From Muribaculaceae bacterium (lineage in GTDB: Bacteria; Bacteroidota; Bacteroidia; Bacteroidales; Muribaculaceae): a stretch of 64,000 nt of DNA. The number at the start of each line of letters is the position of its first letter. Within the stretch, counting starts at the first letter, position 1. Both the position numbers and the translations under genes were made by a program. A model generated the notes under the pieces. It saw only the letters and a program-made list of their open reading frames with translations, made no database searches and was not told where the DNA came from. Location: positions 1 to 64,000 of the forward strand of contig JAEETL010000001.1 in the NCBI GenBank assembly GCA_016290325.1. The letters run 5' to 3'. Below are positions 1-64,000 of this stretch, piece after piece.

Positions 1-130
1 CCGCATCCTCACAGTCGCCCGCACCATCGCCGACCTCGAAGGCACCGCCGACGTCCTCGACCACCACATCATGGAAGCCATCGCCTACCGCAACCTCGAC
101 CGCCCCACCTACCTGGGCAGCAGTTTATAG
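1..130 (+). CDS. comM: ComM/YifB Mg-chelatase-like AAA+ ATPase, C-terminal end (partial)
   Basis: Only the last 42 codons are in the window, read from base 2 to the TAG at 128-130. The peptide begins [18 protein letters not shown] and ends [11 protein letters not shown], which matches the C-terminal helical region of the YifB/ComM family (a conserved [10 protein letters not shown] block followed by [10 protein letters not shown]). The family comprises hexameric ATPases; ComM is a branch-migration helicase that helps integrate DNA taken up by natural transformation. The gene tail is partly duplicated further downstream (17-45 equals 181-209; further fragments near 259-288, 1469-1552 and 2786-2803), which suggests the 3' end has served as an integration site. 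Identity rests on a short tail, so confidence is good but not complete. Confidence 0.75.
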
Positions 131-180
131 GTCTCCTCTATTCACTGAATTTTGATAAATTTGGTGATTAGAAAGATTTT

Positions 181-288
181 GCCCGCACCATCGCCGACCT
201 CGAAGGCACTTATCAACAACTGATTTGTCTGATATTTCTGATGGCATCCGCGCACGGGGCACCGCCGACGTTCTCGACCACCACATCA
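181..288 (+). repeat. Degenerate copy of the comM 3' end, split by a 49-bp insertion
   Basis: Bases 181-209 are identical to 17-45 in comM, and 259-288 match 42-71 with one mismatch. Between them lie about 49 bp absent from the intact gene (210-258); most of that segment recurs at 2741-2785. The copy cannot encode protein in the comM frame. It looks like the fossil of an older gene end displaced by an insertion. Confidence 0.8.
215..277 (+). repeat. 63-bp direct repeat, left copy (partner 2741-2803)
   Basis: Bases 215-277 and 2741-2803 align without gaps over 63 bp with about five mismatches. Both start AACAACTGAT, share GATGGCATCCGCGCACGGGG and end in the comM-derived GACGTCCTCGA block. They bracket about 2.5 kb holding three accessory genes, so they may be the ends or attachment sites of an inserted segment. 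No integrase gene lies between them. Confidence 0.75.
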
Positions 289-397
289 CAGCTTGTTGTG
301 ATGCAGAAATGCCTGTAAAGCCAGCACACACCAGCACTACAGGCACTTCTCATTATATGGGTCAAATTATTTTATCCTTTGGGAATAGAATACTCAC

Positions 398-1279
398 CTA
401 AAGTGCTAGGCGCATCCCAAGGTAGCTACCCTTGATCGTGGGGGAGTAGTTGACCCTGAATGACACACGGCAGCTGCTGGCTGCACTGCCAAAGGAGCCT
501 CCACGGCACACGCGGTAAGTTCCTAAAGATGGACCCGTTGGGTTCGTTTGGGGAGCATCGCTGTAATAATCGAACCAATCCTGGCACCATTCCAGCACGT
601 TGCCGCTCATGTCATACAAGCCCAGCTCGTTAGGTTCCTTGGTGGCAACGGCATGGGTGCTGCTTCTTGCATTCCCATAATACCAAGCGACGTCACCGAT
701 GGCTGCACTGCCGGCATAGATGTGACCCTGGCCCTGCTTGCCGCCACGGGCAGCATATTCCCATTCGGCCTCGGTGGGAAGTCTGAAGTTCCTTCCCGTG
801 ATTTGGTTCAATGCGGTGATGAACGTCTGGCAGTCATCCCAGGTGACCGTTTCCACAGGGCTGGCGATGTCTAAGAAATGGCTTGGGTTACTGCCCATTA
901 CTGCCTGCCACAGCGCTTGAGTGACTTCGGTCTGCCCAATGCGATAGGATGACACTGTTACCTGATGGGCTGGTTTCTCCCTTTGGTCTTCTGTCTCTTC
1001 ATCACTGGCACCCATCGTGAAGGTGCCTCCCTCGACAGCCACCATGTTGAAGGTCACGCCGTTGACAATAAAGGTCTCATCTTCTGGCTCTTCAGGAGTG
1101 ACAGGTTCGTCGCCCCATGTTCCATTCAACAGGTAATCTATCAGGCAAGTGACATCTTTAATGCTCACGTTACCATCCTGATTCACGTCACCACGTTGAT
1201 ACTCCATGCCTGCAGTGAACGATAACAAACCCACTACAGTCATACTCACAATAAATAACAAAATAATTTTCTTTCTCAT
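398..1279 (-). CDS. Secreted SUMF1/FGE-fold protein with an N-terminal dockerin-like repeat
   Basis: 293 aa. An N-terminal signal peptide is followed by one calcium-binding dockerin-like repeat (GDVNQDGNVSIKDVTCLIDY, about residues 31-50), an acidic linker and a SUMF1 domain (about 75-293). SUMF1 hallmarks are visible: GGTFTMGAS, TEVTQALWQAVMG, FRLPTEAEWEYAARGG, GNVLEWCQDW and RVCRGGSF. True formylglycine-generating enzymes need two active-site cysteines near the C-terminus. Here the stretch after RGGSF is GSAASSCR, keeping only one, so sulfatase activation is unlikely and a binding or structural role is more plausible. It lies alone between comM-tail fossils and reads opposite to its neighbours, consistent with imported cargo. 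The start is supported by a signal peptide and a TATATTTG box about 42 bp upstream. Confidence 0.85.
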   Translation of the reverse strand: MRKKIILLFIVSMTVVGLLSFTAGMEYQRGDVNQDGNVSIKDVTCLIDYLLNGTWGDEPVTPEEPEDETFIVNGVTFNMVAVEGGTFTMGASDEETEDQREKPAHQVTVSSYRIGQTEVTQALWQAVMGSNPSHFLDIASPVETVTWDDCQTFITALNQITGRNFRLPTEAEWEYAARGGKQGQGHIYAGSAAIGDVAWYYGNARSSTHAVATKEPNELGLYDMSGNVLEWCQDWFDYYSDAPQTNPTGPSLGTYRVCRGGSFGSAASSCRVSFRVNYSPTIKGSYLGMRLAL

Positions 1280-1320
1280 AGACTATTCCTTTTTTGGTTA
1301 TGGTTATATAAATGTGTTCG

Positions 1321-1328
1321 CAAATATA
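1321..1328 (-). promoter_or_regulatory. -7 box TATATTTG upstream of the SUMF1/dockerin gene
   Basis: Minus-strand TATATTTG fits the Bacteroidetes -7 consensus TAnnTTTG and lies 42 bp upstream of the start codon. No clear -33 TTTG is seen at the expected distance. Confidence 0.5.
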
Positions 1329-1468
1329 ATGTTTTTTTTTAAACAGCATGATAGAAATGACGGATTTCTCTTAGATGGGTAAGTTGCCTGTTTTTCTTGG
1401 CTTTTTGGAAAGTGGGATTGATGTCCTAAGTCATGTCATTGGGGTGCTCGGGACATACAAGATGCCAT

Positions 1469-1552
1469 GACGTCCTCGACCACCACAACAGGGGCGCACA
1501 TCAGCTTTACCGCAACCTCGACCATCCCACCTAATATTATAGTTTTCCATCC
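1469..1552 (+). repeat. Third, more diverged copy of the comM 3' end
   Basis: GACGTCCTCGACCACCACA (1469-1487) is identical to comM bases 52-70. After a diverged stretch the TACCGCAACCTCGACC block and CCCACCT follow in the same order as in comM, then a TATAG close to the position of the real stop. It is more eroded than the 181-288 copy, and therefore probably older. Confidence 0.75.
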
Positions 1553-1619
1553 AGGGGCTTGAATCATGTTAAAATAGTATTAATTTTGTCAGCAGTTATA
1601 GTTTTTATCAGTTGAAAAT

Positions 1620-2012
1620 ATGAAAGAAGAAGTTAAAGACAAACTGACCGACCTGTACAAGACTTTGGCCATCGTTTTGGGTATCCTGTGTTTTATTGGC
1701 ATGTTTTTTATCCCAGATAACATTGCTACTATCATTGTTCTCGGTGGCATTGCATGTTTGCACTTATGGGTGATTGGCAAAATCATTGCCCGATACAAAA
1801 ACATGACTCGCAATCAACGCCAGAGCGTCTTGTGTTACTTCTTTTTCTTGGGCCTAAGCGTTATCCTTCTAATTATGGCATATAATGGCTGGTTTGACAG
1901 GTGGGTGAAGGATGAAAATCTGAGCAGTTTTTTGAACTCTTTGGGTGGTTGTGTCACTGGATCTGCTTGGTGTATTGGTCTCTATGCATGTAAAAAAGAT
2001 GAGGAAGAGTAA
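1620..2012 (+). CDS. Small integral membrane protein, unknown function
   Basis: 130 aa; I do not recognise the family. A charged N-terminus (MKEEVKDKLTDLY) precedes four likely transmembrane segments at about residues 15-31, 36-55, 71-88 and 107-123, ending in a charged tail KKDEEE. The gene stands alone between a comM-tail fossil and the next membrane-protein gene, in codirectional order with it (143-bp gap). The region looks like accessory cargo. No catalytic motif is visible. Confidence 0.7.
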   Translation: MKEEVKDKLTDLYKTLAIVLGILCFIGMFFIPDNIATIIVLGGIACLHLWVIGKIIARYKNMTRNQRQSVLCYFFFLGLSVILLIMAYNGWFDRWVKDENLSSFLNSLGGCVTGSAWCIGLYACKKDEEE

Positions 2013-2154
2013 AGTATTCACTATAAACAGAAGGGAATATTTATTATTTCGATTTCAAGGGCGAAGCTTTTGACTGAGTATCCTGATGGTTGTTCTGGTA
2101 AGAGTGAGGGGCACTTTGATGTGACCCCGTCGGGGCTAGATTAAAGTTTAAGTT

Positions 2155-2682
2155 ATGGAGATATTACATCAATATTATTACCGCCGGGGTTTGGCGGCTA
2201 TAAAGGCGGTATTCTTTACCATCCTGTCGGTGGCGTTTGTCGCTTTCGGGGTGTACAGCTTTATCCATTGGGATCTGGCGTTCATGTTCTATGACTGGCA
2301 TGGTTACGTGATACTTATTGTCTATGGCATAATGACGCTTGCCGTGATACTGTCGTCTATCGAATCGTTCCGGAAAGCCGCTAAAACTAGTCATGATATA
2401 CCCGCATTTGCTGTCGGTGCTGACTTCTTCGTCTTCTACGGCACTGACGGCTCGGCTACAAAGGTACCCTTTGCTGACTGTGAACAGGTGAGGTTCAAGA
2501 CTGTCTTACGATATCGTATCCCCACGCTTAAGCTCATCGTGAAATATCATGAACAGAAGGACCCTGAGACCACCCTTCGTTACGAGGTGGGGTTAAGCGA
2601 GCTCGACCGACCAGTCAATGAGATTGATAAACAGCTGAAAAGCGTGTACCGGAAATACAAGAAATCGCTTACAGCCCAATAA
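2155..2682 (+). CDS. Two-TM membrane protein with a PH-like cytoplasmic domain (STM3941-like layout)
   Basis: 175 aa. Two hydrophobic segments at about residues 14-36 and 48-68 are followed by a hydrophilic beta-rich domain (about 78-165) with the pattern of a bacterial PH-like domain: short strands including DFFVFYGTDGSATKVPFADC and RIPTLKLIVKYHE, then a C-terminal helix. This order resembles STM3941-type inner-membrane proteins. The function is unknown; such domains usually act as membrane-associated binding modules. It is codirectional with the previous gene and is followed, 59 bp after its stop, by the right copy of the 63-bp direct repeat. The family assignment is by architecture only. 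Confidence 0.65.
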   Translation: MEILHQYYYRRGLAAIKAVFFTILSVAFVAFGVYSFIHWDLAFMFYDWHGYVILIVYGIMTLAVILSSIESFRKAAKTSHDIPAFAVGADFFVFYGTDGSATKVPFADCEQVRFKTVLRYRIPTLKLIVKYHEQKDPETTLRYEVGLSELDRPVNEIDKQLKSVYRKYKKSLTAQ

Positions 2683-2740
2683 CCCATTGGCCACATCAAA
2701 TCGTAAGGACCAGCCCCCTGCTGACCAGGAATGGACTTCA

Positions 2741-2803
2741 AACAACTGATAAGTCTGCTATTTCTGATGGCATCCGCGCACGGGGCATCGCCGACGTCCT
2801 CGA
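2741..2803 (+). repeat. 63-bp direct repeat, right copy, ending in a comM-tail fragment
   Basis: Partner of 215-277 with about five differences in 63 bp. Its last part (CATCGCCGACGTCCTCGA) is the comM-derived block, making this the fourth trace of the comM tail. It ends the stretch with the SUMF1, 130-aa and 175-aa genes and precedes the 227-aa membrane protein gene. Confidence 0.75.
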
Positions 2804-2944
2804 TTACTCAAGCTATCTAGTGAAGGTGGAATGATTTTTGCAGTGATTAAAGTAGAGTAGTATAATAGAATAAAGGGTCGCGTGCAAGGATTTAAGGGGT
2901 TCTGACCTTCAGGCGACGGACTTAAGGGACCTGGCAATCGTATT

Positions 2945-3628
2945 ATGGAACGAGAAGAGACATATATTCCTTACAAGGAAAGAACACATAAGGAGTTGTG
3001 CCGGGACATCAGCATCAAGACCGAGAAGTTGTTTCTCAAGAAGGATAAGATTAGCCTGCTCTATTTCACTGTGATTTTCTTAGTGCTTGTTGCCCTGGAT
3101 TGGTTCGGCAAGACGTATGTGAATTTGTGGCTAGGGAGCATCGTAGTTTGGACCATTGTGGTGTGCGGCTTTGTAGTCTTTAAAATCAGTCGTCCAGAAG
3201 ATGATGCAAAGTATAGACTGGGCATTTTGGCTGGAGCTCTGCTAGTGCTTATGGTAGTGGAGTGGGACGAAAAGATATATGTGAATTGGAGGCTAGGGGC
3301 CTTCGTGGTTGGGGCCTTTGTGTTGATGTACTTTGTGTCCTTCATAATCAATAAAAAATTGATTAGCGACATGAATCTTGCTGCCAGCCCTAAGCAGTAT
3401 CTTCCATTTGCCCAAAGGTTGAGAAAGTGGGTCCAGATAAGAAATTTTCTTGGCATTACTCTTTTAATCTGGCTACCGTATCTCACCATATATTACCAAA
3501 TAGATGGTGTGTGGAAGCTTATTGAATGGCTTATTCTCTACGTGGTTGGAGTTTGTACCGAGCCGTCATGGATGGATAATGATATTGGTGACGATTTGGA
3601 GGAATTGGAGTTCAGGCTCGAGGAATGA
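2945..3628 (+). CDS. Multi-pass membrane protein with an internal duplication, unknown function
   Basis: 227 aa. A charged N-terminus of about 36 residues precedes about six hydrophobic segments, and the tail is acidic (DDLEELEFRLEE). An internal duplication is visible. One unit has ALDWFGKTYVNLWLGSIVV; the next has VVEWDEKIYVNWRLGAFVV. Each is a hydrophobic helix, a short W-x-x-K-x-YVN loop and another helix. I do not recognise the family. The gene is the last of the accessory cluster and is closed by a strong terminator 5 bp after its stop. Confidence 0.7.
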   Translation: MEREETYIPYKERTHKELCRDISIKTEKLFLKKDKISLLYFTVIFLVLVALDWFGKTYVNLWLGSIVVWTIVVCGFVVFKISRPEDDAKYRLGILAGALLVLMVVEWDEKIYVNWRLGAFVVGAFVLMYFVSFIINKKLISDMNLAASPKQYLPFAQRLRKWVQIRNFLGITLLIWLPYLTIYYQIDGVWKLIEWLILYVVGVCTEPSWMDNDIGDDLEELEFRLEE

Positions 3629-3632
3629 ATTA

Positions 3633-3670
3633 AACACCTCTCCCGCATTCAAGCGGGAGAGGTGTTATTT
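3633..3670 (+). terminator. Rho-independent terminator after the 227-aa membrane protein gene
   Basis: A perfect 14-bp inverted repeat (3633-3646 and 3653-3666, core CCTCTCCCGC / GCGGGAGAGG) with a 6-nt loop, followed by ATTTTGAT. It could also serve the convergent acyl-CoA ligase gene. Confidence 0.85.
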
Positions 3671-3716
3671 TGATAATCTCTTGGTTGATTGAGCCACTAA
3701 ATCTCGCTTCAATGGT

Positions 3717-5336
3717 TTAGTGGTAGAGGAAGCGCTTGATGCTCATTTTGGGCGTTTTCTCAAATGGAGCGTTGACCATTTCCACCTTTGAGATCTTGCT
3801 GTAAGCCGGTAAGGACTTGTTGGCGGCATCGCGAATGTTGCCCGGTATGGCAGCGCGGGTCTCTTCGTCCATATCCTTAGGGAGATCGGAATATACCAGA
3901 GCGACAATCTTGCCGTCGCGATCGACCACAAGGCACTCGTCAACATACTCGCAGTTGGACAGAACGGCCTCGACCTCTTCGGGGTAGATATTCTGGCCTG
4001 AGGAGTTGAGAATCATCGACTTGATGCGGCCACGGATGAAGATGTTGCCGTCCTTGTCTATCACGCCGAGGTCACCCGTGCGGAACCATCCGTCCTCGGT
4101 AAAGGAGGCTTCGGTAGCTTCGGGGTTCTTGTAATAGCCGATTGTGAGGTTGCGGCCGCGCGCTTGGATCTCGCCCGGAATGTTTTCGGGATCTTCAGAG
4201 TCAATGCGGAGCTCATGTATCGGTTTTCCGCAAGAGCCCGGGACGAAGTCGGTCCACCATTCATATCCCAGCAGGGGGCAGGCTTCGGTCATGCCATAGC
4301 CCACGGTATAGGGCAGGCGGATTTTCTTGAAGCATTGCTCGGCCTCGGGGTTGAGAGCCGCGCCGCCCATGATAAAGCATTGCACTTGTCCGCCGAAGAC
4401 ACGCAGGATTGTTTTGCGAATGATTCTATAGACGATTAAATTCATGCCGGGAATGTTGAGCAGCTTTTTGCGCTTCTCCATCGCGGGCTTGATGGAATTG
4501 GCATAGATTTTTTCCATCACCAGCGGTACCGTGACTACCATGTAGGGCTTGATTTCCTGCATGGCCTTGAGCAGGGTAGTGGGCGATGGGGTTTTTCCAA
4601 GGAAATAGACCGTCACACCATCCACATTGGGGTGGATGAACTCGATGGCCAATCCGTACATGTGGGCCAGCGGCAACATCGAGACGATGGTTTGGCCAGG
4701 AGTATTCGGGAAATGGCTGTTGGCAAAGTCATCGGTATCGGACATGGCGTCATAAGTGAGCATCACGCCCTTGGGGTTACCGGTGGTGCCTGACGTGTAA
4801 TTAATGATGGCCAAATCGTTGCCATTGTCGGTGTTAAAAGCGACATGCTCGGGCGACATGCCATCGGGGTATTGCTGGGCGAAAGCGTCCTCGCGTTGTT
4901 CCCAGGCTTGGGCTACATCCTTGTCGCGGTTCCACAGCAGCTTGCCGTCCTTGACGTTGATGGCGGCCTTGAGGTTGGGCATATCGTCGGGATTGAGTTT
5001 TGCCCAGATATCATCGTCGACGAAGAGCAAAACGCTGTCGGAATGGTTCGTCAGGTTGGAGACGTTGTCGGGATGAAAGTCGGCCAACAGGGGCACGGCC
5101 ACGCGCCCATTGACATTGACACCCCAAAAAGTCATGGCCCAACGGGCTGAATTGCGCGCACAAATCGCAATTTTATCGCCCTTACCAATGCCGGTAGCCG
5201 AGAAAAAAATGCGGAACCGCTCAATGTTTTTGGCCAGATCGGCATAGGTAAAATTGTCGCCGCCGTAGTCGCACAGGGCCTTTAGATCCCAATGATTGCG
5301 GATAGTATCCTCCAGATTCTTCAGATAATGCCTCAT
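3717..5336 (-). CDS. AMP-binding long-chain acyl-CoA ligase
   Basis: 539 aa ANL-superfamily adenylating enzyme. It activates a carboxylic acid, most likely a fatty acid, with ATP and transfers the acyl-AMP to CoA. The P-loop-like motif NYTSGTTGNPKGVMLTY (about 180-196), the YGMTEACPLLGYE motif (about 350), WFRTGDLG (about 418) and the hinge region RIKSMILNSSGQNIYPEEVE are all present. The catalytic lysine is expected in the C-terminal TPKMSIKRF. The length is short of the roughly 600-aa eukaryotic-like enzymes but normal for compact bacterial ligases. It is a single gene with its own -7 box; the substrate cannot be read from the sequence. Confidence 0.9.
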   Translation of the reverse strand: MRHYLKNLEDTIRNHWDLKALCDYGGDNFTYADLAKNIERFRIFFSATGIGKGDKIAICARNSARWAMTFWGVNVNGRVAVPLLADFHPDNVSNLTNHSDSVLLFVDDDIWAKLNPDDMPNLKAAINVKDGKLLWNRDKDVAQAWEQREDAFAQQYPDGMSPEHVAFNTDNGNDLAIINYTSGTTGNPKGVMLTYDAMSDTDDFANSHFPNTPGQTIVSMLPLAHMYGLAIEFIHPNVDGVTVYFLGKTPSPTTLLKAMQEIKPYMVVTVPLVMEKIYANSIKPAMEKRKKLLNIPGMNLIVYRIIRKTILRVFGGQVQCFIMGGAALNPEAEQCFKKIRLPYTVGYGMTEACPLLGYEWWTDFVPGSCGKPIHELRIDSEDPENIPGEIQARGRNLTIGYYKNPEATEASFTEDGWFRTGDLGVIDKDGNIFIRGRIKSMILNSSGQNIYPEEVEAVLSNCEYVDECLVVDRDGKIVALVYSDLPKDMDEETRAAIPGNIRDAANKSLPAYSKISKVEMVNAPFEKTPKMSIKRFLYH

Positions 5337-5411
5337 ATAATCTATACATTTTTAGTGATTAATCAACCGAAAAGCTCATTATGGGTACCAAAACGATAGT
5401 ACTACTCATCG

Positions 5412-5419
5412 CAAAATTA
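5412..5419 (-). promoter_or_regulatory. -7 box TAATTTTG upstream of the acyl-CoA ligase
   Basis: Minus-strand TAATTTTG matches TAnnTTTG and lies about 75 bp upstream of the start. No convincing -33 element. Confidence 0.45.
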
Positions 5420-5540
5420 CAACTATTTTTTTAATTATTGCCATAACTGGTAAATACTTTGATTATCAGAACGGGAATTATTGTGTATTTCAAAAACATT
5501 TTACAACTTTGCGGCTTTATTGCTGACATGAGGCATTAAG

Positions 5541-6434
5541 ATGAAACGAGAGCATGAAATATATAAGGTGACGCTTGTGGGCAGCGTGGGCAATGTCGTG
5601 CTGCTGACCTTCAAGTTCATCGCGGGCACGTTGGGCCACAGCTCGGCGATGATTGCCGACGCGGTGCACTCGCTGTCGGATTTTTTCACCGACCTGATCG
5701 TGCTGTTGTTTGTGAAAATCAGCGCCAAGCCACAAGACGAGTCCCACGACTATGGTCACGGCAAATTTGAGACGTTTGCCACGTTTTTTATCGGTCTGGC
5801 ATTGATTGCTGCAGCTACGGGCATCATCGTGTCGGGTGTATTGAAGTTTGTGGACTGGTTGGGCGGTGAGCAGCTTGAAGCGCCGAGCAAGTTGGCCTTG
5901 TGGGCGGCACTACTGTCCATCGTGGTCAAGGAGGGACTGTTCCGTTACACCATCCACTGCGGTAAATCGCTCGATTCCCAGGCGGTCATTGCCAACGCCT
6001 GGCATCATCGCAGTGACGCGCTCTCGTCGATAGGTGCAGCCATTGGCATCGGCGGTGCTATCCTATTGGGCGACCGTTGGACGGTGTTGGACCCCCTGGC
6101 CTCGATTGTTGTGGGCCTGATGCTGGTTAAGGTGGCCATTGACCTGCTCAAGAGCAGCGTCGGTGAGCTTACCGAGAGTTCACTCCCTGCTGAGACTGAA
6201 CGCGAGATAGAGGGAATTATCAAGTCTTTTCCCGGTGTGTTTGAGCCCCATAACCTGCGCACACGCCGTATTGGCGACCACATTGCTATCGAAACCCACG
6301 TGCGCATGGACGGCAGACTGCCCCTGGATGATGCCCACGAGCGCGCTACCGCCATTGAGCGCGAACTCAAACAACGGTTTGGCAGCGCTACCCATGTCAC
6401 CATCCACATGGAACCCACTAAAGACAAAGCATAA
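5541..6434 (+). CDS. Cation diffusion facilitator (CDF) family efflux transporter
   Basis: 297 aa. Six transmembrane segments carry the CDF metal-site signatures: DAVHSLSDFFTD in TM2, HDYGHGKFET after it, and HHRSDALSS in TM5, which give the paired Asp/His tetrahedral site. The C-terminal cytoplasmic domain (about 215-290) ends with IETHVRMD and VTIHMEP strands typical of the dimerising metallochaperone-like fold. The family exports Zn2+, Fe2+ or Mn2+ in exchange for protons; the metal cannot be fixed from sequence. The phzF-like gene follows after 20 bp, so the two are probably co-transcribed. Confidence 0.92.
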   Translation: MKREHEIYKVTLVGSVGNVVLLTFKFIAGTLGHSSAMIADAVHSLSDFFTDLIVLLFVKISAKPQDESHDYGHGKFETFATFFIGLALIAAATGIIVSGVLKFVDWLGGEQLEAPSKLALWAALLSIVVKEGLFRYTIHCGKSLDSQAVIANAWHHRSDALSSIGAAIGIGGAILLGDRWTVLDPLASIVVGLMLVKVAIDLLKSSVGELTESSLPAETEREIEGIIKSFPGVFEPHNLRTRRIGDHIAIETHVRMDGRLPLDDAHERATAIERELKQRFGSATHVTIHMEPTKDKA

Positions 6435-6454
6435 AAAATCATCATCGTTGAGTT

Positions 6455-7306
6455 ATGAGGTTGAAATATTTTATCGTTGACGCGTTTACGAGTGAGCCCT
6501 TTGGCGGCAACCCCGCTGGAGTGGTGCTACTTGACGGGGATTTCCCTAATGAGCAACTGATGCTGCAGATTGCAGCCGAGTTACGCTATAGCGAGACGGC
6601 TTTTGTTCGGCAGCTAACTGTTGACGAGTTCCACCTGCGCTATTTCACGCCGTGTAGCGAAGTGGACCTGTGCGGGCATGCGACAATCGCCACTTTTGGC
6701 CTGTTGTGGCGGCGGGGCATGGTGGACGATAGGCTCCCCATCGTCAATCACACGCTGGCAGGTGACCTCATGGTGAGGATTGAGCGCCAAGTGATGATGC
6801 AGATGGCGACACCCAAGGTGGTTGACAAGCGAGTTGACCCAGAGCGATTGCACAACATTATGGCCGGGGGTAAGGCACTCCAACGGCCTGACCTGCCTGT
6901 AGAAGTCGTTTCCACTGGCTTGCCCGACATCATCATGCCCGTCAAGGACTTGGAGTCGCTCAACGCCTTGCAGCCCGACATGGCCGCCCTGTTAGCCTTG
7001 AGCCAGGAACTCGATGTGGTCGGGGTGCATGCCTTTGCCTTGACCGATGACGGCTACACGGCTCATGTGCGCAATTTTGGGCCGCTCTATGGCGTGCCCG
7101 AAGAGTCGGCTACAGGTACGGCTAATGCCGCGTTGACCCACTACCTGCAACGCCGTGGGCGCGTCGCTGCTGGCGACGAGTGCCGCTTCATGCAGGGCGA
7201 GGCCATGCAGCGCCCATCGGTGGTTGTTACCACCCTGCATGCCGATGGCAGCATTTGGGTGGGCGGCGATAGTGTCATCGTCGCCGAGGGCAGTTTGCTG
7301 GTTTAA
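6455..7306 (+). CDS. PhzF-family isomerase/epimerase-like protein
   Basis: 283 aa, the usual length for the diaminopimelate-epimerase-like PhzF fold made of two similar halves. Seen: FTSEPFGGNPAGVV at the N-terminus, the general acid/base glutamate in RYSETAF (about 47), DLCGHATIA (about 74) and ESATGTANAALTHYL in the second half. Family members isomerise small metabolites, for example trans-2,3-dihydro-3-hydroxyanthranilate, but most chromosomal copies such as this one have no known substrate, and no phenazine genes are nearby. It sits 20 bp behind the CDF transporter gene and is convergent with the next gene (13-bp gap). Confidence 0.9.
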   Translation: MRLKYFIVDAFTSEPFGGNPAGVVLLDGDFPNEQLMLQIAAELRYSETAFVRQLTVDEFHLRYFTPCSEVDLCGHATIATFGLLWRRGMVDDRLPIVNHTLAGDLMVRIERQVMMQMATPKVVDKRVDPERLHNIMAGGKALQRPDLPVEVVSTGLPDIIMPVKDLESLNALQPDMAALLALSQELDVVGVHAFALTDDGYTAHVRNFGPLYGVPEESATGTANAALTHYLQRRGRVAAGDECRFMQGEAMQRPSVVVTTLHADGSIWVGGDSVIVAEGSLLV

Positions 7307-7319
7307 TGTTGAGGGAATG

Positions 7320-8294
7320 TTACTGGTAAGCTAGCGCTGCATCCCGCTGGCTGAACTGCTCGATGATGTTGACGACCTCGTTGATGTCATCAGAAAGAGA
7401 AAGCAACAGATTCTTGTATTTGCCGGTTTCCATCAAGTGGACAAGCAAGGGATAGACTGGGATTTCCTCGGTCCAGAATTGCTTACCCAAGAAAACCATG
7501 GGACTAGCGAAACCAAAGGAAAGGTAATGATCCTGTACCGCTTCCTGGAAGATTTCCTGCAGGGTGCCCGCGCTGCCAGGAGCATAGATGATGCCGCCAA
7601 AAGCGAGGGTAAGGATGTTGTCCTCTCGCAGGCTGTTCTCAAAGAACTTGGCGATGTGGGTCGCAAACGGAGTCGAGGGCTCGTGGCCGTAAAGCCATGT
7701 TGGAATGCCCAAACTCACATACTTTTTGCGTCGAGGATATCGTGAGATGATATTAAATGCCGAGCTTAGCCAACCTTTGTCCTTGAATGACGGAATTGCC
7801 GATAGCGTTTCCAACGCCTCGTCAAGTTCCCTTTTGGGCCTCCCCGCCATCCACGCTCCCAGATGTGTCGCTTCCATCGCTCCGGGTCCACCACCACTGA
7901 GCATGACGAAGCCCAGTTCGGTGAGCCGCTTGCTCAAGGCCGCGATTTCACGAAACATCTTGTCGGTTCTCAATAAGTTGTGTCCACCCATGATGCCGAC
8001 GCAACGGTGTGGGTCATGCTCCGCAAAGAAACGAGCCAACGCCGTGTGGATACAGTAATCGTGAAGTGTCCGCGCTAACATTTCGTTCACGATTTGAGCA
8101 TGTCGTCCCGTGGTTTTATACAGTTGATAAACCTTGTTGTCGAAGCAGTTTTGGAAGCTCTCCTCATCGTCAAGGCAGAAACCCTCATATAGTTCATCAG
8201 CCGTGTAGAGGTTCTTGCGCGTCACGTCAAAGGGCACCTCTTCCAGGTACCTGACCGTGTTTTTTAACTCGTCAAAGCCTGTTGCCGTAATCAT
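7320..8294 (-). CDS. LOG-family Rossmann-fold nucleotide-binding protein
   Basis: 324 aa from the chosen start MITATGFDEL. The lysine-decarboxylase-like LOG motifs are present: SGGGPGAMEATHLGA (phosphate-binding) and APGSAGTLQEIFQ, corresponding to PGGxGTxxE with Ser in place of the second Gly. Canonical LOG enzymes release cytokinin bases from nucleotide monophosphates. This longer version has about 110 extra N-terminal residues and a different midsection, so its substrate may differ. An in-frame start exists 53 codons upstream, but a -7 promoter box lies within that extension and its N-terminus is unlike the family, so 8294 is preferred. Confidence 0.85.
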   Translation of the reverse strand: MITATGFDELKNTVRYLEEVPFDVTRKNLYTADELYEGFCLDDEESFQNCFDNKVYQLYKTTGRHAQIVNEMLARTLHDYCIHTALARFFAEHDPHRCVGIMGGHNLLRTDKMFREIAALSKRLTELGFVMLSGGGPGAMEATHLGAWMAGRPKRELDEALETLSAIPSFKDKGWLSSAFNIISRYPRRKKYVSLGIPTWLYGHEPSTPFATHIAKFFENSLREDNILTLAFGGIIYAPGSAGTLQEIFQEAVQDHYLSFGFASPMVFLGKQFWTEEIPVYPLLVHLMETGKYKNLLLSLSDDINEVVNIIEQFSQRDAALAYQ

Positions 8295-8327
8295 AGGTTG
8301 GTCATAGTGGGTTAGGGTCACGAAGTG

Positions 8328-8335
8328 CAAAGATA
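8328..8335 (-). promoter_or_regulatory. -7 box TATCTTTG, decides the LOG-family start
   Basis: Minus-strand TATCTTTG (TAnnTTTG) 34 bp upstream of the ATG at 8294. Transcription from it would begin downstream of the alternative start at 8453. Confidence 0.6.
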
Positions 8336-8452
8336 GCAAATATTTCCATACTGCCAATCCATGGTCCCATCGCCTGATGAAAAAAAGAGCGTATATCCTG
8401 AATAATGGTAAATAAAATGTGATAAAGTGGCGGATAAGTTGTAAAAAATACA

Positions 8453-8460
8453 TATATTTG
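8453..8460 (+). promoter_or_regulatory. -7 box TATATTTG upstream of the DUF4923 lipoprotein
   Basis: TATATTTG on the plus strand, followed by CCCCC and a 38-nt leader to the ATG at 8499. It overlaps the end of the rejected long form of the neighbouring gene. Confidence 0.6.
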
Positions 8461-8498
8461 CCCCCAGTAACGATTATTATTAACCAAAAATAGAAACA

Positions 8499-9194
8499 AT
8501 GAAAAAGATTTACATGTCAATTCTGGCAGCCGTGCTGCTTCTCGGTTCAGGTTGTACGACAGGCCTGTTGGAAGGCCTCGGAGGCTTGGGAGGAGATACT
8601 GGTAACGGCACTGGCCAGGGTGGCGGCTTGGGCGACATCCTGGGAGGTGTATTGGGCGGCGTTTTAGGCGGCCTGGGCGGTAACACGGTTGACGGACTGT
8701 TGGGATTGGTCATCGGCAGTGTGCAGGTTAACGAGAGCGAACTATATGGGGCATGGTGCTATTCAGGGCCAGGCTGCGCTTTCACTAGCGAGAACCTGCT
8801 GGCAAAGGCCGGTGGCGCGGTGGCTGCCGAGACTTGCAAGGAGAAGCTGTTGCCCGTTTATAACACATTGGGCATCAGTGCAAACAACACGCAATTCCAG
8901 TTCACTCAGGATCATCAGTTTTCCGCCTACGTCAAGGGTATTCCCTTGAGTGGCACCTATACCTATGATCCGACTAACGCGACCATCAAGATCAAGACAA
9001 TGTTGTTCAGTTCAAACGTCTATGTCACCCGCACGACCCGCGGACTTGCCTTCACCTTTGAGAGCAAGAACCTGTTGAAGGTGTTGCAGGCGGTAGCTGC
9101 TGTGAGCGGTAATACCACTTTGCAGACGGTTGGTGACTTGAGCAAGCAATTTGATGGTGTGCGCCTTGGTTTTGACATGGCCCCCATGAACTAG
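8499..9194 (+). CDS. DUF4923-family lipoprotein
   Basis: 231 aa. Signal peptide with lipobox LLGSGCTT (Cys about residue 19), then a low-complexity Gly/Leu-rich stretch (about 23-70, GGLGDILGGVLGGVLGG) that could insert in a membrane or form a flexible linker. A compact domain follows beginning ELYGAWCYSGPGCAFTSENL, with LLAKAGGAVAAETCKEKLLP and an LGISANNTQFQFTQDHQF strand pattern; this matches the Bacteroidetes DUF4923 family. Function unknown; presumably at the outer membrane. A terminator follows about 55 bp after the stop, so it is monocistronic. Confidence 0.85.
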   Translation: MKKIYMSILAAVLLLGSGCTTGLLEGLGGLGGDTGNGTGQGGGLGDILGGVLGGVLGGLGGNTVDGLLGLVIGSVQVNESELYGAWCYSGPGCAFTSENLLAKAGGAVAAETCKEKLLPVYNTLGISANNTQFQFTQDHQFSAYVKGIPLSGTYTYDPTNATIKIKTMLFSSNVYVTRTTRGLAFTFESKNLLKVLQAVAAVSGNTTLQTVGDLSKQFDGVRLGFDMAPMN

Positions 9195-9249
9195 CCTTTT
9201 GGGCTCATCACGGTTTGGCCAAGCGTCTTTCGGGACTCATTTATCTAAC

Positions 9250-9292
9250 AATCCCCTGCCGCAATCACCGCGGTAGGGGATTCTTCTTTTTT
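9250..9292 (+). terminator. Terminator after the DUF4923 gene
   Basis: 13-bp stem AATCCCCTGCCGC / GCGGTAGGGGATT with one G-T pair and a 7-nt loop, followed by CTTCTTTTTTG. Confidence 0.85.
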
Positions 9293-9375
9293 GATGCTGG
9301 TTTCTAGTGCTGAACTATACTAGTTGGCCCGCTGGGTAAAATAATCAACGGCTTTGAGCGTTATATCAATAGGGG

Positions 9376-11022
9376 ATGAAAAAAGTTTTGGTGGTCATAT
9401 TGCTGATGTTGGTGCTCGTGGCGGCGGTCACGGGCTGTGACGGGTTGCGCCGCTATGACGCGCGGCTCGTGGCGGCCGACAGCCTGATGCAGCCCGCCCC
9501 TGACAGCGCCCTGGCCATCGTGAGCGTCCTCGACAGCCTGGCAGGCGACGCCAACCTCGCTTACCGCGACCTGTTGCTCACCCAGGCTCGCTACAAATGC
9601 TATGCCGACATCACTGCCGGTGACGACAGCGCCATCACGAGCGCCATGACCTGGTACAGTGCCCACAGCGGCGAGCGCGAGAAGCTCACGCGCGCCTACC
9701 TCTACAAGGGGGCAGTGATGGAGGAGCTGGGCCACGTCGACAGCGCCATGTATTACTACAAGACCGCCGAAGTCACCGCCGACCCTAAGGACTACGCCAA
9801 CCTGGGACAAATCAATACTAGGATAGCAGACTTGTACAGAAAAAGCTATGGGGATGAGCAAACTTGTTATGAAAAGTATAATCAAGCATATCAATACCAT
9901 AGGCTTACAGGTAATAAAAAGATGCAGCTGAATAATCTATGCCGCATGTTTATGATGAATGGCATTACACATCTTAATGAGCAAGATACGCTTTTCAATA
10001 TGGCTTTAAACTTGGCCAATGAATTTGAGAATAATAATAAATTATGCTTTTTACTTGAGTTAAAATGTAGACAACTTTCACGTACGGATTCAACACAGCA
10101 AGTGGCCAAACATATTGCTTTGCACTGTTTAAATCATTACAACCAATATATTAACAACGATATGTTGATGGATTTGGCCTTTCTTTATGCTAAAGAGAAT
10201 AAGCTGGATTCTGCCATGTTTTTCCTAACAAATGTTGATGAGAAACTTGAACCCGATGATATAACACATATTTTAATTAGAAAAAATGAAATCCTCTCAA
10301 TCATCGCACAGCAAGCAGGGAATCAATCACTAAGTCATCAGTACACCGCAGCCTCCAGCCGTCTGAGCGACTCTATTTTGGACAATAGAGATAAATATGT
10401 TGTTGAGAGCATAGAAAATGAATTTAATCTACTCAAACACAAGCACAATCAGTCTAATCTTAACCGCCTCCAATGGGCAATTATAGGATTATCAATAGTG
10501 ACAATTGCAGTAATTGTTTTATTGACTATATTATATCTAAGCCGACTGCACCGCACTAAAAGCATCATCAAGAATCTGGAAGAAGTGAACACCGAGAATT
10601 ATGAAAAAATGCTTAATAGACTAGAAGACAAGAATGGTATAATTGAACGGTTGCTCTCCAATCTTGTTGCACTCATTAGATTATCCTCCAAGAACGGGGT
10701 ACGTGGCTCAACATCCCAGGTGGCTCAGCAAATCAAGGAGACCATCGTGGATGTGGCCAATGATGATTTTTGGAACGAGCTGAGAGCTTATTTGGACAAA
10801 AAGCATCATGGCATCATCTCAAACCTTGAACAGACTTATCATTTAAAAGAAAAAGACCTGAGATTTATTGAACTCTCGTGCTGTGGATTTTCCTATGTTG
10901 TCATGGCTATCATACTGGACTATTCTCCTAACTATGTGCTTAATAAACGCAAAATCTTAGCCAGCAAAATGGGGCTGAACATGTCTCTACAGGAATACCT
11001 GGAACATTTAATAATGGAATAG
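9376..11022 (+). CDS. Lipoprotein-anchored TPR sensor with TM segment and cytoplasmic LuxR-like HTH (regulator 1)
   Basis: 548 aa. Lipobox-type signal AAVTGCDG (Cys about 21), then TPR-like helical repeats across about 25-340, a transmembrane helix at about 363-388, a coiled coil (about 393-425) and a C-terminal helix-turn-helix (about 490-535, LKEKDLRFIELSCCGFSYVV). The layout suggests a one-component membrane regulator sensing outside and binding DNA inside. A paralogue lies at 28459-30144, and both are followed by a small secreted protein gene. Composition is mosaic: line 9421-9480 is 77% GC by hand count, line 9841-9900 is 32%, and the switch falls near base 9800 inside the gene. This suggests recombination onto a conserved 5' end. 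Having both a lipobox and a TM helix is unusual; the lipobox may simply mark a signal anchor. Confidence 0.8.
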   Translation: MKKVLVVILLMLVLVAAVTGCDGLRRYDARLVAADSLMQPAPDSALAIVSVLDSLAGDANLAYRDLLLTQARYKCYADITAGDDSAITSAMTWYSAHSGEREKLTRAYLYKGAVMEELGHVDSAMYYYKTAEVTADPKDYANLGQINTRIADLYRKSYGDEQTCYEKYNQAYQYHRLTGNKKMQLNNLCRMFMMNGITHLNEQDTLFNMALNLANEFENNNKLCFLLELKCRQLSRTDSTQQVAKHIALHCLNHYNQYINNDMLMDLAFLYAKENKLDSAMFFLTNVDEKLEPDDITHILIRKNEILSIIAQQAGNQSLSHQYTAASSRLSDSILDNRDKYVVESIENEFNLLKHKHNQSNLNRLQWAIIGLSIVTIAVIVLLTILYLSRLHRTKSIIKNLEEVNTENYEKMLNRLEDKNGIIERLLSNLVALIRLSSKNGVRGSTSQVAQQIKETIVDVANDDFWNELRAYLDKKHHGIISNLEQTYHLKEKDLRFIELSCCGFSYVVMAIILDYSPNYVLNKRKILASKMGLNMSLQEYLEHLIME

Positions 11023-11100
11023 AGCAGGAAAGCGCGCTACAGAAAACAATAGTTTTTCGATTCACATTTTTCTCCCAAAATTCACATTTGGCCCCAAAAT

Positions 11101-11122
11101 ACACCTTGTAGGTGTGTTTTTT
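11101..11122 (+). terminator. Small hairpin with T-run after regulator 1
   Basis: ACACCT-TGT-AGGTGT followed by GTTTTTTG. The 6-bp stem is short, so this could be a weak terminator between regulator 1 and the downstream small gene. Confidence 0.5.
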
Positions 11123-11225
11123 GTCTTTTTTTTGCCCTATAGAAATGCAATAACGTGTATAATGGTTTGATTTTTAATTAATTGTAGAATGTGAACGATG
11201 TGAATAATTAACATTGATTTCATTA

Positions 11226-11257
11226 TTTGTCACATAAAAAATATCACTATATTTTTG
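11226..11257 (+). promoter_or_regulatory. Full -33/-7 promoter of the 115-aa secreted protein gene
   Basis: TTTG at 11226-11229 and TATTTTTG at 11250-11257 with a 20-bp spacer, the textbook Bacteroidetes arrangement. Transcription would start near 11264, giving a roughly 28-nt leader. The gene therefore has its own promoter and does not depend on read-through from regulator 1. Confidence 0.75.
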
Positions 11258-11291
11258 CAGGAAAAAGTAGAATAAACTAATTCCTTATATT

Positions 11292-11639
11292 ATGATGAAA
11301 CACTTAATTACTTTTTTATTGTTTTCTTTTTTTAGTCTATACGCCTTTAGTGCACCAGAAAAGATTGTGTTGAGTAACCAAGGTGCTGGGGTAATAGATG
11401 ATCGCTCACATCCATTGTACTTTGAAATGCCTGACGCTTTTTATAATCATGATGTTAAGACGCAGGATATTATTATTGACGGTGGAGGGGTTGTGAGTTA
11501 CTATGACGTGGAGATTTCGTCGCCGGTGACCAACACTGTCGAGATGTCCACCCATGTTAGCGGGACGTATGACACTTTTGACATCTCGTCGCTTCCCGCG
11601 GGCTCGCATGTCATCATCGGTAAAGCCCTCCACTTATAA
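11292..11639 (+). CDS. Small secreted beta-sandwich protein (DUF3244-like), paired with regulator 1
   Basis: 115 aa with a signal peptide ending near AFSAPEK. The mature protein has an alternating beta-strand pattern (TQDIIIDGGGVVSYYDVEI, then TFDISSLPAGSHVIIG), resembling the Ig-like DUF3244 group. The paralogue at 27811-28260 shows the same order (AESQEIIANGLKDRINYAV, then NVSFLDAGKYKIIL). This copy stops right after the GSHVII strand, so it appears to lack the last strand of the fold. The 5' part is AT-rich (line 11401-11460 35% GC) and the 3' part is not (line 11521-11580 55%), marking the right edge of the foreign-looking block that began in regulator 1. Function unknown. Confidence 0.65.
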   Translation: MMKHLITFLLFSFFSLYAFSAPEKIVLSNQGAGVIDDRSHPLYFEMPDAFYNHDVKTQDIIIDGGGVVSYYDVEISSPVTNTVEMSTHVSGTYDTFDISSLPAGSHVIIGKALHL

Positions 11640-11694
11640 TAAATAATAAATAATCATTAATTATTTAATTATCAATATTTTAATATTTACAATT

Positions 11695-13230
11695 ATGAAA
11701 AAGATTTTTATTTTATCAATTTTAGCGCTATATGGAATAACTCAGTCGGTCGCCCAAAATAATGAATACATCCCTTTTGTGCGTGAAAACGTGAAATGGG
11801 TATGCTCTTCAAAGAAACTTCCAATAAATAATTATACGATTGAGCATTTCTTCACCTTGGAGTTCAAGGGAGAAGCCGTCTTCAATGACAAAACCTACAA
11901 GGCGATGCACATGTATAGTGGTGAAGATATCGACCCGAACAACGACACCATCCCTGTGTATATGCGAGAGGAGGGCAAGGTGGTTTATGCCATCGTGCCC
12001 GACGGCAAGACCTACGAGGATTGCCCGATTGACTGTTTAAATGATAGTACGATTGCAGAGGACATCAGGGCAGGCAGGGAATTTGTCCTGTATGACTTCA
12101 ACGACCCTGAAGGGTTTATCATGAGCAAGATCCCCCAAAACCCCTATGTCATTCACCAGGTGAAACCCCAGACGATTATGGTAGGAGACCGGAGCGTAAC
12201 GCGTTATGTGTTTCAAACCCGGATAATGTATGGCGCCTGCTTTATTGAGGGCATCGGATGTGACGGGTTGGTTCAAGGTTATCCGCTGGCTTTCCCATCC
12301 GACCGAAAATCCAGTCAGTATCAAATGCATTTGAGCCATGTCATCGAGAACGGAAAGGTTATCTATAGGTCTGAACATTACAACGTTAGGGAAGACGACG
12401 TCCCACCACTCATCCGCGAGGGTGTGCAGTGGGTGAACGAGCGCGTTATCATTGAGCACGGTGACACGACAAGATGCTATTATACCTATGAATTCAAAGA
12501 CGAGAATAACTGGGCATGGAAGCTTTGCCATTACTATGAAGGGGATTCGTTTGACAGTGAGCAGGACAGCGTGATAGCAGCGATCAGGGATTGTTATGGT
12601 GGGGTCAATTTCCAGTATAACAAAGCCATCTTAGATTTATACAAGAACAGCCCAGAACGGCTAATGATGCATTGGAATAATACACTTTACGCTTTTATCC
12701 CGTACGAATATTTTGAGTCGGTACTGAGTGGCGACAATCCGATTATGTACTTTAACCAGTTGCAGTTGGGAGAAGACTTGACCCTTGAGAACTTCGTGGA
12801 AGTGGAGCCAGTCTGGATTGAAGGCTACAAATGTAAACGCTATGCCTATTACGGCGATGGGGATAAGCCTCTATGCTATGTGGTTGAGGGCATCGGCTTT
12901 GACAGCCGCGACATGGGCGACCTGTTGACGCCCTTCACCCGCAAGCCCGATTCCGATGCCGACTACCAGGAGTACTGGGGCCTGAGCCACGTCATCAAGG
13001 ACGGCCAGATCATCTACAAGGGCATGCGCTACAAGGAGCCCGCAGCGATCGTTGGTGACGTGAACGGCGACGGCAAACTCACCATCGCCGACGTGACGGC
13101 GCTCATCGACATACTGCTGGGTAGCGGTGGCGCCGACAGCTTCAACATGCCGGGCGACATCAACATGGACAACCGCTTGAGCATCGCTGACGTGACAGCG
13201 CTCATCGACATGCTGCTCATTCAGCAGTAA
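11695..13230 (+). CDS. Large secreted protein with two duplicated halves and a C-terminal dockerin dyad
   Basis: 511 aa. A signal peptide (about 1-20) precedes two related halves. One begins YIPFVRENVKWVC and includes TLEFKGEAVFNDKTYKAMHM; the other begins LIREGVQWVNE and includes YTYEFKDENNWAWKLCHY. Each half ends in a shared GIGCDGL / GIGFDSR and LSHVI(E/K)(N/D)G motif. The C-terminus has two calcium-binding dockerin-type repeats (GDVNGDGKLTIADVTALIDI and GDINMDNRLSIADVTALIDM). I do not recognise the body. The first 150 bp are AT-rich, the rest is typical of the genome. It follows the small secreted protein gene by 55 bp and may share its promoter. Confidence 0.75.
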   Translation: MKKIFILSILALYGITQSVAQNNEYIPFVRENVKWVCSSKKLPINNYTIEHFFTLEFKGEAVFNDKTYKAMHMYSGEDIDPNNDTIPVYMREEGKVVYAIVPDGKTYEDCPIDCLNDSTIAEDIRAGREFVLYDFNDPEGFIMSKIPQNPYVIHQVKPQTIMVGDRSVTRYVFQTRIMYGACFIEGIGCDGLVQGYPLAFPSDRKSSQYQMHLSHVIENGKVIYRSEHYNVREDDVPPLIREGVQWVNERVIIEHGDTTRCYYTYEFKDENNWAWKLCHYYEGDSFDSEQDSVIAAIRDCYGGVNFQYNKAILDLYKNSPERLMMHWNNTLYAFIPYEYFESVLSGDNPIMYFNQLQLGEDLTLENFVEVEPVWIEGYKCKRYAYYGDGDKPLCYVVEGIGFDSRDMGDLLTPFTRKPDSDADYQEYWGLSHVIKDGQIIYKGMRYKEPAAIVGDVNGDGKLTIADVTALIDILLGSGGADSFNMPGDINMDNRLSIADVTALIDMLLIQQ

Positions 13231-13380
13231 GCGAGGAAAAACGGGCCATGGTGAGCGGCGGCGTGAGCCGCTGTGGAGGAAAGGCCCCCTCATTATATCT
13301 CTTCTTCGCCCGAAGAAGGTAAAGGATGATTTGCTCCAATAGTGCTCTTTAGGAGTATAATTAAATTCATCACGACCTGC

Positions 13381-13413
13381 GCTGCCCGCCATCATCACCC
13401 TCCGGCGGGCAGC
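13381..13413. terminator. Perfect 10-bp hairpin downstream of the dockerin protein gene
   Basis: GCTGCCCGCC / GGCGGGCAGC with a 13-nt loop. Only a weak T-run follows (TTGCATTG), so it may be a repeat-type hairpin rather than a true terminator. Confidence 0.4.
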
Positions 13414-13537
13414 TTGCATTGTGCCCCACACTTCCATCCCCGCGAACATTTTTCAAACGCGAATGACGCGAATTAACGCGATTTTTCATTTATAAATCAG
13501 TAAAAATCAGCGTAATCATTATAAAAATTGTTTTTGT

Positions 13538-13570
13538 TGTCCTTCTTGTCTTCCAACCTAAAACCTTAGC
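13538..13570. repeat. Dispersed intergenic repeat, copy 1 (partner 44232-44270)
   Basis: Shares TGTCCTTCTTGTC and CTTGTCTTCCAACC followed by AAAACCTT with 44232-44270, where an extra 9-bp stretch sits in the middle. Both copies are followed by related TAGCG/TCGCG text. Confidence 0.6.
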
Positions 13571-13630
13571 GGCTTAGCGCGGGGTTGGGAGCGGCCACGC
13601 CAAGGCGAGGCCCTACAGAGCGGATGCCTC

Positions 13631-13661
13631 CCTAACGCCTAAAACCTGGCGCCTCTAACCT
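13631..13661. repeat. Imperfect 7-bp-period repeat
   Basis: CCTAACG CCTAAAA CCTGGCG CCTCTAA CC: four degenerate 7-mers upstream of the VTC gene, of the same type as the intercistronic repeats listed elsewhere. Confidence 0.5.
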
Positions 13662-13742
13662 TTTTTGTTGATGGAAAGCATTAATTTGTTGAATTTTACG
13701 TTATAAATGTACGATGAAAGCTAAAGATTGCGTTTAAATGCC

Positions 13743-13750
13743 TATATTTG
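13743..13750 (+). promoter_or_regulatory. -7 box TATATTTG immediately before the VTC gene
   Basis: TATATTTG lies within a possible longer ORF start at 13738 and 12 bp before the ATG at 13762. If used, the mRNA would be almost leaderless. It argues for the 13762 start. Confidence 0.5.
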
Positions 13751-13761
13751 CGCCGATTTTC

Positions 13762-14550
13762 ATGGAGGGTATCATCAAATCGTTCCAGCCTATCTCGCTT
13801 GATGAGATGAGTGGCATTAAGCTGATGAACCGTACGGACACCAAGTTTGTGACGACGGTTGACCGGCTTAAATTACTGTTGATGCTGGCCAAGGATGATT
13901 ACCGCATCCAGGAAAATGAGGGCATTCGCAACGCCAATTACTACACGGCCTATTTTGACACGCCCGACAACAACATGTATATCGTGCACCAGAACGGTCA
14001 CGCCGGGCGCCAGAAACTGCGCATCCGCTCCTATGTGGATTCGGGGCTCAATTTCCTGGAGGTCAAGACCAAGAACAATCATGGCCGCACAAAAAAGAAG
14101 CGTGTCGATATGGTAGGGTTTGACCCGTTGAACCCCGACCATGACATCAGGTTCCAGCGACAGGATGATCAATACAGGGCCTATGACGCGTTCCTGCGTA
14201 AGCACCTGCGCTACGACCCGACCATCCTGAGCGAGCACATGGAGAACCATTTCCACCGCATCACGCTGGTCAACAAGGCCAAGACCGAGCGGTTGACCAT
14301 CGACACCGACCTGTGTTTCCACAACCTGGTCACGGGCAGGGATGTTGACCTGACGGGGTTGGCCATTATCGAGCTGAAGCGTGACGGCCTGCAGCCGTCG
14401 CCCGTGCTGGGAATGTTGCGAGAGTTGCGCATCAAGCCCAGCGGTTTCAGCAAGTACTGCATGGGTTCGGCCTTGACCAATCCCTCGCTGAAACGCAACA
14501 ATTTCAAGGAACGCCTCCACATGGTGGAGCGTCTGCTGTCAAGAGTATAA
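13762..14550 (+). CDS. VTC-domain protein (putative polyphosphate polymerase-like)
   Basis: 262 aa from MEGIIKSFQPISLDEM. The triphosphate-tunnel type VTC domain spans nearly the whole protein. Seen: NRTDTKFV at the N-terminus, basic strand RQKLRIRSY (about 92), FLEVKTK with the metal-binding Glu, TKKKR, LTIDTDLCF, AIIELKRDG and the C-terminal SGFSKYCMG. In yeast Vtc4 this domain makes polyphosphate from ATP inside a basic tunnel; bacterial single-domain homologues usually sit next to DUF4956 and CotH genes. Here DUF4956 follows after 41 bp and CotH is absent. The catalytic pattern looks intact; activity is inferred. Confidence 0.85.
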   Translation: MEGIIKSFQPISLDEMSGIKLMNRTDTKFVTTVDRLKLLLMLAKDDYRIQENEGIRNANYYTAYFDTPDNNMYIVHQNGHAGRQKLRIRSYVDSGLNFLEVKTKNNHGRTKKKRVDMVGFDPLNPDHDIRFQRQDDQYRAYDAFLRKHLRYDPTILSEHMENHFHRITLVNKAKTERLTIDTDLCFHNLVTGRDVDLTGLAIIELKRDGLQPSPVLGMLRELRIKPSGFSKYCMGSALTNPSLKRNNFKERLHMVERLLSRV

Positions 14551-14591
14551 TCATTTAATCAATATAAGCTTAACCATCAAGAATAACGCAT

Positions 14592-15326
14592 ATGTTTTTA
14601 TTACAGGATTTAGGTTTAGAAAACGAGCTTGATGCCGTTCATGAGGTCGTCGTAAAGAACGGTGGGCTCAGACTGATAGATACAGCCAGTTTAACCGAAA
14701 TGTTGATCCGTTTTGGTTTCTTCATGTTGTTCGTTTGGTTCATCGTCCACTGCCTCTATTACCGTAAGACCCATCGCCGTGACTATTTCTTTACGCTTAT
14801 ATTGCTCAGTGTGAGCATTTTCTTCCTGATATATCTGCTAGGCAGTGTCAAGGTGAAGATCGGTTTTGCCCTAGGATTGTTTGCCATTTTTGGTATCTTG
14901 AGATACCGCACCGAGACGATTCCAGTGCGCGAGATGACCTATATGTTCAGTGTTATCTGTCTGTCGGTGGTCAATGCGCTGGCTGGCACGATGAGTGTGG
15001 CTGAACTGGTCGTACCTAACCTGGCAATAGCGTTGCTCATCTGGATGTTTGAGACCTTTGTACTGCGCAAAAACTTGGCCAGCAAGCTCATCCTGTATGA
15101 CCGCATCGAGTTGATCACACCTGAACGACGCGAAGAACTGCTTGAGGATTTGGCTAAGCGGACTGGATTGAAAATCACGAAATTGAACATAGGCTCGATT
15201 GATTTCCTCAAGGACAGCGCGATCATTAAGATAGAATATGAGAATGATGGTAGCGCTGAGACGCAAATCAACGATACGCTAAAAATCCACAGAGACGAAT
15301 GGCAAGATGTAAAAGAAAACGGCTGA
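14592..15326 (+). CDS. DUF4956 membrane protein
   Basis: 244 aa. After a roughly 35-residue N-terminus come about four transmembrane segments (about 36-56, 67-85, 90-104 with GFALGLFAIFGILRYRTE, 120-155) and a cytoplasmic C-terminal domain (about 165-244, RIELITPERREELLEDLAKR). The FGILRYRTETIPVREMTY signature is diagnostic of DUF4956, which is regularly encoded beside VTC-domain genes. A functional link with the VTC protein, for example membrane anchoring or export of its product, is an inference from gene neighbourhood. Its last 28 bp overlap the next gene, implying tight translational linkage. Confidence 0.88.
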   Translation: MFLLQDLGLENELDAVHEVVVKNGGLRLIDTASLTEMLIRFGFFMLFVWFIVHCLYYRKTHRRDYFFTLILLSVSIFFLIYLLGSVKVKIGFALGLFAIFGILRYRTETIPVREMTYMFSVICLSVVNALAGTMSVAELVVPNLAIALLIWMFETFVLRKNLASKLILYDRIELITPERREELLEDLAKRTGLKITKLNIGSIDFLKDSAIIKIEYENDGSAETQINDTLKIHRDEWQDVKENG

Positions 15327-16048
15327 TCCTGCTGGTGCTCTTGTTCACAGCGTTAATGTCTCAGGGACTGCAGGCCGATGACTCGGGCCTGATTTTGTCG
15401 GCCGAGGCATCGCGCAAGATCCGCAAGGGTTTGAATGCGGGATTTGAGGTCGAATTCCGTTCTCGCAATGATTTCCGCACTGCCGAGCGAGTGAGTCTCG
15501 GGGCTTCGGTGAGCTATAAGCTGTTGCCATGGCTAAAGGCTAGTGGTGGATATAACCTGCTCATCGAGAACAACCGTGAGGAAATCACTTATAATGACGA
15601 CTTGAGCTACAACAACTGGCGGCCCAGTTATTGGGGCCTGCGTCACCGTTTTAACGTGTCGCTCACGGCCAGTTACAAGGTTCGGCGCGTGGAATTCAGC
15701 CTGCGCGAGCGCTGGCAGTACACCTATCGCCCCGAGAAGATGATCGACAACTTCGACTTCGACGAGGCTGAATGGGAAGACCATAAGGTGCGCGGCAAGG
15801 GCAAGAACGTGCTGCGCAGCCGCTTACAGGCTGAGTGGGACATACCGCGCTGCAAGTTTGACCCGTTTGCTAGTGTTGAGTTCCATCATTCCAAGCATCT
15901 CGACAAGACGCGCTTCATCGTGGGTGTGGATCATACCATCAAGAAGACCCATGATTTCAAGCTTTATTACCGTTATCAGTTAACGGGCAGTCACAGTAGC
16001 GATCCCAATATCCACATGCTGGGTTTGGGCTACACTTATAAGTTCTAG
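15299..16048 (+). CDS. DUF2490 outer-membrane beta-barrel protein
   Basis: 249 aa. Signal peptide (RLILLVLLFTALMSQGLQA), then about ten amphipathic strands and a terminal aromatic strand LGLGYTYKF, as expected for an outer-membrane barrel. Family signatures: GFEVEFRSRNDF, WLKASGGYNLL, RPSYWGLRHRFNVSLTASYK and SLRERWQYTYRPE match DUF2490. Overlaps the DUF4956 gene by 28 bp. It extends the VTC operon from the inner membrane to the outer membrane; a role as export or anchoring partner is inferred. Confidence 0.85.
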   Translation: MARCKRKRLILLVLLFTALMSQGLQADDSGLILSAEASRKIRKGLNAGFEVEFRSRNDFRTAERVSLGASVSYKLLPWLKASGGYNLLIENNREEITYNDDLSYNNWRPSYWGLRHRFNVSLTASYKVRRVEFSLRERWQYTYRPEKMIDNFDFDEAEWEDHKVRGKGKNVLRSRLQAEWDIPRCKFDPFASVEFHHSKHLDKTRFIVGVDHTIKKTHDFKLYYRYQLTGSHSSDPNIHMLGLGYTYKF

Positions 16049-16050
16049 CA

Positions 16051-17274
16051 ATGGAGAGCAAGATGAAAAAGATATATTTTGGGCTGGTGGTCTTAGCGTT
16101 AGGACTCGTGCTGTCCTCGTGTGAGAAGGACGACACCGACTTTAGCGACATCATCGCAGAGTATCAAGTCGAGCCTGCCGAGGTAGAGTTGGATTTCAGC
16201 GCATTGAGCGAGATACCCGATGTGCCTGTCACCGATGAGAACGATTCGGCCTATAACGACTATGTGGAGAACAGCCCATGGAACAAGGTAATCAACATTG
16301 ACCTTAATGGTGAAAACGCTGTCATTACAGGAACGGTTCCTGGAGTGATGGTTCAGACTGACGGAGCCCATGTCACGGTTGTGAATATGTCGGGACCTGT
16401 TAAGTTTGTCGTGAGCGGCCAGACGAGCAACGGCTCGTTAAAGATCTATGGCGACAAGCGTTTCCAGATTTTGCTCAATGGGGCGGAGATTACCAATCCC
16501 AATGGCGCTGCCATCAATAACCAGGGTAGCAAGTCGCTCTACGTCGTGGTGGCTGACGGCACCGTCAACCGATTGCAGGATGGCGCCAACTATGTCATGG
16601 TTGACGAGGAAGACCAGAAGTCGGCCCTCTTTAGCGAGGGGCAAATCATCTTTAGCGGTCATGGCGAGTTGGCAGTCAATGCCGTGGGTCGCGCGGGCAT
16701 CCGCAGCGATGACTATATCCGCATCCGTCCGGGAGTGAAGATTTATGTCAATAGCACGGCCCTCGACGGCATTCGTGCCAATGACGGCATCATCATCGAT
16801 GGCGGTGTCATTAATGTGGAGACGACGGGCGATGGTGCCAAGGGTCTGCGCAGCGAGGGTCCGATGACCGTTAATGGCGGACGTGTGACCGCCATCAGTT
16901 ACGGCGATACCCGCATTACCACCGAGGACGAGATTATCGATACAACTGCATGTGCTGCACTGGCGTGTGACACCCTGCTCACGGTGACCAACGGCACTTT
17001 GCGCCTCAGGGCTACCGGCGACGGTGGTAAGGGACTCAATGCCAAGCAGAACGTGGACTTCAAGGGCGGCGCGCTGGTCGCTGTAGCTGAGGGTACAAAA
17101 AAGATCAAGAAGCCCAAGGGTGTAAAAATCGACGGCAACTTCAGCATCAGTGGCGGATATTTCTACTCTTACAGTCGCCGTAGTGATCCCATGGAGGTGG
17201 AAGGCACGACGAGCGTGGCAACGGGCTATAAAACCTATGAAAAGAAGGCCAAAGTGCTGCTGATTGAATATTAA
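16051..17274 (+). CDS. Secreted lipoprotein with Cthe_2159-like carbohydrate-binding beta-helix
   Basis: 407 aa. Signal peptide with lipobox GLVLSSCEKD; the ATG at 16063 (MKKIYF) may be the true start. The body is a run of short repeats typical of a right-handed beta-helix: VITGTVPGVMVQTDGAHVTV, GSLKIYGDKRFQILLNGAEI, GDGAKGLRSEGPMTVNGG, GDGGKGLNAKQNVDFKGG. It matches the Cthe_2159-type carbohydrate-binding family, whose founder binds acidic sugars and cellulose and coordinates calcium. It starts 3 bp after the barrel gene and is followed by a paralogue. Likely surface or periplasmic; the ligand is unknown. Confidence 0.82.
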   Translation: MESKMKKIYFGLVVLALGLVLSSCEKDDTDFSDIIAEYQVEPAEVELDFSALSEIPDVPVTDENDSAYNDYVENSPWNKVINIDLNGENAVITGTVPGVMVQTDGAHVTVVNMSGPVKFVVSGQTSNGSLKIYGDKRFQILLNGAEITNPNGAAINNQGSKSLYVVVADGTVNRLQDGANYVMVDEEDQKSALFSEGQIIFSGHGELAVNAVGRAGIRSDDYIRIRPGVKIYVNSTALDGIRANDGIIIDGGVINVETTGDGAKGLRSEGPMTVNGGRVTAISYGDTRITTEDEIIDTTACAALACDTLLTVTNGTLRLRATGDGGKGLNAKQNVDFKGGALVAVAEGTKKIKKPKGVKIDGNFSISGGYFYSYSRRSDPMEVEGTTSVATGYKTYEKKAKVLLIEY

Positions 17275-17316
17275 TGATTGAAATCACTAAAAAACATAGT
17301 GTGAAAGGTTAAGGCT

Positions 17317-18666
17317 ATGAAAAAGTTATTCATTGCAATCGTGGTGTTAATGACTGGTTTCACGGCAAACGCGGCTATAATCGGCGACGTGAACAATGAC
17401 GGTGAAGTGAACATCAGTGACATCAATGCTGTCATCGACATCATTTTGAGAGACAATTCTGACCCTAGCGGTGACGTGAACCGCGATGGCGAGGTAAATA
17501 TCAGCGATATTAACCTGATTATCGACATCCTGCTTGGTGGCGGTCCCTCGACATTGACTCCTAAGGACATTTCGCTGGACTTCAGCCCGCTGGAAGAGCC
17601 GGGTGAGACCATTCCTGATGATGAGGATGCGCTCGATTATGGTGACTATGTGGAGAATACGGTATGGGCCACAACAGTCCGCATCAATTTTGATGGGGAA
17701 ACGGCGACGGTTACCGGTAATCCCAGTTCAGTCATCGTGAACGTTGATGGCGCCCACGTGACCTGTACGAGCGCTGCCAAGCGAGTGCGTTACATCGTGA
17801 GCGGAACGACATCCAACGGGTCGCTCAAGTTCTATAGCGACAAGAAATTCCAGCTGCAACTCAATGGTGTCGATATTACCAACCCCAATGGCGCAGCAGT
17901 TAATAACCAGTGTGGCAAGTCGTTCTATGTGGTGATTAACGAGGGAACCGAAAACACCCTGCGTGACGGTGCCACCTACTCGATGGTCGAGAACGAGGAC
18001 CAGAAAGGCGCCCTGTTCAGCGAGGGACAGATTTTGGTGAGTGGCAAGGGCACGCTCAACATCTACAGCCAGGGCAAGCATTGCATGGCAAGCGATGACT
18101 ATGTGTTCGTGCGCCCGGGTTGCAATCTCTATTTGAACAGCACCAGTGGCCATGGCATCAAGGCCAAGGACTATGTCTATATCAAGGGCGGTGTCATCAA
18201 CATGGAGATTGCTGCCGATGGTGCCAAGGGCATCAATTGCGATAGCCTCGTGAACATCACCGGTGGTCGCACGACAATCATTACCAGTGGCACGTCCAAG
18301 TGGGAGACCGACTCGCTGGGCGAGCTTGTTTCGACGGGTTGCGCTGGCGTGAAGGCCGATTACAACATGACCATGACGGGCGGAACACTCAACATCAAGT
18401 GCACTGGTGATGACGCCAAGGGTATCAATGTGGCTCAGCCGTTCGTGTTCGGTGGCGGTGAGTTGAATGTGGTTTGCACGGGTAATCAGGTCAATGTGGC
18501 TCCCAAGGGTGTGAAATGTGATACCGACTGCACCATTCGGGGCGGCTCATTCTACAGCTGCGCACCCAACGGTAAAGCGCTCGACGTAGAAGGCACACTG
18601 ACTATCGCTGAAGGCTACACATCACTCAGCAACGATGATGAGCGCTTGCTGGAAGTCGTCTATTGA
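17317..18666 (+). CDS. Secreted protein: N-terminal dockerin dyad plus Cthe_2159-like beta-helix
   Basis: 449 aa. Signal peptide (about 1-19), then two dockerin-like repeats (GDVNNDGEVNISDINAVIDI, about 23-42, and GDVNRDGEVNISDINLIIDI, about 52-71), a linker and a beta-helix domain closely similar to the preceding gene. Shared text includes SGTTSNGSLKFYSDKKFQLQ, ITNPNGAAVNN, EDQKGALFSEGQI and GDDAKGIN. It is a tandem paralogue in which the lipobox was replaced by a dockerin dyad, so the two products may occupy different sites. It is the last gene of the VTC operon; a bidirectional terminator lies 114 bp downstream. Confidence 0.85.
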   Translation: MKKLFIAIVVLMTGFTANAAIIGDVNNDGEVNISDINAVIDIILRDNSDPSGDVNRDGEVNISDINLIIDILLGGGPSTLTPKDISLDFSPLEEPGETIPDDEDALDYGDYVENTVWATTVRINFDGETATVTGNPSSVIVNVDGAHVTCTSAAKRVRYIVSGTTSNGSLKFYSDKKFQLQLNGVDITNPNGAAVNNQCGKSFYVVINEGTENTLRDGATYSMVENEDQKGALFSEGQILVSGKGTLNIYSQGKHCMASDDYVFVRPGCNLYLNSTSGHGIKAKDYVYIKGGVINMEIAADGAKGINCDSLVNITGGRTTIITSGTSKWETDSLGELVSTGCAGVKADYNMTMTGGTLNIKCTGDDAKGINVAQPFVFGGGELNVVCTGNQVNVAPKGVKCDTDCTIRGGSFYSCAPNGKALDVEGTLTIAEGYTSLSNDDERLLEVVY

Positions 18667-18780
18667 GCCGAAGCTTCCGCGCTATTTTCGACAACAAAAA
18701 CAACTATTTTAGCTGGCCTCCATACGTGAGTTAATCATTAATTGTACCGGCGGCCATGCCAAAGTAATTAAGGATAAACT

Positions 18781-18816
18781 AACAGGCGGTGTATGTTCAT
18801 ACACCGCCTGTTTTGT
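18781..18816. terminator. Bidirectional terminator between the VTC operon and yebC
   Basis: A perfect 15-bp palindrome AACAGGCGGTGTATG / CATACACCGCCTGTT separated by TT, flanked by A-rich and T-rich sequence, between convergent genes. Confidence 0.85.
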
Positions 18817-18834
18817 GGTTGATTGTGGCAAGGA

Positions 18835-19557
18835 TTATTCGTCGCCCTCGGCCATGGTGGTGAAGACGTTCTGCACGTCGTCATCCTCCTCGAGCACCTC
18901 GATGAGTGCCTCTACCTCGGCACGCTCGGCCTCGTTGAGGTCCTTGTAGTCGGCGGGCTCATAGACGAACTCACTGCTCTTGATTTCGAAGCCGTTGTCC
19001 TCGAGATACTTCATGATGTCGCCATTGGCAGCGAAGTCACCCGAAACGAGCATTTCTTCTTCATCGATGGCAAACTCCTCGGCTCCACAGTCGATGAGTT
19101 CGAGCTCGAGCTCGTCAGGATCAACATCGGCCTTAGGAGCTACATGGAAGTAGCACTTGTGGCTGAACATGAAGGCCACACTGCCCGAGTTGCCCAAGCT
19201 GCCGCCCTTCTTGTTGAAGTAGTTGCGCAGGTTGGCCACGGTGCGGGTGGTGTTGTCGGTAGCGGTCTCGACCAGGACAGCGATGCCGTGAGGGCCAAAT
19301 CCCTCGTAGATGACCTCCTTGTAGTCGCCGGCGTCCTTCTCGCTAGCACGCTTGATGGCGCGCTCGATGTTCTCCTTGGGCATGTTGGCAGCCTTGGCGT
19401 TGGCGATCAACGCGCGCAGGCGTGAGTTGCCCTCAGCATCGGGACCACCAGCCTTAACGGCGATGGTAATTTCCTTACCGATTCTTGTAAACGTGCGGGA
19501 CATGCTGCCCCAGCGTTTCATCTTTCTTGCTTTGCGGTATTCAAAAGCTCTTCCCAT
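18835..19557 (-). CDS. yebC: YebC/PmpR-family translation factor / DNA-binding protein
   Basis: 240 aa, the normal family length. N-terminus MGRAFEYRKARKMKRWGSMS, then ARTFTR-like SRTFTRIGKEITIAVKAGG, the ANMPKENIERAIKRA helix and the VIYEGFGPHGIAVLVE signature. The acidic C-terminus (LEEDDDVQNVFTTMAEGDE) is typical. YebC proteins were long annotated as transcriptional regulators; some members relieve ribosome stalling. It follows pheT in the same direction, separated by a 7-bp-period repeat. Confidence 0.95.
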   Translation of the reverse strand: MGRAFEYRKARKMKRWGSMSRTFTRIGKEITIAVKAGGPDAEGNSRLRALIANAKAANMPKENIERAIKRASEKDAGDYKEVIYEGFGPHGIAVLVETATDNTTRTVANLRNYFNKKGGSLGNSGSVAFMFSHKCYFHVAPKADVDPDELELELIDCGAEEFAIDEEEMLVSGDFAANGDIMKYLEDNGFEIKSSEFVYEPADYKDLNEAERAEVEALIEVLEEDDDVQNVFTTMAEGDE

Positions 19558-19610
19558 TGTAATATATGTGGTTTAAATATTAAAATATTCAATTGATTGT
19601 AATCATCAAA

Positions 19611-19641
19611 CCTAAAGCCTAAAACCTAAAGCCTAAAGCCT
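19611..19641 (-). repeat. 7-bp-period intercistronic repeat between pheT and yebC
   Basis: Plus strand CCTAAAG CCTAAAA CCTAAAG CCTAAAG; on the coding strand GGCTTTA/GGTTTTA units start directly after the pheT stop codon. Every junction gives TAG, so consecutive units place a stop in each frame. Confidence 0.75.
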
Positions 19642-22106
19642 TACCTAAGCTTAGCGCCCAATTGGGTCTCGAGGTTCTTGATGATCTTGCTCATAATGGC
19701 ATCAATCTGCTTGTCGTTGAGCGTCTTCTCGTTGTCCTGGAGAATCATGCTGATGGCATAGGATTTCTTGCCTGCCTCGAGCTTGTTGCTCTCGTAAACG
19801 TCAAATAGCGTCATCGACTTCAACAGTTTCTTCTCGCTAGCCTCAACCACGCGACGGATGTCATCGTAGGTCACCTGACGGTCAACCAACAGGGCCAAGT
19901 CGCGGCGCAACGGCAGGGTCTTGGGCAGGTCGGCATACTTGATGTCCTTCTTCATGGCCATCTTGCAGGCGAGGTTCCAGTTGATCTGAGCATAGTAGAC
20001 GGGCTGGTCAATGTCAAACTTCTTAGCGATGGCCTCGTCAACAACACCCATCAGGGCGATGGTCTTGCCGCCCCGGTTGCTGTAGCGCAGGGCGGGGTTG
20101 ATGGTCTCGTCCTCGTATTGCTCAATCACCAGATCACGCATGTCAACGCCCATGTTAGCAAAGACATTCTCCAAATCGGCTTTCAGGTCATAGACGTTGA
20201 GTGCCCTTACCTTGTCGGCCCATGACTCGTCGTGATTGTTGCCCGTAAGCCACATGCCCATCTGTGTGTGCTCGCTATAGGGAGCCAAAGCCTTCTCCTC
20301 TTGGCTGATGGAAGCGTCGTGACTATAGACGTTACCAAACTCATAGAGTCGCAGGTTGGGGTTCTTGTGGTTGATGTTGCGGGCGATGCTCTCGAGTCCG
20401 CCGAAAAGCAGCGTCTGGCGCATGACGTTCAGGTCACTGCTCAAGGGATTCATGATGCACACGCAACGCTCGGCAGGATAGGTTGCCAGTCCCTCGTAGT
20501 AGGCACCCACGGTGAGCGAGTTGTTCATGATCTCGTGGTAACCCACACTGGTGAGCTGGTTGCTGACGGTTTCTTGCATATCGTCGCGGAAATCGACATC
20601 GGTTTTGTTAGACAGGCTGCCGTGTACGTCGTTGGTCAACTCGATATTATTGTATCCATAGACGCGCAGGATATCCTCGACCACGTCACAGGGGCGTTGT
20701 ACGTCAACACGATAAGCGGGCACTACGAGTTGTAGTTTCTCCTCGTCCTCGGCAGTGATTTCCATCTCAAGGCTCCTGACGATTTCACGGATCTCGTTGT
20801 GGGGGATGTCCTTGCCGATAAGGCCGGTGACATAGTCGTAACGCAGTTCAACGGGGAAGCCGGGGAAGTCGTGGGCTTTCACGTCGATGATGTCGCCGCA
20901 GATTTCTCCGCCTGCCAGTTCCTTGACAAGCATAGCGGCCAGTTTCAGGTTATAGATGACCGAATTGGGGTCGATACCGCGCTCGAAACGGAACGAGGCG
21001 TCGGTGTTCAGACCGAAGCGACGAGCCGTCTTGCGAATCCAAGTGGGATGGAAATAGGCTGACTCCAGGAACACGTCGGTTGTAGCCTCGGTGACACCCG
21101 AATCCAGACCGCCGAACACGCCACCGATGCACATGGGCTCCTCGCCATTGCAAATCATCAGGTCGCGGTCGGTCAACGTGCGCTCCACGCCATCGAGGGT
21201 GACAAATTTGGTGCCAGGCTCTACGGTGCGCACAACGATGCGGTCACCCTTGACCTTGCTCAAGTCAAAACAGTGCATGGGTTGGCCCGTGCCCAAAAGG
21301 ATATAGTTGGTGATATCGACGATGTTGTTGATGGGGCGTTGTCCCACTGCCAGCAGGAGGTCCTTGAGCCACTTGGGGCTTTCTTGAACCTTGACACCGC
21401 GTACGGTCAAGCCAGCATAGCGCGGGCAAGCCTCAGCGTTCTCGACGGCGACAGGAATGCCGCCGTCCTGGCGGTCACTGGCAAAGCCATCGACGCTGGG
21501 ACGGTGCAGATTGCCCTCCATGCCGTGGCGCTTCATCCATGCTGCCAGGTCGCGTGCCACACCATAGTGTGACCCGCCGTCGATGCGGTTAGGGGTAAGG
21601 TCCACCTCAATCAGGTAGTCGTCCTCAATGCCATAGTATTCAGCGGCAGGGGTGCCGACAACAGCGTCCTCGGGCAGGACGATGATACCATCGTGGCTAA
21701 CACCCACGCCAATCTCGTCCTCGGCGCAAATCATGCCCAGCGACTCCTCGCCACGCATCTTGGAACGCTTGATGGTAAATTCCTGGTCGCCATCATAGAG
21801 TTTGGTGCCCAGAGTGGCGACGATCACTTTTTGCCCTGCAGCGACGTTGGGGGCACCGCACACGATTTGCACGGGGTCATTACCGTCTCCAAGATTGACC
21901 GTAGTGATGTGCAAGTGGTCGCTATTAGGATGATCTATGCAGGTAACTACCTGTCCCACAACTAGTCCTCGTAAACCGCCCTTGATGGTTTCAACTTGTT
22001 CTACAGCACCTACTTCCAGACCTAGCGAGGTGAGCGCCTCGGCCACCTTTTCGGGTGACAGTTCGGTATCAATATAGCGTTTGAGCCATTTATAGGAAAT
22101 ATTCAT
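19641..22106 (-). CDS. pheT: Phenylalanine-tRNA ligase beta subunit
   Basis: 821 aa, full length for bacterial PheT. N-terminal MNISYKWLKRYIDTELSPE, a tRNA-binding EMAP/OB domain (about 40-150: GLVVGQVVTCIDHPNSDHLH, VCGAPNVAAGQKV), B3/4 editing domain with DLTPNRIDG and NNIVDITNYILL, B5 domain, then the catalytic-like core and the C-terminal ferredoxin-like anticodon-binding domain (LPKTLPLRRDLALLVD). It pairs with PheS (not in the window) as an alpha2-beta2 enzyme charging tRNA-Phe. Promoter -7 box at 22143. yebC follows. Confidence 0.97.
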   Translation of the reverse strand: MNISYKWLKRYIDTELSPEKVAEALTSLGLEVGAVEQVETIKGGLRGLVVGQVVTCIDHPNSDHLHITTVNLGDGNDPVQIVCGAPNVAAGQKVIVATLGTKLYDGDQEFTIKRSKMRGEESLGMICAEDEIGVGVSHDGIIVLPEDAVVGTPAAEYYGIEDDYLIEVDLTPNRIDGGSHYGVARDLAAWMKRHGMEGNLHRPSVDGFASDRQDGGIPVAVENAEACPRYAGLTVRGVKVQESPKWLKDLLLAVGQRPINNIVDITNYILLGTGQPMHCFDLSKVKGDRIVVRTVEPGTKFVTLDGVERTLTDRDLMICNGEEPMCIGGVFGGLDSGVTEATTDVFLESAYFHPTWIRKTARRFGLNTDASFRFERGIDPNSVIYNLKLAAMLVKELAGGEICGDIIDVKAHDFPGFPVELRYDYVTGLIGKDIPHNEIREIVRSLEMEITAEDEEKLQLVVPAYRVDVQRPCDVVEDILRVYGYNNIELTNDVHGSLSNKTDVDFRDDMQETVSNQLTSVGYHEIMNNSLTVGAYYEGLATYPAERCVCIMNPLSSDLNVMRQTLLFGGLESIARNINHKNPNLRLYEFGNVYSHDASISQEEKALAPYSEHTQMGMWLTGNNHDESWADKVRALNVYDLKADLENVFANMGVDMRDLVIEQYEDETINPALRYSNRGGKTIALMGVVDEAIAKKFDIDQPVYYAQINWNLACKMAMKKDIKYADLPKTLPLRRDLALLVDRQVTYDDIRRVVEASEKKLLKSMTLFDVYESNKLEAGKKSYAISMILQDNEKTLNDKQIDAIMSKIIKNLETQLGAKLR

Positions 22107-22142
22107 AACATTGAATAAAAATTATAATCGCTTAAAAACGTG

Positions 22143-22150
22143 CAAAGTTA
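22143..22150 (-). promoter_or_regulatory. -7 box TAACTTTG upstream of pheT
   Basis: Minus-strand TAACTTTG 37 bp upstream of the start codon; fits TAnnTTTG. Confidence 0.6.
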
Positions 22151-22280
22151 CGATTAAACGAGCGAAAAGCCAAAGGAAAACAGTTTTTTCTTTGCTTTTC
22201 CGAGTGTCAGTAACTTAGGCAAAGCCAACGTTACAAATAAATCTCACTAACGACCAATCTCTGAGCAATAAATTGAGTTG

Positions 22281-22322
22281 ATAGTAAAAGTAAGGTGGCC
22301 GGCACATCGCGTGCGGACCACC
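22281..22322 (-). terminator. Probable terminator after the LytTR response regulator
   Basis: On the minus strand GGTGGTCCGCAC / GTGCCGGCCACC with a 5-nt loop (two imperfect positions), followed by TTACTTTTACT. It is 41 bp past the stop codon. Confidence 0.5.
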
Positions 22323-22362
22323 CAAGAAAAGCTATGAGAAAAAATTATCTTTAGTAGAATTA

Positions 22363-23106
22363 CTACTTTGTGAGTATCTTTTTATTGAGGTAGTTCATGA
22401 ACGATTCCTTATAGTTGTCGCCAATGGGCAGGGAGATGTCACCCTCGAGGACGACGTGGTTCTTCTTGACCTCGATGATCTTGTCGAGGTTGATGATGAA
22501 CGAGCGGTGGATGCGCATGAACATGCTGGCTGGTAGGTGCTCCTCAATTTTTTTCATGCTCAACAGGACGATGACGGGTTTGGGGCGGTCATCGCAAGTG
22601 ATGCGCAGGTACTCGCTCATCGCCTCGATATAACTGATGTTGTCAATGTTGATGCGCACGATTTTATAATCGCTCTTAACAAATATAATATTTGGGTCAT
22701 CATCGGGTTGGGTCGTTACCTCGGTAAAGGCTTGCTTCCGTATTTCGCAGATATCCTTGACCTTTTGAGCGGCTTCCTCAAATTCCTCAAAGCTGTAGGG
22801 TTTTAACAGATAGCCCACGGCATTGGCCTTGTAACCCTCGATGGCATACTCGCTATAGGCCGTAGTGAAAACCATCACTGGACCCTTGCTGTGGTCATGC
22901 AGCGCCTTGGCAAAGTCAAGGCCGTTCAAGTCGGGCATGTTGATGTCGGTAAATATGGCCTCCACCTCTTGGGTTTCAATCACCTGCTGGGCCTCTAAGG
23001 CGCTACGGCACTGGGCCACTAGTTCCAGGAATGGAATTTTGTTGATATATGTAACGAGCTTCTTGAGGGCCAACGGCTCGTCGTCGATAGCGAGACACTT
23101 AATCAT
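22363..23106 (-). CDS. LytTR-family response regulator
   Basis: 247 aa. Receiver domain (1-120) with acidic pair AIDDEPLA, phosphorylation site in FTDINMPDLNG (Asp about 54), Thr in VFTTAY and Lys in LLKPY. LytTR DNA-binding domain (about 140-245) has IIFVKSDYKIVRI, IEAMSEYLRIT, FMRIHRSFIINLDKI and a KNHVVLEG strand. It lies 15 bp downstream of the histidine kinase gene, so the two form a classic LytS/LytR-type pair; the target genes are unknown. Confidence 0.93.
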   Translation of the reverse strand: MIKCLAIDDEPLALKKLVTYINKIPFLELVAQCRSALEAQQVIETQEVEAIFTDINMPDLNGLDFAKALHDHSKGPVMVFTTAYSEYAIEGYKANAVGYLLKPYSFEEFEEAAQKVKDICEIRKQAFTEVTTQPDDDPNIIFVKSDYKIVRINIDNISYIEAMSEYLRITCDDRPKPVIVLLSMKKIEEHLPASMFMRIHRSFIINLDKIIEVKKNHVVLEGDISLPIGDNYKESFMNYLNKKILTK

Positions 23107-23121
23107 AGTCGATAATCGGGT

Positions 23122-24240
23122 TTAGGCGTTTGTATTGTCTTGTTCAGTGCTTGCCTTGAAGTCTTCAGGGCACTTGGCGGGCAAGTCGAGCAGCACGTCA
23201 TAGCTGTCATCCTCGTCGTTGATGTCGAGGACGTAGTCACTGCCGTAGATGAGTTCCAGGCGCTTAGTGACATTATTGAGTCCTACGCCTCCGTACTCAT
23301 GCTTGGCGTGGCTCTTGGTGTTGTGACAATGGAACAGGAGGCGGCCGCCCTTGTGCTCGATGCTGATGTCGATGGTTGAGGGCTTGCCAATGCCCACACC
23401 GTGCTTGAAGGCATTCTCGACAAAGGGGATGAACACCAGGGGCACGAGCGCCACGTCCTCGCTGCACGACGATGGCACATCGAGGTTGATGTTCACGGTA
23501 TCCATGTAGCGCAGCTTCATCAGGTTGAGGTACTTCTTGAGGAAGGTGATGGCATTGTTGAGCGATACACAGTGTCTATCGCTCTCATAGAGCAAGTAGC
23601 GCATCATGCGCGACATGTCAACGATACTGTCCTTGGCCTGCTCGGGATCGATATCGACCAGGGCATGGATGTTGTTGAGCGTGTTCATGATGAAGTGCGG
23701 GTTGATCTGGTAGCGCAGGTAATCGAGTTCCTGTTTGAGGCTCTGCTCCTTGAGTTTCGAAAGATGCTTCTTTTCTTCCTCGTTTTGGTAGAAGGTCTTT
23801 ACGCCCAGGTTGGCGCCAATCATCATAATCACGAGAATGAACATGGTAATGTCATGCCTGTGGATGGGAGGACGCCCGTCAGGGGGAGGTGGCTCCATCT
23901 CAACGGGATTCACTGGATGGGGGCCTAGTGGCTGGTGATTAGGTTTGTGAAGGCATTGGACTGTTTGGAACAAGGCGATGACGACGACGCACCCCACGAT
24001 GTATTTGGTCACCTGCTTGTGCTTTACCAGCATGGGAGCCAGGATGTGGTTGTGGATGAGGAAAGCGATAAAGAAGAATAGTATGTGGGCCCATGTGTCA
24101 AGCAGTCCGTTCTTGATCCAAAACGGATGCTCGGGGTCATAGTTGACGAGAAACTCTGATAGAGGAGCCAAAAAGATGACAAACCACACGATAGTGTAGA
24201 TGATGGTCTCTTGCTTGGTCTGTTTATTAAAAATGCTCAT
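23122..24240 (-). CDS. LytS-type membrane histidine kinase with a His/Pro-rich loop
   Basis: 372 aa. Four transmembrane segments (about 13-32, 48-67, 79-97, 132-150), a coiled linker and a His_kinase/HATPase module. The phosphoacceptor His is in LRYQINPHFIMNTLNN (about 183), N-box VFIPFVENAFKHG (about 272), and G-box YGGVGLNNVTKRL (about 320). Between TM3 and TM4 is an unusual extracytoplasmic loop (about 97-131) with one Cys, five His and many Pro (CLHKPNHQPLGPHP, then PPIHRHD), suggestive of metal binding. Operon with the LytTR regulator. The upstream promoter matches consensus. Confidence 0.92.
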   Translation of the reverse strand: MSIFNKQTKQETIIYTIVWFVIFLAPLSEFLVNYDPEHPFWIKNGLLDTWAHILFFFIAFLIHNHILAPMLVKHKQVTKYIVGCVVVIALFQTVQCLHKPNHQPLGPHPVNPVEMEPPPPDGRPPIHRHDITMFILVIMMIGANLGVKTFYQNEEEKKHLSKLKEQSLKQELDYLRYQINPHFIMNTLNNIHALVDIDPEQAKDSIVDMSRMMRYLLYESDRHCVSLNNAITFLKKYLNLMKLRYMDTVNINLDVPSSCSEDVALVPLVFIPFVENAFKHGVGIGKPSTIDISIEHKGGRLLFHCHNTKSHAKHEYGGVGLNNVTKRLELIYGSDYVLDINDEDDSYDVLLDLPAKCPEDFKASTEQDNTNA

Positions 24241-24267
24241 GGGCGGTATACCTATTCAGTTATTGAA

Positions 24268-24299
24268 CAAAGATAGTGCTAAAAGTGGCAACCTGCAAA
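24268..24299 (-). promoter_or_regulatory. Full -33/-7 promoter of the LytS/LytTR operon
   Basis: Minus strand: TTTG (24299-24296), 20-bp spacer, TATCTTTG (24275-24268). Start codon 28 bp further. Confidence 0.75.
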
Positions 24300-24354
24300 A
24301 TAAAATCAGTAATATATAGAATTGTTTCAATGAATCGGCGCAAATTCGGGGGTA

Positions 24355-24399
24355 GGAATAAAACTCAGGACGTCCTGCTACCAGCGAGACGTCCTGAGT
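24355..24399 (-). terminator. Terminator after tonB
   Basis: 12-bp perfect stem ACTCAGGACGTC / GACGTCCTGAGT with a 13-nt loop; on the minus strand it is followed by TTTATTCC. It lies 21 bp past the tonB stop. Confidence 0.8.
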
Positions 24400-24419
24400 G
24401 ATAGGGTAGTGAGGCATAA

Positions 24420-25316
24420 TCAATGCCAGATGTAGGTAATAGTGCCAATGCCCTCGGTCATCGTGTTCTTGGGCACAGAGAAACTGGACTTGAGCGCTGC
24501 CTGTTCACAGGCGCGTCGCACCTCGGGATGGGATGCTAGGTCTCCCGTGGCACTGGTGGCATTGGCCTTAGTGACTTGTCCACGCGGATTGACGGTAACC
24601 TTGACGGTCACGCGTCCTGACCACTTGCTGTTAGGCACCGGTTTAGCCCAATAGTCGAGGGTATAACCCACCAGACCGCTACTGATACCAGGTTTGCCCG
24701 CCAGGATACCCTGGTTGGAGTTACCTCCTGCTGTGCCTTGCTGTCCACCGCCATTGCCGTTGCCATTACCAAAGGCGTTCTTCACCTTGCTATTGTTGGT
24801 GTTGGTCGAGGCAGTGGTTTGCTCGCTGGCTTTCTTTGACTTGGTCTCTTGGGCCTCGGCGTTATTGTTTTTAGCTTTGGGTTTCTCGACTTTTTTGTCG
24901 TTCTCCTTGGTGGGTCCAGATTTCTTGGGCTCCACGGTTTTAGGTTGCTCTTTCACCTTGTGGGGCGATTCGGCCTTTTGTGTGACCAGGGGCGGTGTCT
25001 TCTGGTTGACCTCACCGGCATCCTCCAAGTCGTCAGCTTCGATGTTGGGGTCGTCACCCTGTTCGGGTGAAGCGCTTTGGTCGCTGGCCTCTTCCTCGAG
25101 CAGTTCACTTTGCATGTTATCGAGGGTGTTGCCCAGCATGACGAACTCTCCGCCAAACAAGATGGAATCCTGAGCAAGCTGCGTCAAGTCGAGCGTGTTG
25201 GGCGCCTGCTCGTATCGCAACGTGGCCTGCAGCAATAAAGCTAGCGTGCCCACGGTGATGAGCAGGGTGAGCAACAAGGCCCAAAGGCTATTTTTGCGGC
25301 TATCTTGATCCATCAC
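24420..25316 (-). CDS. TonB-like energy transducer
   Basis: 298 aa. One N-terminal transmembrane anchor (about 10-30), a long acidic then Lys/Pro-rich periplasmic linker (about 70-190), a Gly/Asn-rich stretch (NGNGNGGGQQGTAGGNSNQG) and a C-terminal TonB-type domain (about 225-298) with SGRVTVKVTVNPRGQVTKA and YIWH end. It would transmit proton-motive energy from ExbB/ExbD to outer-membrane receptors or to a Tol-like system. The pdxJ-exbB-exbD-tonB order is a conserved Bacteroidales operon. Confidence 0.85.
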   Translation of the reverse strand: MMDQDSRKNSLWALLLTLLITVGTLALLLQATLRYEQAPNTLDLTQLAQDSILFGGEFVMLGNTLDNMQSELLEEEASDQSASPEQGDDPNIEADDLEDAGEVNQKTPPLVTQKAESPHKVKEQPKTVEPKKSGPTKENDKKVEKPKAKNNNAEAQETKSKKASEQTTASTNTNNSKVKNAFGNGNGNGGGQQGTAGGNSNQGILAGKPGISSGLVGYTLDYWAKPVPNSKWSGRVTVKVTVNPRGQVTKANATSATGDLASHPEVRRACEQAALKSSFSVPKNTMTEGIGTITYIWH

Positions 25317-25325
25317 GGTTACTCA

Positions 25326-25832
25326 TTACGGGTTGGTGGTGGTTGAAACCTCGGTCACGTTGACTTGTGCGCCAGTGGCGTTGTCGCCAGTGTTGATGGG
25401 GCCGAACGATGCCTCGCTGGGCTTGGTAGCGAGGACGATTTTCACGCCCTGTTTGGATCCCTTGTCAAGAATTTCTACGATTTTGCCATAGTTGACCTCT
25501 TCGTCGGCATATACGGCGACAAATTCATTGGGATTGCCGATTTTAAGTGCCTGCATGAAGCCTTCGAGCTGTTCGCTGGCAATGGGTTGCAGTTCTGACT
25601 CTCCCATCTCGTTGGTCTGGGTGGCATACATGTTCAGGTCCTTGTCAACATAGATGCGCGTCGTGGGCTTGATGGCGGTCTGCTCACTGCTTTGTGGCAG
25701 GTTGACCTCGAGAGCCGACGGGAATACAAATGTCGAAGTGACCAGGAAGAAGATGAGCAGCAGGAAGATGACGTCGGTCATCGATGCCATGCTGAACATC
25801 GACAGGGTTTTATGTTGTCTCTTGAGTGCCAT
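25326..25832 (-). CDS. exbD: ExbD/TolR-family biopolymer transport protein
   Basis: 168 aa. Single N-terminal TM helix preceded by KTLSMFSMASMTDVIFLLLIF, which contains the conserved Asp of the proton path (about residue 20). The periplasmic domain (about 45-145) ends with YGKIVEILDKGSKQGVKIVL. Between tonB (9-bp gap) and exbB. It forms the proton channel with ExbB. Confidence 0.9.
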   Translation of the reverse strand: MALKRQHKTLSMFSMASMTDVIFLLLIFFLVTSTFVFPSALEVNLPQSSEQTAIKPTTRIYVDKDLNMYATQTNEMGESELQPIASEQLEGFMQALKIGNPNEFVAVYADEEVNYGKIVEILDKGSKQGVKIVLATKPSEASFGPINTGDNATGAQVNVTEVSTTTNP

Positions 25833-25854
25833 AATTTAGTCGCTAGTCATGAAT

Positions 25855-25875
25855 TAAAGCCTAAAAGCTAAAGCC
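25855..25875 (-). repeat. 7-bp-period intercistronic repeat between exbB and exbD
   Basis: Plus strand TAAAGCC TAAAAGC TAAAGCC; begins directly at the exbB stop codon on the coding strand, with TAG at each unit junction. Confidence 0.65.
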
Positions 25876-25878
25876 TTA

Positions 25879-26679
25879 TTACTTGGCGGGCTCGTTGAGC
25901 AGGTCCATGAACTCCATAGTCTTGCCTTCCAGCTTGTTCATCACCTTGTTAACGCGTGAGGTGAGGAAGTTGTAGGCAAACAGGGCGATGATACCCACAA
26001 TCAAACCGGCAACGGTGGTTACCAGTGCCTGATAAATGCCGCTGGCAAGGATGGTCACGTTGCTGTTGTTGCCGGCACTAGCGAGCTGGAAGAAGGCTTG
26101 AACCATACCGATAACGGTACCCAGGAAACCGATCATCGGGGCTCCTGCAGCGGTGGTGGCGAGCCAGTTAAAACCCTTCTCGAGCTTGGCAACCTCCATG
26201 TTGCCCACGTTCTCGATGGCGACGAGCACATCGTTCATGGGGCGTCCAATGCGTGACACGCCCTTCTCGATCATGCGAGAGTAGGGGGTATTGGTGTCCT
26301 GGCAGAGCTTGAGTGCCTGGTCCACTTCACCGCGGTGGATGTAATCCTTGATGCGGTCCATAAATGAGCTGTCCTGACGGTTAGCGCGGTTGATGGCGAA
26401 TAAACGTTCAAAGAAGATATAGATGCTCACGATGGCCAGCAGTGCCAAAGGTATCATGATCCACCAGCCACCGGCCTTAATGAGTTCCCATACCGAGAGT
26501 TCCTTGACAATGGGTTCGGCGGCTTCGGCCACGGGGGCTGTGGCGGCAGCGATGGCAGCCGCGCTGTCGGTTACGATTTGTGCGACAGTGTCGGCGGCTT
26601 GTTGCAGCGTGTCAGCAGCTTGTTGTGCCACTTGAGTGACAGGCTCTCCTTGAGCTAAAATCATGTTGAGGATAGACAT
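25879..26679 (-). CDS. exbB: ExbB/MotA/TolQ-family proton channel protein
   Basis: 266 aa. An N-terminal Ala-rich region (about 15-60, VAQQAADTLQQAADTVAQIV) precedes TM1 (about 72-90), a cytoplasmic loop and two TMs with the MotA/ExbB signatures LATTAAGAPMIGFLGTVIGM and IYQALVTTVAGLIVGIIALF. The extra N-terminal segment is usual for Bacteroidetes ExbB. It pairs with the ExbD encoded 46 bp downstream and energises TonB. Confidence 0.92.
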   Translation of the reverse strand: MSILNMILAQGEPVTQVAQQAADTLQQAADTVAQIVTDSAAAIAAATAPVAEAAEPIVKELSVWELIKAGGWWIMIPLALLAIVSIYIFFERLFAINRANRQDSSFMDRIKDYIHRGEVDQALKLCQDTNTPYSRMIEKGVSRIGRPMNDVLVAIENVGNMEVAKLEKGFNWLATTAAGAPMIGFLGTVIGMVQAFFQLASAGNNSNVTILASGIYQALVTTVAGLIVGIIALFAYNFLTSRVNKVMNKLEGKTMEFMDLLNEPAK

Positions 26680-26754
26680 ATTATTAGTATATTATTTGGT
26701 TATTTCTGAATTATTAATTGCTCATATATGATATTTAACGTAGAAACGGCTCAA

Positions 26755-27468
26755 TTATTTCAAGCAGTCCTTGTAGGCCTTGATAGTTGCTTCAAGACCC
26801 AAGTACAAGGCGTCGCTGATGAGGGCATGGCCGATGGAGACCTCCATGAGGTGGGGCACGTGTTGCTGGAAGAACTTGAGGTTATGCAAATTCAAGTCGT
26901 GACCTGCATTGAGTCCCAGTCCCACACTGTGGGCCGTCATGGCTGCAGCGGCAAATGGAGCGACGGCACGGTCGGGGTCGGCATCAAACTCCTCGGCAAA
27001 GGGTCCGGTGTATAGTTCAATGCGGTCGGCACCGGTGCGCGCTGCCGCGCGGATGTTATCGAGATCGGTGCCAACAAAGATGCTCGTGCGTATGCCGGCC
27101 TCTTTGAGGCGGTCAACGATACCGCACAGGAAATCCATGTTAGGCTCTATTTCCCATCCTGCCGATGAAGTGAGCACACCAGGAGCGTCGGGTACCAGCG
27201 TTGCCTGGGTGGGGCGCACGCTCAGCACCAAATCCATGAATTGCTCGCTAGGGTAGCCCTCGATGTTGAACTCGGTGCGCACCAAGGGGCGGAGCGCATA
27301 GACATCGCTGCGACGGATGTGTCGCTCGTCGGGTCGTGGATGAACGGTAATGCCATCGGCGCCAAAGCGCTCACAGTCCATGGCAACTTGTTGAACATTA
27401 GGCGTGTTGCCTCCTCGCGCATTGCGCAAGGTTGCTATTTTATTGACGTTTACACTCAGATTAATCAT
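26755..27468 (-). CDS. pdxJ: Pyridoxine 5'-phosphate synthase
   Basis: 237 aa TIM-barrel enzyme that condenses 1-deoxyxylulose 5-phosphate with 3-amino-2-oxopropyl phosphate in vitamin B6 synthesis. Signatures: [77 protein letters not shown] and GLNAGHDLN. First gene of the operon with exbB, exbD and tonB; 76 bp separate it from exbB. Its promoter region contains an inverted repeat. Confidence 0.97.
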
Positions 27469-27486
27469 TACTTAAGCACACATTAG

Positions 27487-27519
27487 CTTTGTAGCGTGGC
27501 GCTACAAAGTGCAAAAGTA
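27487..27519 (-). promoter_or_regulatory. pdxJ -7 box with a 9-bp inverted repeat at the transcript start
   Basis: Minus-strand TACTTTTG (27519-27512) is directly followed by the perfect inverted repeat CTTTGTAGC / GCTACAAAG (27487-27495, 27501-27509, 5-bp gap). It lies over the expected start site, so it could be an operator or a 5' hairpin. Confidence 0.55.
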
Positions 27520-27646
27520 ACTAATATTTTTTATATAGTTGTGATAAGGAATGTGAATTTTGGCAAAAAATCCATTATGAAAGTGCCCTTGCCTAGGGCG
27601 GTCCAGGGCTTCTTTTTGACGCATGTCCTGTGTCAATGATACCCCT

Positions 27647-27683
27647 ATAAAAAACAACTACCCGCCAGGTATCAGGCGGATAG
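27647..27683 (-). terminator. Terminator after the 149-aa secreted protein gene
   Basis: Minus strand: CTATCCGCC / GGCGGGTAG, 8-nt loop, one mismatch, followed by TTGTTTTTTAT. It lies about 128 bp past the stop codon. Confidence 0.7.
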
Positions 27684-27810
27684 CTATTTGGATGATGTTG
27701 TGTGTTTCTCAGTCTAAGGATTACTAATTATTTAAAATCTAAACATTTTCTCAATTCTTAATTCGGTATCAGCACCAGGGGTGCCGTATGTCTTTTAGTG
27801 TTTGTAGACA

Positions 27811-28260
27811 CTAGAATAGTCTTCTGCCAGCTTGTCCACTAGTTTGTTGTGGGAATAGTGTCCCATCATATACTGAGGATTCATTATCACCTAAATTCAA
27901 AACAAAGGTGTATCTGGCTCCTTCATCGCTTTCCAATATGATCTTGTACTTTCCGGCATCAAGGAAACTGACGTTAATCACATTTGAAAAAGCGGAGATC
28001 TGGTCGGTCCATTCTTCGAGCGTAGTCACCGATTGGAGGGTTACCGCATAGTTAATGCGATCTTTTAACCCATTAGCGATGATTTCTTGACTCTCGGCAT
28101 CATATGTGAGAGTTATTCCTGCTCGAACAAAACCCCTATCGATTCCAAGCACATTGTGGTCTCCACCACCGCAGGTGTGGTTGGAAACAGGGTTGTCTTG
28201 TGCCATCGCGGTCAATCCGCAGGTGATGGCTATTGCTATGATGATGAATAATCGTCTCAT
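27811..28260 (-). CDS. Small secreted DUF3244-like protein, paired with regulator 2
   Basis: 149 aa. Signal peptide ends near GLTAMAQD. The mature part begins with a Cys/His-bearing stretch (NHTCGGGDHN), then strands ITLTYDAESQEIIANGLKDR, NVSFLDAGKYKIILES and ARYTFVLNLGD, a beta-sandwich pattern similar to DUF3244. It resembles the 115-aa protein at 11292-11639 but keeps the last strand and has a longer tail. It lies directly downstream of regulator 2 in the same direction, as in the other copy, but has its own strong promoter. Function unknown; a secreted ligand, inhibitor or signal controlled by the adjacent regulator is plausible. Confidence 0.7.
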   Translation of the reverse strand: MRRLFIIIAIAITCGLTAMAQDNPVSNHTCGGGDHNVLGIDRGFVRAGITLTYDAESQEIIANGLKDRINYAVTLQSVTTLEEWTDQISAFSNVINVSFLDAGKYKIILESDEGARYTFVLNLGDNESSVYDGTLFPQQTSGQAGRRLF

Positions 28261-28310
28261 TTTATTGTCTGTTTAGATTTATAGATAGTAATATGTTTAG
28301 ATTTCCGATG

Positions 28311-28342
28311 CAAATTTACATCAACTAGTTGAAATGACCAAA
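28311..28342 (-). promoter_or_regulatory. Full -33/-7 promoter of the 149-aa secreted protein gene
   Basis: Minus strand: TTTG (28342-28339), 20-bp spacer, TAAATTTG (28318-28311). Same geometry as the promoter of its paralogue at 11226-11257. Confidence 0.78.
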
Positions 28343-28458
28343 TTTTTTCGTAATACACACCATTTTTATTTCGTTGTTATTCAGCAGATTAGATATTTTT
28401 TTGTAATACGTTTTTTTGCACCTCGATTTTGGGGTCAAAAAAGTGCTTTTTTACCCTT

Positions 28459-30144
28459 TCAGGACTCATTTTGAGAATTAGCATACTGATTGATGTACTC
28501 GTTGAGGGTGCAGTCGAGACCCATTTTCTTGGCGAGTCGCTGCTTGATGACGCTCACGCTGGTGGCGTTAGAGTATCCCATGATGATGGCCGTTTGGATA
28601 TAGGAGAAGCCCATGCAAGTCAATGCCAGCAGCAAGAGGTCTCGGTCGTTGAGCTGCGGGTAGCGCTGGCGAGTGAGGGTCATGATATTGTTGTGCTCCA
28701 GGTCGATGTAGTCATAGAGTTTCACCCAGTTGTCACGGTTGCTGTCCTGGAATTTGACGATGCGCTTCATGCTCTCGGCGATGCGGTTGTTGGGTTCGTG
28801 ATAGCAAGCCTCGATCATCTCTCTCATCATGCCCATGTTGGACGCGATAAACCCTTTTAGCCTTTCGTCATTGATTTTCAGCTCGCTGATGTTGCCTTGA
28901 AGTCCGGTGAGGTCATTCATTTGGCTCTGTGACTGGTCTTTAAGCTCAAGAACCAGTTTATCATACCGGTGGGAGCGGCGATAGAATATCAAGGCCAATG
29001 CCAGTAGGGAGAGGATAACGGCGGCTGCGGTGGCATACATCCTGCGTTGTTTGGCTTCTTCTTCCTGGGCATGAGCCTGATCAATTTGATTCTCGGCATA
29101 CATGATGTTTAAGATGCCGTGATCGTTCATGGTTGATCGGGTGAGCTTGTTGCACTCGTAGTACAGCCGCAAGTAGGTGCTGGAATCGCCTTTAGCAATC
29201 GCAATGTTGCTCAAAGCCTCAAGGTGTTGAATCCTGTCTTTAGGTGATTGTTCTTGAGTGTCAGCCAATTGCAAGAAATACTTTGCCGAGTCGGGCATAC
29301 CTAAGGCAGAGTAGATATTGGCAAATCGATAATACATGATATTGCTGTGTGAGCCATGCAACCCGTTAGGATCGAGCGTTTTAATGCGCTGCAATAGTTG
29401 ATAGGCCGTCTTGTTGCTGTGACGCATGAAATAAAGCTGGGCCATCTCGCCAAGTCCTGTAATCAAATAGCTCGTGTCCTTTTCAGCCTCGGAAAGAGAA
29501 ATAGATTCGCTGAGGGCTTTTTTTGCCTTAATGGTATCGGTTTGGCGGTAATTTGCTCCTAACTTATTTTGGGTAACGATTTGATAATTAGTGTCGTTGA
29601 TGAGCTTGAAACACTGTAAGGCCTGTTCAAACTTTTCAATATCCCTGCCGTCATAGGCATAGAAATTATTGTACAGGACACCCATGCGCAATCGTGCGTA
29701 GCCCACGTTAAAGATGTCTTTTTTCTCAAGTGCCTCGATCTCAGCTTGTTTATAGGAGAGCATTGCAGTGTCGGGCTTGTTCAGTTCCTCCATTACCGCA
29801 CCGTGATATATATAAGCACGGATGAGCTTATCCTTCTCCCTGCTATGGTGCTGGTAATAATCTAGGGCACGATTGATATTGCTATCACTGGTGGCTTTGA
29901 TATAGCACTTGTAGTAGGCTTGAGTGATGAGCAGTCTGTAATAGGCTTTATTAGCCTCATTCACCATGTCGCTAGGGTTGATATCCTTTAGCATCTGGAG
30001 GGCTTTATCGCTGTTTTCGTTGTCATTAAGCAGTGAATCGGCCAACGCTAGACGGTTGTCATAGCGTGGCGCACCACTGCAACTGGCAAGAAGCCCTGTC
30101 AGTAAGCACGTGACCAATAATATGTTGATCAGCGTTCTCATCAT
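28459..30144 (-). CDS. Lipoprotein-anchored TPR sensor with TM segment and cytoplasmic LuxR-like HTH (regulator 2)
   Basis: 561 aa from MMRTLINILL. Lipobox GLLASCSG, TPR-like helices over about 25-365, TM helix (about 373-391, YATAAAVILSLLALALIFY), coiled coil and C-terminal HTH (about 495-545: LNDRDLLLLALTCMGFSYIQ). It is homologous to regulator 1: RYDNRLALADSL, YYRLLITQAYYKCYI and AYIYHGAVMEELNKPDTAM align with RYDARLVAADSL, YRDLLLTQARYKCYA and AYLYKGAVMEELGHVDSAM. An upstream in-frame ATG at 30180 is rejected because a -7 box lies between. Predicted one-component membrane regulator; its ligand and targets are unknown, though the neighbouring secreted protein gene is the obvious candidate target. 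Confidence 0.8.
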   Translation of the reverse strand: MMRTLINILLVTCLLTGLLASCSGAPRYDNRLALADSLLNDNENSDKALQMLKDINPSDMVNEANKAYYRLLITQAYYKCYIKATSDSNINRALDYYQHHSREKDKLIRAYIYHGAVMEELNKPDTAMLSYKQAEIEALEKKDIFNVGYARLRMGVLYNNFYAYDGRDIEKFEQALQCFKLINDTNYQIVTQNKLGANYRQTDTIKAKKALSESISLSEAEKDTSYLITGLGEMAQLYFMRHSNKTAYQLLQRIKTLDPNGLHGSHSNIMYYRFANIYSALGMPDSAKYFLQLADTQEQSPKDRIQHLEALSNIAIAKGDSSTYLRLYYECNKLTRSTMNDHGILNIMYAENQIDQAHAQEEEAKQRRMYATAAAVILSLLALALIFYRRSHRYDKLVLELKDQSQSQMNDLTGLQGNISELKINDERLKGFIASNMGMMREMIEACYHEPNNRIAESMKRIVKFQDSNRDNWVKLYDYIDLEHNNIMTLTRQRYPQLNDRDLLLLALTCMGFSYIQTAIIMGYSNATSVSVIKQRLAKKMGLDCTLNEYINQYANSQNES

Positions 30145-30152
30145 CCGGATTG

Positions 30153-30160
30153 CAAAGATA
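30153..30160 (-). promoter_or_regulatory. -7 box TATCTTTG just upstream of regulator 2
   Basis: Minus-strand TATCTTTG only 8 bp before the ATG at 30144, implying a nearly leaderless mRNA. It sits inside the longer ORF and therefore decides the start. Confidence 0.55.
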
Positions 30161-30344
30161 GTATATTTTTTTCTTTGCAATAGTTTTTTGCCATATTTTT
30201 AATAAGGTGTAATTTTTTTTAGCCGAAAAAAGTGAGATTGTCATTTATTTTGCAAAAAATGCCCATTTTTTAGCGGATTTTTTGCTTTTTTTGCCGTATT
30301 ATTTCGTTAGATGCCTGTATTACAACGTATTGTGAGAATATCTA

Positions 30345-30797
30345 TCATTCTTTTAGTCGGCTATCGATAATGATGGTTACGGGACCGTCGTTGATGAGTG
30401 AGACCTGCATCTCGGCGCCAAAGACACCCTGCTTGGTGGGTTTGCCCAGCAGTTGAGCCACCTCGTCGCAGTAGGCCTCATAGAGGGGCACGGCCAGGTC
30501 ATGTCCTGCCGCGTGGATGTAGCTGGGGCGGTTGCCCTTCTTGGTCGAGGCGTTGAGGGTGAACTGGCTCACGGCCAATATCTCGCCTCCAGCATCGATG
30601 ATGCTGCGGTTCATCACGCCCTGCTCGTCGTCAAAGATGCGCAGGTTGACTGTCTTTTGCGCCAGCCAGCGCATGTCGTCTTCAGTGTCTCCCTCGCGGA
30701 CGCCCACCAGCACCATCATGCCGGGGCCGATGGCGCTGTGCAGTTGTCCGTCGATGGTGACCGAGGCCTCGGTCACCAGTTGTATCACGATTCGCAT
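30345..30797 (-). CDS. dtd: D-aminoacyl-tRNA deacylase
   Basis: 150 aa, full family length. Hydrolyses D-aminoacyl-tRNAs and Gly-tRNA-Ala for translation quality control. Signatures: MRIVIQLVTEASVTIDG, GMMVLVGV, SQFTLNASTKKGNRPSY (the catalytic SQFTL region) and the C-terminal NDGPVTIIIDS carrying the cross-subunit Gly-Pro motif. It is the last gene after the ABC ATPase and permease genes; a 7-bp-period repeat fills the gap. Confidence 0.96.
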   Translation of the reverse strand: MRIVIQLVTEASVTIDGQLHSAIGPGMMVLVGVREGDTEDDMRWLAQKTVNLRIFDDEQGVMNRSIIDAGGEILAVSQFTLNASTKKGNRPSYIHAAGHDLAVPLYEAYCDEVAQLLGKPTKQGVFGAEMQVSLINDGPVTIIIDSRLKE

Positions 30798-30820
30798 ATA
30801 CTCCTTTTTTAGTTAGTCTC

Positions 30821-30855
30821 TAACCTTTAACCTCTAACCTCTAACCATTAACCTT
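30821..30855 (-). repeat. 7-bp-period intercistronic repeat between the ABC permease and dtd
   Basis: Plus strand TAACCTT TAACCTC TAACCTC TAACCAT TAACCTT: five units. On the coding strand every unit contains TTAG or TTAA, giving stops in all frames just after the permease stop codon. Confidence 0.75.
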
Positions 30856-30857
30856 CT

Positions 30858-32171
30858 TTACTTGAGCCAATTGAACAGGTCCTTAAAGCTGGCCTTCTTA
30901 CCGTAGCTGAGGATGCCGCGGCGGTAGATGCGGGCGGCCAGCCACACGATGCCAAGTGCGGTTATTATCAGCAGCACATGGCTCAGGATAATTTGCCATA
31001 GTGGGACATCAAACGGTAACCTAACCATCATCACGGTGGGTGAGGTGAACGGAATAATCGAGCACCAGAATGCCATCGGTCCGTCGGGGTTCTCAGCGCA
31101 ACCCATTGCGGCATAGAAGGCGAAGAACATGAGCAGCATTACTGGAGTCAGCAGCTGTGAGGTGTCACTGGCTTGATCTACTGCCGATCCGAGGGCCGCA
31201 AAGATGGCGCAATAGAGCAGATATCCCTCAACAAAGTAGAGCAGGAAGTTAATGATGATGGGCGTGTAGTTGATGGCCAGGGCTTGCCTCATGAAACTGC
31301 TGAATTCACTTTCAACCTCAGGGGTGACGGTTGCTCCAGCTCCCATCATGTCGGCTCCTGGCACAGCACCTGTCATTCCTAGCAGGCTGCCTCCGATTGT
31401 TCCGGCAATGCCCAGCAGCACAATCCAGATTGCCATTTGGGTGAGTACCGACAAGCCCACACCGATGATTTTTCCCATCATGAGGTGGAAGGGCCGGCAA
31501 CTGCTCACCACCACCTCGACAATGCGGTTGGTTTTCTCCTCAACAACATTGTTCATGATCATCGTGCCGCTGAAGAATACAAACCAGAAGATAATGACTG
31601 AGAGGGCTATACCCAAGAAGATGGCAATGCCGGTTGAGGACTCTTCTTCGTCACCAGTATCGCTCCACTTGATGGCGTGAATGTCGATGTTGACGTGAGC
31701 CTTTTCCACAATCTGCTGCAGGTTGGGAATGCCCATGGCTGCCAGGTGTGCGCTCTCGATCGTGTCGGTCAGGGCGCTCTTGATCGTAGATTCCAAAGCG
31801 GGAATAATGGTGCCCTCGCTATAGATGTTAACTACGCCAGTGCTGTCCACATCGCGCGGGATGATGATCACGGCACTGATGCTGCCGTTGGCTTTGTCAT
31901 AGAATTCACGGGCATTGGTCACGGTGTCACCCTTGATGGCGACAAAGTTGAACTTGTTGTCGTTAGGCAATGCGGCGGCATAATGTCCCGTCTCATCGAT
32001 GACGGCAATCTGCTGGGTCTGGTCTCCCTTGTCGTTCAAGTAGGCCATCACGACGGGGATGGATCCCAAGGCTATCATCAAGAATGGAAATAGCAAAGTC
32101 ATGATGATGAATGACTTGCGCCCGACAATCGACATGTATTCGCGGGCTATGATGAGGCGAAGCTTATTCAT
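30858..32171 (-). CDS. ABC exporter permease (NatB/ABC-2 type)
   Basis: 437 aa. One N-terminal TM (about 22-45) is followed by a large extracytoplasmic domain (about 47-185) and then about five TMs, the layout of NatB-like ABC-2 permeases. Motifs include NNVVEEKTNRIVEVVVSSCRP at the cytoplasmic coupling helix. Its start overlaps the end of the ATPase gene by 4 bp (ATGA), so the two are translationally coupled. NatAB-like pumps export Na+ or unknown compounds; the substrate cannot be inferred here. Confidence 0.9.
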   Translation of the reverse strand: MNKLRLIIAREYMSIVGRKSFIIMTLLFPFLMIALGSIPVVMAYLNDKGDQTQQIAVIDETGHYAAALPNDNKFNFVAIKGDTVTNAREFYDKANGSISAVIIIPRDVDSTGVVNIYSEGTIIPALESTIKSALTDTIESAHLAAMGIPNLQQIVEKAHVNIDIHAIKWSDTGDEEESSTGIAIFLGIALSVIIFWFVFFSGTMIMNNVVEEKTNRIVEVVVSSCRPFHLMMGKIIGVGLSVLTQMAIWIVLLGIAGTIGGSLLGMTGAVPGADMMGAGATVTPEVESEFSSFMRQALAINYTPIIINFLLYFVEGYLLYCAIFAALGSAVDQASDTSQLLTPVMLLMFFAFYAAMGCAENPDGPMAFWCSIIPFTSPTVMMVRLPFDVPLWQIILSHVLLIITALGIVWLAARIYRRGILSYGKKASFKDLFNWLK

Positions 32172-33082
32172 TGTTCTGTAGTGTTTTTGGATTTGACGGT
32201 CTCGATGAAAATCTCGTTCATGCTGGGAAGCACCTCGGTGAATCCGGTAAGGTGGTAGTGCTCGTTAAGCCAGCTGATGGCGTCGCGCACCTGAACTCCA
32301 GCAGCAAGCTTGATACGTGTGTCAGCTTTCTTTACGGGATCGGGTGGCAGCAGGGTGAACATGGCGGCGTTTGGCTCGATCTTGTCGGGTGTCTGTACCG
32401 CGATGATGTTTTTCTTGTGCTGCTGCTTCACCTCTTCAACGCTGCCAGTGAGTACCACCTGGGCATGGTTGAGCAGGGTGATCTGCTGGCACACTTCCTC
32501 GACCGACGCCATGTTGTGGGTCGAGAACAGGATGGTGCTGCCTTGGTCTCTTAGGGCCAGAATCTCGACCTTTAGCTGCTCGGCGTTCACGGGGTCAAAG
32601 CCCGAGAACGGCTCGTCAAAGATCAATAGCGGCGGACGATGGATAACGGTGCCGATGAATTGCACCTTTTGCTGCATACCCTTGGAGAGTTCTTCTACCT
32701 TTTTGTTTTCCCACTCCTTGAGGATAAAACGGTCGAGCCACCAGTGCATCGAGGCGACGGCATCGGCCTTGGTCAAGCCTTTGAGTCGACCCAGATACAC
32801 GATCTGGTCTCCCACCTTCATTTTCTTGTACAGGCCGCGCTCCTCGGGCAAGTAGCCGATGTGGGTAATGTCGTTATCGGTCATCTTCTTGCCATTGAGG
32901 GTGACGGTGCCCTCATCGGCGGCGATGATGCGGTTGATGATGCGGATGAGCGTGCTCTTGCCGGCGCCATTGGGTCCCAGCAGGCCATAAATGCAGCCCT
33001 CAGGCACCTCCATCGAGACTCCTGCCAGTGCAGTATGTCCCTCGTAGCGCTTCACCACGTTTTTAATGTCTAGGTAAGCCAT
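32168..33082 (-). CDS. ABC exporter ATP-binding protein (NatA-like)
   Basis: 304 aa. Walker A GLLGPNGAGKSTLIRI (about 34), signature ELSKGMQQKVQF, Walker B PPLLIFDEPFSGFDP, H-loop FSTHNM. The C-terminal extension (about 215-304) is typical of NatA/DUF4162 ATPases. It is the first gene of an operon with the permease and dtd; -7 box TATCTTTG at 33115-33122. Confidence 0.93.
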   Translation of the reverse strand: MAYLDIKNVVKRYEGHTALAGVSMEVPEGCIYGLLGPNGAGKSTLIRIINRIIAADEGTVTLNGKKMTDNDITHIGYLPEERGLYKKMKVGDQIVYLGRLKGLTKADAVASMHWWLDRFILKEWENKKVEELSKGMQQKVQFIGTVIHRPPLLIFDEPFSGFDPVNAEQLKVEILALRDQGSTILFSTHNMASVEEVCQQITLLNHAQVVLTGSVEEVKQQHKKNIIAVQTPDKIEPNAAMFTLLPPDPVKKADTRIKLAAGVQVRDAISWLNEHYHLTGFTEVLPSMNEIFIETVKSKNTTEQ

Positions 33083-33114
33083 AAAAGATTCTATTTTTTT
33101 GTCCTTTTTTTTTA

Positions 33115-33122
33115 CAAAGATA
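33115..33122 (-). promoter_or_regulatory. -7 box TATCTTTG upstream of the NatA-like operon
   Basis: Minus-strand match to TAnnTTTG 32 bp upstream of the start codon. Confidence 0.5.
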
Positions 33123-33254
33123 ATTGTTTTTATCCTTTAGATGCAGAAGGTGGGTCAAAAACTACAAAGTTTGACGTTTTTTTCATCAAATTATCAGTTG
33201 CGCCCCGTATCGTTCATGATACGGAGCGCAAGACGGTTAAAGTGATTTTAGTTG

Positions 33255-33668
33255 TTACATGACTGAGATGAGCGAGCGGCCGATCTTGTGCAAGCCATCA
33301 ATAATGCGTTGGCGCTGTGGCCCGCGGGGTTTCTTAGTGCCATTGGCATAGTGGCTCAACTGGCGCTCGTTCACTCCACTGGCGCGTGAAATGGCAGCCA
33401 AGGTAGCAAATTGGCTGCAGACCTGGAGCAGTGCGGCGGTGTCCAGATCCCACTCGAACTCGTAGTCCCCTTTTGCTAGCCATTCGGGAACCTCCTCGTC
33501 CTTATCTTCAAGCAATCCCTCGACGTGGAAGCGCAGGGTCTTGGGAACTGCTTCCTGTAATTTTTCAAATGTCTTGGCGGTAAGCACCACGGCACCGGGA
33601 ACAACATCATCCAGGGCAGCACCGAAATTCTTATCGTACCAGGACACGTGCACTGTTAATTTTTTCAT
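33255..33668 (-). CDS. hicB: HicB-type antitoxin with HTH domain
   Basis: 137 aa. The N-terminal region (about 1-75) has the HicB partial RNase-H-like pattern (LTVHVSWYDKNFGAALDDVV, GAVVLTAKTFEKLQEAV). The C-terminal part is an XRE-like helix-turn-helix (AAISRASGVNERQLSHYANG, then RGPQRQRIIDGLHKIG). It neutralises the HicA toxin encoded 86 bp upstream and probably represses the shared promoter. It uses a Cro-like HTH rather than a ribbon-helix-helix. Confidence 0.85.
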   Translation of the reverse strand: MKKLTVHVSWYDKNFGAALDDVVPGAVVLTAKTFEKLQEAVPKTLRFHVEGLLEDKDEEVPEWLAKGDYEFEWDLDTAALLQVCSQFATLAAISRASGVNERQLSHYANGTKKPRGPQRQRIIDGLHKIGRSLISVM

Positions 33669-33754
33669 ACGTCTTTTAGTTTAGTTAATGCTAAGTTTGT
33701 TCATAACTTGGTTGAAACGATTCGGGGTTAGATTGACAGCACTAGGGTGGGTTA

Positions 33755-33958
33755 TTATTTCCACCCCGCCTGCTTCCAGATGCTGTTCAACAATTCCTGG
33801 CCCAATACATCGCTGGGCTTTCCACAAATTGTAACCCGACCACGCTTGGTCGGATGCTTGAACTGACGATGGTCTCCAGATGTCTGGCCGCCCTTGATCT
33901 GGTACCAGCCATCGTCCTTAAGCATTTTAATTAATTGTCTAACAGAATATCGTTTCAT
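33755..33958 (-). CDS. hicA: HicA-type mRNA interferase toxin
   Basis: 67 aa, normal HicA size. The double-stranded RNA-binding-like fold has MKRYSVRQLIKMLKDDGWY, the catalytic His in GDHRQFKHP and RVTICGK. HicA cleaves mRNA and arrests growth when free of HicB. The toxin gene comes first, as in most hicAB loci. Promoter with an imperfect inverted repeat upstream. Confidence 0.93.
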   Translation of the reverse strand: MKRYSVRQLIKMLKDDGWYQIKGGQTSGDHRQFKHPTKRGRVTICGKPSDVLGQELLNSIWKQAGWK

Positions 33959-33989
33959 GATTATTTGTTAAATTATTAATTCGACACCG

Positions 33990-34021
33990 CAAAGGTAGTA
34001 AAAATAATACTATTTACCAAA
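33990..34021 (-). promoter_or_regulatory. hicAB promoter with an imperfect inverted repeat in the spacer
   Basis: Minus strand: TTTG (34021-34018), 20-bp spacer, TACCTTTG (33997-33990). The spacer is AT-rich with an imperfect dyad (GGTAAATAGTA and TTTTTACTACC), a plausible HicB operator. Confidence 0.65.
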
Positions 34022-34170
34022 TAATTTAATTCATTTTTCAAACAAAACTAGCTTAGCCAAACGAAGAGTCAAATATTTTATTAGTCCTTGCGTGAAACTG
34101 AACCTAGTTTAATTGTTTGAATATCAGAACTGTTGAAGATTCGTTTTATCTAACTTGAACTTATCAAACC

Positions 34171-34202
34171 GGAGCTGGAGGGCAATGCTGCCCTCCAGTT
34201 CC
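34171..34202. terminator. Hairpin downstream of the 291-aa lipoprotein gene
   Basis: 14-bp stem (core CTGGAGGGCA / TGCCCTCCAG) with a 4-nt loop, 53 bp past the stop. T-runs on both sides are weak, so efficiency is uncertain. Confidence 0.55.
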
Positions 34203-34254
34203 TGATTTTAGTGTAGTTAAGCCTTAGCTTTGAGATTGCATCGGGCACTTAATT

Positions 34255-35130
34255 TTACTCACTCTTTGATTTCTTGTCGCGGTTTGATGAACCACCACGC
34301 TTTATCAGGTCAACGATGTCGCTAGCGCTGCCCGATCCTATTGATTTATAACGGGAGAAAGAAAAGTCAGGTTCTCCCTTGATGAGGTCGGCGGTAATCC
34401 AAACTTTTCCATCATCGTAGTAGTAATCATAGAAAGTGTGTTCGCCTACCTTGTGAACATTCCAATTAGGTGCATTCTCAAGGGCTTGATAGAACTCCTC
34501 ACCAGGAATGGTGTCAAACTCAAAATAGATGCTCTCGTCGCTTCGTTCCGTTTCGGTCAGCTGGGGAAACTCCACGCCCAGCAGTTTGGTGAGTGTGTCG
34601 CGATCGACGATACTGTTGTCCGATCGGTCGTTCCTGAAAACAATCTCAAACCCCTTCCATGAGTCTTGCTCCCTGCACATCATTTCAATTTCGACGTGAA
34701 TGCGGTCACCCAGGATCTCTGGCTTCTTCTTGTCGGCGGTCAATGTAGTATCGAGGTTAAAGAAGAGCCTCATGTTATTTTCCTTTCCCAGATCAAATGT
34801 GTGCCATCGTTCGTATTGACCACTATTGACCTGATCCACGATTTTTTGGACCTCGGCTGGGGAAACTTCCTCCAGGAACTTGCAGCACACAATGAACCGT
34901 TCGTCACCATCAATGAAATCGGTCTTGGTATAGTACTCCTCGATGGTGTACTCGGGCAGGATGGGAAGGTCAAGTAATTTGTCGAGTTCGGCCTTGTCCT
35001 TGAAGGGCAGCACCGTGCTGTCATCAATTTTGTACTTCTTAGGACCACACGAGGTGGTAAACATCAATGTACCGGCTATGAATAACAGGCCTATGGCTAA
35101 CAGCAATCTGTGTTGTGATGTGGGTTTCAT
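34255..35130 (-). CDS. Lipoprotein of unknown function
   Basis: 291 aa. Lipobox MFTTSCGP (Cys about 28). The mature protein is acidic, mixed alpha/beta, with no recognisable domain, one Cys pair (FIVCCKF) and a basic tail (SSNRDKKSKSE). A Tyr/Asp patch FYDYYYDDGK lies near residue 240. It is flanked by the hicAB promoter region and the M16 protease gene, with a hairpin after it. Possibly cotranscribed with the M16 gene (123-bp gap), but nothing shows this. Confidence 0.7.
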   Translation of the reverse strand: MKPTSQHRLLLAIGLLFIAGTLMFTTSCGPKKYKIDDSTVLPFKDKAELDKLLDLPILPEYTIEEYYTKTDFIDGDERFIVCCKFLEEVSPAEVQKIVDQVNSGQYERWHTFDLGKENNMRLFFNLDTTLTADKKKPEILGDRIHVEIEMMCREQDSWKGFEIVFRNDRSDNSIVDRDTLTKLLGVEFPQLTETERSDESIYFEFDTIPGEEFYQALENAPNWNVHKVGEHTFYDYYYDDGKVWITADLIKGEPDFSFSRYKSIGSGSASDIVDLIKRGGSSNRDKKSKSE

Positions 35131-35253
35131 AATGACAGTTTTATAAGTTGGAGATATGATTTAAATATACTCCGCTTGTTTTAACAATAATGAGCCAGGA
35201 TTCTCGTCAAGAGTTCCCAGCTCATTATTGTCATAAACACTCGGGTTTAATGA

Positions 35254-38097
35254 TTACTTCTCAGGGCTCATCACCATCTCGATATAGTCGCCGGACGCTA
35301 AGATCTGGCGGGCAAAGGCTGCGATAGTCTCAGGGGTCTGAGCCTTAACAATATCCTCATAACCGGTCATGTCATCGAGGCCCATGAGCAGGTATTGCTG
35401 GATGTTGGTCCTCCAATACCAGTTCTCCTTGAGGTTGGTGGCGTGGTCCTTGAGCATGTTCTCCTTGGCCTCGGCCAGGGCGGTGGCATCAATGGTAGTG
35501 CATGCATTCTGCATCTCTTCCTTAAGGATGTTAAGTGCCAACTCCTCAAACTCGGGATTGACGGGGGCGACTGCAAGAACCATCACACGGGGTTTGCCGT
35601 CGGCGACACCAGGACCTGCGCTACCAATGGCTTGAGTTGAATAGGCTGCGCCAGCGTCCTCGCGGATCTTCTGCAGATAAACACGGCTCATCACCTGACC
35701 CAGGATGTCGGCCTTGATAGAGTTCTCCAGGCTGTAAGGAATTTGGTCGGTGTGCCAGATAACTACCTCAAAGTCCTTGGGAGATTCCATCTTGCGGGTG
35801 AAGTGGTTAATGACTTTACCCTTGGGCATCTCGGTGGTGTTCACCCAGTCGGTCTTCTTGCCCTTCTTGGCGGGCAGGCTTGCGATGTACTGCTCGATGA
35901 GCGGGCGGAGAGTAGCCTCATCAAAGTTGCCGACAAACAAGAAGGTGTAGTTGGCGGCGTTAGCGGTGCGCTCCTTGGCAATCTGCATAATGCGGTCCAG
36001 GCTCACCTGCTTCAGGTCCTCAACATTGAAGGGCTTGTTGCGCCAGCTGCGGTTGCTGATGATGTACTGCAGCGTGTCGCTCATGGCGTTCTCGGGCATG
36101 AGGTCCTTGTTCTTGAGCTGGGTCTCCATCAAGTTCATGGTCTGTTTGAACTTCTTCTCATCGGGGGTGAGAGCGGTGAACTTGAGGTAAACGAGCTGCA
36201 TCATGGTCTCCAGATCCTTAACGGTGCTGTTGCCGCCGATGCCGTCGGTGTGATTGCCGATGTTGATGTAAGCGCTGGCTTGCTTACCGGCAAGCGCCTT
36301 CTTGAGATCAGAGTTGGAGAAGTTGCCCAGACCAGTGAAAGAGTCCAGGCTACTAAGCAAATTGAGGTTGGCCCAGTCTTTCTCGCCATAGAGCGACTGA
36401 CCACCGCGCTGGAATGCGCTCATCGAGATTTCGTCCTGCTTGAAGTCGGTCTTCTTGAGCACGACGCGTGCGCCATTGCTCAGCTCAAGAATCTTGTAGC
36501 CGAACAACTGGTTTTCACTCTCCTTAACGATTTTACCCTTCTTGGGCAACTTGGCCATCAAGGGCTCGTTCACTACATTGTCCACATATGGGGTGATGTC
36601 GGCACTGTTAGCAGCATCGAGTGCAGCCTGGAAGCCTTCAATAGTAGGATATACAGCGCCGTCTTTCTCCTGGTTAAAGTCGGTGATCACCAGATTCTTG
36701 CCATCGGTGTTGATGAGTTCGGGGATAATCATGTTGACCATGTCAACGGTGATGTTGGGAGCGATCATTCCTGCAAGTTGGAAATCCTGCTCTACCGAGG
36801 TGAGGGGTTCGCCATCAAGGAAGTGGCTGCAGCAGCCGCGGCCATAGATCTCGTTCTCCACCTTGTCGCGCTCGTTATACCACCTCTCCATCGAGCTCAT
36901 GTACTCGTCACGAGCCCTGTCATACTCGCTGGCGGTGAAACCGTGCTTGGCGACACGCAGTGCCTCTTGAATCAAGGCTTGGGCACTAGCTTCAGATTTG
37001 CCCTCTTTGGGCATGGCTTCCAAGGTGAAGGCATCCATCGTCTTGGCGATTCCCAGGTAGCTGCCGTCATAGCAATAAGCCCTGTCAAAGGGGCAGTCAG
37101 GCTCCTGAGCCATGTCGCTCAAGCGGGTGTTGAGCATGCGTGTTGCCATTCCCTCGAGGTAGCCCAGCATAATGTAGTCCAGATTGACTTTTTCCTCACG
37201 AGGAATAGCGGGGTGCTTGAACATGACGGTTACCTCGCTGTATTGCTGTTCTTTATCCTTATCAACAATGATGATGGGATTCTCGTTGTCGGGAACTACC
37301 TCGTCAACCACTTGGGCTGCATCGGGACTGGGGGCGGGAACATCCTTGAAGAGCTCCTTGATTTGTGCCTCGATGTGATCAACGTCAACATCACCCACGA
37401 TTACCAGGGCCTGGTTGTCGGGACGATACCACTTGTGGTAGTAGTCACGCAACTCATTGTACTTGAAGTTGTCAACGACATCCATCAAGCCGATGGGCAA
37501 ACGCTTGCCATACTTCGAGTTGGGGAACAATGCCTCGAGCTGGCGCTCCAACATACGCATTTGGGGGCTTTGTCCCAGTCGCCACTCCTCATGGATGACG
37601 CCGCGCTCCTTGTCGATCTCCTCGTCGGTGAGCAACAGGCCGCCGCTCCAGTCCTTGAGGATGAGCAGGCAGGAGTCGATGGCGCTCTGGCGTGTGCTGG
37701 GCACGTCGTTGATGTTATAGACGGTCTCGGCAATGCTGGTGTAGGCGTTCAGGTCACCACCGAAGTTCACACCCAGCGAGCGGGTGTAGTCGATGATGCC
37801 CTTGCCCTCGCCGTTGAAGTGCTCACTGCCGTTAAAGGCCATGTGCTCGAGGAAGTGGGCCAAACCGCGCTGGCTCTCCTCCTCCTGGATGGAACCCACG
37901 CGCTGGGCAATGTAGAAGTTGACGCGGTTCTCGGGATAATTGTTGTTGCGGATGTAGTAGGTCAGTCCGCAATCCAATTTGCCGATACGCACATCAGGGT
38001 CCATTGGGATGGGCGGCATCTCCTGGGCCATTGTCACGTTGGCGCTGAAAGCCACTAGCATGAGCAGCAGTACAGCAAAGAATTTTTTCATTGTCAT
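35254..38097 (-). CDS. M16-family zinc metallopeptidase (PqqL/insulinase-like), secreted
   Basis: 947 aa, two tandem M16 halves. A signal peptide precedes LDCGLTYYIRNNNYPENRV and the inverted zinc motif GLAHFLEHMAFNG (HFLEH, about 80-84). The distal Glu is expected in a GVIHEEWR-like stretch (about 168). The second, non-catalytic half begins near residue 530 (LELSNGARVVLKKTDFK). Such enzymes degrade peptides in the periplasm or at the cell surface. The start could be the Met at 38091 (MKKFFAV). The -7 box TAATTTTG at 38222 gives a leader of about 120 nt. Confidence 0.93.
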   Translation of the reverse strand: MTMKKFFAVLLLMLVAFSANVTMAQEMPPIPMDPDVRIGKLDCGLTYYIRNNNYPENRVNFYIAQRVGSIQEEESQRGLAHFLEHMAFNGSEHFNGEGKGIIDYTRSLGVNFGGDLNAYTSIAETVYNINDVPSTRQSAIDSCLLILKDWSGGLLLTDEEIDKERGVIHEEWRLGQSPQMRMLERQLEALFPNSKYGKRLPIGLMDVVDNFKYNELRDYYHKWYRPDNQALVIVGDVDVDHIEAQIKELFKDVPAPSPDAAQVVDEVVPDNENPIIIVDKDKEQQYSEVTVMFKHPAIPREEKVNLDYIMLGYLEGMATRMLNTRLSDMAQEPDCPFDRAYCYDGSYLGIAKTMDAFTLEAMPKEGKSEASAQALIQEALRVAKHGFTASEYDRARDEYMSSMERWYNERDKVENEIYGRGCCSHFLDGEPLTSVEQDFQLAGMIAPNITVDMVNMIIPELINTDGKNLVITDFNQEKDGAVYPTIEGFQAALDAANSADITPYVDNVVNEPLMAKLPKKGKIVKESENQLFGYKILELSNGARVVLKKTDFKQDEISMSAFQRGGQSLYGEKDWANLNLLSSLDSFTGLGNFSNSDLKKALAGKQASAYINIGNHTDGIGGNSTVKDLETMMQLVYLKFTALTPDEKKFKQTMNLMETQLKNKDLMPENAMSDTLQYIISNRSWRNKPFNVEDLKQVSLDRIMQIAKERTANAANYTFLFVGNFDEATLRPLIEQYIASLPAKKGKKTDWVNTTEMPKGKVINHFTRKMESPKDFEVVIWHTDQIPYSLENSIKADILGQVMSRVYLQKIREDAGAAYSTQAIGSAGPGVADGKPRVMVLAVAPVNPEFEELALNILKEEMQNACTTIDATALAEAKENMLKDHATNLKENWYWRTNIQQYLLMGLDDMTGYEDIVKAQTPETIAAFARQILASGDYIEMVMSPEK

Positions 38098-38221
38098 AAT
38101 AGTTGTTTTTAGTACTGTATAAAGAATAATAATCGTTTCGTTATCTTATCATTGCTTGTTTCCAAGTAACACTTTTCTTATTGTTTTTGTCTATTAGACA
38201 CACTAACTGCATGAAAAACTA

Positions 38222-38229
38222 CAAAATTA
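38222..38229 (-). promoter_or_regulatory. -7 box TAATTTTG upstream of the M16 protease
   Basis: Minus-strand match to TAnnTTTG, about 125 bp upstream of the start codon, downstream of the preceding gene's terminator. Confidence 0.45.
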
Positions 38230-38277
38230 AAGCATTTTTTTGAAAAAAAGCCATTTTTTCTATGCCCATCAGTCAAT

Positions 38278-38309
38278 AACACAAAAATTCCCTTGATAGA
38301 AGGGAATTT
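38278..38309 (-). terminator. Terminator after the alpha/beta hydrolase gene
   Basis: Perfect 10-bp stem AAATTCCCTT / AAGGGAATTT with a 5-nt loop; followed on the minus strand by TTGTGTT. It lies 9 bp past the stop. Confidence 0.8.
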
Positions 38310-38317
38310 AAGTTCGT

Positions 38318-39718
38318 TTATTGCTTCACTGTCGATTGCAGCCAGGTGACGATGTCGTTGATGACCTGGGGATTCATCGTCTCGTGGATGAGTGCATAGT
38401 TGGAACTGCCCACCCAGCCGTCGCAGGTCTGGAAAAGATGGTTCAATCCTTCATATTTCCTGACGGTGGCATGAGGCACCAGATGGGCAATAGCGACTAG
38501 ATTGTCGTCACAGGCCACCTGACAGTCAAGCGTGCCGTTGATGGCGAGTGTGGGGCACTTGATATTGCTGAGGAACTTCGTTGGGTCATATTTCACTAGA
38601 CCGCGAGTGTCAGGAGACATCATTCTGTCGATGGCAAACTCGTTGATTTCTTCTGTAGTGATTGTAGGGTCGACAGCCTTGAGTTTTTCGATTGCCTCTT
38701 GCTGGGCCGGATTGTTAACAATCAGCTCTTGCAGTTGTTTGCGCATCGTGAGAGAATCGGTATCGGTGGCAATGATGTCCAGTAACTGGTCATTGAGGCT
38801 TTGTGCCTCTTCGTCGGGCTCGACACCCATTGTGTAGCTGATCATGCGCGACTGCTTCTTGGCCAACTCCAATCCGCTGACACCCACACCAGCCATCGAC
38901 ACGATATAAGCAATCTCGTCGGGATAGTTGGCAGCGTTCATGAAGGCAATTATGCCGCCCTCGCTATGTCCCAGAATGCCCACTTGGGATGCATCAACCT
39001 CGGGACGGGCTGCCAGATAGTGCACTGCAGCCATGGCGTCGTCGGCCATCAGCGCTGTTTCAACATTGATGGGGCCGTTAGTATGGCTCTCTCCAGCGCC
39101 GCGCTTGTCATATCGCAGGACGACAAAACCATTGCGACTCAGCGCGTCGGCCATCAGCAGGAAGGGCTTGTGGCCAGAAATGTTCTCGTCGCGGTCGAGC
39201 AACCCCGTACCATGGACGAAAACTACCGCAGGGAAGTGGCTACCAGTATTGGGCACAGTCAACGTGCCTGCCAGAGTCATGTCACCGTTAGTAAAGGTGA
39301 CATTCTCGCTGTGATAGGGTTTATTTTGGTCGGCCTCGATTGCTGCCTCCTGGGGGCGGTCATTGCCGGTGTTTCGAGTCATTCTCAGAGGATAATCTGT
39401 GCCAAATTGGGTGAATATGCCGACAAGTGTGTCGTTCTCTAGCTTACCCTTATATGAGGCATATGCTTCGGCAATTTCCACATTCAACTCATTTCCCCTG
39501 ATAGTAGCAATCGCAGGAAGATCGAAGGCTTTCTGGTCGGGCGAGTCCCAAGTAAAGGTGACGCTATCGTTGGTCTGCTCGATATGGAATACAATCGACA
39601 GAGACATGGGGCCGGCTTCAAGCGCGCCTTTCCATGAGCCGTTAAGGTCGGGGTTTTGTGCCATGGCGTTGGTTAGCATGGCGATACACAGTAGCAAGGT
39701 GATGGATAAACGTTTCAT
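38318..39718 (-). CDS. Secreted alpha/beta hydrolase (serine esterase/peptidase-like)
   Basis: 466 aa. Signal peptide, an N-terminal beta-rich domain (about 22-125, NGSWKGALEAGPMSLSIVFH), then an alpha/beta-hydrolase domain. Oxyanion region FVHGTGLLDRDENISGH, RYDKRGAGES, nucleophile elbow ILGHSEGG (Ser about 249), acid in INGTLDCQVACDDN and His in YEGLNHLF. It acts outside the cytoplasm; the substrate could be acyl esters or acylated sugars. Gap of 55 bp from the upstream lipoprotein pair, so probably the last gene of that operon. Confidence 0.88.
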   Translation of the reverse strand: MKRLSITLLLCIAMLTNAMAQNPDLNGSWKGALEAGPMSLSIVFHIEQTNDSVTFTWDSPDQKAFDLPAIATIRGNELNVEIAEAYASYKGKLENDTLVGIFTQFGTDYPLRMTRNTGNDRPQEAAIEADQNKPYHSENVTFTNGDMTLAGTLTVPNTGSHFPAVVFVHGTGLLDRDENISGHKPFLLMADALSRNGFVVLRYDKRGAGESHTNGPINVETALMADDAMAAVHYLAARPEVDASQVGILGHSEGGIIAFMNAANYPDEIAYIVSMAGVGVSGLELAKKQSRMISYTMGVEPDEEAQSLNDQLLDIIATDTDSLTMRKQLQELIVNNPAQQEAIEKLKAVDPTITTEEINEFAIDRMMSPDTRGLVKYDPTKFLSNIKCPTLAINGTLDCQVACDDNLVAIAHLVPHATVRKYEGLNHLFQTCDGWVGSSNYALIHETMNPQVINDIVTWLQSTVKQ

Positions 39719-39773
39719 AACATGTGCATTATTTAAGTGATTGTAATTTAGTTTCGGAGTAAACTAGGGCTTA

Positions 39774-40436
39774 TTATTTACCTTCATTACCGATGGAGTC
39801 GTCGTTCCAGCAGGCCTTCTTGACACTCATGCTACCGTTGCCATTAGGACGCATCTTCACGATAAAGCAAGTGTTGCTGTTGGTTGTCCCACGCTTGTAG
39901 GCCTGACGGTCGTTATAGACGTCGATGATGGTGGCCAGGTTTTGCTTGGTGTTGGCGACATTTTCATCGATCAGACTGTTCTCCATATAGAAGCTGCGTT
40001 TGCTGCTGATGGTTTTTGAACTCATATAGCGAAAACCACTCACCTCGCCCATCTTCTCAGCTATGATTGTGCATTTAGCTGTAAGCGTAGCGTAAGGTAG
40101 GTAGGTGAGCAAAGTATCGGTCTTCGGCACAAAGGCGTAATCCAGGCCGATTTTTACAGGAATCTGGTGAGTGCTCACAGTCTTGCTCCAATTATACTGT
40201 GTCAATGCTGAGTCGGCGGGATAAGCTTTGATGGTATCAACGACGTTGACCCCATCGTCGCCCTTATAGGTGACCACCATATCGCACAAGTCCAACAAGT
40301 CCCTTGAGCAGTCAATACTGTAGGTAACCTTCAGGGGCACCTCTTCATTGGTCTCGGCTTGCTGCTGGTCACAAGAAGTCAATGCCATTGCTGCAACAAG
40401 CATCATGATGGTGAAGTTAGATAATAGCTTTTTCAT
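39774..40436 (-). CDS. Lipoprotein of unknown function, paralogue of the next gene
   Basis: 220 aa. Lipobox MALTSCDQ (Cys about 22). A beta-rich N-terminal half contains SRDLLDLCDMVVTYKGDDGV, aligned with SDDLIAASDIEITYKGKGGI in the adjacent gene. The start overlaps the end of that gene by 4 bp (ATGA), so expression is coupled. No catalytic motif. Likely a periplasmic or surface pair; the function cannot be assigned. Confidence 0.72.
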   Translation of the reverse strand: MKKLLSNFTIMMLVAAMALTSCDQQQAETNEEVPLKVTYSIDCSRDLLDLCDMVVTYKGDDGVNVVDTIKAYPADSALTQYNWSKTVSTHQIPVKIGLDYAFVPKTDTLLTYLPYATLTAKCTIIAEKMGEVSGFRYMSSKTISSKRSFYMENSLIDENVANTKQNLATIIDVYNDRQAYKRGTTNSNTCFIVKMRPNGNGSMSVKKACWNDDSIGNEGK

Positions 40437-41059
40437 CGTTCTGTTTTTTTAGAGGGTTCTTGTTCATTTTGCTCTTCGGCGTTGATGATGGCGTCATTCA
40501 CCTCAAACTCGCCATTGTTGATGCTCACCTTTTGGACCAGGGAGTGAAAACCTTCAATAAAACCACCATTGAAGAGGCCTGGAGTCAATTCTTGCAATCC
40601 CAGATAGGCTGCAACCTTGCTACTAGCGATGTCATCAATGTCAATCGGTTTCACGGTCCAATCAAAAATTGGAATCTTTAAAAAAGACGTTGATATGCAC
40701 ATGCATTTGAGTTCCAAGGCCAGTTGGCATCTCTCCTTGTCAAACTTGGCTTCAGGCTTGATGAGCATGCGGTAATTGACGACGCCAATCTCGGTCGGGA
40801 ACGAGTCGTTGACAATATTTTTTTGCCAGCGAGTCGAGGTGATGGTGTCGGTGACGTCAATGCCACCCTTGCCCTTGTAGGTGATTTCAATGTCGCTTGC
40901 GGCAATCAGGTCGTCAGATGCTTCCACCTTTATGGTGGTTGTCAATTCTTTCTTGCCATGCGGCTTGTTGTCGGACCCTGGGGTACAGGAGACGATGGCT
41001 ACTGTGGCCAGAATCAGTGTTGCGGTACTCAATAGCGAGGTGATGGATAAGCGTTTCAT
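40433..41059 (-). CDS. Lipoprotein of unknown function, paralogue of the 220-aa lipoprotein
   Basis: 208 aa. Lipobox TVAIVSCTPG (Cys about 25). It shares the (S)DDLIAASDIEITYKGKGG block and a similar strand order with the downstream gene, and has a charged Gln/Glu/Lys-rich tail (EEQNEQEPSKKTER). Possible first gene of a small operon 41059 to 38318 with its paralogue and the alpha/beta hydrolase. Confidence 0.7.
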   Translation of the reverse strand: MKRLSITSLLSTATLILATVAIVSCTPGSDNKPHGKKELTTTIKVEASDDLIAASDIEITYKGKGGIDVTDTITSTRWQKNIVNDSFPTEIGVVNYRMLIKPEAKFDKERCQLALELKCMCISTSFLKIPIFDWTVKPIDIDDIASSKVAAYLGLQELTPGLFNGGFIEGFHSLVQKVSINNGEFEVNDAIINAEEQNEQEPSKKTER

Positions 41060-41092
41060 AATTTGGATAATGATTATTTGATTGATAATAAA

Positions 41093-41488
41093 TTATTGGG
41101 TGACCGAGGGCTCATCCTCGTTCCCCGTAGTGATGATGGAGCCAACAAAAAAGAATGCAAAGGAGAGATAGAATAACCACTTGCCGACGCCGATAATGAA
41201 AAAGGCCGCTGCAGTGAGGGCTGCCAGCGCCATCAGTGCGATGCCGATGATGCCGTTGCGGCGGGACAACTTCTGCTGTTCCATCTTTGTCACGATGGTT
41301 CCTGTTTCCCACAAGACCAGTCCGGCAATGGCGGCACCCTTGGCCCACCACAGGTTGTCGATGAATGGTGCCTGGGCCATGATGCCGGTGAGGTGCATCA
41401 CAATGGCGATGACAGCGATAGTTACTAGGATTGCGCCAACTGTCTTGAGTGCCAGGATCATCGTTTTATTTTTCAGTTCGGGCTCCAA
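41093..41488 (-). CDS. Four-TM membrane protein, unknown function
   Basis: 131 aa. Hydrophobic segments at about 10-34, 46-60, 78-98 and 103-121; a basic loop KMEQQKLSRRNG and an acidic tail GNEDEPSVTQ. No recognised family. It lies 33 bp upstream of the lipoprotein pair in the same direction, so it probably belongs to the same operon. Confidence 0.65.
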   Translation of the reverse strand: MEPELKNKTMILALKTVGAILVTIAVIAIVMHLTGIMAQAPFIDNLWWAKGAAIAGLVLWETGTIVTKMEQQKLSRRNGIIGIALMALAALTAAAFFIIGVGKWLFYLSFAFFFVGSIITTGNEDEPSVTQ

Positions 41489-41536
41489 ATGCGATAAGTT
41501 TTTAAAGGGTTTTGCGACTATAAGGCGACGCGTTGT

Positions 41537-41617
41537 TTACATCAAGAAGGCCGACAGCATTGAGATGATAGCAGTGGCAATGAGTGTCGCGGTGAAGATA
41601 CAAACTTGAGTTTCCAT
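41537..41617 (-). CDS. Possible 26-aa hydrophobic membrane peptide
   Basis: ATG at 41617 opens a 26-codon ORF ending at TAA 41537-41539; the peptide starts METQVCIFTATLIATAII and ends MLSAFLM, almost entirely one transmembrane helix. It lies between the GntR gene and the 131-aa membrane protein, codirectional with both. A chance ORF of this size is possible; the strong hydrophobic pattern is the only support. Confidence 0.3.
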   Translation of the reverse strand: METQVCIFTATLIATAIISMLSAFLM

Positions 41618-41742
41618 AACAGTTAAGTTTTTGTGTCGGCGAATTAAGCGAATGTCGCGAATTGTGTTGTTTTTGTTATAGGCTGAAACTTGGTTTGTTC
41701 AATCGTTTCATTCACCTAATTCGCCGGCGGTTAAAATCGGTT

Positions 41743-42105
41743 TTAATTCTTGAGATAATTGTTGTATAGTTGAGTCAGCTCGGCGGGGGTGATGCCCACG
41801 GCCTTGAGCTGGCCGAGGAAGTAGTCCATCTCGCCCTGCATGAGCTGGTCACGGCGCTGGCGAATGATGGTTTCTTTGGCTTCGGGACTGACGAAGAAAC
41901 CCAGTCCACGTTTCGTGTAGATCACGCCATTTTGCTGCAGGTAGTCGTAGGTACGGGCCACAGTGTTGGCGTTGACCTCAATCTCGGCGGCGAGTTCTCG
42001 CACGCTCGGCACTTTTCCTTCGGGTGTCAGCGCTCCTGAGAGGATCTGGTCCCCGATGCGATCTGCAATCTGCAGATAGATCGCTTTATTATCCTTGAAA
42101 TTCAT
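41743..42105 (-). CDS. GntR-family transcriptional regulator (YtrA type)
   Basis: 120 aa from MNFKDNKAIYLQ. Winged-helix domain: IYLQIADRIGDQILSGAL, KVPSVRELAAEIEVNANTVA, RTYDYLQQNGVIYTKRGLGF. The short C-terminus is the YtrA-type dimerisation helix. YtrA regulators repress adjacent ABC transporter genes. Here the permease and ATPase genes lie immediately upstream in the same transcript, and a perfect dyad sits at their promoter. An in-frame ATG 15 codons upstream gives a low-complexity ISEISEISIN start that derives from the 7-bp repeat and is rejected. Confidence 0.92.
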   Translation of the reverse strand: MNFKDNKAIYLQIADRIGDQILSGALTPEGKVPSVRELAAEIEVNANTVARTYDYLQQNGVIYTKRGLGFFVSPEAKETIIRQRRDQLMQGEMDYFLGQLKAVGITPAELTQLYNNYLKN

Positions 42106-42140
42106 AATATAATGTCGATTAATAGAAATCTCACTAATTT

Positions 42141-42168
42141 CACTAATCACTAATCTCTAATCACTAAT
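42141..42168 (-). repeat. 7-bp-period intercistronic repeat between the ABC permease and the GntR gene
   Basis: Plus strand CACTAAT CACTAAT CTCTAAT CACTAAT, with a further CACTAAT at 42132. On the coding strand GATTAGT/GATTAGA units carry TAG every 7 bp right after the permease stop. Confidence 0.75.
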
Positions 42169-42174
42169 CAATTC

Positions 42175-43032
42175 TCACTTCCACCACTTGAGTGAAACTA
42201 CATCTTTATGCTTGAAGAGATACCATGCCAGGCACCATGCAACGAGGGCATAAATAGAGGTCCAAATGATCATCCAAGTGGAGAATTTGCCGCCCATCAT
42301 AAAATCAAGCATCCATCTTGAAAGGGTCTCCATATCGCCAAAGAAATAGAACAGGGGGGCTGCAATGATGACCAAGCAGATCTCGAGGGCATAAATGGCC
42401 GCAAAAGTCTTGAGCAGTGACAGACGGGGCCACAGCACGCTGCCCAACATGTAAACACCCGCACTTGCAATAACACCGATCCACATGGCTATGCCAATGC
42501 CGCGAGAGAAATCAGAAAGTTCAGAGATATTGTCAAAATTATATTTCGTCGCCCCAACGCCATCCAGGAAATTGATGGGTCCGGGAACATAGAACGTGTC
42601 ACTCCTGAATCCCCACAAAATGGCTATACGGGTGAGGTCGGCCAGTTGGGCGCATGCCAAGTAGACTACGATTGCTCCCACCACATAGATGAGCACATTG
42701 ACCAGGAACTTCTCCAGTGTCGATGAGGGCGAGGTGAGCAGGTAAGTGCGGCCTGTTTTGGACGTGAGGTTCCTGAACGCCAATGATGCTGTAACGCAAA
42801 TGACGAGTGACATGATTGAGCCGATGAACACTTTTGGTGTATTGGTGCCAAATTCTTCAAAGGTCTCGGCATCAAGTGCTCCTGTAAAGATGTTGCCTAA
42901 TATCATAAACATCGTGAGCAGGCCGTAGATGCCGATGATGGTGAACAGGATGCCGCGCTTGTTCTCTACCAGTTCCTTGCGCAGTGTGGCCGTGAAACGG
43001 CTCCAGTCGAAAGTTTGATTGACGGTATTCAT
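42175..43032 (-). CDS. ABC transporter permease
   Basis: 285 aa with about six TMs (about 29-50, 71-90, 110-130, 178-200, 208-230, 250-272). The N-terminus NQTFDWSRFTATLRKELVENKRG resembles the coupling helix of ABC-2 permeases. It lies 7 bp after the ATPase gene. Substrate unknown; YtrA-controlled ABC systems often respond to cell-envelope-active compounds. Confidence 0.85.
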   Translation of the reverse strand: MNTVNQTFDWSRFTATLRKELVENKRGILFTIIGIYGLLTMFMILGNIFTGALDAETFEEFGTNTPKVFIGSIMSLVICVTASLAFRNLTSKTGRTYLLTSPSSTLEKFLVNVLIYVVGAIVVYLACAQLADLTRIAILWGFRSDTFYVPGPINFLDGVGATKYNFDNISELSDFSRGIGIAMWIGVIASAGVYMLGSVLWPRLSLLKTFAAIYALEICLVIIAAPLFYFFGDMETLSRWMLDFMMGGKFSTWMIIWTSIYALVAWCLAWYLFKHKDVVSLKWWK

Positions 43033-43039
43033 AGTGGTG

Positions 43040-43882
43040 TTATTTTTTAGCGGTGAATAAATTGTTGATAGCAGCAGGATTGCTCAGGGTGGCGTTGAAG
43101 AGCATCTCCAGGTCCACCTTAGTCTCCTCGCCCGGCTGGGCAGCGGTGACTACAAGCGTACCCAGAGGGCTGTTCTGGGTGAAGATGGGCTCATCGTCAG
43201 CACGCTGGGGGCGGAAGGCCAACTTGCTCATCACGTCGGCAAAGCTGGCGTTGAGCAGTACCTGGCTGTGGTCGATGATAACGACGTGATCCAGGATGTC
43301 GCTGATGTCGCGCACCTGATGGGTCGAGATGAGGATCATCTTCTCGTCGGTCATGCCGGCGCCGATGAGTTTGCGGAACTGGCTCTTGCTGGGGATGTCC
43401 AGGCCGTTGGTGGGTTCGTCCATGATGAGCACGCGGGTGTTGGTGGCAAATGCAAAGGCCATGAAGACTTTCTTCTTTTGGCCCATCGAGAGCGCGTTGA
43501 GCTTCACGTCCATGTCACCGCCCATCTCAAAGATCTCGAGGTAGCGTTGCATGTCCTCGCTACTGAATTTGGGGTAGAACGGGGCATTGATGCTCACATA
43601 CTGGCGCAGGGTGAGGTGAGGCATCTCAAATTCCTCAGGGACCAGATAGATGTCGCTCATGGTCTTGGGCAGACGGCGGCGCACGTCCACATCATCCATG
43701 GTGGCGATGCCAGATTGCGGAGTAAGCAAGCCCGTCATCAGGTAGATGAGGGTGGACTTGCCGGCGCCGTTCTTGCCGAGCAGGCCGTAAACGTTGCCTG
43801 GCTCCAGGTCCAATGAGAAGTCATTGAACAAGTTTCCGAGTTTTTTGTTGTAACCGAAACTGATGTTTTTGAGTTGTAACAT
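43040..43882 (-). CDS. ABC transporter ATP-binding protein
   Basis: 280 aa. Walker A YGLLGKNGAGKSTLIYLMTG, signature ALSMGQKKKVF, Walker B RVLIMDEPTNGLDIP, H-loop ILISTHQVRD. YtrB-like size with a C-terminal extension (about 215-280). First gene of the operon ATPase-permease-GntR, driven by the promoter/operator at 43940-43997. Confidence 0.93.
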   Translation of the reverse strand: MLQLKNISFGYNKKLGNLFNDFSLDLEPGNVYGLLGKNGAGKSTLIYLMTGLLTPQSGIATMDDVDVRRRLPKTMSDIYLVPEEFEMPHLTLRQYVSINAPFYPKFSSEDMQRYLEIFEMGGDMDVKLNALSMGQKKKVFMAFAFATNTRVLIMDEPTNGLDIPSKSQFRKLIGAGMTDEKMILISTHQVRDISDILDHVVIIDHSQVLLNASFADVMSKLAFRPQRADDEPIFTQNSPLGTLVVTAAQPGEETKVDLEMLFNATLSNPAAINNLFTAKK

Positions 43883-43939
43883 AATGTTGAGGTTTTAAGT
43901 TTATATGAGTGATTATTTTGTTCGTTTTAATACTTAATT

Positions 43940-43997
43940 AGTGTACTACTTAACTAGTACACTGCAAAGGTATAACAATATATTTGAACCGACCAAA
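43940..43997 (-). promoter_or_regulatory. Promoter and GntR/YtrA operator of the ABC operon
   Basis: Minus strand: TTTG (43997-43994), 21-bp spacer, -7 box TACCTTTG (43972-43965), then a perfect 9-bp dyad AGTGTACTA / TAGTACACT (43940-43948 and 43955-43963, 6-bp centre) exactly where transcription should start. This is the expected operator of the GntR regulator encoded at the end of the operon, giving negative autoregulation. Confidence 0.7.
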
Positions 43998-44231
43998 TAT
44001 TTTAACACTTTTTAAGATTTTTCTTTTAGATACGTATCTATTCAACCGTTTTACCCTACGCAAAGGCTCGCTGCGCGAGCAGTTTAAAGTTTAGATGTTA
44101 GAGTTTAAAGAGGCATCCGCATCCTGACCTCACGCTCCAGGTTTTATTTTTTCACATGTAATTACCGTGAATTATTCATTAATTATATGATCAATTCACG
44201 ATAATTCACTTGAAAATATTTTTTAAAGTTT

Positions 44232-44270
44232 GTCCTTCTTGTCTTTCTTGTCTTCCAACCCAAAACCTTC
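44232..44270. repeat. Dispersed intergenic repeat, copy 2 (partner 13538-13570)
   Basis: GTCCTTCTTGTC and CTTGTCTTCCAACC followed by AAAACCTT, as at 13538-13570, with an additional 9-bp stretch between the two blocks. Confidence 0.6.
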
Positions 44271-44341
44271 GCGTCTTTGCGTGGGATCAACGAGTTCGGG
44301 TGATAACACCTAAAGCCTTACACCTAATTTATAAATGTGAC

Positions 44342-44380
44342 AAAAAAGTATCCGCACTCCAGTAACCGGAATGCGGATGC
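44342..44380 (-). terminator. Terminator after the 143-aa dockerin gene
   Basis: Minus strand: GCATCCGCATTCC / GGAGTGCGGATAC with one or two imperfect pairs, followed by TTTTTTG. Confidence 0.75.
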
Positions 44381-44382
44381 CT

Positions 44383-44403
44383 CTCTAATCTCTAATCGCT
44401 AAT
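44383..44403 (-). repeat. 7-bp-period repeat after the 143-aa dockerin gene
   Basis: CTCTAAT CTCTAAT CGCTAAT on the plus strand; GATTAG units with a stop every 7 bp on the coding strand, between stop codon and terminator. Confidence 0.6.
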
Positions 44404-44421
44404 CAGCGAGCGCAGCGAGCT

Positions 44422-44853
44422 TCACCAGGTACCGCTGAGCAGGTAGTCGATGAGTGCGGTGACATCGGCAATGCTCACGTCGGTGCTGTTGTTGCAGTCG
44501 GCTGCCGCGATGTTGATACCGCTGTCATCGCCGCTGAGCAGGTAGTCGATGAGCGCTGTCACATCGGCAATGGTCACGTCGCCGTCATTGTTCACGTCGC
44601 CAATCATTACCGTGGGAGCAGAGCTGCCCTCGTTGCTGAAGTACATGTCCTTGACCTGTGCCAGGGCGATGGTTGCCGTGCCCTCGGCATTGGTGATATA
44701 GACATTGCTAGCGTCGTAGGTGACTTTGAGTCCTTCTACCGAGTAGGCCACCGTCGAGTTGTCGGTCTTGGTAAATTTCAGGTAGCTATAGGTCTCGGCG
44801 CTGGCAACCATGGCCACCAGGGCGATAAGCATCGTTATAATCGTCTTTTTCAT
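44422..44853 (-). CDS. Small secreted protein with a C-terminal dockerin dyad
   Basis: 143 aa. Signal peptide (about 1-19), a roughly 55-residue beta domain (TYSYLKFTKTDNSTVAYSVE, VYITNAEGTATIALAQVKDM) of a kind common in front of dockerin or sorting signals in Bacteroidales, then two calcium-binding repeats (GDVNNDGDVTIADVTALIDY about 85-104; second, degenerate, CNNSTDVSIADVTALIDY). 51 bp downstream of the 803-aa beta-helix gene in the same direction, so probably co-expressed with it. Confidence 0.8.
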   Translation of the reverse strand: MKKTIITMLIALVAMVASAETYSYLKFTKTDNSTVAYSVEGLKVTYDASNVYITNAEGTATIALAQVKDMYFSNEGSSAPTVMIGDVNNDGDVTIADVTALIDYLLSGDDSGINIAAADCNNSTDVSIADVTALIDYLLSGTW

Positions 44854-44904
44854 AATCTTGAACTCTTAAATTGATGTTTCATAATGCGAATAACTACTTG
44901 AGGA

Positions 44905-47316
44905 TTACCAGTTGGGACCCCAGCCACCGCCAGAGTAGGTTGAAAGTGAAACTTGTGAGCCGCCGGTTGCATTGGTAGCGCCCTTGCCGGTCCAGAAGGT
45001 GGTGCCGCTTGCCGTCACGCCAGTGTAGAGTTTAGGCGTGGAGGGAGCAGTGACAACGATGGTCTTGCTCGTGGTAGAGCCACCGCCAGGACCCATGCCG
45101 CCCTGGTTGGAGAAGGTCGGGGTGTAGGCTGCAAAGGCAACGTTGCTGCCACTGTAGAGGGCAATCCACTTGTTGGCGCTAACGGTACCCTGATAGCAGG
45201 TCTGGCCGAGTGATGCACCGCTCTCGATGGCACCCATGTTGCCGCCGATGGCCATCAGGTTAGCACCGCTCTGGATATAAACCTTGTAGCCACCCTCGCT
45301 GTTGGCGTCGAGGCCTTCCTCGCTACCGCAGCAGAAGACGTTACCGCCGCTCAGGTACATGTTGCCGTTTGAGTCAATGGCATCGTTGCCGGTTGCCACG
45401 GCATAAACGTAACCACCCTTGAGGTACATGTGTGATGAGCTGTTCAACGCATCGTCATAGCTGGTCACCTCGACATAGCCGCCATTGATGGTCATGATGA
45501 TTTTGGACTCGATGCCCTCGGCGCCTTCACCACCAGTAGCACTCACGGTGATGGTGCCGCCGTTGATGGTAATGTTGCCGTCCACCTTGATGCCCTTGGG
45601 CGAGGAGCGCATGTCGCTGTTCGACGAGCCACCGCCTCCAGGCCAGCCACCGCCACTACTGCTTTGGCCGTAACGGCTGCCCGTGGTGGTCACCTTGATG
45701 TTACCGTCGTTGATGATGAGCCAGCCGTCGATGCTCATGCCCTTGTCGCCGTTACCAGTAGCCTTGAGGTCAAAGGTACCGCCGTCGATGGTCACGTTGT
45801 TGTCGCACTTGATGCCTGCGCTGGCGCTGGTCGTCTGGTCGCTGGCCGTTTGACCACCACCGCTCACGGTGCCGCTGATGTTGCCGCCCGTGATGTGCAG
45901 GTTGCCCTCGCACTTGAGTGCCTTGCTGGCAGGACCGTTGATGTTGTAGGTGATGGTGCCGCCGGTGATCTCCATGTCATAGTCGCTCTTGATACCGTGG
46001 TCATAGGTGTTGAGCGTCAACGTGCCGTCGCTCACGAGGACGGTGCCCTCGCTGTGAACACCCACTGCCTCGTCCTTAGTCGTGGTGCACTTCATGCTGG
46101 CGCCATTCAAGATAAAGGCATAGTCGGCCTTGGCGCACTTCACGCTACTGGTGTCAACGGTGCTGTAAGCCCAGTCGCCACCCGAGCAGTTGATGTCGAT
46201 GTTACCTGCAGTGCAAGTCATCGTGCTGTCGCACTTCATGCCACGGGCGCCGTTGCCGGTCATGGTGATATTTACGACAGCCTCGGCACCGTTGATGGTG
46301 AGGTTGCGGTCGGTGCCGATGCCGGTAGCTTCCTTGATCTTGCTATCTTCTTCGTCCCAGACGGGGATGCCGGTGTGCTTCAGCGTCAAGGTGCCGCCCT
46401 CAATGTTGACGTTGCCCTCGGCCTTAATGCACTTGGTGCCAGCGGCGCTGCCGTTGATGGTGAGTGTGCCGCCCTTGATGAGCACGTGGCCGTCCTCCTC
46501 GGGAATAGTCACGTCCTCGGCATCTACCTGTAGACCATCGTCACCGCAGCTCTGGATGTTGATGGTACCGCCGTTCATCTGGAAGTACTGACTCACGTTG
46601 ATGGCGTCGGCCACAGCGCTGGTGATGGTGATGGTACCCACGGTCTTCTTGACCTCCATGTACTCGTTGCAGGCCAGCGCGTGCTTCTTGTTACCCGTGA
46701 TGGTCAGTGAGCCGCCCTTGGCAAACTCGGCATGACCCTTCACGAGGAAGGCGGCCTTCTTGGTGTTGTTGGCACCATCGGCCAGCGTGTTGGTCGTTCC
46801 GTCGGCCAACTGCACGGCGATGCGCTTGCTGTTCTGGATGTTGATGGCGGCGCTGTCGGGGTTAACCAAGTTAACGCCGTTCATGACGAGCGTCATCTTG
46901 TAAGCTCCAGCATGGTAGAAGCAACCGCTGTTGCTGGTGCCTTGCAGGGTGTAAGTGTACTCGGTGGCCACATCGGCGTCCTGCATGACGGCGACGCGCG
47001 CGCCGGTTACCTGGGCGGTGATGTGGTTGGCAATGTTACCGGCCACATACACGTCGGCCACTGTGTTGTTGTACTTGACGAGGACATTGTCGTCGGCAAA
47101 CGTCTCGCTGGCGACGGTCACACTGTCCACATCGGCTAGGGTAAAGCCCTTCTCCAATACTGTGAGCAGACTAGCCGAGGAATACGGCATCGTGCCCACC
47201 GATTCGGTGTTGTAGGCCCAGTGCACATGTCCGGTGTGGATCCACATCGTTTGCTGTGCATAGCCCAAAACACTCGCCATAGCAACTAGTGCTGCTAAAA
47301 GAAATCGTTTTCTCAT
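44905..47316 (-). CDS. Large secreted Cthe_2159-like beta-helix protein
   Basis: 803 aa. Signal peptide, then about 120 residues of N-terminal domain and a very long run of beta-helix coils with alternating GG(T)xxI and ADAINVS / AKGIKxEGN motifs: GGTINIQSCGDDGLQVDAED, GGTLTINGSAAGTKCIKAEG, GNGDKGMSIDGWLIINDGN. A Gly/Ser-rich loop (SSSGGGWPGGGGSSNSD) is near residue 555. It is a third paralogue of the carbohydrate-binding proteins at 16051 and 17317, but without dockerin repeats; the adjacent 143-aa gene supplies a dockerin dyad. Probably cell-surface or secreted; ligand unknown. Confidence 0.85.
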   Translation of the reverse strand: MRKRFLLAALVAMASVLGYAQQTMWIHTGHVHWAYNTESVGTMPYSSASLLTVLEKGFTLADVDSVTVASETFADDNVLVKYNNTVADVYVAGNIANHITAQVTGARVAVMQDADVATEYTYTLQGTSNSGCFYHAGAYKMTLVMNGVNLVNPDSAAINIQNSKRIAVQLADGTTNTLADGANNTKKAAFLVKGHAEFAKGGSLTITGNKKHALACNEYMEVKKTVGTITITSAVADAINVSQYFQMNGGTINIQSCGDDGLQVDAEDVTIPEEDGHVLIKGGTLTINGSAAGTKCIKAEGNVNIEGGTLTLKHTGIPVWDEEDSKIKEATGIGTDRNLTINGAEAVVNITMTGNGARGMKCDSTMTCTAGNIDINCSGGDWAYSTVDTSSVKCAKADYAFILNGASMKCTTTKDEAVGVHSEGTVLVSDGTLTLNTYDHGIKSDYDMEITGGTITYNINGPASKALKCEGNLHITGGNISGTVSGGGQTASDQTTSASAGIKCDNNVTIDGGTFDLKATGNGDKGMSIDGWLIINDGNIKVTTTGSRYGQSSSGGGWPGGGGSSNSDMRSSPKGIKVDGNITINGGTITVSATGGEGAEGIESKIIMTINGGYVEVTSYDDALNSSSHMYLKGGYVYAVATGNDAIDSNGNMYLSGGNVFCCGSEEGLDANSEGGYKVYIQSGANLMAIGGNMGAIESGASLGQTCYQGTVSANKWIALYSGSNVAFAAYTPTFSNQGGMGPGGGSTTSKTIVVTAPSTPKLYTGVTASGTTFWTGKGATNATGGSQVSLSTYSGGGWGPNW

Positions 47317-47391
47317 AATTGGTGAACTTTTTTAATTGTTTGGTGGTGTTTTGATAAAGATTAAAATGTGATTGTCTCCTGCAAAACTAGG

Positions 47392-47399
47392 CATTTTTG
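47392..47399 (-). promoter_or_regulatory. -7 box TAGTTTTG upstream of the 803-aa protein gene
   Basis: Minus-strand TAGTTTTG, 76 bp upstream of the start codon; no clear -33 element. Confidence 0.45.
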
Positions 47400-47664
47400 G
47401 CAGAAAAAACCAAGCGTAGAAAGGTGTTTTCAGTGAATCCCCACATTTGTTAGACGAATCAAGACAATAAAGCAAGCAATCTTCAGACGTTAACAAGTGA
47501 TAAAACATGAAAAGTTCACATGGTGAGATCAGGATGTTTTTAGAAGTGGCGATAAAGCCATGGATAAGTTGTAATCTGTTATTTGTTTTACGGCTTTTTG
47601 TTATTTTTTTATAAAATAAGAGTAATTTTGCCAAAAATATGAATTTTACTATCATCATTTGTAT

Positions 47665-47672
47665 TAATTTTG
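47665..47672 (+). promoter_or_regulatory. -7 box TAATTTTG upstream of the 295-aa secreted protein
   Basis: TAATTTTG, 67 bp before the start codon; a second identical box is at 47633-47640. Confidence 0.45.
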
Positions 47673-47738
47673 TACAACCAAGCGCAGGACATTATCTTTA
47701 CTGCCTTGACATTTCAAATAATAAATAATGAATAAACT

Positions 47739-48626
47739 ATGATGAGACAAACTTTAAGATTTCTTGTTTTGATATTGGCCACAGCACTTTACTGCGCGTC
47801 GGCTCAGGCGGTAGTTGATCCCTATGATGCGATGGCAATCACACCTGCCGAGGGCGTTGTTGAAAGCCTTCAACACTTTACCATCACCTTTGGCGACCTG
47901 CCTGTGGTGGTGAACGAACAGGCGGTCCCCACACTTGTGAAAGGCGGTGGCGCGACCTATGAAGGAAGCATGAGGGCCGATGAGGACGGAAAAACGGTGA
48001 TAGTGGATTTTGACGTGTGCTGTACCGCATCCGGGCAATATTATCTGAATCTGCCCGAGGGCTCTCTTATTGTGAACGGTCAGCATCTCCTGCCGTTGAC
48101 GCTCCGTTTCACCATTAACGGCACCATGGAATCGTTCTATGACCAAATCACCATTTCTCCCGCCGAGGGCGAGGTGGAGAGCCTGCAGAATTTCACAATT
48201 TCGGTGCCGGAATATATCGGTGAGATTGAATATGGCAGCATGGCCACATTGACCAATACCACGACCGGTAATAGCTATCAGGCCGAGATGTATGGCGTTC
48301 AATTTAACGTGCTGATGTTTTTCCCCGATGAGATTACCGAGCCGGGCAACTATACCTTGACCATTCCTGCTAACTCGATCATCATCTATACTTTGGGCGA
48401 GGATATTCATGAGCTCACATTTAACTATACCATTGCCGGTGGAAGCAGTTTCATCGTTGGTGACGTTAACGGGGATAATAACGTGAGTATCGCTGACGTG
48501 AGCGCCCTGATTGATATCCTGCTGAGTGGAGGTGTTGCTCCTGACGCTGCTGACGTTAACGGGGATAGTAACGTGAGTATCGCTGACGTGAGCGTCCTGA
48601 TTGATAAACTCTTGAGCGGAAACTGA
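47739..48626 (+). CDS. Secreted repeat-module protein with a C-terminal dockerin dyad
   Basis: 295 aa. Signal peptide (about 1-24), two Ig-like modules of about 100 residues each starting with ITPAEGVVESLQHFTITF and ISPAEGEVESLQNFTISV, then two dockerin repeats (GDVNGDNNVSIADVSALIDI, ADVNGDSNVSIADVSVLIDK). The dockerin repeats are nearly identical in DNA. The first module is a close copy of the start of the next gene. Surface adhesin or carbohydrate-active scaffold are guesses; no enzyme motif seen. Confidence 0.8.
   Translation: MMRQTLRFLVLILATALYCASAQAVVDPYDAMAITPAEGVVESLQHFTITFGDLPVVVNEQAVPTLVKGGGATYEGSMRADEDGKTVIVDFDVCCTASGQYYLNLPEGSLIVNGQHLLPLTLRFTINGTMESFYDQITISPAEGEVESLQNFTISVPEYIGEIEYGSMATLTNTTTGNSYQAEMYGVQFNVLMFFPDEITEPGNYTLTIPANSIIIYTLGEDIHELTFNYTIAGGSSFIVGDVNGDNNVSIADVSALIDILLSGGVAPDAADVNGDSNVSIADVSVLIDKLLSGN
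48461..48606 (+). repeat. Near-identical 56-bp DNA repeats encoding the dockerin dyad
   Basis: Bases 48461-48516 and 48551-48606 differ at two of 56 positions, 90 bp apart. This is far closer than the other dockerin dyads of the window, indicating recent duplication or gene conversion. Confidence 0.75.
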
Positions 48627-48752
48627 TAAAACGCGTAAATTCATATAGGCTTAAATCATCATAATTATTAACCATCATTTTGTGAGTGCTGAACGCAAAC
48701 TCAGTGTGTTGCCGAGGCATCACCATTTTATAAAAACCAAATCATTCAATCA

Positions 48753-51632
48753 ATGAGACAAATTGTAAGATCGATAGCATTGATCATTGCTGTTCTTTAC
48801 TGCTCATCGGCTCAAGCGGTAGTTGATCCCTATGAGGTGATGGCAATCACTCCTGCCGAGGGCGAAGTAGAGAGCCTGCAACATTTTACCATCACTTTTG
48901 ACGATCTGCCTGTAGTGGTAAATGAACAGGCTGTTCCCACCTTGCAGAAGGGTGGAGGTGCGACCTATGAAGGACGCATGAGATCTGATGAGGACGGGAA
49001 GACCGTGCTCGTGGACTTTGACGAGTGCTATACCGCATCAGGACAGTATTACCTGAACCTGCCCGAGGGATCCCTCACGGTGAATGGCCAGCAGTTGCTC
49101 CCGCTGACGTTGAGGTTCTCTATTAGCGGAAGTGTTGAATCGTTTTATGACCAGATCACGATCACCCCTGCTGAGGGCGAGGTGGAGAGTTTGCAGTATT
49201 TCACCATCTCTTTCCCGCTATATGTGACCGAGATTGCCTTTGGCAGCAGGGCTACGCTCACCAACACCACGACAGGCCACACCTATAACACCGAGATGAC
49301 CGAGGTGGGCTTCAATCTGCTGGTATATACTTCCCAAGAAATCACCGAGGCTGGCGACTACACCTTGACGGTTCCCGCCGGGTCGGTTATCATCACCGCG
49401 CTGGGCGAGGAGGTACATGAGCTCAATTTCAATTACACAATTGCCGATACCGGGACCTCGTTCTATGATGAGATTACGATTGATCCCGCCGAGGGCAGGG
49501 TAGAGAGCTTGCAGAACTTCACCATTACCTTCCCCATGGAGATTGACTGTCTGGCGGCTGACGTCATGGGGACGTTGACCAATACCACGACAGGCACGAA
49601 CTATGACGCGGCGATGTCTTCCCTAGACAACAAAGTGTATGTGGACATTGCCGAGGCGGTAACTGAGCCGGGACGATATGTACTGACCATCCCCGAGGGC
49701 GCTGTTATCATCGAGGCTTTGGGTGAGATGATTCATGAACTCAAATTCGATTATACTATCAACGGTGGAGAAATGCCTGATTTCACCATCAATCCTCCCG
49801 CAGGCGAAGTACATTTATTGCAGTATTTCACCATCGCTTACGGAACGCCTGTTGTGGTTGACGAGGAAGCCCATTCGATTTTAACCAATGATGAGACCGG
49901 CGAGGCTTTTGAGTGCAATATGCTTGAAATTGGCGGCAATGCTGTTATCTATAAGGAATATCCGTTGAGTGTTGTGGGTACTTACACGCTTACGGTTCCT
50001 GCCAACAGTATCTCGATCGAGTCTTCAGGACAAACCAATCCTGAGATGGTCTTCCACTACAACCTGACCGAGAAAGACACCTATATCCCCCCGGTAATCG
50101 AGTACCAGCCCGAAGGCGAATTGCGCTTGTATATGCGCACAGGTGGCGTTGTCAATGAAGTGGAAGTAGGCGAAGTTCCCGAGGGCGAGAACCCCTATGT
50201 CATTATCTATGAGCAGCAAGACGGTGCGTTGAGCCTCGTTTTTGCTCCCGAGAACAAGGTTTACATCCAGCATCCCGTCTCGATGTCATACTATGACGGT
50301 TGGGTAGAAGGCACCCTGAGTGAAGACGGAAAGACAATCACTGTACCCATGGGCCAGTATATTGCTTATGCCCGCTCGTTAGAGATGGCTGTTCAGGTGG
50401 CCATGTTTACCTATAACGATAGTATTGGCAGCTATGTGTATGACGAGTCGATCGAGGAGCTGACTTACACCATCCATGACGATGGCACCATCACCCAAAA
50501 CGGTACCGACCAAAACCATATCCTGGGAACGATGAACCGAGCCTTTGGCGATGTGTTCCAGTATTTGGATTACGAGTGGTTGCAGTCGGGTGACTATGAA
50601 ACAGTTTTAATTCCCGCTATCGAGCAACCCATCACGCCTCCCGCTGGTTTGCAAACCCGGAATTACTACCTGACGACAGCCGTGAACGATGGCATGGATT
50701 GGGATCCTTATTCGGCTGTAGTCACGATGGGCTTTGATGGTGATGACGTGTGGTTGAGAGGAATCTCGCAGTACCTTCCTGAAGCTTGGATTAAGGGTGT
50801 GCGCGATGGTAACAAGATTACCTTCTCCAATCCGCAGTTGCTGGGCTCCTATGAGCAGTTAATCTACTTCAAGAGTGCCCATTTCAATCCTCTCACTGGT
50901 GAAGTGACTCAAAAGGACATGGTCTTGACGATAAATGATGACGAGACATTCTCGACCATTGATTATGTCTTTATCTGTGCCAACAAGGAGAACCTCGAGT
51001 ACATTAATTTCTATCAGGGACTCACGCTGTCAATCTATCGTGATGCCATCGTGGATGGTCCTGAGGGTTATGAGATGAAAGATTATATCTTCTCTTATAA
51101 GACCTCGTCCAATTACTATGGACCTCTTGTTGCAGGTGAGACTGAGGTTAAGGTAGTATTTTTGGATGAAGATGTGTACATTAAGGGCTTATGGGAATAC
51201 CTTCCCGATGCTTGGGTAGTGGGTAAACTGGTTGATGGCAAACTGGTGTTCAATCTAGCCCAGTTTATGGGTTATTATGTTGAGGAATACTCAGCACGAT
51301 ATCCTATCTACCTGACATCTTTTGACCCCAATACTGGATTATTGTTGCCTCAGGTTTCATTTGACTATAATGCTGAGTCGAGTTCATTTACCAATATCAG
51401 TTCGCCGCTGAGCATTGGTATCAACAAGACGGGTTACCTGAGCCTTCAGGATTTATATGAATGCGCCCTTACCCCTGCTAATTCGGGCGTTACGTCGATT
51501 GTAGCCGATGATGCTTACATCACGGGTTATTATGACCTGCAAGGCCATCGCCTGGATAAGGCTCCAGACAATGGTATCATTTATATCGTCAAGTATTCTG
51601 ATGGCTCTACCCGAAAAGTCTTGAAGAGGTAA
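48753..51632 (+). CDS. Large secreted repeat-module protein with a C-terminal sorting-type domain
   Basis: 959 aa. Signal peptide, then about four Ig-like modules each opening with (I/T)xPAEGEVESLQxFTI (about residues 27, 132, 240, 340), followed by two longer repeats with (W)LRGISQYLPEAWIKGV / IKGLWEYLPDAWVVGK. The last 60 residues have the layout of a Bacteroidetes C-terminal sorting domain: VADDAYITGYYDLQGHRLD, GIIYIVKYSDGSTRKVL. The first 130 residues are nearly the same as in the preceding gene, which instead ends in dockerins. Likely secreted through a type IX-like route and retained at the surface. Confidence 0.82.
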   Translation: MRQIVRSIALIIAVLYCSSAQAVVDPYEVMAITPAEGEVESLQHFTITFDDLPVVVNEQAVPTLQKGGGATYEGRMRSDEDGKTVLVDFDECYTASGQYYLNLPEGSLTVNGQQLLPLTLRFSISGSVESFYDQITITPAEGEVESLQYFTISFPLYVTEIAFGSRATLTNTTTGHTYNTEMTEVGFNLLVYTSQEITEAGDYTLTVPAGSVIITALGEEVHELNFNYTIADTGTSFYDEITIDPAEGRVESLQNFTITFPMEIDCLAADVMGTLTNTTTGTNYDAAMSSLDNKVYVDIAEAVTEPGRYVLTIPEGAVIIEALGEMIHELKFDYTINGGEMPDFTINPPAGEVHLLQYFTIAYGTPVVVDEEAHSILTNDETGEAFECNMLEIGGNAVIYKEYPLSVVGTYTLTVPANSISIESSGQTNPEMVFHYNLTEKDTYIPPVIEYQPEGELRLYMRTGGVVNEVEVGEVPEGENPYVIIYEQQDGALSLVFAPENKVYIQHPVSMSYYDGWVEGTLSEDGKTITVPMGQYIAYARSLEMAVQVAMFTYNDSIGSYVYDESIEELTYTIHDDGTITQNGTDQNHILGTMNRAFGDVFQYLDYEWLQSGDYETVLIPAIEQPITPPAGLQTRNYYLTTAVNDGMDWDPYSAVVTMGFDGDDVWLRGISQYLPEAWIKGVRDGNKITFSNPQLLGSYEQLIYFKSAHFNPLTGEVTQKDMVLTINDDETFSTIDYVFICANKENLEYINFYQGLTLSIYRDAIVDGPEGYEMKDYIFSYKTSSNYYGPLVAGETEVKVVFLDEDVYIKGLWEYLPDAWVVGKLVDGKLVFNLAQFMGYYVEEYSARYPIYLTSFDPNTGLLLPQVSFDYNAESSSFTNISSPLSIGINKTGYLSLQDLYECALTPANSGVTSIVADDAYITGYYDLQGHRLDKAPDNGIIYIVKYSDGSTRKVLKR

Positions 51633-51660
51633 ATTCCTGTTCAACTGGAACAAGCAAACG

Positions 51661-51697
51661 AGCATCCTGCCAAGATTCTTGGTAGGATGCTTTTATT
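51661..51697 (+). terminator. Terminator after the 959-aa protein gene
   Basis: 14-bp stem AGCATCCTGCCAAG / CTTGGTAGGATGCT with one wobble pair and a 3-nt loop, followed by TTTATTCTTG. It lies between convergent genes. Confidence 0.85.
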
Positions 51698-51714
51698 CTT
51701 GACATTGAAAAAGG

Positions 51715-54700
51715 TTAAATGCTCTCTAAGTGTGTGATGGTGCGCAGGATGCCCAACGCGTCGCTCACCGAGCCGATACCGCCCACGATGACGCTGCGGC
51801 GGTTGTTTTTCTGGCTCAGGTTGCACCGCTTGGGGTTGTTATAGACATAATTCAGGATGCGTCCAAAAGCGGGTGACTGGTAATAGGCCTTGTTTTCTTC
51901 GCCCACCAAGAACAGGTGCATGCGCCCCTGACGGATGACCAGTTTCTCGATGCCCAATCGGCGTGCAGTGCGGCGCAGTGGCACGATACGGATGAGTTCG
52001 CTCGCCATTTCGGGAATCTTGCCGAAGCGGTCCACCATGCGCTCCTCGAAGGCCTCGACCTGATCATCGGTCTCCATATTGTCGAGTTCGCGGTAGAGTG
52101 TGATGCGTTCATTCTCCTGGGGAACGTAGCTGGCAGGGAACATCAGTTCCAGGTCGGTGTCCACCACGCAGTCGGTGACAAACTCGGTGTTATCCTCTTG
52201 GGTATCGGTGTCAGGTGAGGTGAACATGGCTGCAAATTCCTCGGTGCGCAGTTCGGTGACGGCTTCTTTCAGGACGCGCTGATAGGTCTCGTAGCCCAAA
52301 TCGGCGATGAAACCGCTCTGTTCGGCCCCCAACAGGTTGCCGGCTCCACGGATGTCGAGGTCCTGCATGGCGATCTGGATGCCAGAGCCGAGGTCGCTGA
52401 AACTCTCGATGGCCTGCAATCGCCGGCGCGCGTCGGTACTCAAGGGTTTTCCTGACGGTACGAGCAGGTAACAGAAGGCCTTGCGGCTGCTGCGTCCCAC
52501 GCGTCCGCGCAACTGGTGCAGGTCGCTCAGTCCGTAGCGGTCGGCGTTATTGATGATGATGGTATTGACATTGGGCATGTCGATGCCATTCTCGATGATG
52601 GTGGTCGCCAGCAGCACGTCATAGTCATGGTTGCCAAAGTCAATGATGATTTGCTCAAGACGTTCAGGCGGCATTTGTCCATGTCCCACAGCGACGCGTG
52701 CATCGGGCACGACGCGGTGAATCATGTTCTCGAGGGTCTCGAGTTGCTCGATGCGATGGTTGACAAAAAACACCTGTCCGTTGCGTGACAGCTCAAAGTT
52801 GATAGCCTCGGCAACGATGTCATCGTTGAGCGTGCCCACGGTCGTGAGGATGGGATAGCGGTTGGCTGGTGGCGTGGTCAGGGTGCTTAGGTCACGGGCA
52901 CCCATGAGCGAGAACTGCAGCGTGCGCGGGATGGGTGTAGCGCTCATCGTGAGCGTGTCCACGTTGAGTTTCATCTGCTTGAGTTTATCCTTGACGGCGA
53001 CTCCGAACTTTTGTTCCTCGTCAACAACCAGCAGGCCCAGGTCCTTGAATTGCACCGTTTTGCCGATGAGTTTGTGGGTGCCGATGAGGATGTCGATTTT
53101 GCCCTCCTTGAGGTCGGCGAGTAACTGCTTCACCTCTTTGGGCTTGCGGGCACGGCTCAGGTAATCGACACGCACGGGGAAATCGTGCAACCGCTCGCTG
53201 AAGGTGCGCCAGTGCTGGAAGGCCAACACCGTCGTTGGCACGAGTACGGCGGTCTGCTTGCCGTCGATGGCGGCCTTGAAGGCGGCGCGCACGGCAATCT
53301 CGGTCTTGCCGAAACCCACATCGCCGCAAATGAGGCGGTCCATGGGTTTGTCGCTCTCCATGTCGGCCTTGACGGCCTGGGTGGCAGTGAACTGGTCGGG
53401 AGTGTCCTCATAAATGAATGAGGCTTCCAATTCCTGCTGCAGGTAACCGTCGGGAGTGTAGGCGAAGCCTTTTTGCTCGCGGCGGGCGGCATACAGGCGG
53501 ATGAGTTCGCGTGCGATGTCCTTGAGGCGGCTCTTGGTGCGCGCCTTCATTTTGGCCCATGCGTTGGAGCCCAGTCGGTTCAGGCGTGGCGACTCACCCT
53601 CCTTGCTGCGGTATTTCGAGAGTTTGTGCAGCGAGTGGATGGAGACATAGGCCTCATCGCCGTTCAGGTAGGTGAGCTTGATCATCTCCTGGGGCGTGCC
53701 GTTGATGCTGGTGCGCAACAGGCCACCGAACTTGCCTACGCCCAGGTCCTCGTGGACGATGTAATCGCCTTTCTCGATTTGGTTGAGCTCCTTGAGCGAG
53801 AGTGCCAGTTTGCCCGAACGGGCGCGTTCGCTCTTGAGGTTGTACTTGTGAAAACGGTCAAATATCTGATGGTCGGTGAAGACACACACCTTGAGGTCAT
53901 CATCGACGAAGCCCTCGTGCAGCGTGCGCAGCACGGGCTCAAAGGTGATGTCGTCGCCGCGGTCATCAAAGATGTTGCGCAGGCGCTCAATCTGCTTGGC
54001 GCTGTCGCTCAGGATGAACAGGCGATAACCGCGGGCGATGAAGTCGCTGAACGATTGCCCGATGAGGTCAAAGTTCTTGTGGTAGATGCCTTGTGGCTTG
54101 AGGTGAAGCGAGAGGTGCTTCACGCCGCGCTCGGGCATTGCCTCGCCCTCGGTGAAGTCGATGCGCCGCAACTGGTCCAGACGGCTGATGAACAAGTCGG
54201 CGTCGACTACCTTGCCAGTGGCTTGGGTGTCGCCCTCGTCGGCGATGAGGGCGCTCACCGACATGCCCTCGGCCGCAATCTCGCGGATGCGTGAGGTGAG
54301 CCATTGACGACTGTGGCACAGCACGATGGTTTCATCTCCCACATAGTCGAGCAGCGACACGTTATCCTCCCTGCCGCCACCGCTAGGGGCGTTGTTGAGG
54401 ATGCTGATCTGGTCTAAATGTTCCTCGCTAAGTTGCGTTTCGACGTTAAAAGTGCGTATGCTGTCGATGTCATCACCCCAAAAGTCGATGCGGTAAGGCA
54501 ACTCGTTGCTAAAGGAGAACACGTCGAGGATTGAGCCGCGTACGCTGTACTGGCCGGGCTCATACACATAGTCGGTCGCCTTGAAGCCCAACTCGCGCAG
54601 GCGTGCCGTGGTCTCGCTCAGGTCGGCTGTGCCGCCCGTCTTCATGTGGATCGTGCTTGCCTGCACGTCCTCGCGGCGGCGTACACGTTCGGCAAGCGCC

Positions 54701-55071
54701 TCAGGGAAGGTGACCACCCAGCGCACCTCCTTGTCGTCAAACCAGCGGTTCAGCACCTCGGTACGCAGGATCTCGTTGGGCGCGTCCACTTGGCCGTACT
54801 TGATGTCGCGCTTATAACCCGAGGGGAAGATGAGCACTTGCTTGTCGCCTGCCAGCTGGCACAGGTCGTTGTACATGTAGCCCGCCTCGTCCAGGTCGTT
54901 CATGACGATCAGGTAAGGGCAGTCTTGCCGAGGCAGCCCGGCAAACAGCATTGCCGCGCTGGACCCCGCCAGCCCGTCAATCACGGCATTACCACTCGCA
55001 GCCAGCAGTTTTTTGATTGCCGCCGTCCGTACCTTGCCGTTGACCAACTCACATAAATCTTTAATTTCCAT
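51715..55071 (-). CDS. mfd: Transcription-repair coupling factor
   Basis: 1118 aa, full length. UvrB-homology N-terminal region (YNDLCQLAGDKQVLIFPSGY), RNA-polymerase interaction domain (LNQIEKGDYIVHEDLGVGKF), then the RecG-like translocase with Walker A LICGDVGFGKTEIAVRAAF, DEEQ box LLVVDEEQKFGV, motif III TLTMSATPIPRTLQ and QLRGRVGRS. The TRCF C-terminal domain spans about 1000-1110. Mfd removes stalled RNA polymerase and recruits UvrA. Downstream of the S41 protease gene, codirectional (90-bp gap). Confidence 0.97.
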   Translation of the reverse strand: MEIKDLCELVNGKVRTAAIKKLLAASGNAVIDGLAGSSAAMLFAGLPRQDCPYLIVMNDLDEAGYMYNDLCQLAGDKQVLIFPSGYKRDIKYGQVDAPNEILRTEVLNRWFDDKEVRWVVTFPEALAERVRRREDVQASTIHMKTGGTADLSETTARLRELGFKATDYVYEPGQYSVRGSILDVFSFSNELPYRIDFWGDDIDSIRTFNVETQLSEEHLDQISILNNAPSGGGREDNVSLLDYVGDETIVLCHSRQWLTSRIREIAAEGMSVSALIADEGDTQATGKVVDADLFISRLDQLRRIDFTEGEAMPERGVKHLSLHLKPQGIYHKNFDLIGQSFSDFIARGYRLFILSDSAKQIERLRNIFDDRGDDITFEPVLRTLHEGFVDDDLKVCVFTDHQIFDRFHKYNLKSERARSGKLALSLKELNQIEKGDYIVHEDLGVGKFGGLLRTSINGTPQEMIKLTYLNGDEAYVSIHSLHKLSKYRSKEGESPRLNRLGSNAWAKMKARTKSRLKDIARELIRLYAARREQKGFAYTPDGYLQQELEASFIYEDTPDQFTATQAVKADMESDKPMDRLICGDVGFGKTEIAVRAAFKAAIDGKQTAVLVPTTVLAFQHWRTFSERLHDFPVRVDYLSRARKPKEVKQLLADLKEGKIDILIGTHKLIGKTVQFKDLGLLVVDEEQKFGVAVKDKLKQMKLNVDTLTMSATPIPRTLQFSLMGARDLSTLTTPPANRYPILTTVGTLNDDIVAEAINFELSRNGQVFFVNHRIEQLETLENMIHRVVPDARVAVGHGQMPPERLEQIIIDFGNHDYDVLLATTIIENGIDMPNVNTIIINNADRYGLSDLHQLRGRVGRSSRKAFCYLLVPSGKPLSTDARRRLQAIESFSDLGSGIQIAMQDLDIRGAGNLLGAEQSGFIADLGYETYQRVLKEAVTELRTEEFAAMFTSPDTDTQEDNTEFVTDCVVDTDLELMFPASYVPQENERITLYRELDNMETDDQVEAFEERMVDRFGKIPEMASELIRIVPLRRTARRLGIEKLVIRQGRMHLFLVGEENKAYYQSPAFGRILNYVYNNPKRCNLSQKNNRRSVIVGGIGSVSDALGILRTITHLESI

Positions 55072-55161
55072 AGTGGTAATCAGATACTTTCTTAATGACC
55101 TCCCGCAAATGGGTCGCTGGGACTAATCGGTCATATGGAGATCATTGGGAGTTGGCGGGAA

Positions 55162-56880
55162 TTAGCGTTTTTTCTTGCTTTTCTTGGAGGTGATATTGAG
55201 GATGCGGTTGTACTCGCCAGGTTTGTTGAACATCTCCTGGGCCTTGTCGAGGCACTCGTCGATTTTGATGCCGTTCTGGACCTGGCCGCGCTGGTAATAG
55301 AGGCGGTCCATAATCTCCTGTGAGAGCAGGGTGGAGATATCGCGACGGTGCAGGTCGAGGTCGTGGTCGAGGTTGTGCTTGAGCATCTGCTCCAGGCGGT
55401 CAAACTGGGCGGCGGTGGAGTCGTTCATGTAGCCCTCGGTGGTCGCGGTCTTGCGCAGGGTGGCGAGCTGTTGCTCACACACCTTGTCATATTCAAACTT
55501 GGCGGGGTCAATAAATGCCTTGAATTCGTTGAAGATCTCGTCGGTGATCTCAAAGTCGGCGGGATTGGGAATCTCGTCGCGGTGCTGGGCGACGTACTTG
55601 GTGGCAAAGTCAAAGTCCCACTGGTCGCGCATGATGTTATAGACGATGCGCTTGAGTTCGCGGGGCTCAATCTTGATGTCGGGGGTGATGCCACCGCCGC
55701 CATGCACCTCGCGTCCGTGGGCAGTGTGGAAAATCTGAGCGATGCTATCGGCTGCGCTGGTCTTCTTATAAGATCCGTCGGCGTTGCGGTTGCCATAGTC
55801 CACCTCCTGGATGAGTCGTCCGCTGGGGATGTAGTACTTGGCGATGGTGACCTTGAGCATTCCGTCATAGGGGAGGGTGCGTGTGGACTGCACCAGTCCC
55901 TTGCCAAAAGAACGGCTGCCGATGATGACCGCACGGTCCAAATCCTGAAGTGCACCGGCGGTGATCTCACTGGCGCTGGCCGACCCGCCGTCGATGAGGA
56001 CGGCTAGGGGAATGTCGGTGTCAACGGGATCGACAGTGGTCTTGTAGGTGCGCTCGCTGGATTTGTCGCGACCGCGCATGACCAGCACTTGTGTGCCCTT
56101 GGGGACAAAGTAGCCGACAATCTGTATGGCACCCTCAACGATGCCGCCGCCATTGCTGCGCAGGTCAAGGACGATATTTTTCACGCGCGGGTCTTTCTTC
56201 AGCTCGATGAGGGCGTCGCGCACCTGTTGTGCCGACTTCTCGTTGAAGGTACTCAAGCTGATGTAGCCGATATTGTCGCGTGTGACGCCATAATAGGGCA
56301 CGGGGTTGACGCTGATGGTCTCACGGGTGAGGTTAAAGGTCTTGACGCTGTCCTCGTCCCAAGGGCGCACTACCTGCACCGTCAAGCGCGTGTTGGCCTG
56401 GCCCTTGAGTCGCTTGCTCACTTGATCGCTCGTCCACCCGGTTGTGCTGTCGTTGTCGATCATGATGATGCGGTCACCGGTGCGTATTCCCGCCCGAGCC
56501 GCAGGGCTTCCCTCATAGGGTCCGCTGATATAGACACCCTTAACACCATTGACCGTGCGCTCCATGATATAGCTACCGATGCCGCCATACTCGCCGGTGC
56601 TGATGGTCATGAAGTCATCGGCTTCCTTGGCGGGAATGTACTCGGTGTAGGGGTCGATGTCGTCGAGCATCGCGTTGATGGCGTTCTCGATGGTCTTTTG
56701 GGCATCGATGGTGTCGACATAGAACGTGTTCAATTCCTTGTACAGCGTATTGAAGATGTCGAGACTGCGTGCAACGGCTGCATCATCGTTCACCGCCTTG
56801 TCGGTGTCGGCAAGCGCTGTGGGAACGGCAAGACACAAGGCCACGCATCCCCAAGCGAAATATTTAAGCGTCTTTTTCAT
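55162..56880 (-). CDS. S41-family carboxy-terminal processing peptidase (CtpA-like)
   Basis: 572 aa. Signal peptide, N-terminal helical domain (FNTLYKELNTFYVDTIDAQK), PDZ domain (about 85-175, SGPYEGSPAARAGIRTGDRI) and the S41 protease core with catalytic Ser in IDGGSASASEITAGAL and Lys in SRSFGKGLVQ. The C-terminal region (about 400-572) is typical of Bacteroidetes homologues. It acts in the periplasm on C-termini of envelope proteins. Upstream gene of mfd on the same strand. Confidence 0.95.
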   Translation of the reverse strand: MKKTLKYFAWGCVALCLAVPTALADTDKAVNDDAAVARSLDIFNTLYKELNTFYVDTIDAQKTIENAINAMLDDIDPYTEYIPAKEADDFMTISTGEYGGIGSYIMERTVNGVKGVYISGPYEGSPAARAGIRTGDRIIMIDNDSTTGWTSDQVSKRLKGQANTRLTVQVVRPWDEDSVKTFNLTRETISVNPVPYYGVTRDNIGYISLSTFNEKSAQQVRDALIELKKDPRVKNIVLDLRSNGGGIVEGAIQIVGYFVPKGTQVLVMRGRDKSSERTYKTTVDPVDTDIPLAVLIDGGSASASEITAGALQDLDRAVIIGSRSFGKGLVQSTRTLPYDGMLKVTIAKYYIPSGRLIQEVDYGNRNADGSYKKTSAADSIAQIFHTAHGREVHGGGGITPDIKIEPRELKRIVYNIMRDQWDFDFATKYVAQHRDEIPNPADFEITDEIFNEFKAFIDPAKFEYDKVCEQQLATLRKTATTEGYMNDSTAAQFDRLEQMLKHNLDHDLDLHRRDISTLLSQEIMDRLYYQRGQVQNGIKIDECLDKAQEMFNKPGEYNRILNITSKKSKKKR

Positions 56881-57015
56881 TCTTATAGATGTATTTGGCT
56901 GCGAAAATACTACTATTCCCCGAGATTGAGCGATTTTGGGCGATAAAAAAACCTTTTAAAGATGAAAATTTTCAAGTTTTTTCATTTTTTTATTGCACAG
57001 TTCAAATTTTGGTAC

Positions 57016-57023
57016 TAACTTTG
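57016..57023 (+). promoter_or_regulatory. -7 box TAACTTTG of the tRNA-Asn pair
   Basis: TAACTTTG with an ATTG at 56992-56995 exactly 20 bp upstream, 42 bp before the first tRNA. Confidence 0.65.
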
Positions 57024-57065
57024 CACCGCATTTTTCGGCAGGGTTTGCCGCAAGTATGCATTCAA

Positions 57066-57139
57066 GCTTCTTTAGCTCAGTTGGTTAGAGCATCTGACTG
57101 TTAATCAGGGGGTCCTTGGTTCAAGTCCAAGAAGAAGCG
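57066..57139 (+). tRNA. tRNA-Asn (anticodon GTT), copy 1
   Basis: 74 nt cloverleaf: acceptor GCTTCTT / AAGAAGC, D-arm AGCTCAGTTGGTTAGAGC, anticodon arm TCTGA-CTGTTAA-TCAGG with GTT, T-arm CTTGG-TTCAAGT-CCAAG, discriminator G. No encoded CCA. Followed after 25 bp by an identical copy. Confidence 0.97.
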
Positions 57140-57164
57140 CGAGGTAACATAATGGATAAGTGAT

Positions 57165-57238
57165 GCTTCTTTAGCTCAGTTGGTTAGAGCATCTGACTGT
57201 TAATCAGGGGGTCCTTGGTTCAAGTCCAAGAAGAAGCG
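57165..57238 (+). tRNA. tRNA-Asn (anticodon GTT), copy 2
   Basis: Identical to copy 1 over all 74 nt, 25 bp downstream, and directly followed by a terminator, so the two are made as one transcript. Confidence 0.97.
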
Positions 57239-57274
57239 CCAAAAACGAGACTACGTGAGTAGCCTCGTTTTTGG
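57239..57274 (+). terminator. Terminator of the tRNA-Asn transcript
   Basis: Stem CCAAAAACGAG / CTCGTTTTTGG with an inner CTAC/GTAG helix, beginning one base after the second tRNA. Confidence 0.85.
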
Positions 57275-57359
57275 TTATATGTGGTTGCATACCCGCGTTG
57301 ATTATCGCACCTTAAGCGGCAAAAAACATGAAATGTGCAGTGATTCGGGAAAATAGTTG

Positions 57360-57367
57360 TAACTTTG
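57360..57367 (+). promoter_or_regulatory. -7 box TAACTTTG upstream of the AGCS symporter
   Basis: TAACTTTG 31 bp before the start codon; fits the consensus. Confidence 0.6.
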
Positions 57368-57397
57368 GGCGGAAATTCAAACTAAAAATCAAAGATT

Positions 57398-58765
57398 ATG
57401 GGAGACATGCTGGAGAGATTGAGTGACTGGATTGTGGCTGCTAGCGACGCCGTTTGCGGCTATCCTGAGTTTTTCCTGCTGATAGGTGGCGGGTTGTTCC
57501 TGTTCATCTATTCGGGAGCGGTATCAATCAGGCGCCTGCCGCGGGCATTAAGGGTATTGCGAGAGAAGCAGGCGAGCGACAGCGGCAAGCAGTCAGGACA
57601 GATCAGCTCGGTACAGGCGCTGCTGAGTGCCATCGCTGCGACGGTGGGCATGGGCAACATCGCTGGTGTGGCTATCGCCCTGTCGATTGGTGGCCCAGGC
57701 ACGGTCTTCTGGATGTGGGTCAGCGCTCTGGTGGGCATGGCGACCAAATTCTTTGAGGGAACATTATCTATTATGTATAAGGGACGCGACAGTGCCGGTG
57801 AGGTACAAGGCGGTCCCATGTATATCATTACCCAGGGCTTGGGCAAGAAATGGAAACCGCTGGCTGTGGCATTCTCGATATTCGGTCTTGTTGGCACGCT
57901 GTGTTTCATGCAGGCCAACCAGCTTGTGGAGTCGGTAACGACGGTATTCACCACGCCTATGGGCATTGAGAACACAATAACGCTTCGCTTCATTATGGGT
58001 GTGGTTATGGTGTTGATTGTTGGTGCGGTCATTTTAGGTGGCATCAAGCGTATCGCCCTGTTGGCATCGCGCATCGTGCCCGTGATGGTTGTGCTCTACC
58101 TGGTGATGGTGCTGGTGATTATGGCGCTGAATTTCAGGGAAATTCCTGGCGTGTTTGGCAAGATTTTCGAGAGCGCCTTTGACATGCGGGCAGGCTTCGG
58201 TGCCTTTGCTTATGTAGCACTGACGGGCGCGCGCCGCGCGGCTTTTGTCAACGAGGCTGGCGTGGGTACCGCCTCGATGATGCATGGTGCGAGCAAGAAC
58301 ACCGACCCCATTCGCGAGGGCCTCATCGCCATGCTGGGTCCCGCCATCGACTCGGGACTGGTTTGCACCTTGACATCCATTCCCATTATTATTGCCGGCA
58401 ACTATGTGGGCCTAACCGATCCCAAGGGCCTTTATGTAGCCTTGGGAGCATGGGGACAGCTGTTACCCGGTATTGGACAACTGTTGCTGATGGCCATCGT
58501 GTTCTTCTTTGCCTTCTCAACGATGTTCTCCTATAGCTACTATGGTCAAAAGTGCACCAATTACCTCTTTGGCGCCCACAACGTCAAGTGGTATAACTAC
58601 TACTACCTGGCGATGATAGTTGTCGCTGCAGTGATTCCCCTCAAGACCATGGTGAGCATCATGGACCTCGCTTTCGCGCTGATGGCCCTATGCACCATGT
58701 TCACCATTATCGCGCTCTCACCCAGAGTGAAGCGCTTGATGAAGGAGTATTTCAATAACAAATAA
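57398..58765 (+). CDS. Sodium:alanine/glycine symporter (AGCS family)
   Basis: 455 aa. About ten to eleven TMs and the AGCS signatures: SVQALLSAIAATVGMGNIAG (Na+/substrate site), IGGPGTVFWMWVSALVGMAT, GGPMYIITQGLG, ARRAAFVNEAGVGTASMMHG and FAFSTMFSYSYYGQKC. Imports small neutral amino acids with Na+. Monocistronic with its own promoter; no genes for amino-acid metabolism nearby. Confidence 0.95.
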   Translation: MGDMLERLSDWIVAASDAVCGYPEFFLLIGGGLFLFIYSGAVSIRRLPRALRVLREKQASDSGKQSGQISSVQALLSAIAATVGMGNIAGVAIALSIGGPGTVFWMWVSALVGMATKFFEGTLSIMYKGRDSAGEVQGGPMYIITQGLGKKWKPLAVAFSIFGLVGTLCFMQANQLVESVTTVFTTPMGIENTITLRFIMGVVMVLIVGAVILGGIKRIALLASRIVPVMVVLYLVMVLVIMALNFREIPGVFGKIFESAFDMRAGFGAFAYVALTGARRAAFVNEAGVGTASMMHGASKNTDPIREGLIAMLGPAIDSGLVCTLTSIPIIIAGNYVGLTDPKGLYVALGAWGQLLPGIGQLLLMAIVFFFAFSTMFSYSYYGQKCTNYLFGAHNVKWYNYYYLAMIVVAAVIPLKTMVSIMDLAFALMALCTMFTIIALSPRVKRLMKEYFNNK

Positions 58766-58824
58766 CATTAGTTTACCACTTAACACACTGACATTCATCT
58801 AATTATAATACACAAAGCTTTGGA

Positions 58825-58999
58825 GGGTGTGTCATAATTGATCTGCTGGATTTATAACCGCCCTTCGGGCGGGAAATTAAAACAAATTTTGTATTAAAAT
58901 TAGAACAAATAAAATTTTTATTTATTTTTTTAAATAATTTGTTTAAATTTCTCGGCCGTAGGCCGATATATGTAGCGACATTGCAATTATGACACACCC
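58825..58999. mobile_element. 175-bp MITE-like element with 16-bp perfect terminal inverted repeats
   Basis: GGGTGTGTCATAATTG (58825-58840) and its exact complement (58984-58999) bound an AT-rich core with two inner GC hairpins (CCGCCCTTCGGGCGG at about 58859-58873 and TCGGCCGTAGGCCGA at about 58953-58967). No transposase is encoded and no clear target-site duplication is visible. Best read as a non-autonomous miniature transposable element or a long palindromic repeat. Confidence 0.55.
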
Positions 59000-59030
59000 G
59001 CTTGTTGGGCGCTACTAACACACCTCACGG

Positions 59031-59052
59031 GAGACGCAAGATATTGCGTCTC
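59031..59052. repeat. Perfect hairpin GAGACGCAA / TTGCGTCTC downstream of ribH
   Basis: 9-bp perfect stem with a 4-nt loop, 32 bp past the ribH stop. It may terminate ribH, but lacks a T-run; it looks more like an interspersed palindrome. Confidence 0.55.
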
Positions 59053-59083
59053 TACTCATTATAAACAGGAAACAAATAGTTTT

Positions 59084-59575
59084 TTATCGGCTGAAGTGAC
59101 GGGCGAAGTGGGCCATCTTGATGGCCGCTTCGGCAGCTTCGGTGCCCTTGTTGCACAAGGCTCCACCGGCGCGATCCAGTGCCTGTTGCATGTCGTCACA
59201 GGTGAGGACACAGAAGATGACGGGCACGTCCTGTGTGGCGTTGAGGTAGGCGCAGCCCTGTGTGGCATTCTCACACACATAATCGAAGTGAGGCGTGCCG
59301 CCACGGATGACGCAGCCAATCATGATCACAGCGTCGTAGCGTCCGCTGTGAGCCATCTGTGCGGCGCCAAAGGTGAGTTCCACTGTTCCGGGCACGTGGG
59401 CAACGGTGATGTCCTCATAACCTTCCTGCTTGAAAAGGTCAATGGCACCCTGAAGCAGGGCTCCTGTTATCTGGTCGTTCCACTCGGCGCAGACGATGCC
59501 CACAGTAAGACCATCCACGTGGGGTAGGGTGTGGAGGGCGGTATTGCCCTCGATTTTATTGAGTTGGGTTGACAT
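59084..59575 (-). CDS. ribH: 6,7-dimethyl-8-ribityllumazine synthase
   Basis: 163 aa, full length. Penultimate step of riboflavin synthesis. Signatures: VGIVCAEWNDQI, VAHVPGTVELTFGAAQMA, GCVIRGGTPHFDYVCEN, PVIFCVLTCDDMQQALDRAG and KGTEAAEAAIKMA. It lies 38 bp after the TPR-GDPD gene on the same strand; a TPR gene in front of ribH is a known Bacteroidales arrangement. Confidence 0.97.
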   Translation of the reverse strand: MSTQLNKIEGNTALHTLPHVDGLTVGIVCAEWNDQITGALLQGAIDLFKQEGYEDITVAHVPGTVELTFGAAQMAHSGRYDAVIMIGCVIRGGTPHFDYVCENATQGCAYLNATQDVPVIFCVLTCDDMQQALDRAGGALCNKGTEAAEAAIKMAHFARHFSR

Positions 59576-59613
59576 TTCTTGATGGATGTTATAGTCCTAA
59601 AGGACTATGAAAG

Positions 59614-61392
59614 TTACAGTTCGTTGGGGAAGCGGGCATTGGTGGTGATAAAGTCCACGCCCATAGCCTTGACACGCTCAAAGTCCTCGACTTTATCGAC
59701 AGTCCAGACATTGACCTTTAATCCCGCTTTATGCATGGCATCAACGGCCTCCTTGGTGACGATGGTGTGCACCACATCAAGGTCCATGTGATACTGCTTG
59801 CACCATTCCACCCACTCCATAATCGAGCCGTCTTCCTCTCCGGCTAGAACCTGCACGGTGACGTCAGGATAGTGGCGGTGGATGAAATCCACCACACCAG
59901 GCATGAACGAGATGATAACAGCCTTGTCGGTGAGCCCCTTCTGGTCGATGAGGTTGATGAGGGCGGGAATGCCGTCATAGACGGGATCATTCTCGGCTTT
60001 GGTGTTGCTATGGATATTGGTGCACACCTTGACCTCGATGACGGGCACGACGTTGTACTCATTGCAGATGTCAAGGAACTCTCCCAAGGTGCAGGGCGTG
60101 CCGGCATAAGTGATACCATGACGCTTGTGGGTGAGCTGCATGGAGAGTAAGCTGGCGGTGCTCATGTCGGCAATCTTTGTCTCGGGTCCGCCCAAGCGCT
60201 TGTAGCTGTCGTCGTGGCTGATGATAAAGGTGCCGTCGCCGGTGACACGGATGTCACACTCCAGACCCCATGCGCCCGCATTGGCGCCGTTGATGAAAGC
60301 TGCGCGGGTGTTTTCCACGCCCCATTGCGAGCCGCGGTGGCCAACGATGAGCTGAGCCTGAGCCCCTAGTGTGCCAACGATGATGAGAGCGACAGTAAAA
60401 ATACTCTTAAGCAGTGTCATGATGTTCACGTTTTTATTCTTGTTGTTCAATAAGTCTTGGATTTCGTGCACCTCGGCTGTCGCGTCAAGGCGCTGGGCCA
60501 GCGGTAATAACGAGCGGAGCAGTTGTTCGGCAGCGGCACGACGGTTAATAAGGCGCATGAGCGCCTTGGCCAAGCTGATAGAGAGCGTCAATTCGCGGTG
60601 CCCCATCTTTTCGCCCAGCTTCTTTTGGTAGCGCAGTGCCTTGGTGTAATATTTCACGGCATTGCGGCCATTGCCCATCTCGAGCATGATGTCGCCCTCC
60701 TTGCCCAAGGTATCCACGAGGTTGGACATCGCCGTGCGGGTGGCGTTGGCATCGTCGCTGTTGAGCTCTTTCATGTAGAGCTCGCTGGCACTCTGGTAAT
60801 GGGCCAGCACGTTCATCTGCTTGGTCTTGGACTTGATGACCTCGGTCGAGGCTTCGACAGCCATGAGCAGCATGGCCGAGAAACGTGCCTCGTTGCGCTT
60901 GGCGAGACGTTCCAGCATCTGCTGTGCCTTAGTCAGCTCTTTGGCGGCGCGGCTATTGTCGCCCATGTCATGGTGGGCCAACGCCAGATTATAGAGCAGT
61001 GACGCCACGATGGCGTGAAAATCCTCGGTCTTCTTGCCGTGATGATCCGATAGCACCAGCAGAGCGTTCTCGGCAGCGCCCAGCGATAGGGACGCGTTGC
61101 CGCTGTCGATAAGCAATGCCATGCGCGCGAGCCATAGCCAAGCGGCATAAAGCTCGGGAAGCGCCATCATGCGGTCGTCATCATAGATGAAGCCTTCAAT
61201 GACCTGCTCGGCCTCAAGGTCACGTTTTTCGGCAATGAGGTATTCCGCATAACACATCTGCATCTCGGTGACGATGCCTTGTTCCAGCCCCTTGACAGTG
61301 GGCATCGTGCCCGACGTGACCATTTGAGCACGGGCTATGGTCATGTCGTTCTTGAAGCGAGGCAACGCGACGCTGATGGGTAGCGGATTCAT
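59614..61392 (-). CDS. TPR-like protein fused to a secreted glycerophosphodiester phosphodiesterase
   Basis: 592 aa ORF with two unrelated parts. Residues 1-324 are all-helical, TPR-like, without signal peptide (ARMALLIDSGNASLSLGAAE, SLLYNLALAHHDMGDNSRAA). From Met325 (ATG at 60420) there is a textbook signal peptide, MTLLKSIFTVALIIVGTLGA, then a GDPD domain with the catalytic HRG in IVGHRGSQWGVENT, LECDIRVTGDGTFIISHDD and PVIEVKV. So the second half looks like a once-separate secreted enzyme whose gene runs in frame from the TPR gene without a stop. Either a natural fusion, or two products with internal initiation at 60420. The TPR part is the usual neighbour of ribH. Confidence 0.8.
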   Translation of the reverse strand: MNPLPISVALPRFKNDMTIARAQMVTSGTMPTVKGLEQGIVTEMQMCYAEYLIAEKRDLEAEQVIEGFIYDDDRMMALPELYAAWLWLARMALLIDSGNASLSLGAAENALLVLSDHHGKKTEDFHAIVASLLYNLALAHHDMGDNSRAAKELTKAQQMLERLAKRNEARFSAMLLMAVEASTEVIKSKTKQMNVLAHYQSASELYMKELNSDDANATRTAMSNLVDTLGKEGDIMLEMGNGRNAVKYYTKALRYQKKLGEKMGHRELTLSISLAKALMRLINRRAAAEQLLRSLLPLAQRLDATAEVHEIQDLLNNKNKNVNIMTLLKSIFTVALIIVGTLGAQAQLIVGHRGSQWGVENTRAAFINGANAGAWGLECDIRVTGDGTFIISHDDSYKRLGGPETKIADMSTASLLSMQLTHKRHGITYAGTPCTLGEFLDICNEYNVVPVIEVKVCTNIHSNTKAENDPVYDGIPALINLIDQKGLTDKAVIISFMPGVVDFIHRHYPDVTVQVLAGEEDGSIMEWVEWCKQYHMDLDVVHTIVTKEAVDAMHKAGLKVNVWTVDKVEDFERVKAMGVDFITTNARFPNEL

Positions 61393-61409
61393 TCTGTTAT
61401 GATGAGTGA

Positions 61410-62018
61410 TTAGTATTTCGTTCCCTTGGCGATGCTGCCCAGGTAGCCGCCGTGGTGGCGCAGGGCGTAATCCTCCTTAGTGAAGCCCGTGGCACGCATG
61501 GTGTTGACCACCAGCACGTCGCCAATGACGGTCATCATCGTCGTCGAGGTCGTGGGGGTGAGCCCTAGCGGGCACACCTCGGGAGCGTTACCTGTCCACA
61601 GGCAGATGTCGGCCAGATGGGCCAGTTCGCTATCCTTATTGCCCGTGATGACCACGATCTTGAGCTGCGGATACAGGTTATGCGCCAGCTGGACCAGCGC
61701 GCAAATCTCGTTGGTGCGGCCCGAGTTAGACAAGAGCAACAGCACGTCGTGGGGTTGCACCACGCCTAAGTCGCCATGCTGGGCCTCGCTGGGATGCAGG
61801 AAAATGGCGGGAATTCCCGTCGAAGAAAACGTGGTGGCGATGTTATCGGCGATTTGGCCACATTTGCCCATGCCTGAGGTGACGAGTTTGCCTCCCTCGT
61901 GCTTGACTTGTTCCACGATGAGGTTCACCGCCTCCTCATAGGCGTCGGTAATAGGTATGTTCAGGACGGCCTTGCTCTCGACCTCCAGAATTTCTCTCAT
62001 TGATTGTTTTACGTCCAT
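61410..62018 (-). CDS. Single-domain D-arabinose 5-phosphate isomerase (SIS, KdsD/KpsF type)
   Basis: 202 aa from MDVKQSMREILEVESKAVLN. SIS domain with VTSGMGKCGQIADNIATTFS, HPSEAQHGDLGVV, LLLSNSGRTNEI and GNAPEVCPLGLTPTTST. It matches the KdsD/KpsF family, which converts ribulose 5-phosphate to arabinose 5-phosphate for KDO. The C-terminal CBS pair found in E. coli KdsD is absent; stand-alone SIS versions are known in Bacteroides. The in-frame ATG at 62123 is rejected because a -7 box lies between. Confidence 0.88.
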   Translation of the reverse strand: MDVKQSMREILEVESKAVLNIPITDAYEEAVNLIVEQVKHEGGKLVTSGMGKCGQIADNIATTFSSTGIPAIFLHPSEAQHGDLGVVQPHDVLLLLSNSGRTNEICALVQLAHNLYPQLKIVVITGNKDSELAHLADICLWTGNAPEVCPLGLTPTTSTTMMTVIGDVLVVNTMRATGFTKEDYALRHHGGYLGSIAKGTKY

Positions 62019-62046
62019 ATTTCGGTAAAAGATGGTAATTGACCTG

Positions 62047-62054
62047 CAAAGGTA
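62047..62054 (-). promoter_or_regulatory. -7 box TACCTTTG, decides the isomerase start
   Basis: Minus-strand TACCTTTG 29 bp upstream of the ATG at 62018 and inside the longer alternative ORF. Confidence 0.6.
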
Positions 62055-62149
62055 AGAAATAGTTTCTAGTTTCTTGTCCCTTGTTTTCATTTTTTGGTCA
62101 TTTGGTGTAGCTTTTTGTGCCACAATTGCATCTAATGGGAAAAAAGATT

Positions 62150-62157
62150 TAATTTTG
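62150..62157 (+). promoter_or_regulatory. -7 box TAATTTTG upstream of the DUF3667 gene
   Basis: TAATTTTG 25 bp before the ATG, with ATTG at 62125-62128, 21 bp upstream. Confidence 0.6.
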
Positions 62158-62181
62158 CATTAATCTAAAGGATAGAAGACA

Positions 62182-63156
62182 ATGGACAAATCGCAGATAA
62201 AAGAAAAATATAAGCATTTCAAGCAGTGGCAAGAGAAGCCTTATAATTACAAACTCCTGTCTGACGAAGTGCAACATTGCAACAACTGCGGGAATGACTT
62301 TACGGGCAACTACTGTCCTATCTGTTCCCAAAAAGCCGGTATGGGTCGCATTGGGTGGCGCAGTGTTCACCAGGGTGTCATGGATATATGGGGCTTGGGC
62401 ACCCGCTCGCTGCTCTATTCTATCTGGCAACTGCTATTGCGGCCAGGCCACATCATCAGCGACTATATTGATGGCAAGCGCCAGGTGAGTTTTCCACCGG
62501 TGAAGATGCTGTTTATCGTTACGATAATCTACTCGTTTGTGGTTTTGTGGTTGTTACCTAATGTGTTCCATTTGTCGATTGAAGAGGATGCCACCGATGT
62601 AACCGAATTAGGTCAATGGATTAGAGACCATTACAGCTGGGCCATGTTAATAACGTCAATGTGTGCTATCTTGCCCACGTGGGTGATGTTCCGTTACTCG
62701 CCGCGTCACTCTCACCATACCATACCTGAGGGATTCTTTATTCAGGTGTTTTTCATGGTTATTTGGGTTGTGCTGTCGTTCCTATTTATTCCGCTTGATC
62801 ACGCCAAATCACCTTTCCTCATATTCTCATCTACCTTGGTCACGGCGGTCTATTACGTCATTGGTTACAAGCAGCTGTTCGGGTACAGTTTGTGGGGCAC
62901 TTTATGGCGGCAGGGATTTGTGTTGCTCTGCGGCCTCTTAACGCTGAGCTTTGTGGTGATAGCAGCATTTCCCTCATTAATCAAAGATTCTCAACCCGAT
63001 GACTCCCTATACATGCAAAACGGCTATCTTTGGGGTTGGTTTTTTTTGATAATGTGTCCTCTGTTTATTTTGGTCATTGGCCATGTGGTCAATCTTCTTG
63101 CCACGAAGACGTATCGTCAAGAGTACAAAGAGTCATCTGCAAGAGAAAATACCTGA
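62182..63156 (+). CDS. DUF3667 membrane protein with an N-terminal zinc ribbon
   Basis: 324 aa. A zinc-ribbon motif (CNNCGNDFTGNYCPICSQ, about 33-50), then LLYSIWQLLLRPGHIISDYI and DGKRQVSFPPVKMLFIV, which are DUF3667 hallmarks, and about five or six TMs. Function unknown; the family is common in Bacteroidetes. Monocistronic with its own promoter. Confidence 0.88.
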   Translation: MDKSQIKEKYKHFKQWQEKPYNYKLLSDEVQHCNNCGNDFTGNYCPICSQKAGMGRIGWRSVHQGVMDIWGLGTRSLLYSIWQLLLRPGHIISDYIDGKRQVSFPPVKMLFIVTIIYSFVVLWLLPNVFHLSIEEDATDVTELGQWIRDHYSWAMLITSMCAILPTWVMFRYSPRHSHHTIPEGFFIQVFFMVIWVVLSFLFIPLDHAKSPFLIFSSTLVTAVYYVIGYKQLFGYSLWGTLWRQGFVLLCGLLTLSFVVIAAFPSLIKDSQPDDSLYMQNGYLWGWFFLIMCPLFILVIGHVVNLLATKTYRQEYKESSARENT

Positions 63157-63597
63157 TTACTCGTGCCCCTCAAACGCGATGATCGCGTCACGCCACACCT
63201 GGGGAATCGGGCTGGGCTGGTTGGTCTGCGGGTCCATGTTGACCATAACGGTGGCACAGGTGCATTTCACCTCGCGGGTTTCGCTATTCACTAAGTGTTG
63301 CAGCAGCGTCAGGCTCTTGTTGCCCAAGTGGGCACACTGGGTGAGCACCTCGACCGTCTCGTTAAACAGCGTGGGGACCAGGAAACTGCAGTTCACGTTG
63401 GCGATGATGACTGTGGGCCGTCGCCAGTCGATGTCGGTTTGCACATTCAATCCCTTGAAATACTGTGTCTTGCCTAAGTCAAAAAACTGGAAATAGACCG
63501 AATTGTTGACGTGCCCCAGCGCGTCAACGTCGTTGAAACGCAGTTGTAGCGGTGTCGTACACTTGAAAGGATATTGGGCTTCGATAGCGTGATTCAT
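63157..63597 (-). CDS. Acyl-CoA thioesterase (4HBT hotdog fold)
   Basis: 146 aa. Single hotdog domain: PLQLRFNDVDALGHVNNSVY with the catalytic Asp, and FFDLGKTQYFKGL. YbgC/FadM-like; likely hydrolyses acyl-CoA. Follows the DUF721 gene on the same strand, separated by a 7-bp-period repeat. Confidence 0.92.
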   Translation of the reverse strand: MNHAIEAQYPFKCTTPLQLRFNDVDALGHVNNSVYFQFFDLGKTQYFKGLNVQTDIDWRRPTVIIANVNCSFLVPTLFNETVEVLTQCAHLGNKSLTLLQHLVNSETREVKCTCATVMVNMDPQTNQPSPIPQVWRDAIIAFEGHE

Positions 63598-63603
63598 TTT
63601 TTA

Positions 63604-63638
63604 GTTAACAGTGAATAGTTAATAGTTAACAGTTATTT
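63604..63638 (-). repeat. 7-bp-period intercistronic repeat between DUF721 and the thioesterase
   Basis: Plus strand GTTAACA GTGAATA GTTAATA GTTAACA GTTATTT; on the coding strand most units carry TAA, so stops recur in every frame. Confidence 0.7.
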
Positions 63639-63650
63639 TGCTGTTGTTGA

Positions 63651-63941
63651 TTATTTAAAGATGATTTCGTGGATGATTTCGCGGCCTAGGGCTTCGTTGA
63701 TGCGGGCGATAAGGGCGGCGCGGTTCAGCATGAGTTCGTTGGCTAGCGAGGCCGACGACAGGTGCACCGTCATCACACCATTATTGACATAGCGCTTAAT
63801 GGTGTAACGGTTGATGCCATCGCCCACGATTTGTGGCCATAGGGCGCTGGCGCGGTGCTCGTCGAGCGCCACGTCGAGTTTTTCTTTCTTGAGCAGGTCG
63901 TCTATAATCTGCCCGATGTTTTTGGCCTCGGTACGTTTCAT
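63651..63941 (-). CDS. DUF721-family protein
   Basis: 96 aa. Begins MKRTEAKNIGQIIDDLLKKE, contains ASALWPQIVGDGINRYT and YVNNGVMTVHLSSASLANEL, ends LGREIIHEIIFK: the DUF721 (DciA-like) pattern. DciA proteins load the replicative helicase in bacteria lacking DnaC; this short form has only the core. Its start overlaps the stop of the upstream gene (ATGA), a recF-like gene in related genomes. Confidence 0.88.
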   Translation of the reverse strand: MKRTEAKNIGQIIDDLLKKEKLDVALDEHRASALWPQIVGDGINRYTIKRYVNNGVMTVHLSSASLANELMLNRAALIARINEALGREIIHEIIFK

Positions 63942-64000
63942 GCCGTTTCTCCTCCTTTCATGGTTGTGATCACGCCGTTCTCGACGTGCATCAGACAGTG
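63938..64000 (-). CDS. recF: C-terminal end of a RecF-like protein (partial)
   Basis: Twenty codons before a TGA that overlaps the DUF721 start by ATGA. The peptide HCLMHVENGVITTMKGGETA fits the tail of RecF (a VENGVI strand), and recF-DUF721 is a frequent Bacteroidales pair. Identification relies mostly on context. Confidence 0.5.
   Translation of the reverse strand, partial: HCLMHVENGVITTMKGGETA

What the first reader, a model, noticed from the sequence alone, without database searches (positions are those of the whole stretch)
9790..11500. AT-rich block starts inside regulator 1 and ends inside its partner gene
Hand counts: 77% GC in 9421-9480, 32% in 9841-9900, 35% in 11401-11460, 55% in 11521-11580. 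The low-GC block covers most of the sensor, TM, HTH, the intergenic promoter and the N-terminal half of the secreted protein. The ends fall in conserved parts of both genes. This looks like homologous recombination that swapped the whole regulator-partner specificity cassette between conserved flanks, and it would keep the two proteins matched.
Basis: partly seen in the sequence, partly recalled or inferred. Interest (0 to 1): 0.72.

Follow-up and report, generated by a model that had tools for sequence, protein, structure and literature searches.

The report
Swappable sensor cassettes between shared handles
In a group of gut bacteria, many of them from ruminants, a family of membrane-bound gene switches keeps its front end, and the end of a neighbouring secreted protein, alike within each genome, while what lies between (sensor, DNA-binding part, promoter, start of the partner protein) is often unrelated from copy to copy, which looks like a way of rewiring what the cell senses to what it puts on its surface.

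Summary
But it is not the scar of one swap here: the same GC-rich start and AT-rich remainder occur in 58 of 67 intact family members from related Bacteroidales. The conserved flanks are real: a 5' handle (about -40 to codon 153 of a TPR-TM-HTH regulator) and a 3' handle (second half of a DUF3244-like secreted protein). Both are alike within each genome (median 0.87 and 0.90 between paralogues); the regulator middle is not (0.395). Handle and middle have incompatible trees. Replacement of the middle at one chromosomal site is seen between species. The gene pair resembles BT_3442/BT_3441 of Bacteroides; my searches found no description of the handle-and-cassette organisation. Ligand-receptor matching is inferred. 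New variant of a known kind (modular exchange, like Rhs tips or pherotype loci).

The parts
9335..9836 (+). 5' handle: ribosome-binding region and codons 1-153 of the regulator; GC-rich, homogenised among paralogues
   Evidence: 86.7% DNA identity to C8-A and 89.6% to L126 over this stretch; within-genome paralogue median 0.866
9376..11022 (+). Regulator gene (548 aa): lipobox-like signal, periplasmic TPR solenoid, one TM helix, cytoplasmic coiled coil and HTH
   Evidence: ORF; model with helices 29-335 (TPR-like), a long helix 338-403 and a helical C-terminal domain 463-547, mean pLDDT 79; TPR structures found by Foldseek; weak NarL HTH match E 0.068; topology inferred
9436..9438 (+). Cys21 codon of the lipobox-like VTGC, suggesting an N-terminal lipid anchor
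   Evidence: Cys21 invariant in the 26 rows of alignment A4; lipobox rule recalled
9837..11022 (+). Variable part of the regulator (codons 154-548)
   Evidence: median nucleotide identity 0.395 within and 0.378 between genomes
10474..10539 (+). Predicted transmembrane helix (approximate)
   Evidence: hydrophobic run read from the translation, inside the long helix 338-403 of the model
10762..11016 (+). C-terminal HTH-type domain
   Evidence: model helices 463-547; weak NarL profile match
11226..11257 (+). Bacteroidales-type promoter TTTG-N20-TATTTTTG ahead of the small gene, inside the cassette
   Evidence: pattern present in 35 of 52 cassette intergenic regions against 0.9 expected from shuffles; consensus recalled
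11061..11204 (.). Four TTCACAT/ATGTGAA half-sites (11061, 11081, 11189, 11198), candidate operator
   Evidence: at least two TTCACA/TGTGAA in 4 of 12 other window-type cassettes and 0 of 30 of other type, window excluded; motif chosen after seeing the window
11292..11639 (+). Small secreted DUF3244-like protein (115 aa)
   Evidence: ORF; 22 of 33 aligned small proteins match PF11589 at E up to 1, best 1.4e-6, but the window protein itself does not
11292..11410 (+). Variable first part of the small protein, last piece of the cassette
   Evidence: N-half identity 0.581 within and 0.494 between genomes
11411..11639 (+). 3' handle: conserved second half of the small protein
   Evidence: homology to C8-B starts at 11411; C-half identity 0.895 within and 0.605 between genomes
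11695..13230 (+). Downstream effector-type gene: 511-aa secreted protein with a C-terminal dockerin-like end
   Evidence: Dockerin_1 E 8.2e-6; 74-81% DNA identity to stretches of the C8-A and C8-B copies

Best explanation
The window holds one member of a multi-copy family of regulator-partner cassettes in a genus of gut Bacteroidales. Shown by sequence: copies have a 5' handle (about 500 bp, start of the regulator) and, where the small gene is present, a 3' handle (about 230 bp, second half of a DUF3244-like secreted protein); the handles of copies in one genome are kept alike (concerted evolution), while the part between them belongs to one of many types found across species, and at the same chromosomal site it can be replaced as a unit. 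Inferred: the handles are kept alike by RecA-type gene conversion between paralogous loci, and double crossover or conversion spanning both handles moves the whole middle between loci and between species. Because the middle carries the periplasmic sensor, the HTH, a promoter (and probably its operator) and the first half of the partner protein, a swap exchanges a complete input module while the downstream surface or secreted effector can stay, so the cell is rewired without mismatching the parts. Inferred, weaker: the small protein, or what it binds, is the signal read by the variable TPR sensor in the periplasm.
For: Within-genome median identity: 5' handle 0.866 (43 pairs), variable 0.395 (43), small N-half 0.581 (20), small C-half 0.895 (20); between genomes 0.705, 0.378, 0.494, 0.605. 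Nearest neighbour comes from the same genome for 28 of 51 handles but 5 of 51 variable parts (shuffled mean 1.2, maximum 8, in both). Handle and variable trees reject each other (AU p 1.75e-5 and 1.4e-44); of 12 genomes with two or more copies in the trees, 8 form a clade in the handle tree and 1 in the variable tree (30 of 68 intact loci, chosen by genome). Replacement at one site: L137 against L157 (upstream 0.93-0.95, handle 0.89-0.91, nothing, then 0.77-0.82, then 0.97-1.00 over the next kilobase), while the same two species keep the L152/L155 variable part at 0.99-1.00. L113/L114 are identical right up to both breakpoints. Variable sensor distance correlates with the small N-half (Mantel r 0.37, p 0.001) but not with the small C-half (-0.02) or 5' handle (0.05) (35 cassettes). 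Promoter pattern inside 35 of 52 cassettes.
Against: The comparison genomes are drafts, mostly metagenome-assembled by their titles; near-identical handles could cause misjoins, and 18 of 36 downstream contig ends seen fall within 1.5 kb of the regulator. At the window's own site no swap of the middle is seen. Outside this genus, in G190, five paralogues show no homogenised front end (0.22-0.63 aa), though three of them are more alike at the front (0.40-0.48) than further on (0.15-0.31). Of 12 same-site pairs with values, 2 keep the cassette, 3 are intermediate and 7 are unrelated (pairs picked by hand). The 5' handle also correlates with the small N-half (r 0.295, p 0.006). A small gene was found behind only 52 of 85 regulators (some contigs end before it). 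Nothing here tests binding or signalling.
Confidence: 0.75

Rival explanations
1. A single recent event put a foreign AT-rich regulator-partner block between the conserved flanks of this locus.
For: Sharp GC step; no DNA match to the block elsewhere in its own genome; both homology edges lie in conserved parts; such events are seen at other loci.
Against: The composition switch is shared by 58 of 67 intact family members. The same-site relative L127 has the same cassette type at 54% aa, and it is the 5' flank that matches the paralogue.
Confidence: 0.08
2. No recombination: the front end and the small-protein end are under strong purifying selection, the middle diversifies fast, and GC follows selection.
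For: The front end is also the most conserved part of the protein. In 8 of 10 distant relatives third-position GC of the first 150 codons exceeds that of the next 150.
Against: Species-specific but internally uniform handles (JAFZRJ: 42-44% aa to the window, 88-97% nt among the four of its copies with values; CAMJJG: 99-100%) with middles at 0.37-0.67; mutually rejecting trees.
Confidence: 0.06
3. Recent whole-gene duplication followed by targeted hypermutation of the middle (retroelement-like diversification).
For: Handles can be 97-100% identical in one genome.
Against: The middles differ at about 60% of aligned nucleotides and group into types shared across species, not scattered point changes.
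Confidence: 0.03
4. Site-specific recombinase shuffling (shufflon type) instead of homologous recombination.
For: Front-block matches tend to end at the same place (median base 449 of the ORF, quartiles 422 and 486; borders).
Against: Handles show graded identity over hundreds of bases, not a short identical site. I made no search for recombinase genes.
Confidence: 0.08

Closest known systems
BT_3442-BT_3441 cluster of Bacteroides thetaiotaomicron (PMC2954219, passages read)
   Same: TPR-containing BT_3442 lies next to BT_3441, a homologue of structure 3d33 (a DUF3244 protein), in a cluster of mostly lipoprotein effectors; the NCBIfam BT3442 model matches the window regulator along residues 1-420 (E 2.2e-14).
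   Different: Score 53 against a cut-off of 940; the passages read describe internal duplications in that cluster but no shared handles, variable middle or exchange between loci; effectors there include MACPF proteins.
Rhs genes and C-terminal tip displacement (PMC2935791, passages read, abstract in part)
   Same: Conserved core and variable C-terminus evolve separately, homologous recombination is proposed to replace the tip, and core fragments show as GC peaks.
   Different: Dissociated tips accumulate downstream in Rhs; here there are two handles and a regulator instead of an Rhs protein. I did not search for displaced modules downstream.
ComQXPA pherotypes of Bacillus subtilis (PMC4408185, passages read) and agr groups (recalled)
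   Same: Signal and receptor genes are polymorphic together, so specificity changes as a unit.
   Different: Alleles of one locus with a known signal (recalled); here several loci per genome, concerted handles, DNA-binding domain and promoter inside the cassette, no proven signal.
Campylobacter jejuni Tlp2/Tlp3/Tlp4 receptors (PMC9769880, passages read)
   Same: Paralogous sensors with identical signalling domains and dissimilar sensor domains; the trees of the two parts differ.
   Different: The shared part is the output domain; here the shared part is the N-terminal start and the HTH output domain varies. No second handle in a linked partner is mentioned in the passages read.

Membership tests
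BT3442 family (NCBIfam NF053779) | score over the curated cut-off of 940 bits | tested here: not met
   53.1 bits, E 2.2e-14; 4 of 26 aligned regulators match at E up to 0.1, best 1.3e-22; 0 of 119 genomes of the order over cut-off, 1 of 14 control genomes over it
BT3442 family (NCBIfam NF053779) | TPR protein next to a DUF3244-like small protein (gene order, from PMC2954219) | tested here: met
   window order; small gene found behind 52 of 85 regulators; DUF3244-like ORF behind 6 of 10 distant relatives looked at, judged by eye
DUF3244 (PF11589) | profile match | tested here: inconclusive
   22 of 33 aligned small proteins match at E up to 1, best 1.4e-6; the window protein does not; no match in its own genome at E 0.001
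DUF3244 (PF11589) | Ig-like beta sandwich | tested here: inconclusive
   Foldseek ranks the DUF3244 structures 4g5a, 3sd2 and 3d33 high (probability 0.90-0.99) but at E 0.03-0.15 and TM 0.36-0.54, mixed with fibronectin-type domains; model pTM 0.53
Pherotype cassette (comQXPA/agr type) | receptor and secreted partner vary together between conserved flanks | tested here: met
Pherotype cassette (comQXPA/agr type) | the partner is the signal that activates its own receptor only | not testable with these tools
   needs binding and reporter assays
Pherotype cassette (comQXPA/agr type) | alleles of a single locus | tested here: not met
   several copies per genome, for example five in G021 and four in JAFQZK
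Rhs tip displacement | core and tip have separate histories | tested here: met
   AU tests
Rhs tip displacement | protein is an Rhs repeat protein | tested here: not met
   no Rhs family among the Pfam families shown for 10 members (25 of 34 families shown); TPR fold

The most novel reading that the evidence does not exclude
A multi-locus specificity-swapping system: a genome carries several copies of a membrane one-component regulator whose sensor, DNA-binding domain, operator and cognate secreted partner form one exchangeable module bounded by two homogenised handles. Modules travel between loci and species, so the repertoire of signals (perhaps self-made DUF3244-like signals) is re-assigned to different surface effectors, a combinatorial analogue of pherotypes.
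Probability: 0.35. Interest if true: 0.8.

Novelty: new variant of a known kind. Interest (0 to 1): 0.62.

Why it matters
Exchange of variable modules between conserved handles is known for Rhs proteins, pili and quorum-sensing alleles (the last two partly recalled). Here it involves whole regulatory modules (input domain, DNA-binding domain, promoter and partner) spread over several loci, which would let bacteria rewire gene control by ordinary homologous recombination. It also gives natural pairs (same site, same flanks, different module) to test what DUF3244-like proteins and the TPR-TM-HTH regulators of Bacteroidales do; I found no functional study of either in the searches made.

Tried and rejected
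GC-biased gene conversion as the cause of the GC-rich handle: handle third-position GC rises with its best identity to another handle (Spearman 0.69, 68 loci, not corrected for relatedness), but polarised third-position changes in 16 independent within-genome pairs gave 28 W-to-S at 348 W sites and 115 S-to-W at 2960 S sites, an equilibrium GC3 of 0.67, close to the ORF mean of 0.66 in the window. A present GC bias is therefore not supported (parsimony with skewed composition pushes this estimate down). The GC-rich handle stays unexplained.

Antisense gene over the handle (ORF 9361-9900 on the minus strand): I take it for a by-product of GC-rich third positions; not tested. Rfam: no match in 8400-13700 at gathering thresholds. 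Solved structures by sequence for the small protein: best E 0.03, unrelated proteins. HTH-operator co-variation: the TTCACA motif, taken from the window, is found twice or more in a minority of the same type and in none of the others (the type threshold was 38% aa and 33%); other types gave no motif I would trust. Search for the handle system in G190 of another family: no homogenisation (a first version, stopped with an error).

Literature: seven searches aimed at this organisation or its genes and three at analogues, all in the open-licence library, turned up no description of it in their listings; subscription papers and preprints were not covered. Of PMC10434189 I saw passages only; they list DUF3244 and TPR genes in an expression table.

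Full report
What is there. The window lies in contig C68 of a 2.93 Mb draft genome. Related loci come from records titled Muribaculaceae, Prevotellaceae, Porphyromonadaceae or Bacteroidales; many titles name ruminants (buffalo, goat, sheep, roe deer, water deer) or RUG isolates (rumen, recalled). At 9376-11022 is a 548-aa regulator with a lipobox-like Cys21, a TPR solenoid, one TM helix near 10474-10539 and a C-terminal HTH-type domain. At 11292-11639 is a small secreted protein; 22 of 33 aligned small proteins of this kind match DUF3244, the window protein itself does not. At 11695-13230 is a 511-aa secreted protein with a dockerin-like end.

The composition switch belongs to the family. In 58 of 67 intact loci, the window included, the first 140-odd codons exceed the rest by more than 0.10 in GC (L155, a near-copy of L152, left out). 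Over the 68 intact loci mean third-position GC is 0.81 in the front block and 0.46 in the rest of the regulator; where the small gene was aligned it is 0.375 in its first and 0.65 in its second half, with intergenic GC 0.29. Loci were gathered by similarity to the front block, so this is no census of all such regulators, and the block limits were set after seeing the first alignments.

Two handles with their own history. Among paralogues in one genome the front block has median identity 0.866 and the second half of the small protein 0.895, while the regulator middle has 0.395 and the first half of the small protein 0.581 (43 and 20 pairs). Between genomes the values are 0.705, 0.605, 0.378 and 0.494. 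In CAMJJG the front blocks are 99-100% identical with middles at 0.53-0.65. In JAFZRJ the front block is a remote variant (42-44% aa to the window), yet 88-97% identical among its own copies. Not all genomes do this: L167/L179 share only 0.65 at the front, L128/L181 0.63, and C8-B of the window's genome 0.57-0.58. The closest front block comes from the same genome in 28 of 51 loci that have a paralogue, the closest middle in 5 of 51 (shuffled mean 1.2, maximum 8). Trees on 30 of 68 intact loci (chosen by genome; L155, L171, L174, L186 and L017 left out by hand) exclude each other; of 12 genomes with two or more copies, 8 form a clade in the handle tree (not JAFQZK and ONGE, which interleave, nor G000, mixed with ONKD, nor JAFRRT) and 1 in the variable tree. 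Point mutation after duplication cannot leave one end nearly identical and the rest at the noise level; recombination is required.

Replacement at one site. L113 and L114 (two species) share 1614 bp upstream at 96.9% and the front block at 94.8%, then nothing up to the second half of the small protein, where 123 bp are 95.9% identical up to a contig end. Bases beside both breakpoints are identical. The upstream intergenic stretch of this pair also differs. L137 and L157 show both flanks, though L157 has only 314 bp upstream: 0.93-0.95 upstream, 0.89-0.91 in the handle, no homology from about regulator base 440 to the small protein's middle, then 0.77-0.82, then 0.97-1.00 over about a kilobase, and 0.66-0.93 further on; the same two species keep another variable part (L152/L155) at 0.99-1.00. 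Of 16 same-site pairs picked by hand, 12 had values: variable part at least 0.98 aa in 2, 0.38-0.43 in 3, 0.15-0.24 in 7. The flank evidence for L143/L162 is the weakest of these (two upstream genes at unequal offsets). L016/L149 have a mixed profile: handle mostly 0.89-0.93, variable part 0.94-1.00, upstream flank 0.79-0.99.

The window's own locus. Behind the same upstream gene (DUF4923), genome G021 has L127. Its variable part is 54% identical in protein to the window's; the other G021 copies reach 40, 43, 42 and 27%. The front block, however, is 0.87 identical between the window and its own paralogue C8-A, 0.87-0.88 between L127 and three of its four own paralogues (0.79 for the fourth, L091), and 0.75 between window and L127. 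So the visible recombination here concerns the flank, not the block. L149 of the related ONKD genome is as close to the window's front block (0.89) as C8-A is, so the conversion may predate that split. The window's second handle and downstream gene match another own-genome cassette, C8-B, at 80.5% from 11411 to 13413.

The middle as a module. Distances of the variable sensor correlate with those of the small protein's first half (Mantel r 0.37, p 0.001), not with its second half (-0.02) or the front block (0.05); the front block also correlates with the first half (0.295, p 0.006) (35 cassettes). Linkage alone would give this, so it shows travel as a unit, not binding. A Bacteroidales promoter pattern (recalled) lies between the genes in 35 of 52 cassettes, 0.9 expected; in the window at 11226-11257. 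Four TTCACAT half-sites lie ahead of it. Among the other cassettes at least two half-sites occur in 4 of 12 of the window's type and 0 of 30 of other types (Fisher p 0.004); the motif was picked from the window afterwards, and 8 of 12 of the same type do not reach two.

Mechanism. I take gene conversion between paralogous handles as the source of their likeness, and exchange across both handles as the way a module moves. The first is strongly indicated by the pattern; the second rests on same-site replacements in draft genomes. Contig ends cluster at these loci (18 of 36 downstream ends within 1.5 kb, p 0.0017; 9 of 17 upstream, p 0.03, 79 loci), as expected of repeats or of mixed strains, and this is also the main caveat. 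What the sensor reads is unknown; the cassette-specific half of the small protein is the best candidate.

Known relatives. The pair TPR protein plus DUF3244-type protein is recorded for BT_3442/BT_3441 in B. thetaiotaomicron (PMC2954219, passages) and occurs in other genomes of the order (6 of 10 loci looked at, by eye), without homogenised front ends in the one genome tested. The process is most like Rhs tip displacement (PMC2935791, passages), pherotype polymorphism (PMC4408185, passages) and paralogous chemoreceptors with one shared domain (PMC9769880, passages). The listings of the searches named under Tried and rejected did not show the arrangement itself.

Noticed in passing
window 13243-13413: About 170 bp behind the dockerin-protein gene are 95% identical behind C8-A and 92% in L126: a possible small dispersed repeat.
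   Followed up: no
L127 about 6016-6386: The front block of the window's same-site relative lacks 28 bases in the alignment and its ORF starts inside the block; L140, L176, L187 and L191 also have ORFs that start inside the block. Pseudogenes, errors or something regulated: not resolved.
   Followed up: partly
L016 3919-5757 (minus strand): In cassette C8-A no separate small gene was found; the downstream secreted protein itself ends in a stretch like the small protein's second half.
   Followed up: no
window 11695-13230: The dockerin-protein gene has the second largest within-gene third-position GC step of the window (0.34 at codon 397), so it may be a mosaic too.
   Followed up: no
L017 4676-6370 (minus strand): Cassette C8-B has its regulator divergent from the small gene, with ordinary GC (0.53) and a front block only 0.57-0.58 identical to those of the other two copies compared.
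   Followed up: partly
window 28459-30180 (minus strand): A second regulator of the same general type (30% identity) without the composition switch.
   Followed up: no
regulator front block, 48 loci with a close match: Third-position GC of 0.85 in front blocks that have a match of 0.80 or more remains unexplained; polarised substitutions do not point that way.
   Followed up: yes
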